The notes under the pieces were generated by a model that saw nothing but the letters and a program-made list of their open reading frames with translations, had not been told where the DNA came from and ran no database searches. Both the position numbers and the translations under genes were made by a program. Positions 1 to 35,064 of a stretch of DNA of 35,064 nucleotides are shown here, piece after piece; within the stretch, counting starts at the first letter, position 1, and the number at the start of each line of letters is the position of its first letter. Source of the DNA: Dehalococcoidia bacterium (GTDB lineage: Bacteria; Chloroflexota; Dehalococcoidia; Dehalococcoidales; UBA1222); the NCBI GenBank assembly GCA_003597995.1, contig QZJY01000010.1, positions 1 to 35,064 on the forward strand, read 5' to 3'.

Positions 1-2710
1 ACGGAGTGCCAGAGGCATTCTGTACCTGAATGCTCATCATGGCAGAAACATTGCCAGCCATTCCTCCCTGGGCACCGGTGGTGAAGACAATCTTGTTGGG
101 AGGGGGCGTAGTCGCCGTCGTGGTCGGCGGCGTAGTCGGCGTGGTTACCGGTGTAGTCGTCGGCGGCGGCGTAGTCGTCGTTGTCGGCGGCGTAGTCGTC
201 GTTGTCGGCGGCGCAGTGATCACAGGCTGATAAATAATCAGATTATTGCCGATGTAGGTTAAGTTATAGTTGCCGCTTTCGCTGAAGAGGCCCACCAAAA
301 TCGGGTAGTAGCCCACCGCTTCACCGGCTACGCGAGTCAAGCTAAGAGTGTCGGAGCCGGCCAGGGAGCCGGAGGTGACAACATAGGTCAACGCCGGATC
401 GGTAGCGCCAACCACTTTAACTTGGGGATTAGCCGTTACCGTGATAGGCCTTGCGGTCACTGTATGGGACAATGGCGAACCAGTATTATCGCTGGCAGCA
501 AAACTAATATCTCCGGAGTAGAATGCCGTTATGGAATGAAGTCCGACATAGAGCCAGCCATTGGTAGGCCATGGTAAAGTTAAGCTAGCCACCCCGTTAC
601 TACCGGAAACACCGAGGAGAACCGGCGAGCCCATAGGACTAAGCCCATCCATAAATTGCACTGTTCCAGTTGGCGTAGGTGAACCGCCTGAAACAGTAGC
701 AGTGAACGTCACCGAATTTCCGTAGGTGGAAGGGGTACCACCCGAGATGACTACGGTGGATCCTGCCGGTCCAGTGAGCCAGGGTGCGTACGTAAGCACG
801 GTGAAGCCGTTGGTTAATATCGTTGCTCCGAGCCCCGGTCCGGAGCCATCAACGTTAGGTCCCGACGCGTCGCCCCACCAGTTGTAATCGAAGAGCAACG
901 TACCACTGGAATAGAGGAACAACGCGCCATAGGTATTGTTGACGAAGTTATTGTTGTGAGCCACAATGGTCCCACCACCTGGATTAGCCTCAACGCCTCG
1001 CGGATTGTTTTCGATGGTATTGCCCGTTATTGTGGCAATGGTACCGATACCACTGTTGATGTAGACAGAGCCATAAGTATTGTCGTGTATGTGGTTACGG
1101 GTAATCTGAGTGCCCGAAACGTTAGAATCTGTCAGGATACCATTGTAGGAGTTATATATTTCATTCCCCCGAATGACTACGTTGTTGTTACCATTCTGTA
1201 CACGGATACCGTTGGCAGACGGAATATTGTAAATCCTGTTGTTCTGAATTGTCTCAGTTCCGGAGGCACTCCCTGCATTTATGCCGTCATAGGTTGCACC
1301 ATTAATGGTGTTCCCATCAATATTGACATTAATTGAACCAAAGAACTCAATGGGCCTGACCGTGTCGGTCAAGGTGTTGTTGGTAATGATCAGACTGCCG
1401 TTATTATAAGCGGTAATGCCGCCGAACGCCTGCCCGGAAATGGTGTTGTTCGATATGGTGGTGGTGCCGGTAATGCCAGGAGGGCCGTCGAACTGCACCG
1501 CGCGCTGTCCGCCGGTGATGGTGTTATATCGGATAGTGTTACTGCCTGCGGCCACGTCAGCCTGCATGTAAATCGCATAGAGATTCGCTGTACCAGTTGT
1601 GGCCATCGTGATGATATTCCCGTTTGCCGGGGTTGCGCCCCCGATCATATTGCCCGTAGAAGTGTTGGCCAAACCAATCCCGACATCATCTGTTCCACCG
1701 GCGGGGCCGTTGATCGTGTTGCCGGATACTGTATTATTATCGGCGTCGTTTAAGCTGATAGCTCTTTTGATGTTGTTGGTCAGTACGTTGCCGGAGATGG
1801 TTACATCATGGGTACCCGGTTCAAGGTCGATGCCGTAGAAGTTGCCGTTGACGTTATTGCCGGTGACAGGTACCCCGGTGCATCCCCAGAGGACAATACC
1901 CCCGCCTGCCCACGGAGCAGAGCGCGTATGCCCGGTTACGGTATTGTTTGTCACAGCGCCGGCAGTGACTGTGTCTATACTGATGCCGTTTAACGGCGCG
2001 GCTGAGCCCGTGACGGTGTTGGCGTTGATAGTAACATTTGGATCAAGCCCTGAACCGTTGTGACGATTGATGCCGATCCCATCCCGCGTATAATCACTGA
2101 TGTCATTATCATTTAGTGTCAGGAGAGAATCGCCGTACACCACCACGCCAAAGCCTTCATAGTCCGGCGTAGCGGCAAAGTTGTGGATCGTGCTAGAGAA
2201 GAGGCCGGCCATCGTACCTCCGGCGTCTTTGACGTCGCGGAAGAACACCCCGTCCATCTGTCCGGTGCCCGCTGTTTTATTTTTTCCGTTCAGGTCGAGC
2301 GTAAAGCCCTGTATGCGAACGTCAATTGTGCCGCTGGAGGCGTATGCTGCGACGAGATAATCGTGAATGATCGTGTCCGAGGCGACCTGGGTGACCGAAC
2401 CTGTCCTTACGGCGGGGGCCTGTATAAATGTTGTCGCTTCTCCAGCGCCGATAATAGTAAGAGATTTTTGTATCAGTATTTGCTCGGTGTACGTCCCTGC
2501 CGCTACGTTGATGGTGTCGCCCCCGGCCGCCGTATCGACAGCGTGCTGGATAGTTAGCCAGGGTGAACCTGCGCTGCCAATATTGCTGTCGAGCCCGGTA
2601 GTGGCTACATAGTATGTATTTGCTGCCCCCATAACTGGCACGGCTGCAATAATACCTAAGCCAAGCAACAGCACCAAAGCGCACAGAAAGGTAAATTTAT
2701 GCTTTATCAC
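1..2710 (-). CDS. Secreted parallel beta-helix / Ig-like repeat protein (C-terminus beyond window)
   Basis: The frame is open without a stop for all 903 codons from a GTG at 2710 (after a GGGGGTGG ribosome site about 5 nt away) to the left edge, so the C-terminus is missing. In order: a Sec signal peptide (residues 1 to about 30, ending VMGAAN); a right-handed parallel beta-helix (about 31-620) built of many N-x-I/V-x-x-N-x-I-x-G coils, of the NosD/PbH1 type; an Ig-like domain (about 648-747); an MBG-like domain beginning ITVTANPQVKVVG (about 749-829); a Thr/Pro linker (830-869); and the start of a further Ig-like domain. Such proteins are exported and act as surface adhesins, polysaccharide-binding or S-layer-associated proteins; which applies here cannot be seen. 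A possible promoter is an extended -10 (TGCTATATT, minus strand, near 2814-2822), giving a leader of about 100 nt. Confidence 0.85.
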   Translation of the reverse strand, partial: MIKHKFTFLCALVLLLGLGIIAAVPVMGAANTYYVATTGLDSNIGSAGSPWLTIQHAVDTAAGGDTINVAAGTYTEQILIQKSLTIIGAGEATTFIQAPAVRTGSVTQVASDTIIHDYLVAAYASSGTIDVRIQGFTLDLNGKNKTAGTGQMDGVFFRDVKDAGGTMAGLFSSTIHNFAATPDYEGFGVVVYGDSLLTLNDNDISDYTRDGIGINRHNGSGLDPNVTINANTVTGSAAPLNGISIDTVTAGAVTNNTVTGHTRSAPWAGGGIVLWGCTGVPVTGNNVNGNFYGIDLEPGTHDVTISGNVLTNNIKRAISLNDADNNTVSGNTINGPAGGTDDVGIGLANTSTGNMIGGATPANGNIITMATTGTANLYAIYMQADVAAGSNTIRYNTITGGQRAVQFDGPPGITGTTTISNNTISGQAFGGITAYNNGSLIITNNTLTDTVRPIEFFGSINVNIDGNTINGATYDGINAGSASGTETIQNNRIYNIPSANGIRVQNGNNNVVIRGNEIYNSYNGILTDSNVSGTQITRNHIHDNTYGSVYINSGIGTIATITGNTIENNPRGVEANPGGGTIVAHNNNFVNNTYGALFLYSSGTLLFDYNWWGDASGPNVDGSGPGLGATILTNGFTVLTYAPWLTGPAGSTVVISGGTPSTYGNSVTFTATVSGGSPTPTGTVQFMDGLSPMGSPVLLGVSGSNGVASLTLPWPTNGWLYVGLHSITAFYSGDISFAASDNTGSPLSHTVTARPITVTANPQVKVVGATDPALTYVVTSGSLAGSDTLSLTRVAGEAVGYYPILVGLFSESGNYNLTYIGNNLIIYQPVITAPPTTTTTPPTTTTTPPPTTTPVTTPTTPPTTTATTPPPNKIVFTTGAQGGMAGNVSAMMSIQVQNASGTP
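105..222 (-). repeat. Thr/Pro-rich linker coding repeat
   Basis: This low-complexity DNA codes for a (T)n-P-P linker between the MBG-like domain and the terminal Ig-like domain of the beta-helix protein. It contains two exact tandem 21-bp units at 171-191 and 192-212, with degenerate copies before them. Such linkers space surface domains and often change length by slippage. Confidence 0.8.
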
Positions 2711-2888
2711 GATACCACCCCCTAGCACATCTTCGGTCTTTACGCTAAAGGTACACCCCTCGAATTCGAAAGTCAATATCCAAAAAGACCTCAATAGTTA
2801 TTTATTTAGGAGTAATATAGCACCAGCTTGATGAAGAAAAAAGATGCCGGTAATAATATTAAATAGGCTTTTTGGTTCAAAAGGAGGG

Positions 2889-2918
2889 GATGGCGGTCAA
2901 TGGATACTGCCCGCCATC
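2889..2918. repeat. Inverted repeat in intergenic region
   Basis: The arms GATGGCGG (2889-2896) and CCGCCATC (2911-2918) are perfect complements around a 14-nt loop. It lies between the beta-helix gene and the terminator of the small gene at 2986-3159. There is no clear U-tract, so its role is undecided. Confidence 0.45.
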
Positions 2919-2926
2919 AGTTGAAC

Positions 2927-2959
2927 AAAAAAAGAGACGGCTTGTGACTGCCGTCTCTT
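2927..2959 (-). terminator. Intrinsic terminator of the 57-aa protein gene
   Basis: Read on the minus strand, a perfect 10-bp stem (AAGAGACGGC / GCCGTCTCTT, 2932-2941 with 2950-2959) with an 8-nt loop is followed by a run of T residues (A-run 2927-2933 on plus). It lies 27 bp after the stop codon of the small gene. Confidence 0.85.
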
Positions 2960-2985
2960 GAACGTATACCCCCGGTCCGGGTTTC

Positions 2986-3159
2986 CTAGCGGACTCGTTT
3001 TTTAGTGTCGTTTGACTGTTCCCACAGGTCGACCAACTGGCAGATAAAGCCGTCGTAGCATTGCCCTGGCGCGCGGTTGCGGTCGAGCTTGTCCTTGGTG
3101 CTCTGTTTCACACCCACGGTGGTCCTGGTTTCATTCGATTTTTTCGTATTATTACCCAT
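2986..3159 (-). CDS. Small ribbon-helix-helix-like protein, 57 aa
   Basis: ATG at 3159 follows an AGGAGTG ribosome site 5 nt upstream (GAAAC spacer); the stop is TAG at 2988-2986. The sequence has a basic, polar N-terminus, then T-R-T-T-V-G-V-K-Q-S-T-K-D-K-L-D followed by Y-D-G-F-I-x-x-L-V-D-L-W. This strand-helix-helix pattern resembles the short RHH/VapB-like antitoxin or repressor families (T-T-I-x-V-x-x-x-T-K-x-x-L ... Y-D-x-x-I). Family assignment is by eye. No toxin gene is adjacent. It has its own strong promoter, a hairpin in its leader and its own terminator, so it is expressed alone. A DNA-binding, possibly autoregulatory role is inferred. Two cysteines (34 and 40) lie in the second half. 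Confidence 0.7.
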   Translation of the reverse strand: MGNNTKKSNETRTTVGVKQSTKDKLDRNRAPGQCYDGFICQLVDLWEQSNDTKKRVR

Positions 3160-3196
3160 GTTTCACTCCTGTCTTTTAGCTGGCACACCAAAACCC

Positions 3197-3216
3197 TGGC
3201 GCATTTTAGTGCGCCA
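3197..3216 (-). promoter_or_regulatory. Leader hairpin / possible operator of the 57-aa gene
   Basis: The perfect inverted repeat TGGCGCA-N6-TGCGCCA lies about 20-40 nt downstream of the predicted transcription start and 38 nt before the start codon. Its symmetry suits either an operator for a dimeric RHH protein or an RNA stem. Confidence 0.5.
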
Positions 3217-3241
3217 TCCGAATCACGATTGCATTTGCTGT

Positions 3242-3270
3242 ATTCTATATCAGGTATGAGCTTCTGTCAA
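3242..3270 (-). promoter_or_regulatory. Sigma-70-type promoter of the 57-aa gene
   Basis: The minus strand carries TTGACA (3270-3265), 17 bp, TAGAAT (3247-3242): a perfect -35 and a one-mismatch -10 at ideal spacing. The predicted start is near 3235, about 76 nt before the ATG. Confidence 0.8.
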
Positions 3271-3393
3271 TACTTATGAAGCTTTAGAAATAAGTTTTGT
3301 TGAGCCACGTGACAAAAGTTCCTTTTTCTTTACAGAGGCATGCTTTTTGGCTAAAATGGGAAGGTTGCATGGCATAATCCGGATTGAAAAACG

Positions 3394-4089
3394 ATGATTA
3401 AAGCTGTATTTTTCGACCTTTACCACACACTGATGGGTTATGAACCTCCCAGGGAAGAAGCCGTGGCGGGCACCCTGGGGCGCATAGGTGTCAAGGTATC
3501 CGCCAAATCACTCAGGCGGCCACTGGTCTCCGCTGACGAATTCTTCTATCGTGAGACGTCCAAAATACCACTCAAAGAACGTAACGAAGAAGAAACCATG
3601 GCGCTCTGGGTGAGCTATCAGACGGTAGTCCTCAAGGAAGCCGGCATCGCTCCAACCCCTGAACTGATAAAAAACATACTGGCTGACATGAAGAAGGCAA
3701 AATACGAACTGGTATTGTTCGACGACGTGTTGCCCGCGCTCGCTGCCCTCGCCGCCCGGAAACTGTCGCTCGGGCTCATCTCCAATGCGGACAGGGATAT
3801 TTCCCCTCTGCTGGAAAAGCTGGGTGTACTGTCTCTATTAAAAGTACGCCTGACCTCACAGGAGGCTGGCGTGAGCAAACCGCACGCCGACATATTCAGA
3901 CTGGGAGCGGAGCGCATGGGAGTGGCGCCCGGCGAGGCGCTATACGTCGGTGACCAGTGGGTGGTGGACGTGCAGGGCGCTAGAGGCGCCGGCATGCAGG
4001 CACTCCTGCTTGACCGCGGCGGCTATTTCGAAGAGATCCCCGCCTCGGAAAAAATCAGCAGCCTGAAGGAGATTATCAACCGCATCTAA
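3394..4089 (+). CDS. HAD-superfamily hydrolase
   Basis: 231 residues. The four HAD motifs are visible: motif I F-F-D-L-Y-H-T-L with nucleophile Asp8; motif II L-I-S-N-A-D; motif III Lys in G-V-S-K-P-H-A-D-I-F; motif IV V-G-D-Q-W-V-V-D. An alpha-helical C1 cap lies between motifs I and II. The residue two after the nucleophile is Tyr rather than the general-acid Asp of typical phosphatases; D-x-Y also occurs in haloacid-dehalogenase-type members, so the substrate is open (small phosphoester or haloacid). There is no Shine-Dalgarno; a TGG-CATAAT extended -10 ends 15 nt before the ATG, so the leader would be very short. It is probably co-transcribed with the PEBP gene 23 nt downstream. Confidence 0.85.
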   Translation: MIKAVFFDLYHTLMGYEPPREEAVAGTLGRIGVKVSAKSLRRPLVSADEFFYRETSKIPLKERNEEETMALWVSYQTVVLKEAGIAPTPELIKNILADMKKAKYELVLFDDVLPALAALAARKLSLGLISNADRDISPLLEKLGVLSLLKVRLTSQEAGVSKPHADIFRLGAERMGVAPGEALYVGDQWVVDVQGARGAGMQALLLDRGGYFEEIPASEKISSLKEIINRI

Positions 4090-4112
4090 ACTCTCTCACA
4101 AGGAGGTTGGAT

Positions 4113-4577
4113 ATGTCGCTTGTTATTTCCAGCCCTGCCTTTAAGGAAGGGGAGCGCATCCCCGCCCGCTACACCGCCGACAGCCAGGATGTTTCGCCCG
4201 CGCTCGCTTGGAGCGGCGCGCCTGCCAAAACCTCCAGCCTGGCACTCATCGTCCACGACCCCGACGCCTCCCGTCCCGGCGGCTTCACCCACTGGGTCAT
4301 CTTCAACCTGCCCGCTGAAAGCAAGGGACTTTCCGAAGGAATGCCCCGCCGTGAACGGCTGGAAAGCGGGGCTATTCAGGGGAAGAACGACAGCGGCGCT
4401 GCCGGATATATGGGTCCCGCCCCTCCGCCCGGCAAGCCGCATCACTATCATTTTAAACTCTATGCGCTCGACCAGCCTCTTATGCTGTCTTCCAATGTTG
4501 GTCGTCATCACGTGCAGGACGCCACCAGGGGACATGTTCTGGCCGAGGCTGAATTGATGGGTTTGTACCAGAGGTAG
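4113..4577 (+). CDS. PEBP-family (YbhB/YbcL, Raf-kinase-inhibitor-like) protein
   Basis: 154 residues, the normal length for bacterial PEBP proteins. ATG 4113 is chosen because AAGGAGG ends 6 nt upstream; a TTG at 4107 abuts that site. Characteristic motifs are S-P-A-F near the N-terminus, D-x-S-P-A-L-x-W, the anion-pocket segment V-H-D-P-D-A followed by T-H-W-V-I-F-N-L-P, and G-P-x-P-P-P-G-K-P-H-H-Y-H-F. Family members bind small anionic ligands; their bacterial role is poorly known and no signal peptide is present. It follows the HAD gene as a likely two-gene operon. Confidence 0.9.
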   Translation: MSLVISSPAFKEGERIPARYTADSQDVSPALAWSGAPAKTSSLALIVHDPDASRPGGFTHWVIFNLPAESKGLSEGMPRRERLESGAIQGKNDSGAAGYMGPAPPPGKPHHYHFKLYALDQPLMLSSNVGRHHVQDATRGHVLAEAELMGLYQR

Positions 4578-4605
4578 GGTGCAGTTTCCCCAAAGCAGGG
4601 ATAGT

Positions 4606-4638
4606 TAAAAATGAGGGAAGCGCCTAAGCCTTTCCCTC
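4606..4638 (-). terminator. Intrinsic terminator overlapping a stop codon
   Basis: On the minus strand GAGGGAA (4638-4632) pairs with TTCCCTC (4619-4613), followed by a run of T residues (A-run 4607-4611 on plus). The loop contains the TAG stop of the 4624-5325 gene, so termination and translation stop coincide. The T-run is short. Confidence 0.55.
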
Positions 4639-5325
4639 TTCAGGGTTATCGTCCTCAGTTTGCGGTTTGCCCCCCGTTTTCTCCGCCTCATTACGAGCAC
4701 GGCTGGCTTCTTCACGGTAGGTTTTTTCCTGGCGCTCGCGCAGGGCGCGCTGGATGGCGTCCAGGCTGGGCGGGGCCACGTAGAATACCTGTATGTCGGC
4801 GGGGAACTGCACGTGGTGGCCTTCGCGCATGAAAAGGACGGCGCTCTCATCCGCCTGCAACGTTTCGTCGATACGCCTGGCGATGTGCTCGTTGCGCTTG
4901 CGCTGGGCTTCCTGGTAGGCTTCAAAAACTTTCGCGAAGACAACCGGGCTCCTCAGGTCGAGTGACAGGCAGCGTCCCCACTCCATAAATTCCCCCAGGA
5001 TATCGCTGTCCTCGACCTCCGTTAAAGTTGCGCCTTTGCCCATTAGAGCCTCAACGATGCGGTGACTGCCGATGCTCAGATTTTCCAGTTGCTTAACGCC
5101 ATCTTCACCCGGCAGCAACTCGTGGTATATCTTCTTAATATCGGAGAGCTTGGATTCCAGGTTGGCCAGATGGCTTTCCACCTCACCCCAATACTTAGCC
5201 GTCAGCTCGGAAAGGGCGGCGTCTTCCTCCATGGGCTTGAAGACGAGCGGCACGAAGAAAAGCTTGCGCCCGTTTTTGAACTGGCTGGCCTCCGGTTTTT
5301 CCATTTTCCCCAGTGTTTCCGACAT
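4624..5325 (-). CDS. Uncharacterised protein, 233 aa
   Basis: Not recognised. ATG 5325 follows AGGGAGTGAG. No signal peptide or membrane segment is present. The first 60 residues are charged and include a short hydrophobic strand (K-L-F-F-V-P-L-V-F-K). The middle is helical with coiled-coil-like spacing (E-S-H-L-A-N-L-E-S-K-L-S-D-I-K-K-I-Y). A later segment, V-L-F-M-R-E-G-H-H-V-Q-F-P-A-D-I-Q-V-F-Y, is strand-rich. The last 35 residues are acidic, polar and probably disordered. It looks cytoplasmic and may be a scaffold or binding protein. It is transcribed alone from an extended -10 promoter at 5357-5365. Confidence 0.75.
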   Translation of the reverse strand: MSETLGKMEKPEASQFKNGRKLFFVPLVFKPMEEDAALSELTAKYWGEVESHLANLESKLSDIKKIYHELLPGEDGVKQLENLSIGSHRIVEALMGKGATLTEVEDSDILGEFMEWGRCLSLDLRSPVVFAKVFEAYQEAQRKRNEHIARRIDETLQADESAVLFMREGHHVQFPADIQVFYVAPPSLDAIQRALRERQEKTYREEASRARNEAEKTGGKPQTEDDNPEEGKA

Positions 5326-5356
5326 GACTCACTCCCTATATTTGGATTGTTGGATT

Positions 5357-5365
5357 ATTATAGCA
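5357..5365 (-). promoter_or_regulatory. Extended -10 promoter of the 233-aa gene
   Basis: The minus strand reads TGC-TATAAT with a poor -35. The predicted start is near 5350, giving a leader of about 25 nt that contains the ribosome site. Confidence 0.6.
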
Positions 5366-5405
5366 TCAGAATTGACAGTGGATAAAATCACCAACTTGGA
5401 ATATA

Positions 5406-5437
5406 AAGACGGGAGTCCCGGGTTGGACTCCCGTCTT
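5406..5437 (-). terminator. 13-bp perfect hairpin, probable terminator of the collagen-like gene
   Basis: AAGACGGGAGTCC (5406-5418) pairs perfectly with GGACTCCCGTCTT (5425-5437) around 6 nt. It lies about 100 bp after the collagen-like gene and before the promoter of the next minus-strand gene. Only TATATT follows on the minus strand, not a full U-tract. Confidence 0.5.
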
Positions 5438-5535
5438 AGAATCTACAGAGCGGGTAATGCTATCCGTATCGCTTACATAAACGTTACGTCTAAACTAAAG
5501 ACACCTCCCTATATTTTTTAGCACATGCACATAGT

Positions 5536-6699
5536 TTATTGGATGCGCATGATAATAAGATGCGCTGTAACAGCAAGCGTTCCTCCCGCGTTCGGTGTAA
5601 TGGTTAACGCAGCGATATTGCCTGAAGGATTACGAACAGAGAGTTTGGAATTGACGGCTGTAGTAGTCACAAGACACATTCCTACAATCTGAGAGGTACC
5701 AGTTGCGCGACCAACTGCCGAATATGCTTGTTCAACAACTCCACTTCCCGAATCGAGACCTAAAACCAGTTGTCCCGCTTCGGCCACACTCACTTGAAAC
5801 ATGACCTGATAAACACCGATGACAGGCAACACAAATGAAGAATCAGGAGCCCCAACATCACGGATAATTACGTTATTCGTAGCTCCAGGTCGAGGAAATA
5901 GTACAGGAGCGCCAACTGCAATAGTCGCTGAGTTATCAGGGGGCATCAAAGCATAAAAATCAGAATAGTCCATGATGCCGCGCGGACCGGTTGCCCCGGT
6001 CGCGCCCGTTGCGCCAGTGGGGCCTGTAGCTCCCGTGGCACCTGTCGCCCCTGTTGGCCCGATGGGGCCCTGGGGTCCTGTTGCCAGTCCTGCATCAATA
6101 TCGGGTCCGGACGAAAGTGTAAGAATCAGATGCCCGCTGCCATTTATAGATGCGCCTGTAATGCTGACGCCCGTCGGTCCTGGAGCTCCTTGTGGGCCTT
6201 GTAAGCCTTGAGGACCTGGCGCTCCAGCCGGACCTGGCTCACCCTGAGGCCCTTGAGCGCCAGTTATAGCTCCAGCATCAATTTGTTGACCGGAAGAAAG
6301 AGTGAGTACTAAATGCCCACTGACCATTGTTGCTCCGGTAACGCTGACACCTGCCGGGCCCACAGAACCCTGAGAGCCCTGGGTTCCCTGGGCACCCGTT
6401 TGACCTTGCGCGCCTTGTGGTCCAGCGGAGCCTTGCGGCCCAGCGGGGCCTGTTGCACCCCTTTGACCCGTCGCTCCAGTCGGTCCAGGAACACCCTGAG
6501 GACCTTGTTGTCCAATTACCGATCCAGCATCGACGGTCTGGTCGTTCGTCAAGGTCAATATAAGGTGGCCATCAACAATGGCCCCGCTTTTAATGCCTAG
6601 CCCCGGGATACCGGATGGCCCGGTTGTGCAACCCAGCGGAATGAGCAAAACTAACACCAAAACCGAAATTATAGAAACGAGTTTGGCCAGCTTTTTCAT
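5536..6699 (-). CDS. Collagen-like (Gly-X-Y) surface lipoprotein with BclA-type C-terminal domain
   Basis: 387 residues after an excellent AAGGAGG site. The N-terminus is Lys-rich and hydrophobic and ends I-P-L-G-C24, a probable but imperfect lipobox. Three copies of a short beta module (G-H-L-I/V-L-T-L-[TS]-[NS] ... V/I-D-A-G) begin near residues 38, 122 and 184; each is followed by a Gly-X-Y tract rich in G-P-Q and G-A-T triplets. The last 145 residues (from M-D-Y-S-D-F-Y-A-L-M-P-P-D-N) match the jelly-roll C-terminal domain of Bacillus/Clostridium BclA/BclB-type collagen-like proteins (T-Y/V-Y-Q-V-M-F-Q-V-S-V, G-R-A-T-G-T-S-Q-I-V-G-M). Such proteins form trimeric surface filaments. It lies 40 nt after the CDGSH gene and could share its transcript. 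Confidence 0.88.
   Translation of the reverse strand: MKKLAKLVSIISVLVLVLLIPLGCTTGPSGIPGLGIKSGAIVDGHLILTLTNDQTVDAGSVIGQQGPQGVPGPTGATGQRGATGPAGPQGSAGPQGAQGQTGAQGTQGSQGSVGPAGVSVTGATMVSGHLVLTLSSGQQIDAGAITGAQGPQGEPGPAGAPGPQGLQGPQGAPGPTGVSITGASINGSGHLILTLSSGPDIDAGLATGPQGPIGPTGATGATGATGPTGATGATGATGPRGIMDYSDFYALMPPDNSATIAVGAPVLFPRPGATNNVIIRDVGAPDSSFVLPVIGVYQVMFQVSVAEAGQLVLGLDSGSGVVEQAYSAVGRATGTSQIVGMCLVTTTAVNSKLSVRNPSGNIAALTITPNAGGTLAVTAHLIIMRIQ
5970..6550 (-). repeat. Gly-X-Y collagen coding repeats
   Basis: Degenerate 9-bp-periodic DNA encodes three Gly-X-Y tracts in the lipoprotein, separated by two of the GHLxLTL beta modules. The densest part (about 5975-6065) is nearly pure G-A-T-G-A-T-G-P-T. 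Confidence 0.8.
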
Positions 6700-6739
6700 T
6701 TTACCTCCTTATAGACCAATAACTTTCACTCGGAATCAA

Positions 6740-7408
6740 TTAATCTGCGTGGCTGCCGTCGCAAAAAGGCTTGTTCTTGGAACGCCCGCAGCGGCATAGC
6801 GTAACGCGGTTGCGTTTTTCATAGACCATGCCGCCTGCGGATTCGATGGGGATACCGCCGCGCACCAGTATGGGGCCGACCACGCCGGTTTCCGGGTCCT
6901 CCATAAGCCCGATGGAGGGTTCATACTCCGGTTCCTGCGGCTGGCCTTGCTTGTTCCAGACCACCAGGCGGCCTGAGGGGCAATCTTGCCCCTCTTCTAT
7001 GGCGATTTTTTTAGCCTCGGGGTTTTGGGAGTTTTCCACCAGACTCCAGGTTCCCGCGTCCCTGTCGCAGAAACCCGCTCCCACGCACAGCTCTTCGCAA
7101 TCGGTGAGCGAGAGCTCGGGGCCCTCTATCCTCCCGGCTTTTTTGAGATAAGGGGTGTTGTTGGCCGTTTCCGTGCCGTCGAAATTCACCCGGGTGTGAG
7201 TCCCGTCGCAGAAGGGCTTGTTTTTGGAGCGCCCGCAGCGGCAGAGGGCATAGATTTCCTGAGCGGGATATTGTTGGCTGGTGCGCCATTCCAGAGGGTC
7301 TCCCTTCGCATCGCTTACAATAATCTGCTTTGACAGCGGCACTGCGCCGGACACAATATAAGGGCCGTTTTTGGTCACTTTGATTCCGGGTTTCTTTCCA
7401 TCTGCCAT
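6740..7408 (-). CDS. Double-CDGSH iron-sulfur protein
   Basis: 222 residues. Two CDGSH motifs, C-R-C-G-R-S-K-N-K-P-F-C-D-G-[TS]-H, lie about residues 76-91 and near the C-terminus; each would bind one [2Fe-2S] cluster through three Cys and one His. Between them is a divergent ferredoxin-like segment (C-E-E-L-C-V-G-A-G-F-C ... D-C-P-S-G-R-L) of the kind found with CDGSH domains. A soluble redox or electron-transfer role is likely. ATG 7408 is preferred: the homologous-looking sequence begins M-A-D-G-K-K-P-G-I-K-V, a GGGGAGG lies 13 nt upstream (long spacing), and a TACAAT -10 candidate at 7446-7451 lies between it and the alternative ATG at 7474. Confidence 0.88.
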   Translation of the reverse strand: MADGKKPGIKVTKNGPYIVSGAVPLSKQIIVSDAKGDPLEWRTSQQYPAQEIYALCRCGRSKNKPFCDGTHTRVNFDGTETANNTPYLKKAGRIEGPELSLTDCEELCVGAGFCDRDAGTWSLVENSQNPEAKKIAIEEGQDCPSGRLVVWNKQGQPQEPEYEPSIGLMEDPETGVVGPILVRGGIPIESAGGMVYEKRNRVTLCRCGRSKNKPFCDGSHAD

Positions 7409-7474
7409 AGCATTTATCGGGCCTCCCCTTTCTCCAGTTTGCTTAATTGTAAGCACCGGACATGAAGAAGTCAT

Positions 7475-7660
7475 AAAACGGCTCGATAAATAGTTAAAAA
7501 TTTATTACATAAAATCAGGCAGGGATTTTATTGAGGTTCTGTCCCACGGCTGGCGCGTAAAACAAAAGCCAGATTTAGGAGATGATTCGGGCTAATGTTA
7601 TAGGGTAGAAGTGCTTATTTGCCAATTAGGTTTCTCAATCGGCAAAACCGCATTGACCTA
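7475..7660. other. Divergent A+T-rich intergenic region
   Basis: This separates the CDGSH gene (leftward) from the J-domain gene (rightward). Beyond the candidate promoters nothing was seen: no credible small gene and no structured repeat. Confidence 0.5.
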
Positions 7661-7689
7661 TTGTGTATTGAGATTTCGCATACTATAAT
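7661..7689 (+). promoter_or_regulatory. Promoter of the J-domain gene
   Basis: TTGTGT (7661-7666), 17 bp, TATAAT (7684-7689). The -10 is perfect and the -35 weak. The start would be near 7696, about 30 nt before the initiation codon. Confidence 0.6.
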
Positions 7690-7725
7690 TACGGCTACTC
7701 TGTACCAAATGGATAAAACAATTTG

Positions 7726-9483
7726 GTGGTAGAAAATATAAGGGCGTTTCAGTATTATAAAATACTTGAGGTAAGCCGCCAGGCAACTCCACAAGAGATT
7801 ACCGCCTCATATCGCAAGCTAGCAAACCAATACCATCCAGACAAAAATCCAGATGCGAAAGCTCACGAACTTTTTAAAAAGATTAACCAAGCGTACCAAG
7901 TCATTAGCAACCCCAATTCAAGAGCTGAATACGATAAGAGCCCTGCCGAATGCCCAGATTGTTGGGCTTACGATGTTATCCAGACCAATTTTCCTTACTG
8001 GCGTTGCACGCATTGCGGATGCCAATTCAACCCTGCTGTTCCAAGCGATATAAAAAGATTTCATGATGTTGCTATTCCTGAAAAATTGCGTAAAAAGCTA
8101 GAGCTATTTTCTAGCACTCAATGCTCCTTCTGCCGAAAGTTCTACACACAACCTTTCCTTTGTCCTCAAGATAAACTCACTTCAAGCTGCATGAATATTG
8201 AAGAATTGTCCCAACCTGAAAGAGACGAAAGGTTAAGCGACGCAAAGTGGCATTGGCGTATGATGGATATGATAGACCAAGCGGCAGAGTATGGAATTTT
8301 GACTAGATGCCGCAATCCTCAATGTGGAGCTTTGAATCCAAGCCCAAAGGCGGTGAATTGCTGGCGTTGCAAGCAAAATTCGTTAAGTTGTCCATCCCCA
8401 GAATGTGAGGCTAAACCGTTTCTCAGGTACGATTTAGCTTCCGAAAAATGGAAATGCCCAAGCAATAGTTGCCGAAAAACGTTCGCTTTTGTGAAGCCAA
8501 CACAGGTTGAAAAGAGAGCAGATTTGGAATTGTCAGAAGAGGTTTGCCCACAAGATAAATCCAACCTGTATTTTGATAAGCTAGTTTTACTGTGGAAATG
8601 CAAAAAATGTGGTAGAACTTACACCCACCAAGAACTTCATCCAAAACCAAAGCAGGCTGATATAAATAATAATCCAGAAAACATCAAAAGAGAAAATCCT
8701 GTTCAGCCGCAGTCGGAATCCAAACCAAAACAAGAAACTAAAAGCGAACAACCACGACCAACAAGCCAACCTGTTCGGGAATCCGCTTATCGGAATGCCT
8801 TCTGCCCCAATTGCGGTCATGAAACTTACTTTGACGGCAATAAATGCCTTAGTTGCCACAAGGAATTCGCCAAACCTCCAAAACTGAAACCTCAATATAA
8901 ATCCAAGAAAAAGATAGCGCTATCCTACTCCTTCAAACGAAGTGTCAGAGACTTCTTTTTACGCTTGTATATTCTGGCTGTTGGTCTCATCGGTGCATTT
9001 ATTCTTTGGGTAGGTTTTCTGCCAGTATTGCAGAATCGCTCAAATCAGAGCATCTTCAAACTCTGGTGGAATGCTGTCTGGTCATTCGGTGATTTCAGCG
9101 ATTATGTGCGAGGCGTCGCTGTTGTGATTGCCACAGCCCTAATTGTTGGTGGTCTATTCGGAGTATTACTAGCTCCATTCAAACGCTATAGCGCAACCAG
9201 ATTTATATTCCTAGGCGGTATTGCTGGGTTGGCGCTTCTTGGAGCTCTTTGGGGTGGTCTGTTGGATGGGTCAGTGAAAGTACTGTTTGCCATGGGTTTT
9301 GGTGGGGCCAATGCGCTTCTTTATGATGGTTTATCTGGTGGAATACCCACTGCTTTTCATCATTCAATAAAAGTGATGCAGTTAATTGCAAAATATGGCT
9401 GGCTAAAGATTTCTCTGGCTGGCTTCGGAATTTGGTTTGTAGGTACTTTGCCCTTCTCAACGTGGTGGAGAAGGTTAAGATAA
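7726..9483 (+). CDS. Membrane-anchored J-domain protein with multiple zinc ribbons
   Basis: About 585 residues from GTG 7726 (an adjacent TTG at 7723 is also possible; neither has a Shine-Dalgarno). Residues 8-70 form a J domain (Y-Y-K-I-L-E-V, H-P-D at about 37-39, D-K-N-P-D-A, I-N-Q-A-Y). Next come at least five Cys-x2-Cys or Cys-x3-Cys knuckle pairs (about 76-300), a Pro/Gln/Lys-rich linker (about 305-360) and another zinc ribbon (F-C-P-N-C-G ... C-L-S-C-H). The last 180 residues hold four or five hydrophobic helices. The J domain should stimulate an Hsp70; the rest suggests a membrane-tethered adaptor or a zinc-ribbon scaffold. Base composition is clearly A+T-richer than in its neighbours, suggesting transfer. 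Its function is unknown. Confidence 0.85.
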   Translation: MVENIRAFQYYKILEVSRQATPQEITASYRKLANQYHPDKNPDAKAHELFKKINQAYQVISNPNSRAEYDKSPAECPDCWAYDVIQTNFPYWRCTHCGCQFNPAVPSDIKRFHDVAIPEKLRKKLELFSSTQCSFCRKFYTQPFLCPQDKLTSSCMNIEELSQPERDERLSDAKWHWRMMDMIDQAAEYGILTRCRNPQCGALNPSPKAVNCWRCKQNSLSCPSPECEAKPFLRYDLASEKWKCPSNSCRKTFAFVKPTQVEKRADLELSEEVCPQDKSNLYFDKLVLLWKCKKCGRTYTHQELHPKPKQADINNNPENIKRENPVQPQSESKPKQETKSEQPRPTSQPVRESAYRNAFCPNCGHETYFDGNKCLSCHKEFAKPPKLKPQYKSKKKIALSYSFKRSVRDFFLRLYILAVGLIGAFILWVGFLPVLQNRSNQSIFKLWWNAVWSFGDFSDYVRGVAVVIATALIVGGLFGVLLAPFKRYSATRFIFLGGIAGLALLGALWGGLLDGSVKVLFAMGFGGANALLYDGLSGGIPTAFHHSIKVMQLIAKYGWLKISLAGFGIWFVGTLPFSTWWRRLR

Positions 9484-9576
9484 CTAGCTAAAAGCAAATA
9501 CAAACATCCATTGCAATGTAAATTTATCGCATTTCCAAAGGACTCAAGAAAACGAATAAAATAAAACGCCCTTATG

Positions 9577-9594
9577 CTACAGGTATACCTGTAG
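9577..9594. promoter_or_regulatory. Perfect 18-bp palindrome, possible operator
   Basis: CTACAGGTATACCTGTAG is fully self-complementary and lies 30 bp upstream of the lysA -35 box in the 180-bp gap after the J-domain gene. Its size and symmetry fit a binding site for a dimeric regulator; no regulator gene is adjacent. Confidence 0.45.
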
Positions 9595-9624
9595 GTTCCG
9601 GCTGGTATTATGTCTCTCATCGCA

Positions 9625-9654
9625 TTGACGTGAAATCGTCCTGCTTGCTATCAT
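9625..9654 (+). promoter_or_regulatory. lysA promoter, near-leaderless
   Basis: TTGACG (9625-9630), 18 bp, TATCAT (9649-9654), with TGC just before the -10. The -10 ends 8 nt before the ATG, so transcription should begin at or next to the start codon. Confidence 0.65.
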
Positions 9655-9662
9655 AAGAAAGC

Positions 9663-10970
9663 ATGAACAGCAGAATTACGCTTTTCCCCATCACATCAGA
9701 GGTCAACAAGGCCGGACACCTCGTCATCGGCGGGTGCGATACCACGGAACTGGCTGCCAGATACGGCACACCGCTCTATCTTTTCGACGAAGCCACCCTG
9801 CGCAAGCGTTGCCGTGATTTTAAAAACGAGTTCGGCAAACGCTATGCCGACACCACCGTGCTCTATGCCAGCAAGGCTTACCTCTCCGGCGCCCTAGCCA
9901 ATCTGCTCAAAGAGGAAGGGCTGGGCATCGACGTCGTATCGGGCGGCGAGCTTTTCATAGCCGATTCTGCCGGATTCCCCATGGATATGGTCTATTTCCA
10001 TGGCAACAACAAGTCCGTTGAAGAACTTAAAGTCGCCCTCAAGCGCCATATCGGGCGCATCGTGGTGGACAGTCTGGACGAACTGGCCATGCTCACTGCC
10101 CTCGCCGAGGAGAGCGGTCACATCCCCGATATACTGCTGCGCATCACACCAGGCATCGAGGCTCATACCCACAGCCATATCGTCACCGGCGGAGCGGGCA
10201 GCAAGTTCGGCTTTCCCATGTATATGGCCGAGGAAGCCATCTCGCGGGCGTTGGCGGCCCCCTCGGTCAACCTGGTGGGGCTGCACTTCCACATAGGCTC
10301 GCTTATCACCGATGTCTACCCGTACCTCGAGTCCATCGACCTGGTGCTGGAGCTGGCCGCCGATATGAAAAGAAAATATGGCTTCGAGCTCGAGGAGCTC
10401 AATATCGGCGGGGGATACGGAGTGGCCTATACCCTGGATGACCAGGCGCCGGAAATCTCCTACTACGCCGATAATATCACCTCCCGCATAACTGCGAAGT
10501 GCCAGGAGCTCAAGCTGACGCTGCCGGGGCTGGTCATCGAGCCGGGGCGCTCTATCGTGGCGCAGGCCGGCGTGGCCCTATACCGGGCCGGCAATATCAA
10601 GGACGTGGCCGGGCCGCTGCGCTACGTAGCGGTGGACGGGGGCATGGCCGACAACATTCGCCCGGCGCTCTACAGCTCCCGCTATGAAGCCGTGCTGGCG
10701 GGCCGGATGAATGAAAAAGATATGGCGGCGGTGACCATCGCGGGGCGTTTCTGCGAATCGGGGGATATACTGGTACGCGACATCAAGCTGCCGCCGGTGG
10801 CTTCCGGCGACATTATTGCCATACCCGTTTGCGGTGCATACTGCATCCCCATGGCCAGTAACTACAACGCCTCTCTCAAGGCGCCTATAGTTATGCTGGC
10901 TGGCGGCCGCGACCGCCTCATCCGCAGGCGCGAGACATTCCAGGACCTCACCCACTGCGACCTGCTGTAG
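9663..10970 (+). CDS. lysA: Diaminopimelate decarboxylase
   Basis: 435 residues. This PLP enzyme of fold type III decarboxylates meso-diaminopimelate to L-lysine, the last step of lysine synthesis. Visible motifs: the PLP lysine in V-L-Y-A-S-K71-A-Y-L-S; G-I-D-V-V-S-G-G-E-L; G-L-H-F-H-I-G-S; the phosphate-binding G-G-G-Y-G; E-P-G-R-S; and the active-site Cys region V-C-G-A-Y-C. Length and motif order are normal. The ATG has no ribosome site and sits directly after a -10 box. It heads a likely lysA-holB-ricT operon, with holB 16 nt downstream. Confidence 0.95.
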   Translation: MNSRITLFPITSEVNKAGHLVIGGCDTTELAARYGTPLYLFDEATLRKRCRDFKNEFGKRYADTTVLYASKAYLSGALANLLKEEGLGIDVVSGGELFIADSAGFPMDMVYFHGNNKSVEELKVALKRHIGRIVVDSLDELAMLTALAEESGHIPDILLRITPGIEAHTHSHIVTGGAGSKFGFPMYMAEEAISRALAAPSVNLVGLHFHIGSLITDVYPYLESIDLVLELAADMKRKYGFELEELNIGGGYGVAYTLDDQAPEISYYADNITSRITAKCQELKLTLPGLVIEPGRSIVAQAGVALYRAGNIKDVAGPLRYVAVDGGMADNIRPALYSSRYEAVLAGRMNEKDMAAVTIAGRFCESGDILVRDIKLPPVASGDIIAIPVCGAYCIPMASNYNASLKAPIVMLAGGRDRLIRRRETFQDLTHCDLL

Positions 10971-10986
10971 GATTGGAGGCTATCTC

Positions 10987-12018
10987 ATGTGGCCGGTGGT
11001 AGGACACGAAACAGCGGTGGCCCGGCTCAAACGCAGTCTGGAGAAAGGCAAACTGGGACACGCCTATCTCATCAGCGGGCCGCCGCGCATGGGTAAGATG
11101 ACTCTGGCTCTCACGCTGGCCCAGGCGCTTAACTGCTCTTCTCCCGAAGCCCCCTGCGGCGTCTGTTCACAGTGTCAGAGGATTGCCTCTCTCTCCCATC
11201 CTGACGTCCAGGTGGTTGCCCTGGGTGCGGCTTCCTCTGACGATGAGGCGCGTTCGCGCACCGAGATAAGCATCAAGCAGGTACGCGAAGACATCCAGCA
11301 CTGGGCCAATCTGCCTCCCTTCGAGGGCGGGTACCGCGTTTTTATAATCGGCGAAGCCGAGCTGTTATCATCGGAAGCGGCCAACTGTTTACTCAAGACG
11401 CTCGAAGAGCCGCAGCCAAAGGTGCTTTTCATATTGCTTACCAGTGAACCGGCGCGGCTGCCGGAAACGGTCATATCGCGCTGCCAGAGGCTCGACCTCA
11501 AGCCCGTGGCGGCTGGAAAAATCGAAGGAGAGTTGCTGAAACAGGGCGCAGCCGCTGAAAAGGCGCGGCTGCTCGGCCGTCTGTGCCGGGGGCGGCCCGG
11601 TTGGGCTATGGCGGCAATAGCCGACGAAAGCCTGCTTGAACGCCGGGCGGAACGCATCGAGCGTCTTATCGATGTCACCTTGGGAAACTTTGAAACCCGC
11701 TTCGAATATGCCGGCGAGCTGTCGGCCAGGTTCAGCCAGAAACGCGACGAGGTGCAGGAAACGCTGCAAGAATGGATGTCTTTGTGGCGCGACATCCTGC
11801 TGGTCAAAGCGGGCCTCCCGGAGTCTATTACCAATCTGGACTACGCGGGCCGCTTGCAAACGCTGGCCGATGGATTTAACATAAGTCAGCTACGCGCCGC
11901 TATCGGTGCCATCGGCCTGGCCCGCAAACAACTCAGGCAGAACGCCAGCCCGCGCCTGGTGCTGGAGGTGCTCATACTGGATATGCCCGCGGCTCATAAA
12001 AAATTTGTCAAACCTTAG
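10987..12018 (+). CDS. holB: DNA polymerase III delta-prime subunit
   Basis: 343 residues from ATG 10987, with GGAGG 7 nt upstream. This AAA+ clamp-loader subunit works with DnaX and HolA to load the sliding clamp. Visible: H-A-Y-L-I-S-G-P-P-R-M-G-K-M-T (Walker A), the zinc module C-(x7)-C-x2-C-x2-C of the DnaX/HolB group, a degenerate Walker B followed by A-N-C-L-L-K-T-L-E-E-P, and the sensor I region L-L-T-S-E-P-x-R-L-P-E-T-V-I-S-R-C-Q. The C-terminal helical collar is present. The gene is immediately followed by ricT, an order also known from Firmicutes. Confidence 0.93.
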   Translation: MWPVVGHETAVARLKRSLEKGKLGHAYLISGPPRMGKMTLALTLAQALNCSSPEAPCGVCSQCQRIASLSHPDVQVVALGAASSDDEARSRTEISIKQVREDIQHWANLPPFEGGYRVFIIGEAELLSSEAANCLLKTLEEPQPKVLFILLTSEPARLPETVISRCQRLDLKPVAAGKIEGELLKQGAAAEKARLLGRLCRGRPGWAMAAIADESLLERRAERIERLIDVTLGNFETRFEYAGELSARFSQKRDEVQETLQEWMSLWRDILLVKAGLPESITNLDYAGRLQTLADGFNISQLRAAIGAIGLARKQLRQNASPRLVLEVLILDMPAAHKKFVKP

Positions 12019-12027
12019 GGAGATAAT

Positions 12028-13044
12028 ATGGCAGAAATCGTTGGAGTGCGCTTCCGCAAAAGCGGCCGGGTATACCATTTCGATCCGGCCGGCATGGAGC
12101 TCAAGCTGGGCGATAACGTGGTGGTAGAAACTTCGAGCGGCCTGGGGCTGGGACGCGCGGTGGTCTTTACCACCACCGAGGCCGCGGGGGAACTGGCCGG
12201 GCCACTCAAGCCGGTGGTACGACTCGCGACTCCCGAGGATATCGAGAGAGCCAGCCGCCTGTGCGGCAAAGAGAAAGAAGCCCTCGACGAGACAGTGCGT
12301 CTGGTGGCTAAACTCGGGCTGCCCATGAAGCTTATCTCGGCTGAGTATAACCTCGATGCCTCACACCTCACCATTTTTTTCAGCGCAGAGGGACGGGTCG
12401 ATTTTCGCGAGCTGGTGCGTGAGCTCAGCCATAACCTCAAGGTGCGCGTGGAGCTGCGCCAGGTCGGGCCGCGCGACGAGACCAAGCTGCTGGGCGGTTT
12501 CGGGCGCTGCGGGCGTGAGCACTGCTGCGCCACTTTTCTGGACGAGTTTTCCCCGGTCTCCATCAAAATGGCCAAGGTGCAGGACCTGCCCCTCAACCCC
12601 ATGAAAATCTCGGGAGTTTGCGGGCGTCTGCTGTGCTGCCTGGGCTATGAATGCGAACAGTACCGCGCCATCAAGGAAAAGATGCCGCGCGAAGGCCAGC
12701 GCGTTATGACAGAAGCCGGCCCTGCCGTGGTGGTGGGTCACAATACCCTGGAAGAGAACATCCTGGTAGAGTATGAGACCGGCGTAAGATTGGAAGTACC
12801 GGCGGCCAAGGTAAAGCTGATACCCTTCGAGCCCCGTCCTCAGCCCGCGAGGCCCGCAGCTCAACAGACAACTTCAACGGAGGTCAGGCCTGTGGAGATA
12901 CCTGAAGCCGCTTCGCAGGTGGAACCGGAGGCATCCTCTCAACCAGCCAATCCGAATGGAGAAAAAGCCTCCGAAGTCGAGGCTCCAATGGCAGAAGAAA
13001 AATCGACTGAACTATCAGATGAGGCGAACCCGGGTGTTCTTTAG
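12028..13044 (+). CDS. ricT: PSP1-domain protein, RicT (YaaT) family
   Basis: 338 residues from ATG 12028 behind AGGGAGA. The PSP1 core covers about residues 1-225 and includes seven clustered cysteines (C161, C166, C167, C198, C203, C204, C209), within G-F-G-R-C-G-R-E-H-C-C and G-V-C-G-R-L-L-C-C-L. In Bacillus the family member RicT joins RicA and RicF in an Fe-S-containing complex that affects RNase Y-dependent RNA maturation; whether that holds here is inferred. The last 70 or so residues are Pro/Glu/Ala-rich and probably disordered. The stop codon interleaves with that of the convergent HNH gene (4-bp overlap, TTAG). Confidence 0.9.
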   Translation: MAEIVGVRFRKSGRVYHFDPAGMELKLGDNVVVETSSGLGLGRAVVFTTTEAAGELAGPLKPVVRLATPEDIERASRLCGKEKEALDETVRLVAKLGLPMKLISAEYNLDASHLTIFFSAEGRVDFRELVRELSHNLKVRVELRQVGPRDETKLLGGFGRCGREHCCATFLDEFSPVSIKMAKVQDLPLNPMKISGVCGRLLCCLGYECEQYRAIKEKMPREGQRVMTEAGPAVVVGHNTLEENILVEYETGVRLEVPAAKVKLIPFEPRPQPARPAAQQTTSTEVRPVEIPEAASQVEPEASSQPANPNGEKASEVEAPMAEEKSTELSDEANPGVL

Positions 13045-13559
13045 CTGGTGACGTAATGCAGCAGGTATTTCTGCCACCTGGGGATGTTGCCCACGTAGCG
13101 GTGGGGTATATAAAAGGCATTTGATTCCCGTGGCTTTACCGGGACCTGTTTCAACCTCATATTGGCCTGCTCCGGCGTGCGCCCCGCCTTGTGCCTGTTG
13201 CACGGTATGCAGGCGGCTACCACGTTTTCCCATGTGTGGCGCCCACCCTGGAAGCGCGGTATGACGTGGTCTATGGTCAGCGTCGTTTCCCGCCCGCAGT
13301 ACTGGCAGATGAATCCGTCGCGGTGAAACACCCCCACACGCGTCAGCTTTCTTTCCGAGCGCGGGCGGCGCACCATGTAGTCCAGCTTTATTACCGAGGG
13401 AATGGGGTAGGCCGCGCGTGAGCTGTGGAAGTATCCCAGGCCATCCTCCAGCATCTCCGCTTTGCCTTCAAGCACGAGGGCTACCGCTCGGCGTGCCTGG
13501 CAGATGTTCAGGGGTTCGTAGCTCTGATTGAGCACCAGCACCGGAGTGTTGATAAGCAC
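13041..13559 (-). CDS. HNH endonuclease
   Basis: 172 residues from GTG 13559 with a weak GAGAG upstream. The C-terminal half carries the HNH fold: C-Q-Y-C-G, then T-I-D-H-V-I-P-R, G-G-x-x-T-W-E-N, and C-I-P-C-N-x-x-K. The N-terminal 70 residues (V-L-N-Q-S-Y-E-P-L-N-I-C ... R-A-V-A-L-V-L-E-G-K-A-E) are the characteristic extension of the widespread chromosomal HNH family of Actinobacteria, Chloroflexi and Cyanobacteria, whose role is not established. It is not next to mobile-element genes. A promoter (TTGCCA-18-TAGAAT, 13617-13588) lies upstream. Confidence 0.9.
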   Translation of the reverse strand: MLINTPVLVLNQSYEPLNICQARRAVALVLEGKAEMLEDGLGYFHSSRAAYPIPSVIKLDYMVRRPRSERKLTRVGVFHRDGFICQYCGRETTLTIDHVIPRFQGGRHTWENVVAACIPCNRHKAGRTPEQANMRLKQVPVKPRESNAFYIPHRYVGNIPRWQKYLLHYVTS

Positions 13560-13587
13560 AGGTCTCTCGCTGATATTGAGTTGCTAT

Positions 13588-13617
13588 ATTCTAGGCTAAA
13601 AGCAGGGCGGATGGCAA
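13588..13617 (-). promoter_or_regulatory. Promoter of the HNH gene
   Basis: The minus strand carries TTGCCA (13617-13612), 18 bp, TAGAAT (13593-13588); the predicted leader is about 22 nt. Confidence 0.55.
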
Positions 13618-13676
13618 GTTCGAGGCCGCAGCATGGCGTAAGATGGTCTGAGCGGCAGCAATCTACAGTTTGGTAC

Positions 13677-13705
13677 TAGACAGAGCATTCGAATGCGATT
13701 ATACT
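13677..13705 (+). promoter_or_regulatory. Promoter of the small membrane protein gene
   Basis: TAGACA (13677-13682), 17 bp, TATACT (13700-13705). It overlaps the in-frame ATG at 13693, so it argues for initiation at ATG 13723 instead. Confidence 0.6.
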
Positions 13706-13722
13706 CAAAACGGGGCCAAGAT

Positions 13723-14034
13723 ATGAAAGATATATTTATACCCCGCACGCTTCTCGGCCGCTGGGCGGTCGGCCTCATCGTAGCCTTCTTTTTCTTTCTG
13801 GTCCTGTTTTTGATTATCGCCGCCTCAGGGGCGCGCGGCGGCGACACATTTTTCAGCAACATGGCGCTGGCTCTTCCTATGCTGGCGTCCGCCCTTTGCG
13901 GTGTGGCTGCCTTTATCACGGGTTTGGTAGCCATCATCATGAGCAAGGAGCGGGCCATTTTCGTTATGATTGCGACGGTCCTCGGGTTTAACGTCCTCGT
14001 TTTCGGGCTCGGCGAGATTCTATTTCCACATTGA
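13723..14034 (+). CDS. Small integral membrane protein, unknown function
   Basis: 103 residues from ATG 13723, chosen because the best promoter lies across the alternative ATG 13693. Three hydrophobic helices are visible: about residues 14-36 (V-G-L-I-V-A-F-F-F-F-L-V-L-F), 51-75 and 80-98. The Lys/Arg distribution gives a short cytoplasmic N-terminus. No recognised family; it resembles the small permease-like proteins often scattered in Chloroflexota genomes. It is transcribed alone and divergently from the HNH gene. Confidence 0.7.
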   Translation: MKDIFIPRTLLGRWAVGLIVAFFFFLVLFLIIAASGARGGDTFFSNMALALPMLASALCGVAAFITGLVAIIMSKERAIFVMIATVLGFNVLVFGLGEILFPH

Positions 14035-14088
14035 TACCGCCGGAGCGAGCTACGCAGACCTCTGACAACACAGATTTGGGTTTATATT

Positions 14089-14310
14089 TCAGGGCTTTTC
14101 TTTTAGTTTACGCATTGCCTGATTGATGCTCTCGAAAGACTGGCTGAGCTTTTTTGTCTCTTCGGGGCTCGGTTTGGGGTCGGGTTTCATGTGGATGACT
14201 TTCTTGCAGGCGGGGCAGGTTACCGATTCCTCCCTCGCTATCTGGCTGAGCATCACATTCATGGCTGCATCGCAATCAGGGCAGTGAATTTCTATCTCTA
14301 AATCGCTCAA
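14089..14310 (-). CDS. Small zinc-ribbon protein, 73 aa
   Basis: Starts at TTG 14310 with AAAGG upstream. Two Cys-x2-Cys knuckles (C10/C13 in H-C-P-D-C and C32/C35 in T-C-P-A-C-K) should bind one zinc ion. A charged helical tail (K-L-S-Q-S-F-E-S-I-N-Q-A-M-R-K-L-K) follows. It is a cytoplasmic nucleic-acid- or protein-binding module of unknown role. The absence of overlap with other genes and the clean zinc pattern support it as a real gene. Confidence 0.7.
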   Translation of the reverse strand: MSDLEIEIHCPDCDAAMNVMLSQIAREESVTCPACKKVIHMKPDPKPSPEETKKLSQSFESINQAMRKLKEKP

Positions 14311-14439
14311 TATTCAGCCTTTCCTCAAAATGGACTAAAATTTACTTTAAAGCAGGAGCCATTTTGCCATTTTAAAAAGCGTGTCATCCTCCTCGGATTA
14401 TCTGAGCCGTTTTGCTCCTGCATCCTCGCGATGTCTTGT

Positions 14440-15042
14440 TTATGGGAGCATGGTAAGGGTCTGCAGCAAGTGCTCGAATCCGGGCGTATCGGCGTCTACC
14501 GTTCGTTCATCGGCGCTCACGCCGACTGTCCACTGCAGGCCGTTGTAGGTAAAAAACACCTCGCGGGTTACCATGGGGGAAGGCTTGAGCCCCAATACTT
14601 TGATCTCATAGTCGGAGCGCGTGGAGTAAAAAAAATAGGTGTGCTGTTCGGCGGGCATCCCGTTGACGTTGGTGGTGGACCGCTCGATTTGCCTGTAGCC
14701 GGAAAGCCCGCTGGCCGCGCTGATGGCATTCTGAATCATATCACCCACGGTGGTGGGGGTGGGGTATCTCTGGGCCGCCACCCACATGGTAGTCCGGTCG
14801 CGGTTCTGCCGGGAGTATGGGCCGTCGATATCCATCCTCTCGAAGCCGGTGTCATCGAGAAGCTGTACCAGTCTGACGTAGAAAGCTGCCGGGTACTCGA
14901 ACGACAGGTGCGCGATGCCCTTATCGGGCAGGGAGTAAGTCTTGTATCCGGTAGGGATAGGCGGGCTGCAGGAGGCCAGGATGGATAAACCCGCCAGCGA
15001 TAATAAGACCAGAGGCTTTAAAAAGCGTATGGATTTCGGCAT
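14440..15042 (-). CDS. Lipoprotein with possible PsbP-like fold
   Basis: 200 residues from ATG 15042. The signal peptide ends L-A-S-C25, a classic lipobox, so the protein should be lipid-anchored on the outer face of the membrane. The mature part (I-A-H-L-S-F-E-Y-P-A ... N-G-M-P-A-E-Q-H-T-Y-F-F-Y ... R-E-V-F-F-T-Y-N-G-L-Q-W-T-V) resembles the PsbP/DUF1795-like fold that begins with a F-x-Y-P strand and ends with a strand reporting sudden uptake or binding; the match is tentative. The promoter TTGACT-17-TAGCAT (15088-15060) overlaps the GTG at 15078, which excludes the longer start. Transcribed alone. Confidence 0.75.
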   Translation of the reverse strand: MPKSIRFLKPLVLLSLAGLSILASCSPPIPTGYKTYSLPDKGIAHLSFEYPAAFYVRLVQLLDDTGFERMDIDGPYSRQNRDRTTMWVAAQRYPTPTTVGDMIQNAISAASGLSGYRQIERSTTNVNGMPAEQHTYFFYSTRSDYEIKVLGLKPSPMVTREVFFTYNGLQWTVGVSADERTVDADTPGFEHLLQTLTMLP

Positions 15043-15059
15043 ATCTTTATTAACTCTAT

Positions 15060-15088
15060 ATGCTAAAGCCTCGCGCACAGCTAGTCAA
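15060..15088 (-). promoter_or_regulatory. Promoter of the lipoprotein gene
   Basis: The minus strand carries TTGACT (15088-15083), 17 bp, TAGCAT (15065-15060). The -10 has two mismatches. The leader would be about 12 nt. Confidence 0.5.
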
Positions 15089-15131
15089 ATGCCTTGGCAC
15101 CGAATTAAGTCCCAACTCTTCTGGACTCAAA

Positions 15132-15140
15132 TGATACAAT
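15132..15140 (+). promoter_or_regulatory. Extended -10 promoter, leaderless alpha/beta hydrolase gene
   Basis: TGA-TACAAT, without a recognisable -35, ends 5 nt before ATG 15146 and 8 nt before ATG 15149. The transcript would begin at the start codon. Confidence 0.5.
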
Positions 15141-15145
15141 AAATC

Positions 15146-15952
15146 ATGATGAATCTGCACAAATATGGCAATTCTCCATTCAAGATAGCTCTTATACACG
15201 GCGGGCCGGGCGCTCCCTGCGAAATGGCGCCGGTGGCCAGAGAACTGGCTGAGACGAGAGGCGTCCTGGAACCAATACAGACCGCCCTTACTATTGACGG
15301 AGAAGTAGAGGAACTCAGGCAGGCGCTCATGGAGAACGGCGCTCTCCCTGTCATACTGGTCGGCTACTCGTGGGGAGCCTGGCTCAGCTTCATGCTGGCA
15401 GAGAGGTATCCCTCGCTGGTGTCAAAATTGATTCTGGTAAGCAGCGGCCCTTTCACCCAGGAGTATGCTTTTGACACCGACCGCACGCGTTTCGAACGGT
15501 TGAACTCCGGTGAACGTGAAGAGATGCAGACACTCAAATCCGAGCTGGATAACCTAGCCTATAAAGGCGATAAAGATGCTTTAATGGCGAGGGTCGGCGA
15601 ATTGTTCGGCCGAGTCGACTCTTTCGACCCGTTACCACACACGAGCGAAGCCGAATGCCGCTGGGACATCTTTTCAGCCGTCTGGCCGCAGGCTGCGGCA
15701 CTAAGGCGCAGCGGAGCCCTGCTGGCGCTGGGCAAGGACATCAAATGCCCTGTGGTGGCTATACATGGCGACTACGACCCCCACCCCGAAGGCGGCGTCA
15801 GGATTCCCCTCTCCGGCGTTCTTAAGGACTTCAGGTTTATCCTGCTGGAAAAATGCGGGCATGTGCCCTGGTTCGAACGCCAGGCGAGAGACAGGTTTTA
15901 CGCAATATTGGAGCAGGAATTGAGTTTAATGGGAGAGCCACGACCTGGTTGA
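15146..15952 (+). CDS. Alpha/beta hydrolase
   Basis: 268 residues. The fold markers are present: oxyanion segment H-G-G-P-G, nucleophile elbow G-Y-S-W-G, the acid in H-G-D-Y-D and the catalytic His in C-G-H-V-P-W. The H-G-G-P-G plus G-Y-S-W-G combination is seen in prolyl-iminopeptidase-like and related hydrolases, but the protein is short and its substrate cannot be inferred. No signal peptide. A second ATG at 15149 is an equally good start; the N-terminal hydrophilic stretch is short in both cases. No Shine-Dalgarno is present. Confidence 0.88.
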   Translation: MMNLHKYGNSPFKIALIHGGPGAPCEMAPVARELAETRGVLEPIQTALTIDGEVEELRQALMENGALPVILVGYSWGAWLSFMLAERYPSLVSKLILVSSGPFTQEYAFDTDRTRFERLNSGEREEMQTLKSELDNLAYKGDKDALMARVGELFGRVDSFDPLPHTSEAECRWDIFSAVWPQAAALRRSGALLALGKDIKCPVVAIHGDYDPHPEGGVRIPLSGVLKDFRFILLEKCGHVPWFERQARDRFYAILEQELSLMGEPRPG

Positions 15953-15977
15953 CAAACCGCTCCCCTTGTAAGATAAT
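15949..15977 (+). promoter_or_regulatory. Promoter of the AbrB/PIN pair
   Basis: TTGACA (15949-15954), 17 bp, GATAAT (15972-15977): a strong consensus promoter overlapping the stop of the upstream hydrolase. The start would be near 15984, inside the adjacent inverted repeat. Confidence 0.8.
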
Positions 15978-15980
15978 ATG

Positions 15981-16012
15981 CCGTAAGAAGTAGGAAATCC
16001 TACATCTTACGG
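15981..16012. promoter_or_regulatory. Inverted-repeat operator over the transcription start and ribosome site
   Basis: Two nested arm pairs, CCGTAAGA/TCTTACGG and GTAGGA/TCCTAC, form a 32-bp dyad with a 2-nt centre and matching single-base bulges. It covers the predicted start point and its right arm runs into the GGGAGG ribosome site. It is the expected position for autorepression by the encoded antitoxin; as RNA it would form a stem covering the ribosome site. Confidence 0.75.
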
Positions 16013-16021
16013 GAGGTGTTT

Positions 16022-16303
16022 ATGACCAAGCGAGCGTCAGACGTGGTAATCCGTCCCAAGCGACAGGTTACGCTGCCCTCGGAGCTGTGCGACCGGCTGG
16101 GGATTGCCCCGGGCGATGTCCTCGAATTTTCAATCGAAGGTTCCGCTCTGATAGCCAGGCCGAGGAAGCTGGCGGCTCTAACCTCCCTGCGGGAAATCCA
16201 GCGGGCATTCAAGGCATCCGGCGTTTCCGAAGAAGACTTGCAGCAAGCAGGGAGACGCGTAAGGCAGCAAATAGCACGGGAGCGCTATGGCACTCGCGCC
16301 TGA
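16022..16303 (+). CDS. AbrB/SpoVT-type antitoxin
   Basis: 93 residues from ATG 16022 (GGAGG 5 nt upstream; GTG 16016 overlaps that site). The N-terminal swapped-hairpin motif R-x-x-D-V-V-I-R-P-K-R-Q-V-T-L-P and L-G-I-A-P-G-D-V-L-E-F is typical of AbrB/MazE-type DNA-binding domains. The C-terminal half (S-L-R-E-I-Q-R-A-F ... R-R-V-R-Q-Q-I-A-R-E-R-Y-G) should bind the toxin. The gene overlaps the PIN toxin by 17 nt, an order and coupling typical of type II pairs. The large inverted repeat before it is the likely operator. Confidence 0.9.
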   Translation: MTKRASDVVIRPKRQVTLPSELCDRLGIAPGDVLEFSIEGSALIARPRKLAALTSLREIQRAFKASGVSEEDLQQAGRRVRQQIARERYGTRA

Positions 16304-16730
16304 AACACGCGTTTTCCTCGATACCAACGTTATCTTTTCCGGGCTTTATTCGCACGGTGGAGCGCCCGGTGTTATTATCGAAGCATTTGTTAAAGGCGAA
16401 ATAAAGGCGGTTATATCGCAGCAGGTGCTTGAGGAACTGGTGCGCACCGTCAAGGAAAAACTCCCGGTGGTAATACCTGTCTTGAAGGCCATGCTTGTAA
16501 ATTCACCGCCCGAAATAGTTCCCGACCCATCGGCGGCGGAAATCAAGACTTGGGCCAGTCTCTTGGAAGCGGGCGATGCGGCTATCCTGGCGGCGGTAAT
16601 TTCATCGCGGGCAGACTACTTTGTCACGGGGGATAATCATTTTTTCGAGAACCGCGACGTTATCAAAAAAGCAGGAATCAGCATCCTCACTCCGGCGCAA
16701 TTTATAGCCAGGATGGGCAAGCAGAAGTAA
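16287..16730 (+). CDS. PIN-domain toxin (COG1569-like family)
   Basis: 147 residues. PIN ribonuclease motifs: V-F-L-D12-T-N-V-I-F-S-G-L near the N-terminus, a Glu in V-L-E-E-L, and the acidic cluster G-D-A-A-I-L-A-A plus V-T-G-D-N-H-F. These residues coordinate Mg2+ for RNA cleavage in the family. The sequence matches the 'putative toxin component, PIN family' that accompanies AbrB-type antitoxins rather than the VapC/VapB type. The ATG overlaps the antitoxin gene by 17 nt with no separate promoter, so the two are translated together. Full length, with no sign of decay. Confidence 0.9.
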   Translation: MALAPETRVFLDTNVIFSGLYSHGGAPGVIIEAFVKGEIKAVISQQVLEELVRTVKEKLPVVIPVLKAMLVNSPPEIVPDPSAAEIKTWASLLEAGDAAILAAVISSRADYFVTGDNHFFENRDVIKKAGISILTPAQFIARMGKQK

Positions 16731-16743
16731 TCACCTTCGGATA

Positions 16744-16772
16744 TTGACACATCGGGCTTAATCCTTTACAGT
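16744..16772 (+). promoter_or_regulatory. Promoter of the Hsp70-SBD protein, leaderless
   Basis: TTGACA (16744-16749), 17 bp, TACAGT (16767-16772). Exactly 7 nt separate the -10 from ATG 16780, so the predicted first nucleotide is the start codon. No ribosome site is present. Confidence 0.7.
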
Positions 16773-16779
16773 TTTCCTT

Positions 16780-17247
16780 ATGACAGTCAATTCTAAATGG
16801 TCGCTGGGTTTTGCCTCTCGCAGCGGGGATTTTATAGCCGTCATCCCTAAAGGCAGCCATCTGCCGGCGCGCCGCAGCGTGACCGTTACGACAGCAGTGG
16901 ATGCGCAGCCGAATATGAAACTGTCGATATATATGGGAGAAAGCAGCAAGGCCGAAGACAATTATCCTCTTAGCAACATTCGCCTCGAATGTTTTGAAAA
17001 AGGCGCCGCCGGTGTCCCGCGCATAAAGCTCACTTTCTATGCTTACGAGCATAGCGTTTTTCGAATCGGCGTGTGTTATAAGGAAGGGGAGCCGGAGCAG
17101 GATATCAGCATCATCCCCGCCACCGGTCTTTCGGAAGAATATATGAACCGGATGCGTGAAATGGTTAACAAGATGACTTCTCAGGCTATATCGCAGGAAG
17201 TCGGCGGCCCCGACCTCGGCGTGGTAACGCTGTCTGTGGTTGTGTAG
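16780..17247 (+). CDS. Free-standing Hsp70-like substrate-binding domain
   Basis: 155 residues that align by eye with the beta-sandwich substrate-binding domain of DnaK and the start of its lid: W-S-L-G (DnaK L-S-L-G), a loop ending I-P-K-G-S-H-L-P-A-R-R-S (N-T-T-I-P-T-K-x-S), D-A-Q-P-N-M-K-L-S-I-Y-M-G-E (D-N-Q-x-x-V-x-I-x-V-L-Q-G-E), A-E-D-N-Y-P-L (A-A-D-N-K-x-L), G-V-P-R-I-K-L-T-F-Y (G-x-P-Q-I-E-V-T-F-D) and I-S-I-I-P-A-T-G-L-S-E-E. The 44-kDa actin-like ATPase domain is absent and no ATPase gene is adjacent. It could bind exposed hydrophobic peptides without nucleotide control; this is inferred. Single-gene transcript. Confidence 0.8.
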   Translation: MTVNSKWSLGFASRSGDFIAVIPKGSHLPARRSVTVTTAVDAQPNMKLSIYMGESSKAEDNYPLSNIRLECFEKGAAGVPRIKLTFYAYEHSVFRIGVCYKEGEPEQDISIIPATGLSEEYMNRMREMVNKMTSQAISQEVGGPDLGVVTLSVVV

Positions 17248-17269
17248 ATAAGGGATATACTTCCGTTCT

Positions 17270-17460
17270 GTGCTATGTAGCCTGAGTGAGGAGTAACATA
17301 ATTGAGTTGACCTCTTCCCCAACCCGTCTCTCCCCTTCGTAAGGGGAGATTAAGAGGGATTTGTGAGTTTGGATTCTATGAGAATCCCCCTTTTCCAAAG
17401 GGGGAAAATAAAACAGCCTCTCCCGTCAAGGGAGAGATATTATTATTGCCTCTGCCTGTG
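17270..17460. repeat. Intergenic cluster of three perfect hairpins
   Basis: This gene-free gap contains TCTCCCCTT-cgt-AAGGGGAGA (17329-17349), CCCCCTTT-tcc-AAAGGGGG (17386-17404) and CTCTCCC-gtcaa-GGGAGAG (17418-17436). The third is nearly identical to a hairpin at about 21620-21640. It lies between convergent genes and may end transcription from both sides, but no U-tract is obvious. Confidence 0.6.
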
Positions 17461-17462
17461 GC

Positions 17463-18881
17463 TTATTCCCCCCTCGTCCCCCGTCCCCTCTTCACATACG
17501 GTCTTTTCACCGGTCCGTTGGCGCGTATATCCGTGCGGTAGTCGGGCGCCATGATGGCAAACGGCGTGCTCATCTTGTGGTCGGCCAGGCGCGAGCTTAT
17601 GCGGCCTTCCAGTTCCTCCAGAGCCCGGCTGGTGGTTATCACGGTGGGAAGCTGCGCGTTGTAGCGGTAGTTTATTACCTGGTACAGTTTTTCCTGCGCC
17701 CATTGTGTCGTACTCTGCTCACCGAAGTCGTCCAGCACCAGCAGCGGCGTGGTCTTGACGCGCTCGAACATCTGGTCGTAGGTCACCTTGCTTTCGGGTG
17801 AGAAGGTGGAGCGCAGGTGGTCCAGAAACTCCGGCACCACCACAAACATGGCCGGTTTTCTGGCCTGGTAGCGGAAGTTGACAATGGCCGCCGCCAGGTG
17901 CGTCTTGCCGCAGCCGGTGGCCCCCTGGAAAACGAGCCATCCCTCCGGTGACTTGGCGAATTCGAGCGCCAGGCGGTAGGCCCTCTCGAGGTTGTCCTGT
18001 TGCTCCTGCGGCAGGTTGACGCGTTTATAATCAAAGCTGGCGAAGGTCATGCTCTTTTGCAACTCAAGCCCCGGCCCCCAGTTATAGTCCGCTTCTCCTG
18101 TATCCTCTTCTAATGAGAAGATTTGACATAACTTTGCGTCACTCAGGCGGCTGCGCAGCCTTTCGTCCATCTCGGCCAGGGGTTTCTCGGTCGTGATAAC
18201 GGTGGGAAGTTCATGGCTGAAACGGTGGTTCAAAAGCTGGTCGAGCTTCTCCTGCGCCCAGGGCGTACCGAACTGCATTCCCAGGTCGTCGAGGATTAAA
18301 AGCGGCGTGTTGCGTACCTGGTCGAAGAGGCGGTCGTAGGTCGTCTCGCTCTCGGGGTTGAAGGCGGCGCGCAGGTGGTCCAGCAGGTCGGCGGTGGTGA
18401 TGAAAAAGACGGGTGCGTCGCGCCCGATGCGCTCGTTGGCGATGGCGGCCGTCAGATGTGTCTTGCCGCTGCCGGTAGGGCCGATGAAAACGAGCCATCC
18501 GGCCGGTTCGGCGGCGAATTTCCTGGCGGCATCGTATGCCGCGCTGAAGCGCTGCTGGCTGGCGCTGGCGCCGTTTCTGCCCTGCGGCGACAGCTTGTCG
18601 AAGGTGAGGTTTCTGAGCGCTCCCAGGTTGGAGTACTCCTCCAGCCGCAGGCGGCGCTTGCCTTCCTCGGCCTTTTTACCGCATTTGCACGGGACGGCGT
18701 TGCGGTAGTCCGTCGCGCCGTCTGGCAGCAAAGGATGCACGAAGCCGGCCCCTCTGCACAGAGGGCAGATATCGCCCTTTCCCGCCTTTGACCCCGTCTT
18801 AGCGCTGGATGAGGTGGCCGTAGGGGCCGCGGATGTATTTGTCGGGGTCTTCTTTTTGATTATCTCGCCGATGCGTTCCAT
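17463..18881 (-). CDS. Tandem-AAA+ DnaC/IstB-like helicase loader
   Basis: 472 residues from ATG 18881. An N-terminal low-complexity segment (about 1-35) is followed by a zinc knuckle (C39, C42, C65, C67) and two complete AAA+ modules. Module 1: Walker A G-P-T-G-S-G-K-T (134-141), Walker B L-L-I-L-D-D (194-199), arginine segment R-L-R-S-R-L. Module 2: G-A-T-G-C-G-K-T (320-327), L-L-V-L-D-D (380-385), R-I-S-S-R-L. Single-module DnaC/DnaI proteins load DnaB; here the duplication is within one chain. The gene follows dnaB and dnaD, with which it overlaps by 83 nt, so a loader role is well supported by context. The C-terminus is basic. Confidence 0.88.
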   Translation of the reverse strand: MERIGEIIKKKTPTNTSAAPTATSSSAKTGSKAGKGDICPLCRGAGFVHPLLPDGATDYRNAVPCKCGKKAEEGKRRLRLEEYSNLGALRNLTFDKLSPQGRNGASASQQRFSAAYDAARKFAAEPAGWLVFIGPTGSGKTHLTAAIANERIGRDAPVFFITTADLLDHLRAAFNPESETTYDRLFDQVRNTPLLILDDLGMQFGTPWAQEKLDQLLNHRFSHELPTVITTEKPLAEMDERLRSRLSDAKLCQIFSLEEDTGEADYNWGPGLELQKSMTFASFDYKRVNLPQEQQDNLERAYRLALEFAKSPEGWLVFQGATGCGKTHLAAAIVNFRYQARKPAMFVVVPEFLDHLRSTFSPESKVTYDQMFERVKTTPLLVLDDFGEQSTTQWAQEKLYQVINYRYNAQLPTVITTSRALEELEGRISSRLADHKMSTPFAIMAPDYRTDIRANGPVKRPYVKRGRGTRGE

Positions 18882-19506
18882 CTTTCTTACCTTCGGTCGT
18901 CCAGCGCTCCAGTATGCGCGCAATATAGCGCCAGTTGCGTTTGTTGGCATCCACCGCTTCGCGGACTGCGTCCCGTATCCACTCTTCAGGGTACTGGGTC
19001 AGCGCGTCCTTGATTTCCTCGGCTATCATGGGCGTCAACATGCCGATGTTCTCTTCGTAGAGGCTGAAGACGTCCTTCTGCTCGGTGGGCGTGACGGCGG
19101 GCCTGACAGCCTCCATCTTCGGCAGCTTCAGTTCGCCGCTTTTAATACGCTCAACCGCCTCGCGGTCGCTGGCCGTGTTGAGGAAATAAAGGCTCTCCTG
19201 TTTGCCGTCGAGGGTGACCGCGAGCGATATAATAGCCCCTCGCTTGACGGCCGACTCCAGCGCCGTCTTAATATTTTCTTCTCCGCTCTTCCCCTCGTGC
19301 TGTAAACTGGCGGTGAGAGAGGGGTTGGACAGGAGTTCGCTGAGCGTGGCGAAGCGCGGCGTCCCTTTCTTGCCGTATATCGTCTGGAAGATATACAGCA
19401 TGGTCTTAAGCTCGGGGTTGTCCATCCCCGGCATGAGCATGTTCATAAAGAGGTTTGGGATGGGGGTGAACTGCATGTTGGCCGGAAAGCCGCCGAAGGA
19501 TTTCAT
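18799..19506 (-). CDS. dnaD: DnaD-domain replication-initiation protein
   Basis: 235 residues; its ATG overlaps the dnaB stop (ATGA). The N-terminal part (to about 120) is a winged-helix-like domain with P-E-L-K-T-M-L-Y-I-F-Q-T-I-Y-G-K-K-G. The C-terminal DnaB_2 domain includes F-S-L-Y-E-E-N-I-G-M-L-T-P and the W-R-Y-I-A-R-I-L-E-R-W motif, ending D-P-D-K-Y-I-R-G-P-Y-G-H-L. In Firmicutes DnaD acts with DnaA, DnaB and DnaI in primosome assembly. Position between dnaB and the loader supports the same role here. Confidence 0.9.
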   Translation of the reverse strand: MKSFGGFPANMQFTPIPNLFMNMLMPGMDNPELKTMLYIFQTIYGKKGTPRFATLSELLSNPSLTASLQHEGKSGEENIKTALESAVKRGAIISLAVTLDGKQESLYFLNTASDREAVERIKSGELKLPKMEAVRPAVTPTEQKDVFSLYEENIGMLTPMIAEEIKDALTQYPEEWIRDAVREAVDANKRNWRYIARILERWTTEGKKDGTHRRDNQKEDPDKYIRGPYGHLIQR

Positions 19507-20876
19507 AGCAGCTGCGGCTCCGCGTTGGAGAGGTTCTCGAACTTGGTGAGGGAGTTCTTGAAGCGCACCTTCACCTGGCCGATAGGCCCGTTCCTATGCT
19601 TGGCTACGATGATGTCGGCCATCTCTCGCGGGTACTCCTGGTCGGCGTGGTCGCGCGCCCATTCGTCTTCGGTCTTGTAGTACACTTCATCGCGGTAGAT
19701 GAATATCACGATATCGGCATCCTGTTCGATGGAGCCCGATTCGCGCAGGTCGGATAGCTGCGGCAGGTGCGAGGTGCGGCCTTCCACGGCGCGCGATAGC
19801 TGAGAAACAGCGATGAGCGGCACATTGAGTTCCCTGGACAGCGCCTTGAGGGCGCGGGTGATGTTGGAAAGCTCCTGCACGCGGTTTTCCATGCGGCCTT
19901 CGCTCTGCAGGAGCTGCAGGTAGTCCAGTATGATGAGGTCGAGCGGGCGCTCATAATGCAGGCGGCGCGCTTTGCTGCGCATTTCCACCACCCGCAGCAT
20001 GGGCGAATCGTCGATATAAATGGCGGCGGTTGACAGCTTGCCCTGCGCCTCCATGATGGCGCGTTCCTCTTCCTCCGTATTCAGCCCCAGCCGCATATGC
20101 TTGGAGTTGACCTCGGCTTCGCTGGCGAGCAGGCGTTGCACCAGCGACTCGCGCGACATCTCCAGGCTAAAGAGGGCCACGCAAGCCCCCTGCTCCAGTG
20201 CCGCGTTGCGCGCGATGTTCAAGGCGAGCGAAGTCTTGCCCATGCTGGGGCGCCCGGCCAGTATGATGAGGTCGGAACGCTGCAGCCCGCCCAGCAGCTC
20301 GTCCAGCCCGCGAAATCCGGAGTAGATGTGCGGCAGGCGCTGCAGCACGCCCGCTTCGGGCGGAGGGGGTACCTCGAAATACTTGTCTAGGATGTTCTTT
20401 ATAGGCACGAAGTCCAGCTGCCCGCGCTCGGTGCGCAGCCGGAAGAGCACGTCCTCGGCCCTGTTGAGCGTAGAGGCGATGTCAGGGTCGGCGTCATAGC
20501 CCATCACCGATATTCTGTCGGCGGCGGAGATAAGCTGGCGCATGATGGACAGGCGGTAAACTATCTGGGCGTAGTGCTCGATATCGAGCGAGGTCGGCAC
20601 GATGGAGATGAGGTGGTTCAGGTAGGCCGCCCCACCCACCTTGTCGAGCTGCCCCAGCCGCTCGAGTTCCTGGGCTATGGTTATCTGGTCGATGGCCTCG
20701 TCGCGGTGATACAGCGAAAGCGCCGCCTGGTAAATCCAGCGGTTGGCCTCGGAATTGAAGTCCTCCGGGCGCAGCAGCACGGCCACCTGATAAACGCTCT
20801 TGCCGTCGATTAAAAGCGAGCCGTTGACGGCTTCTTCGGCGTCTATATCGTGAGGCGGCAGCCTGTCGTTAGCCAC
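19503..20876 (-). CDS. dnaB: Replicative DNA helicase
   Basis: 457 residues from GTG 20876 (GAGGAG 7 nt upstream, inside rplI). The N-terminal helical DnaB_N domain begins P-P-H-D-I-D-A-E-E-A-V-N-G-S-L-L; the RecA-like motor has Walker A G-R-P-S-M-G-K-T-S (208-216), L-F-S-L-E-M, D-Y-L-Q-L (Walker B) and Q-L-S-R-A-V-E-x-R. It forms the hexameric 5'-3' helicase at the fork. It follows rplI by 1 nt and overlaps dnaD by 4 nt. No intein is present. Confidence 0.97.
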   Translation of the reverse strand: MANDRLPPHDIDAEEAVNGSLLIDGKSVYQVAVLLRPEDFNSEANRWIYQAALSLYHRDEAIDQITIAQELERLGQLDKVGGAAYLNHLISIVPTSLDIEHYAQIVYRLSIMRQLISAADRISVMGYDADPDIASTLNRAEDVLFRLRTERGQLDFVPIKNILDKYFEVPPPPEAGVLQRLPHIYSGFRGLDELLGGLQRSDLIILAGRPSMGKTSLALNIARNAALEQGACVALFSLEMSRESLVQRLLASEAEVNSKHMRLGLNTEEEERAIMEAQGKLSTAAIYIDDSPMLRVVEMRSKARRLHYERPLDLIILDYLQLLQSEGRMENRVQELSNITRALKALSRELNVPLIAVSQLSRAVEGRTSHLPQLSDLRESGSIEQDADIVIFIYRDEVYYKTEDEWARDHADQEYPREMADIIVAKHRNGPIGQVKVRFKNSLTKFENLSNAEPQLL

Positions 20877-20877
20877 T

Positions 20878-21330
20878 TTATGGCTCCTCGCCGGTGACCT
20901 TTACCTTTATTTTGGGCGTCAGCTCGCCGCTGAGGCGCACGACGGCCTCAAATGTGCCTGTATGGCGGATGGGCTCGGCCAGTTCCACCTTGCGTTTGTC
21001 AATCTCGGTGCCCAGCAGCTTTGAAAGCCCGTCTGCCACGTCGCTATTGGTGATGGAGCCGTAGAGCTGGTCCTTGGCTCCCACTTTGCCCTTGAGGGTG
21101 ACGGTCTTGCCCTCTATCTTTTTGGCCAGCGCGTCCATATCGGCTTCGGCCTGCGCTTGGCGGCGCGCGCTGGCGCGGCGTTCGGCTTCGAAGTGCTGCT
21201 GGACGTCGGAGTGGGCCAGCGCCGCCAGCTTCTTGGGGATGAGGAAGTTGCGCGCGTAACCGTCGTTGACCTCTTTCATCTCGCCGGCTTTGGCTACGTT
21301 GGGGACGTCTTTAAAAAAGATGACTTTCAT
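20878..21330 (-). CDS. rplI: Ribosomal protein L9
   Basis: 150 residues. ATG 21330 is taken because GAGGTGAG lies 6 nt upstream; a TTG at 21336 is less likely. Contains [14 protein letters not shown], the signature [13 protein letters not shown], the long connecting helix and the C-terminal domain (L-Y-G-S-I-T ... [11 protein letters not shown]). Binds 23S rRNA in the large subunit. First gene of the operon with dnaB, dnaD and the loader. Confidence 0.97.
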
Positions 21331-21364
21331 GCTCAACTCACCTCAGGGGGATTTTCAGACCCCT

Positions 21365-21370
21365 ATTATA
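21365..21370 (-). promoter_or_regulatory. -10 box of the rplI-dnaB-dnaD operon
   Basis: The minus strand reads TATAAT, with no good -35. A short GGGG...CCCC inverted repeat in the roughly 30-nt leader lies just before the ribosome site. Confidence 0.5.
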
Positions 21371-21399
21371 CTAGATAAGGGGTTGGAGTTAAACAAGAA

Positions 21400-21680
21400 A
21401 AGAGATTCTTTCGGGCTATTATTCAAAGTCGGATGAGGATTCGTTTGTCCTTGCTTTGTGTTGTCGTTCTGAGGAGTCCCGATACATTCGCTTCGCTCAG
21501 CACGAGTTCCATCGGGGGGATGTGATAATCCCAGGGTGAGGGTTATATCATTTTCCTCGCCCCTTGGGGGAGAGGACTTAAGGTGAGGGGTATCCTCCAT
21601 GCTTTCACCCTCACTCTTATCTCTCCCCTCAAGGGAGAGAAGAATGCGCGAGGGCGAGTCATGACTCGCCCCTACAATTA
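21400..21680. repeat. Intergenic palindromic repeat region
   Basis: A gap of about 440 bp between rplI and trxB without a gene. It holds TCTCTCCC-ctcaa-GGGAGAGA near 21620-21640 and the perfect 20-bp palindrome GGGCGAGTCATGACTCGCCC (21652-21671). The sequence style, with C/T-rich strings followed by CCCCTAC, is typical of dispersed intergenic repeats. Confidence 0.6.
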
Positions 21681-21771
21681 CGGGGTTCCAAGGAAAGATA
21701 AATCTGTAAGAGGCTGCCAGTCGTGCCAGATTCTTTCCGCCAGAGGCGGACTCAGAATGAGGGGTTGTTTG

Positions 21772-22710
21772 CTACCCCTCGTCCACCCACCTCTTGGCAC
21801 TCAGGGCGGCGATGGCCCCGTCACCGGCGGCGGCGACGGTCTGGCGTATGGAGTTATGGCGTATGTCTCCGGCGGCGAAGATGCCCGGCACGCTGGTTTC
21901 CATCCTGTCGTTCACCACTATCATGCCGTACTCATCGAGACTCAGCAACCCCTTGAGGTAGCCCGTGCTGGGCTTGAGCCCGATGGCTACGAAGACGCCA
22001 TCCAGTTTAAGCTCGGATGTTTTACCGGTCGCCACGTTCTTGAGCTTCAGCTTCTCTACGAAGTCCCCGCCTAGCACTGCCTCCACCACGCTGCTCAGGA
22101 TAAACTCAATCTTCGGCTCGGCCCTGGCGCGCTCCTGCACTACAGCGGTGGCGCGCAACTGGTCGCGGCGGTGGATGATATACACCTTTGCGGCGAATTT
22201 GGCCAGGTGCATGGCTTCATATAGAGCGGAGTTGCCGCCGCCCACCACGGCCACCACCTTGTTGCTATAGAACGGGGCGTCGCAGGTGGCGCAGTAGGAG
22301 ACGCCGCGCCCGACATATTCTTTCTCACCTGGGGCGTCCATCTTCTGTTTATCGGAGCCACCGGCGATGATGACGGCCTTTGCGGTATATTTCCCGTCAG
22401 AGGTTTTGACAACAAAGCTATGCTTATCCCTGGCCTCTATACCGGTTACCTCGGCATTAACGTCCTTGAGGCCGTATTTCTGCGCCTGCTGGTACATTCT
22501 GGAGGTCAGGTCCATGCCGGAGATGCCCTCGGGGAAGCCGGGAAAGTTGTCCACCTGGGTGGCCTCGTTTATCATGCCGCCGGTGATGCCCTTCTCGATG
22601 AGCAGGGTGTCCAGGCGGTCGCGCGAGGTGTAAATGGCGGCGGAAAGCCCGGCCGGACCTCCTCCTACGATAATAACGTCATAAATCTGGTTTTTATTCT
22701 CCGGGTTCAT
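21772..22710 (-). CDS. trxB: Thioredoxin-disulfide reductase
   Basis: 312 residues from ATG 22710 with GAGGTG upstream. FAD site I-I-V-G-G-G-P-A-G (13-21), redox disulfide C140-A-T-C143-D, NADPH site V-V-G-G-G-N-S-A, then H-R-R-D-Q-L-R-A, and C-terminal FAD motif G-I-F-A-A-G-D-I-R. Reduces thioredoxin with NADPH. Its start overlaps plsX by 17 nt, so it is the last gene of the activase-plsX-trxB operon. No thioredoxin gene is in the window. Confidence 0.96.
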   Translation of the reverse strand: MNPENKNQIYDVIIVGGGPAGLSAAIYTSRDRLDTLLIEKGITGGMINEATQVDNFPGFPEGISGMDLTSRMYQQAQKYGLKDVNAEVTGIEARDKHSFVVKTSDGKYTAKAVIIAGGSDKQKMDAPGEKEYVGRGVSYCATCDAPFYSNKVVAVVGGGNSALYEAMHLAKFAAKVYIIHRRDQLRATAVVQERARAEPKIEFILSSVVEAVLGGDFVEKLKLKNVATGKTSELKLDGVFVAIGLKPSTGYLKGLLSLDEYGMIVVNDRMETSVPGIFAAGDIRHNSIRQTVAAAGDGAIAALSAKRWVDEG

Positions 22711-23704
22711 ATTTCACCTCGCTGAGAGCCTGCGCTATTCCGCGTTCGGCGGTGCGGTTGGCAATGCCGATGGCGTTCTTGATGGCCTTGGCCTTGCTCC
22801 TCCCGTGACATATTATAACATTACCCCGGACTCCTAAGAGACATGCCCCGCCGAACTCGCTGTAGTCCATGTTTCTGAGGAATGAACTCAAACCTACGGC
22901 TGCGGAGAGGGCCTTGCCTGTGATGCGCGGATTGCCTGTCGTGTGCGTTTTTTCGGTTCCATGGAGGCTGACCATGGACTCGCCCAGCCCCTCCAGCGCC
23001 TTGAGCAGGATGTTGCCGGTAAACCCGTCGGTGACGATGACGTCCGCCACGTCGTTCACCAGGTCGTTGCCCTCGATATTACCGATAAAGTTAAGTCCGG
23101 ATTGCCGGAGGAGCTGATGGCTTTCCACCGTCAGGCGGTTGCCCTTGGTATCCTCGGTCCCGTTGGAAAGCAGCCCTATGCGGGGCGATTCCAAGCCGAA
23201 GAGGCGGCTGGCGTAGAGGTTTCCCAGCTGGGCAAACTGCACCATGTGCGGCGGACGGCAGTCGGCGTTGGCGCCAGCGTCCAGGAGCAGGGCCGGCAGA
23301 CGCGAATGGCTGAGGTTGATGATGCTGGCGATGGCCGGCCGCGAAACGCCTTCGATCTTCCCCAGCATCACCAGCGAGGCGGCAAAAACGGCGCCCGTGG
23401 AACCGGCTGAAATGAAGACGTCGGCCTTGCCCTCTTTTAGCATGCCGATGCCGATGGGTATAGGCGAGTCCGGCTTCTGTCGCAAGGCTTCCATAGGATG
23501 TTCGTGGAATTCGATGTTCTGCTCGGCATGCACGACGCTGATGCCCAGTTTCTTGAGCTGCCGGCCCGCCAGAACGTGCAGCAAGGGCTGTTTACCGATG
23601 AGGATGATTTCCAGGCCTTTGTACTCATGGACGGCTTTGATTACTCCCTTTACGATTTCAACCGGGGCGTAATCGCCCCCCATAGCGTCAACTGCGATTT
23701 TCAT
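22694..23704 (-). CDS. plsX: Phosphate acyltransferase
   Basis: 336 residues from ATG 23704 with AAGGAG upstream. Family start M-K-I-A-V-D-A-M-G-G-D-Y-A-P, then I-L-I-G, G-S-T-G-A-V-F-A, D-A-G-A-N-A-D-C-R-P, G-L-L-S-N-G-T-E and V-T-D-G-F-T-G-N-I-L-L-K. Converts acyl-ACP and phosphate to acyl-phosphate, the first step of phosphatidic-acid synthesis with PlsY. It lies 33 nt after the activase gene. The usual neighbours fabD/fabG/acpP are not in this window. Confidence 0.96.
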   Translation of the reverse strand: MKIAVDAMGGDYAPVEIVKGVIKAVHEYKGLEIILIGKQPLLHVLAGRQLKKLGISVVHAEQNIEFHEHPMEALRQKPDSPIPIGIGMLKEGKADVFISAGSTGAVFAASLVMLGKIEGVSRPAIASIINLSHSRLPALLLDAGANADCRPPHMVQFAQLGNLYASRLFGLESPRIGLLSNGTEDTKGNRLTVESHQLLRQSGLNFIGNIEGNDLVNDVADVIVTDGFTGNILLKALEGLGESMVSLHGTEKTHTTGNPRITGKALSAAVGLSSFLRNMDYSEFGGACLLGVRGNVIICHGRSKAKAIKNAIGIANRTAERGIAQALSEVKYEPGE

Positions 23705-23737
23705 AGTTCTCCTTATAGCATGTTTGGACCAAGAAAG

Positions 23738-24556
23738 CTAGAGGTTGAATCCCTTGAAGCGGGTGGGTTTACCGGCAGTCTGCCTTCCGGCCAGTATGGC
23801 TGCCCCGACGGCCCCCATCAGCTCCGGGTGTTCGGGGATGATTATCTCGGTTTTCAGTTCATCTTCGAAGGCGCGCACCATGCCGTGGTTGAAGGCCAGC
23901 CCTCCCTGGAATACCACGGGCGGCAGGATTTCTTTCCCGGCGGCCACGCTGTTGAGGTAGTTGTGCACGAGCGTTTGACATAACCCAAAGACAATGTCTT
24001 CCAGCCTGCCGCCGCTCTGCTGCCGGTGTATCATCTCCGATTCGGCAAAGACGGTGCACCTGCCCGCCAGTTTCGAGGGAGAGACGCTACCGCAGGCCAT
24101 CTCTCCAAACTCGCTAAGACTCAAGCCCAGTCTTTGCGCCTGGTGGTCCAGGAAGCTGCCAGTGCCAGCGGCGCACACGGTGTTCATGCCGAAGTCAGCT
24201 ACCAGTCCGTCTCTCAATAAAATTATCTTGCTGTCCTGCCCGCCGATTTCGATGACGGTGCGAGCCTGCGGAAAATAGTGCAGGGTGGAGGCGGCTTGAG
24301 CAGTGACCTCGTTCTTGACGATGTCAGCGCCTACCATTTTGCCCACAAGCTCCCTCGCGCTGCCCGTGACGGCCACCCGCTCAATGGAAATGCCGGCCGG
24401 CAATTGTCCCTGGATTTGCTTAAGTCCAAGTTTGACCGCAGCGACAGGTTCTCCGTGGGTGGGTACGCAGACATGCGCCGCCAGTTGCCAGCCGTCATCC
24501 AGGACAGCCAGCTTGGTGGACACCGAGCCCACATCGATACCGAGGTAATATTTCAT
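23738..24556 (-). CDS. ASKHA acyl-CoA dehydratase activase (HgdC/BadF family)
   Basis: 272 residues. Phosphate motif G-I-D-V-G-S-V-S-T-K near the N-terminus, I-E-I-G-G-Q-D-S-K, the cluster cysteines C128 (N-T-V-C-A-A-G-T-G) and C167 (A-G-R-C-T-V-F), and G-G-L-A-F-N. The family is a homodimeric ATPase that bridges one [4Fe-4S] cluster and transfers an electron to 2-hydroxyacyl-CoA dehydratases or benzoyl-CoA-reductase-type enzymes under anaerobic conditions. No dehydratase subunit gene is in the window, so the partner is unknown. It heads the plsX-trxB operon; a TATAAT lies at 24596-24601. Confidence 0.9.
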   Translation of the reverse strand: MKYYLGIDVGSVSTKLAVLDDGWQLAAHVCVPTHGEPVAAVKLGLKQIQGQLPAGISIERVAVTGSARELVGKMVGADIVKNEVTAQAASTLHYFPQARTVIEIGGQDSKIILLRDGLVADFGMNTVCAAGTGSFLDHQAQRLGLSLSEFGEMACGSVSPSKLAGRCTVFAESEMIHRQQSGGRLEDIVFGLCQTLVHNYLNSVAAGKEILPPVVFQGGLAFNHGMVRAFEDELKTEIIIPEHPELMGAVGAAILAGRQTAGKPTRFKGFNL

Positions 24557-24595
24557 CTCTCGCGAGCGAATCAGTCGAATACGAATAACCCTGTT

Positions 24596-24601
24596 ATTAT
24601 A
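24596..24601 (-). promoter_or_regulatory. -10 box of the activase-plsX-trxB operon
   Basis: The minus strand reads TATAAT. The -35 is weak and the leader would be about 33 nt, with only a faint GAGAG ribosome site. Confidence 0.45.
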
Positions 24602-24652
24602 CCGCTAAAACCGAAAATGCGAAATACGAATATCGAAATACGAAGGAAACTC

Positions 24653-24776
24653 TAAATCCCAATATCTAAATCCTAAACAAGCACGAAATCCCAATAACAA
24701 ATGACAAAAGTGTTTTGGATTTTGTGTTTTAGGATTTATTTAGTATTTAGGATTTGGTGCTTGGTGCTTTTCCAGG
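24653..24776. repeat. A+T-rich inverted dispersed repeat, copy A
   Basis: About 125 bp of AAATCC/GGATTT strings forming imperfect inverted arms (CTAAATCCTAAACAAGCAC on the left, GTTTTAGGATTTATTTAG on the right). It is closely similar to copy B at 29805-29930. There is no coding potential. It lies between the activase and amidohydrolase genes. Confidence 0.65.
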
Positions 24777-24790
24777 AGAAAGGCAGTGCG

Positions 24791-25969
24791 TCATTCCCCC
24801 TCGAACTCCAGTTTGACTGCTGCCAGAGTGTCGGGCGAGGCCAGCAGGTCTATAGCGGTCATGGCCAGTGCGTCGGCCGCTCTCAGGCTTTGCGTCAGTC
24901 CCCTCTCGGTGGCTGCATGGCGCGCGAACTCGGCAGTGTGCTCGCTCTCGCCGGGCGGGGCGATGGCCACCGACGTATGTATGGAAGGCACTATCTGGCT
25001 GACGTTGCCCATATCGGTGCTGCCGAAAGACTGCTCCGGATTGAAAAGGGGGACGGCGTGCCCGATGCGCTCCATATTCTCCGCATAGAGCCGCGCCATA
25101 ATGGCATTATTGCGCATGGGGGCGTATTCTTTTTCGTCCCAGCTATACTCCAGGCGCGCGCCGGTAGACAGGGCGGCGGCCTTGAAACAGTCCAGCACCT
25201 TTTCTCTGAGGGCGTTGAGATACCCGATATTGCCGGCGCGCACGAGGAAACGCCCGGCGGAATGGGCCGGCACGATATTGGCGGCTTTTCCGCCGTCGGT
25301 GATGATGCCGTGTATGCGCGCGTCGCTACGGATATGCTGGCGCAGCGCGTCGATGGCGTTGAATGACAGTATCATGGCCTCCAGCGCGTTGACGCCGAGG
25401 TCCGGATGGGCGGCGGCGTGGGCTTCCTTGCCGAAGAATTCAACATTGAGCGCCATGCAGGCCAGCGCCGTGATGGTGGCGCTGTCGTGGGTGGCCGGGT
25501 GCATCATCATGGCGGCGTCGATGCCGGCGAAAGCCCCGCGCTCAACCATGATTATCTTGCCGCCGTTCAGCTCCTCGGCGGGCGTGCCGATGACCTGTAC
25601 GCTTCCGCCGAATTTGTTCGCGGCCTCCTTAGAGCCGATGGCGGCGGCCACGGCGGCAGTGGCGATGAGGTTATGCCCGCAGGCATGTCCCAAGTCTGGC
25701 AGCGCGTCGTATTCGGCGATGAAGGCGATGACGGGTTTACCCTGGCCGTACGAGGCGCGGAAGGCCGTCGGCAGTTCGCATATGCCGCGCTCAATTGAAA
25801 AACCATTGCTCTCCAGTTCCTGCGTCAGCCAGGCAACCGCCTGATGCTCGTTCATGGCGGTTTCGGGGTGACTGTGAATCTGGTGGGTGAGGATACGGAG
25901 TTCCGCCTGGCGGCGCCTGGTCGCGTTCCTGGCCCGGGCTTTAAGCTCGATTAGTTCGTTCGTGTCCAT
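24791..25969 (-). CDS. M20-family amidohydrolase/peptidase
   Basis: 392 residues. The zinc-site segment A-E-Y-D-A-L-P-D-L-G-H-A-C-G-H-N, then G-T-P-A-E-E-L-N-G-G-K, H-P-A-T-H-D (metal ligand) and the dimerisation region G-K-E-A-H-A-A-A-H-P-D. The pattern is that of M20D-type amidohydrolases, including AbgB-like aminobenzoyl-glutamate hydrolases and N-acyl-amino-acid hydrolases; the substrate is not identifiable. No signal peptide. The ATG at 25969 lies exactly 7 nt after TATAAT (25982-25977), with no ribosome site, so it is a leaderless candidate. Confidence 0.9.
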   Translation of the reverse strand: MDTNELIELKARARNATRRRQAELRILTHQIHSHPETAMNEHQAVAWLTQELESNGFSIERGICELPTAFRASYGQGKPVIAFIAEYDALPDLGHACGHNLIATAAVAAAIGSKEAANKFGGSVQVIGTPAEELNGGKIIMVERGAFAGIDAAMMMHPATHDSATITALACMALNVEFFGKEAHAAAHPDLGVNALEAMILSFNAIDALRQHIRSDARIHGIITDGGKAANIVPAHSAGRFLVRAGNIGYLNALREKVLDCFKAAALSTGARLEYSWDEKEYAPMRNNAIMARLYAENMERIGHAVPLFNPEQSFGSTDMGNVSQIVPSIHTSVAIAPPGESEHTAEFARHAATERGLTQSLRAADALAMTAIDLLASPDTLAAVKLEFEGE

Positions 25970-25976
25970 TGAGGAT

Positions 25977-25982
25977 ATTATA
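25977..25982 (-). promoter_or_regulatory. -10 box of the amidohydrolase gene, leaderless
   Basis: The minus strand reads TATAAT with TTGTAG 17 bp upstream. Seven nucleotides separate it from ATG 25969. Confidence 0.6.
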
Positions 25983-26097
25983 GACGACTCAACGACGGGC
26001 TACAAAGAGGCAAGTGGTTAAACGGGTATCAATGCGAGTCTACTTCAATTATCTCTGTTCCTTGATGGGCGAGACAAGAGATGGACATCATACAAAG

Positions 26098-26106
26098 TGG
26101 TAGAAT
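26098..26106 (+). promoter_or_regulatory. Extended -10 of the 26113 gene, leaderless
   Basis: TGG-TAGAAT ends 6 nt before the ATG; there is no -35 and no ribosome site. Confidence 0.55.
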
Positions 26107-26112
26107 AGGGGC

Positions 26113-26838
26113 ATGTTCAGAGCAATATTCTTGGGCATTGTTAGGGTGTTAGCGCTTCTTTTGACTGCTGTTGGTTTGGGGTTTGACCTCAGTGGAGTAA
26201 GCCTATTAGGTCTTTCGTCAGATGGATTGCGGATTATGGAAGTAGTTGCTTTTACTGTATTCGTAATCCTTTATATTTGGAGGGAAGCGGATTTAATCAT
26301 GCAACCACACCCTAGAGTTGAATTCAATGGCTTTTCGCCAGCTATTACTGAGGTGATGTATTTTGAAAAAGGTGCGGGTTTCCTCAAACCTGCGTATTTC
26401 GTAAGGTTAGCCTTCAAAAATAATGCTAAAAATCCCTCTGGCGTAGAATCTACAGCACAAGCCCTAACTGCCTCAATAACCATCTTCGATAAAAGTAGAA
26501 AGACGATTGACGCTTGGGAGGGCCGATGGGCTAACCAAGAACATCCCTGCGATTCAGACGGGATATGGTTATTAAACAGAATTGATTTACCGGCAAATAA
26601 TCAAGAGGCAATTCTTGATATTGGATTCCGGCATCGAGGTAGACAGGAATTCGAGGGATGGGATAATAAAAGACTTTGTGGGTTGCTGGAAAGGAAGTCA
26701 ATTAAACCTGGTTTCTATAAACTTCAGGTGACTCTGGCAGCATCCAATTTCAAGAAAAAGGATTTCAGGTTTAATCTCACCATACCAGAGGAGCCTCAAT
26801 CAGATTCATACCAAGTTCAAATTGAGGCTATTAACTAA
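26113..26838 (+). CDS. Membrane-anchored protein of unknown function
   Basis: 241 residues; not recognised. Two hydrophobic helices near the N-terminus (about 4-24 and 41-57) are followed by W-R-E-A-D and a roughly 180-residue soluble domain with alternating hydrophobic strands (V-R-L-A-F-K-N-N-A-K, L-T-A-S-I-T-I-F-D, F-Y-K-L-Q-V-T-L-A-A-S), suggesting a beta-sandwich of uncertain side. The codon and base composition are clearly A+T-richer than in flanking genes. It is transcribed alone between a leftward peptidase gene and uvrA. No signal peptide cleavage or lipobox is visible. Confidence 0.7.
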   Translation: MFRAIFLGIVRVLALLLTAVGLGFDLSGVSLLGLSSDGLRIMEVVAFTVFVILYIWREADLIMQPHPRVEFNGFSPAITEVMYFEKGAGFLKPAYFVRLAFKNNAKNPSGVESTAQALTASITIFDKSRKTIDAWEGRWANQEHPCDSDGIWLLNRIDLPANNQEAILDIGFRHRGRQEFEGWDNKRLCGLLERKSIKPGFYKLQVTLAASNFKKKDFRFNLTIPEEPQSDSYQVQIEAIN

Positions 26839-26907
26839 TACTGCACGCAATCTACTTGCTCTTTGTTTTACAATGTAAATCTAGGTTGTCTAGCGTACCC
26901 CATCGGC

Positions 26908-26936
26908 TTGTCCAAAATCGTGCCTGATGCTACAAT
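26908..26936 (+). promoter_or_regulatory. uvrA promoter, near-leaderless
   Basis: TTGTCC (26908-26913), 17 bp, TACAAT (26931-26936) with TGC directly before the -10. The start would fall about 7 nt before ATG 26951. No LexA-like box was identified nearby. Confidence 0.65.
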
Positions 26937-26950
26937 ATATATGTAAATTT

Positions 26951-29804
<2,854 letters not shown>

Positions 29805-29809
<5 letters not shown>

Positions 29810-29930
29810 ATCCTAATATCTAAATCCCAAACAAATTCAAAACACAAAATTCAAATTGAAAATCTTTTGGGCTTTGAATTTGATATATTGGCGCTTGTTT
29901 AGGATTTAGTGTTTGGAGCTTAGGATTTTC
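29805..29930. repeat. A+T-rich inverted dispersed repeat, copy B
   Basis: About 125 bp with the same TCTAAATCC / GTTTAGGATTTAG strings as copy A at 24653, in imperfect inverted arms around an A+T-rich centre. It overlaps the end of uvrA and fills the gap to the convergent transporter gene. Confidence 0.65.
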
Positions 29931-29933
29931 CGG

Positions 29934-32018
29934 CTATTTCTCTAAGAGGTATGGCACCATCACCAGCGTCACGTTGGGGTGTTTTTCGAAGATTTCGCGC
30001 AGGCGGGCGGCGGTGCGGTTGTGCAGGAAGCGTTCGCCGAAATGCGCCGTGATAAACTCCGGCAGCACGAGAGTGATGAAAGCCGTGGGGGACTGGCTGT
30101 GAATGGCGGCGATATAATCGCTCAAGGGCTGGATAAAGCTGCGCGTGGGAGACTCGATAATGACGAGTTTCAGGTCCGGGGCGTACTTCTGCATCTTGTC
30201 CTTGAGTTTCTGCGTGCGCTCCGGGTCGGTGGCGATATGCAGCACCACCTTCTCGGCATCGATGGTGCGGGCGAAAGAAAAAGCCCGTAGCGAAGCGTAG
30301 TTCACGTCGTCGATGAGCACCAGCACCAGTTGTTCAATTTTGGTAGGAGGCAGCTGGTCGGGTAATATACTCAACTCTTTGCCCACAAGGGTATAGTGCC
30401 GGTGTACCAGCATGAGAAGACTTACAATGATAGGTATAAGGACCACTATCAGCCAGCCGCCGGAGGTGAACTTGGTCAATATGGCGATCACCAGGACGAT
30501 AGCTGTCAGTATGGCACCGGTGGCATTGATGACCATGCTCCTCTTCCAGCCGGGGGTACGCGACCTCCACCAGTGCACCACCATTCCCAAATTAGATAAA
30601 CAGAAGGCCAAGAACACGCCGATGGCGTAGAGGTTTATCAGGCGGTCGACGTTACCCTCGAAGACCACCACCAGAGCGGCGGCAACGATTCCCAGGAAAA
30701 GAATGCCTGTAGAAAACACCAGCCGGTCGCCGCGGAACTTGAACTGGTGCGGCATGAAATTGTCGCGCGCCAGAACCGATGCAAGCCGCGGAAAACCGTT
30801 GAAGGCCGTATTGGCAGCCACCACCAGTATGCCCACGGTAGCGAACTGAAAGACGTAATAGAAAATGTTATGTCCAAAAACAGCCAGGGCAACCTGGGAG
30901 ATGATAGTCTCCTTACCAGGCACCAGTTGCATATGGGTGGATAAAAAGGTAATGCCCAGGAAGAAAATTCCGAGCAGAGTGGCCATGATAGTGAGGGTTG
31001 TGGCGGCATTTCTAGACGAAGGTGTTTTGAAAGCGGGCACTGCGTTGGAAATAGCTTCCGTGCCGCTCATGGCCACTGCTCCCGCCGAGAAGGCGCGCAG
31101 CACTAACCACAGGGTTAACGGCGCTGTTGACACCAATACAGGCGGGGCAGTTGACGCGTGCAGTGTGCCTGTGGACGCCTTTATCACTCCCATAACGATC
31201 ATAATGCACATGCCGACGATGAACAGGTAGGTAGGAATGGAAAAGACGGTCCCGGCCTCGCGCACCCCGCGCAGGTTCCCCAGAATCATCAGGCCGATGA
31301 AAAAAATACTCAACATGACTGTCAGGTTCAGGTACGGTGGTAACGATGCGGTCAGGTTGTTCACCTGCGTTTCGTGGCCTGAGGCGATGAGCGCTGAGAT
31401 TACGCCCTGCGACCCGGCAACGATTGAAACGGACACTGTTAACACGTAGTCGATGAGAAGGGCCGCCGCCGCGATCAGGCCGGAGCGCTGGCCCAGGTTT
31501 TCGCTGCTGACATTATAGGAACCGCCACCCTGCGGGTAGGCGTGTACGGTCTGGCGGTAGGAAAAAGCCACAATGGAGAGCAGTATCGCCACGGCCAGAG
31601 CGGTGTACATGGATACGCCCAGGGCAGCGCTCCCCGCCACCATCAGTATGGCCAGCGAGGCTTCTGTGGCATAGGCGCTGGAGGAAATGGCGTCGGAGCC
31701 GAATACGGCCAGCGCCCTTATCTTGTTCAGACGCTGCTGGCCTTCCTCGGCTGTATAAAGCGGACGACCTATGAAGAATCTTTTGAGATTGCGGAAGCCG
31801 CGCTCTAAACTGTTTTGTGGAATCTCTTTTTCAGGCTTGGCCACGAAATAGCCCGGTCCGGCCTTGATAAAGCGGCTGACGCGCTTAACCCTGGCATAAG
31901 ATTCACCAGGCCGCGCGCCGCGGTGCGTCTCAATACTTATCAGGTCGGGGTTGAGCTTGCCGATGTCTTCCTTTTTTCCGTTAGAGCTCGAGCTGCCGTT
32001 ATTCGTATCAGGGCTCAT
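29934..32018 (-). CDS. KimA-like APC-superfamily transporter (probable potassium importer)
   Basis: 694 residues. About 85 polar residues precede the core. The segment F-I-G-R-P-L-Y-T and then L-N-K-I-R-A-L-A-V-F-G-S-D-A-I-S-S-S-A-Y-A-T-E is characteristic of KimA/YdaO-like members of the APC superfamily; H-A-Y-P-Q-G-G-G-S-Y is the substrate-path motif. About twelve hydrophobic helices extend to residue 530 or so, and a soluble C-terminal domain (about 545-694, starting E-Q-L-V-L-V-L-I-D-D-V) resembles a USP-like fold. KimA imports K+ with protons and is regulated by c-di-AMP in Bacillus; that regulation is not shown here. The ATG lies 10 nt after TATAAT without a ribosome site. Confidence 0.82.
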   Translation of the reverse strand: MSPDTNNGSSSSNGKKEDIGKLNPDLISIETHRGARPGESYARVKRVSRFIKAGPGYFVAKPEKEIPQNSLERGFRNLKRFFIGRPLYTAEEGQQRLNKIRALAVFGSDAISSSAYATEASLAILMVAGSAALGVSMYTALAVAILLSIVAFSYRQTVHAYPQGGGSYNVSSENLGQRSGLIAAAALLIDYVLTVSVSIVAGSQGVISALIASGHETQVNNLTASLPPYLNLTVMLSIFFIGLMILGNLRGVREAGTVFSIPTYLFIVGMCIMIVMGVIKASTGTLHASTAPPVLVSTAPLTLWLVLRAFSAGAVAMSGTEAISNAVPAFKTPSSRNAATTLTIMATLLGIFFLGITFLSTHMQLVPGKETIISQVALAVFGHNIFYYVFQFATVGILVVAANTAFNGFPRLASVLARDNFMPHQFKFRGDRLVFSTGILFLGIVAAALVVVFEGNVDRLINLYAIGVFLAFCLSNLGMVVHWWRSRTPGWKRSMVINATGAILTAIVLVIAILTKFTSGGWLIVVLIPIIVSLLMLVHRHYTLVGKELSILPDQLPPTKIEQLVLVLIDDVNYASLRAFSFARTIDAEKVVLHIATDPERTQKLKDKMQKYAPDLKLVIIESPTRSFIQPLSDYIAAIHSQSPTAFITLVLPEFITAHFGERFLHNRTAARLREIFEKHPNVTLVMVPYLLEK

Positions 32019-32028
32019 ATTTTATGCA

Positions 32029-32058
32029 ATTATATTCCTACTATTACCGCAGACGCAA
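32029..32058 (-). promoter_or_regulatory. Promoter of the KimA-like gene, near-leaderless
   Basis: The minus strand carries TTGCGT (32058-32053), 18 bp, TATAAT (32034-32029). The -10 ends 10 nt before the ATG at 32018. Confidence 0.55.
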
Positions 32059-32233
32059 TGACACTCGAATACGCTTATTGGATTGTATATTTATAGCACT
32101 TTTTGAGGGAGCACGCCACAAGTGGGCCGTTTAAGGTAAGGTTGTCTCTTCAGCCGACAGGCGACGGGATGGGCTAAGCAGGGGTTTCTATTCGGAACTC
32201 GAAGGTGCGACTGACCGGTTGCAACCTCCATGA

Positions 32234-32264
32234 GGATAGCTATCCCGGCACGAGGCATCGTGCC
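32234..32264. repeat. Palindromic intergenic repeat behind the kinase gene
   Basis: The perfect 12-bp palindrome GGATAGCTATCC (32234-32245) is next to the hairpin GGCACGA-ggca-TCGTGCC (32247-32264), which directly follows the kinase stop codon. It shares the palindrome-then-CTAC layout with the element at 21652. It may help end the two-component transcript. Confidence 0.5.
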
Positions 32265-32265
32265 T

Positions 32266-33387
32266 CTACATTTCCGGCAGGCTGAAGGAAAAGGTGCTGC
32301 CTGCGCCGGGTTTACTTTCCATCCGGATGCTGCCTCCCTGTGCTTCCACAAGCTGTTTGGCGATAGCCAGCCCCAGCCCCGAGCCGCCGGTGGAACGCGA
32401 GCGCGAGCGGTCCACCCGGTAAAACCGCTCGAAGACCAGCGGCAGGTTTTCCGCCGGTATACCCTGCCCGTGGTCGGCTACGGAAACCGCCACGTTTCCC
32501 TTCTCAGAGATAACCTGAACCTCTATGCTGCGGCCATCAGGGCTGTATTTAAGGGCGTTGTCTATCAGGTTGCGCAGCACCTGCGCCGTACGGTCGGCAT
32601 CCGCACTGACCAGCTCGATTTTGGAAGGAATCGAGAGTTTTATCTCTATCCCGCGCGTGGAGGCCACGGCTTTGAACGAATCCACCACTCTGGCACTCAG
32701 CTTGCCGAGGTCCAGCGGCTGCAAATCGAATTTCAGTTGCCCTGCCTCGGCCAGCGACAGCGTGCGCAAATCCTCGACCAGGCGCGCCAGCTCGAGTGTT
32801 TCGCCGTGCAGGGTGTCCAGCGTCTGGCGGTTATTGGGTAGCACGCCGTCAATCATGCCTTCTATGTTGCCCTGCAGCACAGAAATAGGTGTGCGCAGCT
32901 CGTGGGCGATGTCGGCTATCATGTCGCGGCGCAGGTCGCGGTCGTGGCGCAGCGTGGCGGCCATGTTGTTGAAAGATTCCCCCAGGTCCTGCACCTCGCC
33001 GTAACCCTGCGCGTCCACTTTTTGCTCCAGGTCTCCCGCAGCCACTTTATGCGCCGCATCGGCGATCTGGTCCAGAGGCTGTGCTATCTGGCGCGAAAAA
33101 AGCCAGCCCAGCACGAGCGACAACACCACTCCCGCCGCTCCTGCTATCCACAGGAAACTCGCTATGCCGCTGAGGTAATCCTGCCGCGCCTGTAGCAGCG
33201 GCTGCCCCATCATGCCGCCCATCATGCCGCCCATCATGCCCATGCTTGTGATGAACGTATCGAGTTCGCTGTTGCCCGAACGGTAAGCCAGGATGGCCGC
33301 CAGAGCTATCCCCGATACCGAGACCACCAGGAAAGCTGCACTCAGTCTGAAAGAAAGACTGTTCCAGTAGCTTCTAGTCTTCTGCAC
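32266..33387 (-). CDS. Sensor histidine kinase with Met-rich external loop
   Basis: 373 residues from GTG 33387, behind GGAGGAGG and 14 nt inside the regulator gene; the frame extends further upstream but lies within that gene. Two membrane helices (about 15-35 and 75-96) bracket a loop of about 40 residues with M-G-M-M-G-G-M-M-G-G-M-M (49-60). Then HAMP (about 97-150), dimerisation His162 in D-I-A-H-E-L-R-T-P, N-box N-L-I-D-N-A-L-K-Y, G1 D-H-G-Q-G-I-P and G2 G-S-G-L-G-L-A. Methionine clusters bind Cu(I) or Ag(I) in other periplasmic proteins; sensing of such a metal is inferred. It is transcribed with the response regulator. Confidence 0.9.
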   Translation of the reverse strand: MQKTRSYWNSLSFRLSAAFLVVSVSGIALAAILAYRSGNSELDTFITSMGMMGGMMGGMMGQPLLQARQDYLSGIASFLWIAGAAGVVLSLVLGWLFSRQIAQPLDQIADAAHKVAAGDLEQKVDAQGYGEVQDLGESFNNMAATLRHDRDLRRDMIADIAHELRTPISVLQGNIEGMIDGVLPNNRQTLDTLHGETLELARLVEDLRTLSLAEAGQLKFDLQPLDLGKLSARVVDSFKAVASTRGIEIKLSIPSKIELVSADADRTAQVLRNLIDNALKYSPDGRSIEVQVISEKGNVAVSVADHGQGIPAENLPLVFERFYRVDRSRSRSTGGSGLGLAIAKQLVEAQGGSIRMESKPGAGSTFSFSLPEM

Positions 33388-34093
33388 AGCGCGCCTCCTC
33401 CAGTTTGTAGCCGACACCCTGCACGGTAACGATATTGCACCCCTTGCCGCCACTGGTAGTGGAGAGCTTGTGCCGGATATTTTTAATATGGGCGTCGATG
33501 GTGCGGTCGTAGCCCTCATAGGCCATGTCCATGGCGCGCTCGAGGAGCTGCTGGCGGCTGAGCACCCGTCCGGCCGACTGCGCCAGCGCCAGCACGATAC
33601 GGAACTCGGTGGCGGTCAGACTGACCGCCTGTCCGTGGCAGGTCACCTCGAAACGCTCCGGGTCGATAGTCATCTCGCCGAGGCATATAGGCTTGCCGCC
33701 TGATTCAGCCGGTTTCTGAGATCTCCTCAAGACCGCTTTTACCCTGGCGGTAAGCTCGCGCGGGCTGAAAGGTTTAACCACGTAGTCGTCGGCCCCCAGC
33801 TCCAGACCTACCAGCTTATCGGCATCCTCGGCTCTCGCCGTCAGCATGATGACCGGCACCTGCGAACTTCGCCGTATCCCGCGCAGAACGTCCAGGCCGT
33901 CAAGTTCCGGCATCATGATATCGAGGATTATCAGGTCGGGTTTTTCGCGGCGGAAGGCTTCCAGCGCCCGTTTCCCGTCCTGGGCCTCCGTCACCTGGTA
34001 GCCATCCTTTAACAGATAGCTGCGCACGATGGAGAGCACCTTGGGTTCGTCGTCCACCACGAGGATGCGGCCTTTTGTAGCTATCGGGTTCAT
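33374..34093 (-). CDS. OmpR-family response regulator
   Basis: 239 residues from ATG 34093. The receiver has the acidic pair D14-D15 (V-V-D-D-E-P), phosphoacceptor D58 (I-I-L-D-I-M-M-P), T in L-T-A-R-A and K in V-K-P-F-S-P-R-E-L. The C-terminal winged helix has L-T-A-T-E-F-R-I-V and G-Y-D-R-T-I-D-A-H-I-K-N-I-R-H-K-L. The ATG at 34102 overlaps the -10 box (TACAAT, 34106-34101), so 34093, exactly 7 nt downstream, is the likely leaderless start. It is the probable partner of the kinase and the likely regulator of the Met-rich secreted protein gene. Confidence 0.93.
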   Translation of the reverse strand: MNPIATKGRILVVDDEPKVLSIVRSYLLKDGYQVTEAQDGKRALEAFRREKPDLIILDIMMPELDGLDVLRGIRRSSQVPVIMLTARAEDADKLVGLELGADDYVVKPFSPRELTARVKAVLRRSQKPAESGGKPICLGEMTIDPERFEVTCHGQAVSLTATEFRIVLALAQSAGRVLSRQQLLERAMDMAYEGYDRTIDAHIKNIRHKLSTTSGGKGCNIVTVQGVGYKLEEARCAED

Positions 34094-34100
34094 ACTATCC

Positions 34101-34128
34101 ATTGTAACCTGCCTGTAGTCTGTGTCAA
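34101..34128 (-). promoter_or_regulatory. Promoter of the two-component operon, leaderless
   Basis: The minus strand carries TTGACA (34128-34123), 16 bp, TACAAT (34106-34101). Seven nucleotides separate it from ATG 34093. It begins just after the terminator of the upstream gene. Confidence 0.75.
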
Positions 34129-34137
34129 GCCTTTGTG

Positions 34138-34169
34138 AAAAAAAGTGAGGCGGCAGTTACGCCGCCTCA
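34138..34169 (-). terminator. Intrinsic terminator of the Met/Gly-rich secreted protein gene
   Basis: A perfect 9-bp stem TGAGGCGGC/GCCGCCTCA (34146-34154 with 34161-34169), 6-nt loop, followed on the minus strand by a T-run (A-run 34138-34144). It separates this gene from the two-component operon. Confidence 0.88.
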
Positions 34170-34194
34170 ACTCTTTCTCTTGTCTTGGTTAGGC

Positions 34195-34812
34195 TTACCA
34201 GCCCATCATTCCGCCGAAGCCCCGGCCTCTGCCGCCCATCATGCCGTAGCCGTAACCGGTTACAGGAGTGTTGGTGCCATTAAGGCCGTTGCCGAAGCAG
34301 CCGTAACCATTGCCGGTTCCAGATGTCGTGACGGGAGCGGCGATTGAGAGAGCAGCCTCGACGCGGGTGCGCAAATTGGCGATGATGGTGTTGGCCTGGT
34401 CCTGAGTTACGTAGCCGTATTTTACCATCAGATTCACCATGTCGGTCTGAGCGGCCACGATGGTATCAACCACCTTGGACAGGTCGACCTTCTGAGCCGT
34501 GGCGATAGCGGCAATGGTTTCGCCATTCTGCAGGCGCTGGACGAACTGGTCGTAGGTGATACCGAGCGTTGTAGCCACGCGCTGCAGGGTGACCTGGTCA
34601 CCGAGAGCCAGCCCGCCGCCGCAGAAGGCGGCGCCGTAGCCCATGTAAAGGCTGTTAGTAGCGGCTGCCAGAGACGGCTGAACCGCAACCGGGGCTGTCT
34701 GGACGGCCGTCTGCGCCTGTGCAGGTATGTCCTTGGCCAGGGCCGGAACGGCTATCAGCGCCGTGGCGGCGATGGCGATGGTGGCAAGTGCGAGAGCGAT
34801 AATCTTTTTCAT
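34195..34812 (-). CDS. Secreted protein with Met/Gly-rich C-terminus
   Basis: 205 residues from ATG 34812 behind GGAGG; the ATG at 34824 is part of that site. The Sec signal peptide (M-K-K-I-I-A-L-A-L ... V-P-A-L-A) is cleaved near residue 27. The middle has a helical pattern L-G-I-T-Y-D-Q-F-V-Q-R-L-Q-N-G-E-T-I-A-A-I-A followed by Y-G-Y-V-T-Q-D-Q-A-N-T-I, similar in style to DUF2680-type extracellular proteins (tentative). The C-terminus is Gly/Tyr-rich and ends G-M-M-G-G-R-G-R-G-F-G-G-M-M-G-W, echoing the loop of the adjacent kinase. A role in metal binding outside the cell is inferred. It has its own promoter with RR-type repeats and its own terminator. Confidence 0.82.
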   Translation of the reverse strand: MKKIIALALATIAIAATALIAVPALAKDIPAQAQTAVQTAPVAVQPSLAAATNSLYMGYGAAFCGGGLALGDQVTLQRVATTLGITYDQFVQRLQNGETIAAIATAQKVDLSKVVDTIVAAQTDMVNLMVKYGYVTQDQANTIIANLRTRVEAALSIAAPVTTSGTGNGYGCFGNGLNGTNTPVTGYGYGMMGGRGRGFGGMMGW

Positions 34813-34860
34813 TTCTTCCTCCATTTGTGGGATGCTTCTGCACCCCTTCGATTTATACTC

Positions 34861-34869
34861 ACTATACCA
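34861..34869 (-). promoter_or_regulatory. Extended -10 of the secreted protein gene
   Basis: The minus strand reads TGG-TATAGT; the predicted start is near 34854. No -35 consensus is present, consistent with a promoter that needs an activator bound at the adjacent heptads. Confidence 0.6.
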
Positions 34870-34875
34870 GCGCGG

Positions 34876-34904
34876 TATGAAGATATTATGAAGACCGTAT
34901 GGAG
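34876..34904 (-). promoter_or_regulatory. Three heptad repeats, probable OmpR-family binding site
   Basis: On plus: TATGAAG (34876-34882), TATGAAG (34887-34893) and TATGGAG (34898-34904), each 11 bp apart. They begin about 9 bp upstream of the -10 and replace the -35 region. Confidence 0.7.
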
Positions 34905-34969
34905 TTTAGATGAATTTGGAGAAATCCAATTCTTCTTAAGGAAGAAGATTCTCTGCACTCTATTTTGTC

Positions 34970-35037
34970 ATTGTCGGGCTTGACCCGACAATCCAGGCCG
35001 ACCCGAAGGGCAGGGACCCACGTGCTTGCACGTGGGT
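34970..35037. repeat. Dispersed palindromic repeat at right edge
   Basis: Two perfect hairpins: ATTGTCGGG/CCCGACAAT (34970-34978 with 34984-34992) and ACCCACGTGC/GCACGTGGGT (35016-35025 with 35028-35037). The first has the TCATT...AATCCAG frame common to interspersed bacterial intergenic repeats. No gene was seen to the right edge. Confidence 0.55.
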
Positions 35038-35064
35038 GAATGTCGCGATGGCGATATAAGGTAG

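Follow-up and report, generated by a model that had tools for sequence, protein, structure and literature searches.

Hsp70 is commonly described as an inseparable machine made of an ATPase and a substrate-binding domain (SBD). What, then, is the nature of a gene that encodes only the second of these parts, and what could its product do? The DNA analysed here, 35,064 nucleotides long and referred to as the window, corresponds to positions 1–35,064 of contig QZJY01000010.1 from the Dehalococcoidia bacterium assembly GCA_003597995.1. At positions 16780–17247 of its forward strand, an open reading frame (ORF) running from ATG to TAG encodes a stand-alone Hsp70 SBD protein of 155 amino acids, with orthologues in five other genomes. 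A natural and conserved SBD-only protein existing beside an intact dnaK offers a direct test of the abilities of an SBD without ATP. In open-access papers on stand-alone or truncated Hsp70s and SBDs, no description of a natural SBD-only protein was found. The reading favoured here, which has about an even chance of being correct, is that of a self-capped module, serving for peptide binding or as an adaptor independently of ATP, with its own tail predicted to lie in its groove and a partner plausibly encoded next door.

Domain identity and gene structure

The identity of the 155-aa protein as an SBD is secure. With hmmscan, the protein matches the Pfam family PF00012 (HSP70) with an E-value of 5.4e-13 and 48.5 bits for a cut-off of 20.6, and the match is confined to positions 393–520 of the 599 positions of the profile, in agreement with the sequence-only reading of an Hsp70 SBD devoid of ATPase. 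The DnaK models of NCBIfam match the same SBD part (E ~1e-15), and the best PDB sequence matches are Kar2/BiP, DnaK and Hsc70, each as an isolated SBD. Modelling by AlphaFold2 with the six family sequences gave a pLDDT of 77.5, and the addition of 35 dnaK SBDs gave a pLDDT of 88.1 with a pTM of 0.82. The structure prediction proposed as a check of the assignment thus resembles Hsp70 SBDs, with Z-scores of 16–17 in VIA-align, notably for human Hsp70 SBD 4wv5 (Z 16.8, rmsd 2.0 Å, 117 residues) and DnaK 7kzu (Z 16.7, rmsd 2.5 Å, 128 residues); among the structural matches listed, the others are likewise Hsp70 SBDs.

The substrate-binding β-sandwich of Hsp70/DnaK is present (residues 7–117, positions 16798–17130, +) and aligns with residues 397–507 of E. 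coli DnaK. The full α-helical lid is absent, and a single lid helix is seen in the AlphaFold2 models (residues 119–135, positions 17134–17184, +). The actin-fold nucleotide-binding domain (NBD) is absent from the protein, all six orthologues being 153–172 aa long, and no NBD is encoded upstream, as had been claimed: the preceding genes are a MazE/PIN toxin–antitoxin pair and an α/β hydrolase. The MazE-like/PIN pair (16016–16730, +), located just upstream of the SBD gene, is apparently a local insertion.

The claim that the gene has its own promoter is also supported. A promoter-like TTGACA-17-TACAGT site (16744–16772, +) ends 7 nt 5′ of the ATG, and such a short distance implies a leaderless mRNA. 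Comparable sites matching at 10 of 12 positions precede the aligned SBD starts by 8 nt in G001, 9 nt in G004 and 26 nt in G005, so that four genomes out of six, the window's included, show a promoter-like site belonging to the SBD gene; in G001, translation probably begins at Met 11 within the listed ORF. As judged from these motifs, the putative promoter is conserved in at least three genomes, and its position suggests leaderless translation in three. Downstream, a bidirectional terminator-like hairpin (17418–17436) separates the SBD gene from a convergent helicase-loader gene.

Distribution, locus and history

The SBD-only gene was found in six genomes (G000, G001, G002, G004, G005 and G006), which represent four of the five genera sampled in a single small Dehalococcoidia family of uncultured bacteria. 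The orthologues are 69% to 27% identical to the window protein, the lowest value being that of G006. G001 (Dehalococcoidia MAG KR_bin-3015) is a sister genome of the same genus as the window and the sole match in a scan of genome contigs. Between the window and G001, the gene displays a dN of 0.21 for a saturated dS (2.8), and therefore appears to be under purifying selection. Outside the carrier family, no stand-alone SBD was found among 156 genomes of the order, where the other matches above threshold are dnaK frames. At the level of the class (393 genomes sampled) and of the phylum (400 sampled), the same family members were the only ones returned, again with dnaK frames for the rest above threshold, at a strict cut-off of 1e-23 by which very divergent stand-alone copies could be missed.

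In viral contigs, no stand-alone SBD copy was found. Several candidates were discarded: a 194-codon frame in G071 lies at a contig end and is probably a dnaK fragment; the plasmid proteins, among the matches listed, are annotated as dnaK; the two phage loci inspected carry frames of 643 and 627 aa; and a Lak phage match belongs to a dnaK whose N-terminal part lies upstream. The dnaK of this Lak-C1 phage (L103, 30–3283) appears split into an N-terminal part (30–440) and a remainder (1946–3283), and the 356-aa ORF between them (TAG read as Gln) is what an intron-borne endonuclease would give.

A search of Dehalococcoidia genomes for conserved stand-alone copies beside dnaK, envisaged in the sequence-only reading, was positive, since a full dnaK is present in four of the six carrier genomes, that of G002 being in two pieces at contig ends. 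In G005, two full dnaK of equal score and frame length (666 aa) occur on contigs C16 and C33, by duplication or as an assembly duplicate. No dnaK was detected in the 77%-complete G004 nor in the window's own assembly, where the SBD gene is the sole match of an HSP70 search. A true absence of dnaK from the organism is not accepted; an assembly or binning gap is most likely, because the 17-kb region that surrounds dnaK in the sister genome is also undetected as a whole in the 95.5%-complete assembly, as is any GrpE, while G001, of the same genus, has dnaK.

The six carriers share a common locus, in which lysA, holB and PSP1/RicT precede the SBD gene, itself convergent with the genes of a helicase loader, a DnaD-like protein and DnaB. 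In the window, the conserved neighbours are a HolB-type DNA polymerase III δ′ subunit (10987–12018, +), a PSP1-domain (RicT/YaaT-like) protein (12028–13044, +), a DnaC/IstB-like helicase loader of 495 aa (17463–18950, −), a DnaD/DnaB_2-like protein (18799–19506, −) and the replicative helicase DnaB (19503–20876, −). Wherever the contig of a carrier includes the loader, the SBD gene lies between PSP1 and this convergent gene; the G004 contig stops close to the SBD gene, on the side away from PSP1. The SBD gene starts 9 nt after PSP1 on the same strand in G002 and G006, and other genes, including the MazE/PIN pair, separate the two in the window. Elsewhere in the order these neighbours recur without an SBD gene, usually as lysA-holB-PSP1 and then HNH, helicase loader, DnaD-like and DnaB genes. 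In genus g3, the genes for PSP1, a small zinc-ribbon protein and the loader are present and the SBD gene is absent.

In a tree of PSP1 and HolB, which represents two linked genes and not a full species tree, the carrier family is monophyletic (support 100) and the non-carrier g3 is nested within it, where it forms the sister group of the window's genus (support 99, with 95 at the next node). Because of this nesting, the simplest history would be one gain and one loss, and the loss in g3 would make the gene dispensable. The gene itself is real and vertically inherited.

Other features of the region deserve mention. The helicase loader carries a tandem pair of DnaC/IstB-type P-loop modules (GPTGSGKTH and GATGCGKTH), and its relatives in the order adjoin HNH and PSP1. 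A 73-aa zinc-ribbon-like protein (14089–14310, −) is conserved beside PSP1 in G001 and genus g3. Farther away, one gene encodes collagen-like repeats with a weak BclA_C match (5536–6699, −), and another two CDGSH iron-binding domains with a divergent 4Fe-4S domain (6740–7474, −). Finally, the gene at 7723–9483 (+) encodes a protein with a J-domain (residues 10–71), several pairs of cysteines resembling those of zinc ribbons, and hydrophobic segments at the C-terminal end. The link once drawn between this membrane J-domain gene and the SBD gene found no support and is rejected on locus evidence: the J-domain gene has no counterpart at the G001 locus, where lysA adjoins the gene of a 233-aa ORF with no J gene between them. 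The two genes are probably unrelated.

Proposed self-capping and its alternatives

The six SBD proteins were compared with E. coli DnaK and with 35 dnaK of the order. The hydrophobic pocket of the groove is retained, positions 401, 426, 436, 438 and 472 (DnaK numbering) being hydrophobic in all six proteins, and Q433, T428 and P419 are invariant. In contrast, the arch residue 404, L or M in the 35 dnaK, has been replaced by R, H, H, G, P or A in the SBD proteins (Arg14 in the window, codon 16819–16821, +, for Met404 of DnaK), and both E402 and G405 are lost. All six proteins end in a hydrophobic-[VI]-[TSP]-[LVI] motif (VVTL, TVSL, MVTV, IIPL, IIPL and FIPI), with T at the first position in G001. 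In the window protein, this C-terminal hydrophobic segment (VVTLS/VTLSV region, residues 148–152, positions 17221–17235, +) is predicted to occupy the substrate groove.

This predicted location is derived from models and structural alignments. Residues 148–151/152 form a strand in both AlphaFold2 models, obtained with different alignments, with a pLDDT of ~85 in the better one. The alignments skip the lid and reach residues 152–153 where the Hsp70 chain itself carries a substrate or an extra tail (7kzi, aligned to residue 628; 7kzu, to 550; 5e85, to 652; rmsd 2.0–2.5 Å); they stop near residues 113–117 for chains with a separate peptide molecule (1dkx, 4ezy and 4r5i). Residue 541 of 552 is the last of 7kzu to match the DnaK sequence; structurally, the alignment continues to residue 550. 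In 7kzi, 7kzu and 5e85, judging by entry titles, the fused peptide presumably sits in the groove. The position of the tail is thus derived from aligned residue ranges of a predicted model, and AlphaFold2 may have learned it from self-bound SBD truncations present in the PDB. Such truncations provide a precedent, as the SBDs of lid-truncated DnaK and Hsc70 bind their own unfolded C-terminal region (PMC7294093). Given the strand in both models, the alignment ranges and this precedent, the conserved tail, of VVTLS or IIPLP type, is predicted to lie where Hsp70 binds its substrate and most likely fills the groove at rest.

The mechanism suggested by these features would be the following. The starting point is an Hsp70 SBD from which the ATPase and the interdomain linker have disappeared and of whose lid little is left, with a groove that keeps its hydrophobic pocket and lacks the arch by which DnaK clamps its substrates. 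At rest, its own C-terminal tail would occupy the groove and replace the ATP-controlled closure of the lid; for a sticky groove that has neither ATP nor a lid at its disposal, closure by a tethered tail would be the most economical. A partner of higher affinity could exchange with the tail, and the SBD, once its tail is displaced, would engage this dedicated partner in an ATP-free manner. By their position, the PSP1/RicT protein and the helicase loader are candidates, and the fixed place of the gene between holB-PSP1 and the helicase-loading genes makes them concrete ones. A tentative lead is that RicT of Bacillus subtilis is part of the RNase Y specificity complex, which is important in heat shock (PMC13230545). 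However, an adjoining gene need not be the partner, given the promoter-like site in four of the six genomes and the intervening genes in the window. Both the conditional character of the binding and the partner are what we infer from a family in which six sequences exist, that of G006 being only 27% identical to the window protein. A more specific version, namely a self-capped switch in which the tail is swapped for a specific client of RicT/PSP1 or of the helicase-loading machinery, and which would control RNA processing or the initiation of replication without ATP, is decidedly doubtful.

Other readings were considered. In one of them, rather unlikely, the tail fills the groove permanently and the domain is a structural scaffold offering a protein–protein surface, for instance to PSP1/RicT; the lost arch, the conserved tail and the direct adjacency of PSP1 and SBD genes in two genomes would fit, but the hydrophobic pocket and invariant Gln433 have been kept, although a self-bound tail would explain both. 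The second is that of an open holdase or DnaK competitor, in which a free SBD would bind, independently of ATP, the hydrophobic segments that unfolded proteins expose, in line with the proposal of the sequence-only reading. The SBD fold, the retained pocket and the intact dnaK of four relatives speak for it. However, this proposal is weakened because the arch residue is lost in all six proteins and a conserved tail is predicted in the groove; moreover, the lid is almost gone, and a general chaperone needs neither one fixed replication/RNA locus nor so narrow a distribution. A freely open holdase is therefore possible but unlikely, and less likely than the self-capped module.

A third reading, very improbable, has the SBD dock in trans on the ATPase domain of DnaK or on another actin-fold ATPase. 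Among the NBD-contact positions listed for the DnaK SBD (PMC8910936), some are retained and others changed: Pro419 is invariant and Lys occupies position 414 in all six proteins, but N415, D477, D479 (replaced by Tyr or Phe) and mostly G482 are altered. The earlier idea of a module recruited by an ATPase thus loses ground, because the interdomain linker DVLLLD is missing from all six proteins and several contact positions differ; in addition, no actin-fold ATPase was found among the scanned neighbour genes. As for a decaying dnaK fragment or a spurious ORF, a reading suggested by the short length and by the lack of a detected dnaK in the window's own genome, its probability is negligible, as the sequence-only reading had also held, since a short gene kept at one locus in six genomes under purifying selection with a conserved putative promoter rules out a broken dnaK or pseudogene, and the antisense ORF that overlaps it has no match in syntenic loci.

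Comparison with known systems

STCH/HSPA13 is a natural one-domain derivative of Hsp70 that keeps the ATPase without the SBD, and thus represents the opposite half to the window protein. With the SBD of DnaK/Hsp70 (C-terminal part of PF00012), the window protein shares the β-sandwich, the hydrophobic groove pocket and the first lid helix, but it lacks the ATPase, the linker and the arch residue, and it has a truncated lid and an added conserved tail. The self-capped reading brings it closest to the engineered lid-truncated SBDs of DnaK and Hsc70 (PMC7294093), likewise SBD-only and about 150–180 aa long with a C-terminal segment in the groove (here predicted); these, however, are laboratory truncations, whereas the window contains a natural gene with a conserved and different tail. 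The predicted self-bound tail, if true, would be the natural counterpart of this self-binding. A further parallel is human Hsp70 modified by S-glutathionylation, whose unfolded lid imitates a substrate and blocks the site (PMC7294093). In both cases a C-terminal segment would serve as an intramolecular substrate mimic (as predicted for the window protein), but glutathionylation is a reversible modification of a full Hsp70, whereas the window protein is devoid of ATPase.

Follow-up and report, generated by a model that had tools for sequence, protein, structure and literature searches.

The BaeR box of the BaeSR system (E. coli and Salmonella) is described, in the passages cited here and below for each system, by the consensus TTTTTCTCCATDATTGGC with a conserved CTNCA core, and holds CTCCAT (PMC3799227); the periplasmic protein Spy is given as a main target of BaeSR (PMC3160322). 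The CreB tag is TTCACN6TTCAC (PMC4689548). In Synechocystis, copMRS encodes a secreted Met-rich protein, a regulator and a kinase and is induced by copper (PMC4335983), and TTCATN4-5TTCAT has been proposed as the CopR site (PMC4182526). PhoP of Mycobacterium tuberculosis binds as a tandem dimer to the direct repeat TCACAGC-N4-TCACAGC (PMC4832192). A literature search found DUF2680 only as an unrelated mention, and nothing on the system described below among the papers listed under Dehalococcoides two-component topics.

The DNA analysed (the window) is a 35,064-nt stretch of contig QZJY01000010.1 (positions 1 to 35,064) of a Dehalococcoidia bacterium. A preliminary description had placed three heptads with an 11-bp period at 34876-34904, in front of a gene for a secreted protein, and TATGAAG-ATAT-TATGAAG-ACCG-TATGGAG was confirmed there letter for letter. 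When up to three mismatches were allowed, this was the sole place found in the window (one exact match plus its own 11-bp slide), with none in 100 shuffles; the exact pattern occurred once in the 1.8-Mb genome and its reversed control did not occur. A fourth copy, GATGAAT (ATTCATC on the minus strand), had been overlooked at 34909-34915 in the same 11-bp register, and the array thus comprised four heptads at 34876-34915; no fifth heptad was found at the next register position, 34920-34926. Direct repeats about one helical turn apart are expected of an OmpR/PhoB-family operator, and these four heptads at 11 bp were conserved (see below).

Since the secreted gene lies on the minus strand, the functional reading of the heptads is of the CTTCATA type. 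From distal to proximal this strand reads ATTCATC-N4-CTCCATA-N4-CTTCATA-N4-CTTCATA-CCGCGCTGG-TATAGT, comprising heptad 4 (ATTCATC, 34909-34915), heptad 3 (CTCCATA, 34898-34904), heptad 2 (CTTCATA, 34887-34893), heptad 1 (CTTCATA, 34876-34882) and a -10 element, TATAGT (34861-34866), extended by a preceding TGG and 9 nt from heptad 1. No -35 box was present, the hexamer 17 nt upstream of TATAGT being ATAATA. Further upstream, window positions 34970-35040 hold two palindromic stretches, TTGTCGGGCTTGACCCGACAA and CCCACGTGCTTGCACGTGGG, possibly dispersed repeats.

The promoter precedes a cassette whose elements follow one another on the minus strand in the order secreted gene, hairpin, TTGACA-16-TACAAT promoter, regulator and kinase. 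The secreted protein (34195-34812, 205 aa) has a Met-Gly tail and is DUF2680-like (PF10925, 29.0 bits against a cut-off of 25); 12 of its 27 homologues matched this family at E ≤ 0.01. Its model (mean pLDDT 67.6) comprised a helical core and a disordered tail and gave no structural match at E ≤ 0.001, hence none to Spy; the protein may or may not have a Spy/CpxP fold. A terminator-like hairpin followed by a T run (34146-34169) separates the gene from the regulator; a terminator at this place was not uniform among relatives. The regulator's own promoter, TTGACA-16-TACAAT (34101-34128, 11/12), was found as the same element in a relative of the same genus. At 34091-34106 the -10 of this promoter overlaps the first ATG of the regulator (34102), and translation from a second ATG (34093) would leave the mRNA with next to no leader. 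The regulator gene (33374-34102) encodes an OmpR-type, BaeR-like response regulator with Response_reg and Trans_reg_C domains above cut-off, our proposed heptad binder. Its start is ~0.77 kb from the heptads, in agreement with the OmpR/PhoB-type regulator that had been described 0.8 kb away. The sensor histidine kinase gene (32266-33387) has a probable GTG start that overlaps the end of the regulator gene (a relative also has a GTG start), and its product carries a Met-Gly-containing outer loop.

This arrangement was conserved. Leaving the window aside, the regulator followed the secreted gene on the same strand in 26 of the 27 homologous loci, the 27th stopping at a contig end. A kinase was detected at 80 bits or more in 24 of the 27, the others lying at contig ends or having a weakly matched kinase. 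The idea that the regulator's own promoter carries such heptads was rejected: the best pair reached at most 10/14 in 26 of the 27 gaps before the regulator, and the corresponding gap of the window held one weak 12/14 pair, overlapping the -35 of the regulator promoter. Two loci (L175 and L176) had heptads directly before the regulator gene. The sequence layout suggests two transcription units: the secreted gene, which would be inducible, and the regulator and kinase under a promoter of their own.

To examine conservation of the site, the best CTYCAYA-N4-CTYCAYA within 200 bp upstream of each homologue of the secreted protein (28 matches, the window's among them, from 27 genomes in a set of 156 of this order) was scored, with 500 shuffles for each region. 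A pair of 13/14 or 14/14 was found before 25 of the 28, and a perfect one before 18; 0.11% of the shuffles reached 13 and none of 14,000 reached 14. Lack of conservation in orthologous promoters had been named in the preliminary description as a result that would overturn its reading; the repeats proved to be conserved. TANNNT was located exactly at +9 from the proximal heptad in 22 of 28 promoters and at any other offset from 0 to 25 in no more than two. The core CAT/CAC was kept at offset 0 (heptad 2) in all 28, at +11 (heptad 1) in 27, at -11 (heptad 3, more degenerate in relatives) in 16 and at -22 (heptad 4) in 23; other tested offsets gave at most 5 of 28, save +13 (13), which falls within the proximal heptad. 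These peaks indicated that the conserved array comprised four heptads, two of them strong.

Searched as a single pattern, the heptad pair and -10 gave 28 exact matches in 26 of the 156 genomes; ~0.3 were expected from base composition and the reversed pattern gave none. In a class-wide sample the pattern was found in 24 of 393 genomes (27 matches, including 13 already counted in the order-wide search; reversed control, 1). The first gene behind the 28 exact sites encoded a secreted protein of the window's kind in 22 cases, a short Met-Gly protein in one, a SHOCT-type membrane protein in three and a trypsin-like (HtrA-type) protease in two, as read from translations of open reading frames picked mechanically within 160 nt (distance 31-95 nt); one SHOCT protein and both proteases were confirmed by Pfam. 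In the two genomes with the protease, the heptads and -10 (L072:1501-1533 and L074:1501-1533) were remote from any such regulator.

Within the window's own genome a wider regulon was not detected, loose pair matches (up to two mismatches) numbering 11 vs 12 in the control. Among the six of nine other places that were examined (all save L061, L062 and L065), C7:2673 was the sole one with a single mismatch, and it had no -10 at +9. In other phyla, the stricter pattern CTCCATAATNNCTCCACA-N9-TA was found in 51 stretches of genome contigs, ~7 being expected at equal base frequencies. Some of these matches fell within genes and looked like chance; genes behind others included those for HMA-DsbD-cupredoxin proteins in Herbinix, for SHOCT proteins, for a multicopper oxidase and for a Met-rich protein of Pelosinus (the Pfam scan covered 20 proteins from these and earlier loci). 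The CTCCATA pair before a protein with HMA, DsbD_2 and cupredoxin-like domains, in Herbinix and a Clostridiales MAG (L125:6159-6187, also L144, L152 and L155), hints at copper.

The closest solved homologue of the regulator was E. coli BaeR (1.9e-54). Its best NCBIfam models were CreB (226.1 of 273 bits) and BaeR (223.5 of 380 bits), both below cut-off, and the kinase scored 261.6 of 500 bits against BaeS_SmeS. No other regulator in the genome was more than 45% identical to the window's regulator. A close relative of the regulator was present in 24 of the 26 genomes with an exact site vs 26 of the 130 without (Fisher 2e-12, at an E-value threshold of 2e-65 that was set after looking and with genomes that are not independent); the two site-bearing genomes lacking one (G123 and G124) were incomplete assemblies.

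An out-of-sample set of 20 loci of further regulators not used for motif finding was compiled, 17 of which had enough upstream DNA. All five regulators with a Lys-Asn (KN) helix had heptads (12 or 13 of 14) and TANNNT at +9. None of the nine regulators with Leu for Lys had CTYCAYA heptads; CTTAAC-N4-TTTAACA-like heptads were found there instead, 9 nt from TANNNT, mostly before small secreted genes that were DUF2680-like by eye, this 9/9 not being independent, as the CTTAAC consensus was derived from the loci on which it was scored. The remaining three loci comprised two with an NH helix and no site (L185 and L188) and one with a GN helix and a 13/14 site near the regulator itself. The scored region stopped 150 nt short of each regulator, so that the L175 and L176 sites were not picked up; nor was that of L038, with CATAAT as its -10. 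Most of the loci L177, L178, L180-L184 and L187 (Leu helix, CTTAAC heptads) also had TTAACA repeats directly before the regulator, unlike the window's clade.

Across the 48 loci with a scored site, C stood at heptad base 4 wherever the regulator had Lys (38/38), and loci with Leu had A instead in their distal heptad (9/9). Among the Lys regulators, those with Ser three residues before the Lys had C as base 3 of their proximal heptad (22/24), and those with Ala, Val or Thr at that position had T (13/14). Stretches ending before the helix (L077, L101 and L103) and a locus without a regulator (L047) were left out of the scoring. In the regulator tree the three kinds, defined by helix, formed three supported groups, so that the covariation amounts to two evolutionary events and not many. 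E. coli BaeR (Ser and Lys, with the CTCCAT box as given in the passage cited above) fitted the rule from outside.

Because words, spacing and gene order recur in many distant relatives and covary with the DNA-reading helix, it is very probable that the neighbouring regulator docks on the heptads. Direct repeats of the 7+4 kind, a spacing fixed at 9 nt and the lack of a -35 make up the layout of OmpR/PhoB-type sites to which tandem dimers bind (PMC4832192). PhoB acts as an activator with this geometry at its promoters. The heptads are therefore read as an activator site of the neighbouring regulator. We thus hold with considerable confidence that the array is the operator of the BaeR-like regulator, which would bind as tandem dimers and activate the secreted gene, with regulator and kinase expressed from their own promoter. 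Stimulation of the kinase would lead to phosphorylation of the regulator, and the phosphorylated regulator would then occupy the array, its four heptads at 11-bp spacing taking up two head-to-tail dimers. Bound regulator would replace the missing -35 contact and recruit RNA polymerase to the -10 9 nt away, switching on the secreted Met-Gly-rich DUF2680-like protein, with the regulator and kinase transcribed from their own ordinary promoter. The analysis supports the proposal of the preliminary description, in which the heptads are the target of the nearby regulator and the secreted gene is turned on by it, the activation step being deduced from promoter geometry; the fourth heptad, the conserved cassette and the likeness to BaeR go beyond that account.

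The array might instead be an OmpR-type operator of another regulator of the genome, the adjoining pair being merely a neighbour: the genome gave nine response-regulator-like matches, of which at least three are OmpR-type and close to full length, and 6 of the 28 exact sites (one at a contig end) have no cassette and no regulator beside them. We consider this unlikely, as the closest alternative regulator shares 45% identity, 26 of 27 loci retain the cassette and the heptads covary with the helix of the neighbouring regulator. That the neighbouring regulator binds the heptads and represses, or works without phosphorylation, is in our judgement quite improbable; the proximal heptad does lie near the -10, but the lack of a -35 hexamer and the fixed 9-nt spacing suit an activator that touches polymerase, and a repressor needs no fixed spacing. 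A chance repeat or drifting low-complexity DNA was rejected as barely credible: loose pair matches in the genome were indeed no more numerous than in the control, but the array was absent from shuffles and kept a single position ahead of homologous genes in genomes that are only distantly related, at a fixed distance from the -10, and the reversed control gave none in 156 genomes.

The outer loop of the kinase (GMMGGMMGGMMG; gene 32266-33387) and the tail of the secreted protein (34195-34812) were observed to have Met-Gly motifs in common. Of the 21 readable loci, 18 had at least four such motifs in the loop; the three remaining ones, which come from genus g20, had one each. Motif counts in loop and secreted partner were correlated (rho 0.65, n=21, permutation 0.0008, uncorrected for kinship; 7 of 28 loci, in which no kinase or H box was found, were left out, and a first pattern with n=18 gave rho 0.62). 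As to the inducer, our guess is either envelope damage or stress or a soft metal, for example Cu(I)/Ag(I); the guess of copper or silver comes from the motifs common to kinase and target, and these motifs, the copper-type genes behind similar sites and the copMRS gene order make Cu(I)/Ag(I) and envelope stress the leading guesses. It is possible, though on balance doubtful, that the cassette represents a widespread, undescribed sensor-and-sponge circuit, in which the Met-Gly-loop kinase would sense, on the outer side of the membrane, a soft metal (Cu(I)/Ag(I)), the regulator would make a secreted protein with a matching Met-Gly tail, and this protein would silence the kinase by capturing its ligand, helices and heptads of sister clades having been re-coded together (Lys/C to Leu/A, and Ser/C to Ala/Val/T). 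If true, this re-coding would be a natural record of how a specificity switch of OmpR-type regulators happens.

By this analysis a secreted DUF2680 family of unknown function gains a candidate regulator, a promoter design and a genetic context, in a class of bacteria in which genetics is difficult. Since helix and heptad change as a pair across three clades of common gene layout, a base-to-residue code for OmpR-type regulators is open to direct testing.

Compared with the described systems (again as given in the passages cited), the locus resembled BaeSR in that the BaeR recognition helix, RTIDSHIKNLRRK, is nearly the same as that of the Ser clade, and that the CTNCA core was present in three of the four heptads of the window (CTTCA, CTTCA and CTCCA). 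It differed from BaeSR in that its regulator and kinase fell below the NCBIfam BaeR and BaeS cut-offs, its target was DUF2680-like without a structural match to Spy at E ≤ 0.001, and its site was a longer array of four heptads. With CreBC it shared a direct repeat of 11-bp period, built on TTCA and located ahead of a target that lies close to the regulator; the window has TTCATN6TTCAT, TTCAC occurs in some relatives, and sites of the window's type have further conserved flanks. Unlike CreB, its regulator scored below the CreB cut-off, and no CreD was seen with its cassette. The gene order of copMRS (secreted Met-rich protein, regulator and kinase) was found in the window, but CopM is a DUF305 protein and the window's protein is DUF2680-like without DUF305, and the repeats of the proposed CopR site are spaced 9-10 bp, against 11 in the window. 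The 7+4 layout was identical to that of the M. tuberculosis PhoP site and the E. coli PhoB pho box, from which the heptad sequences and signals differ.
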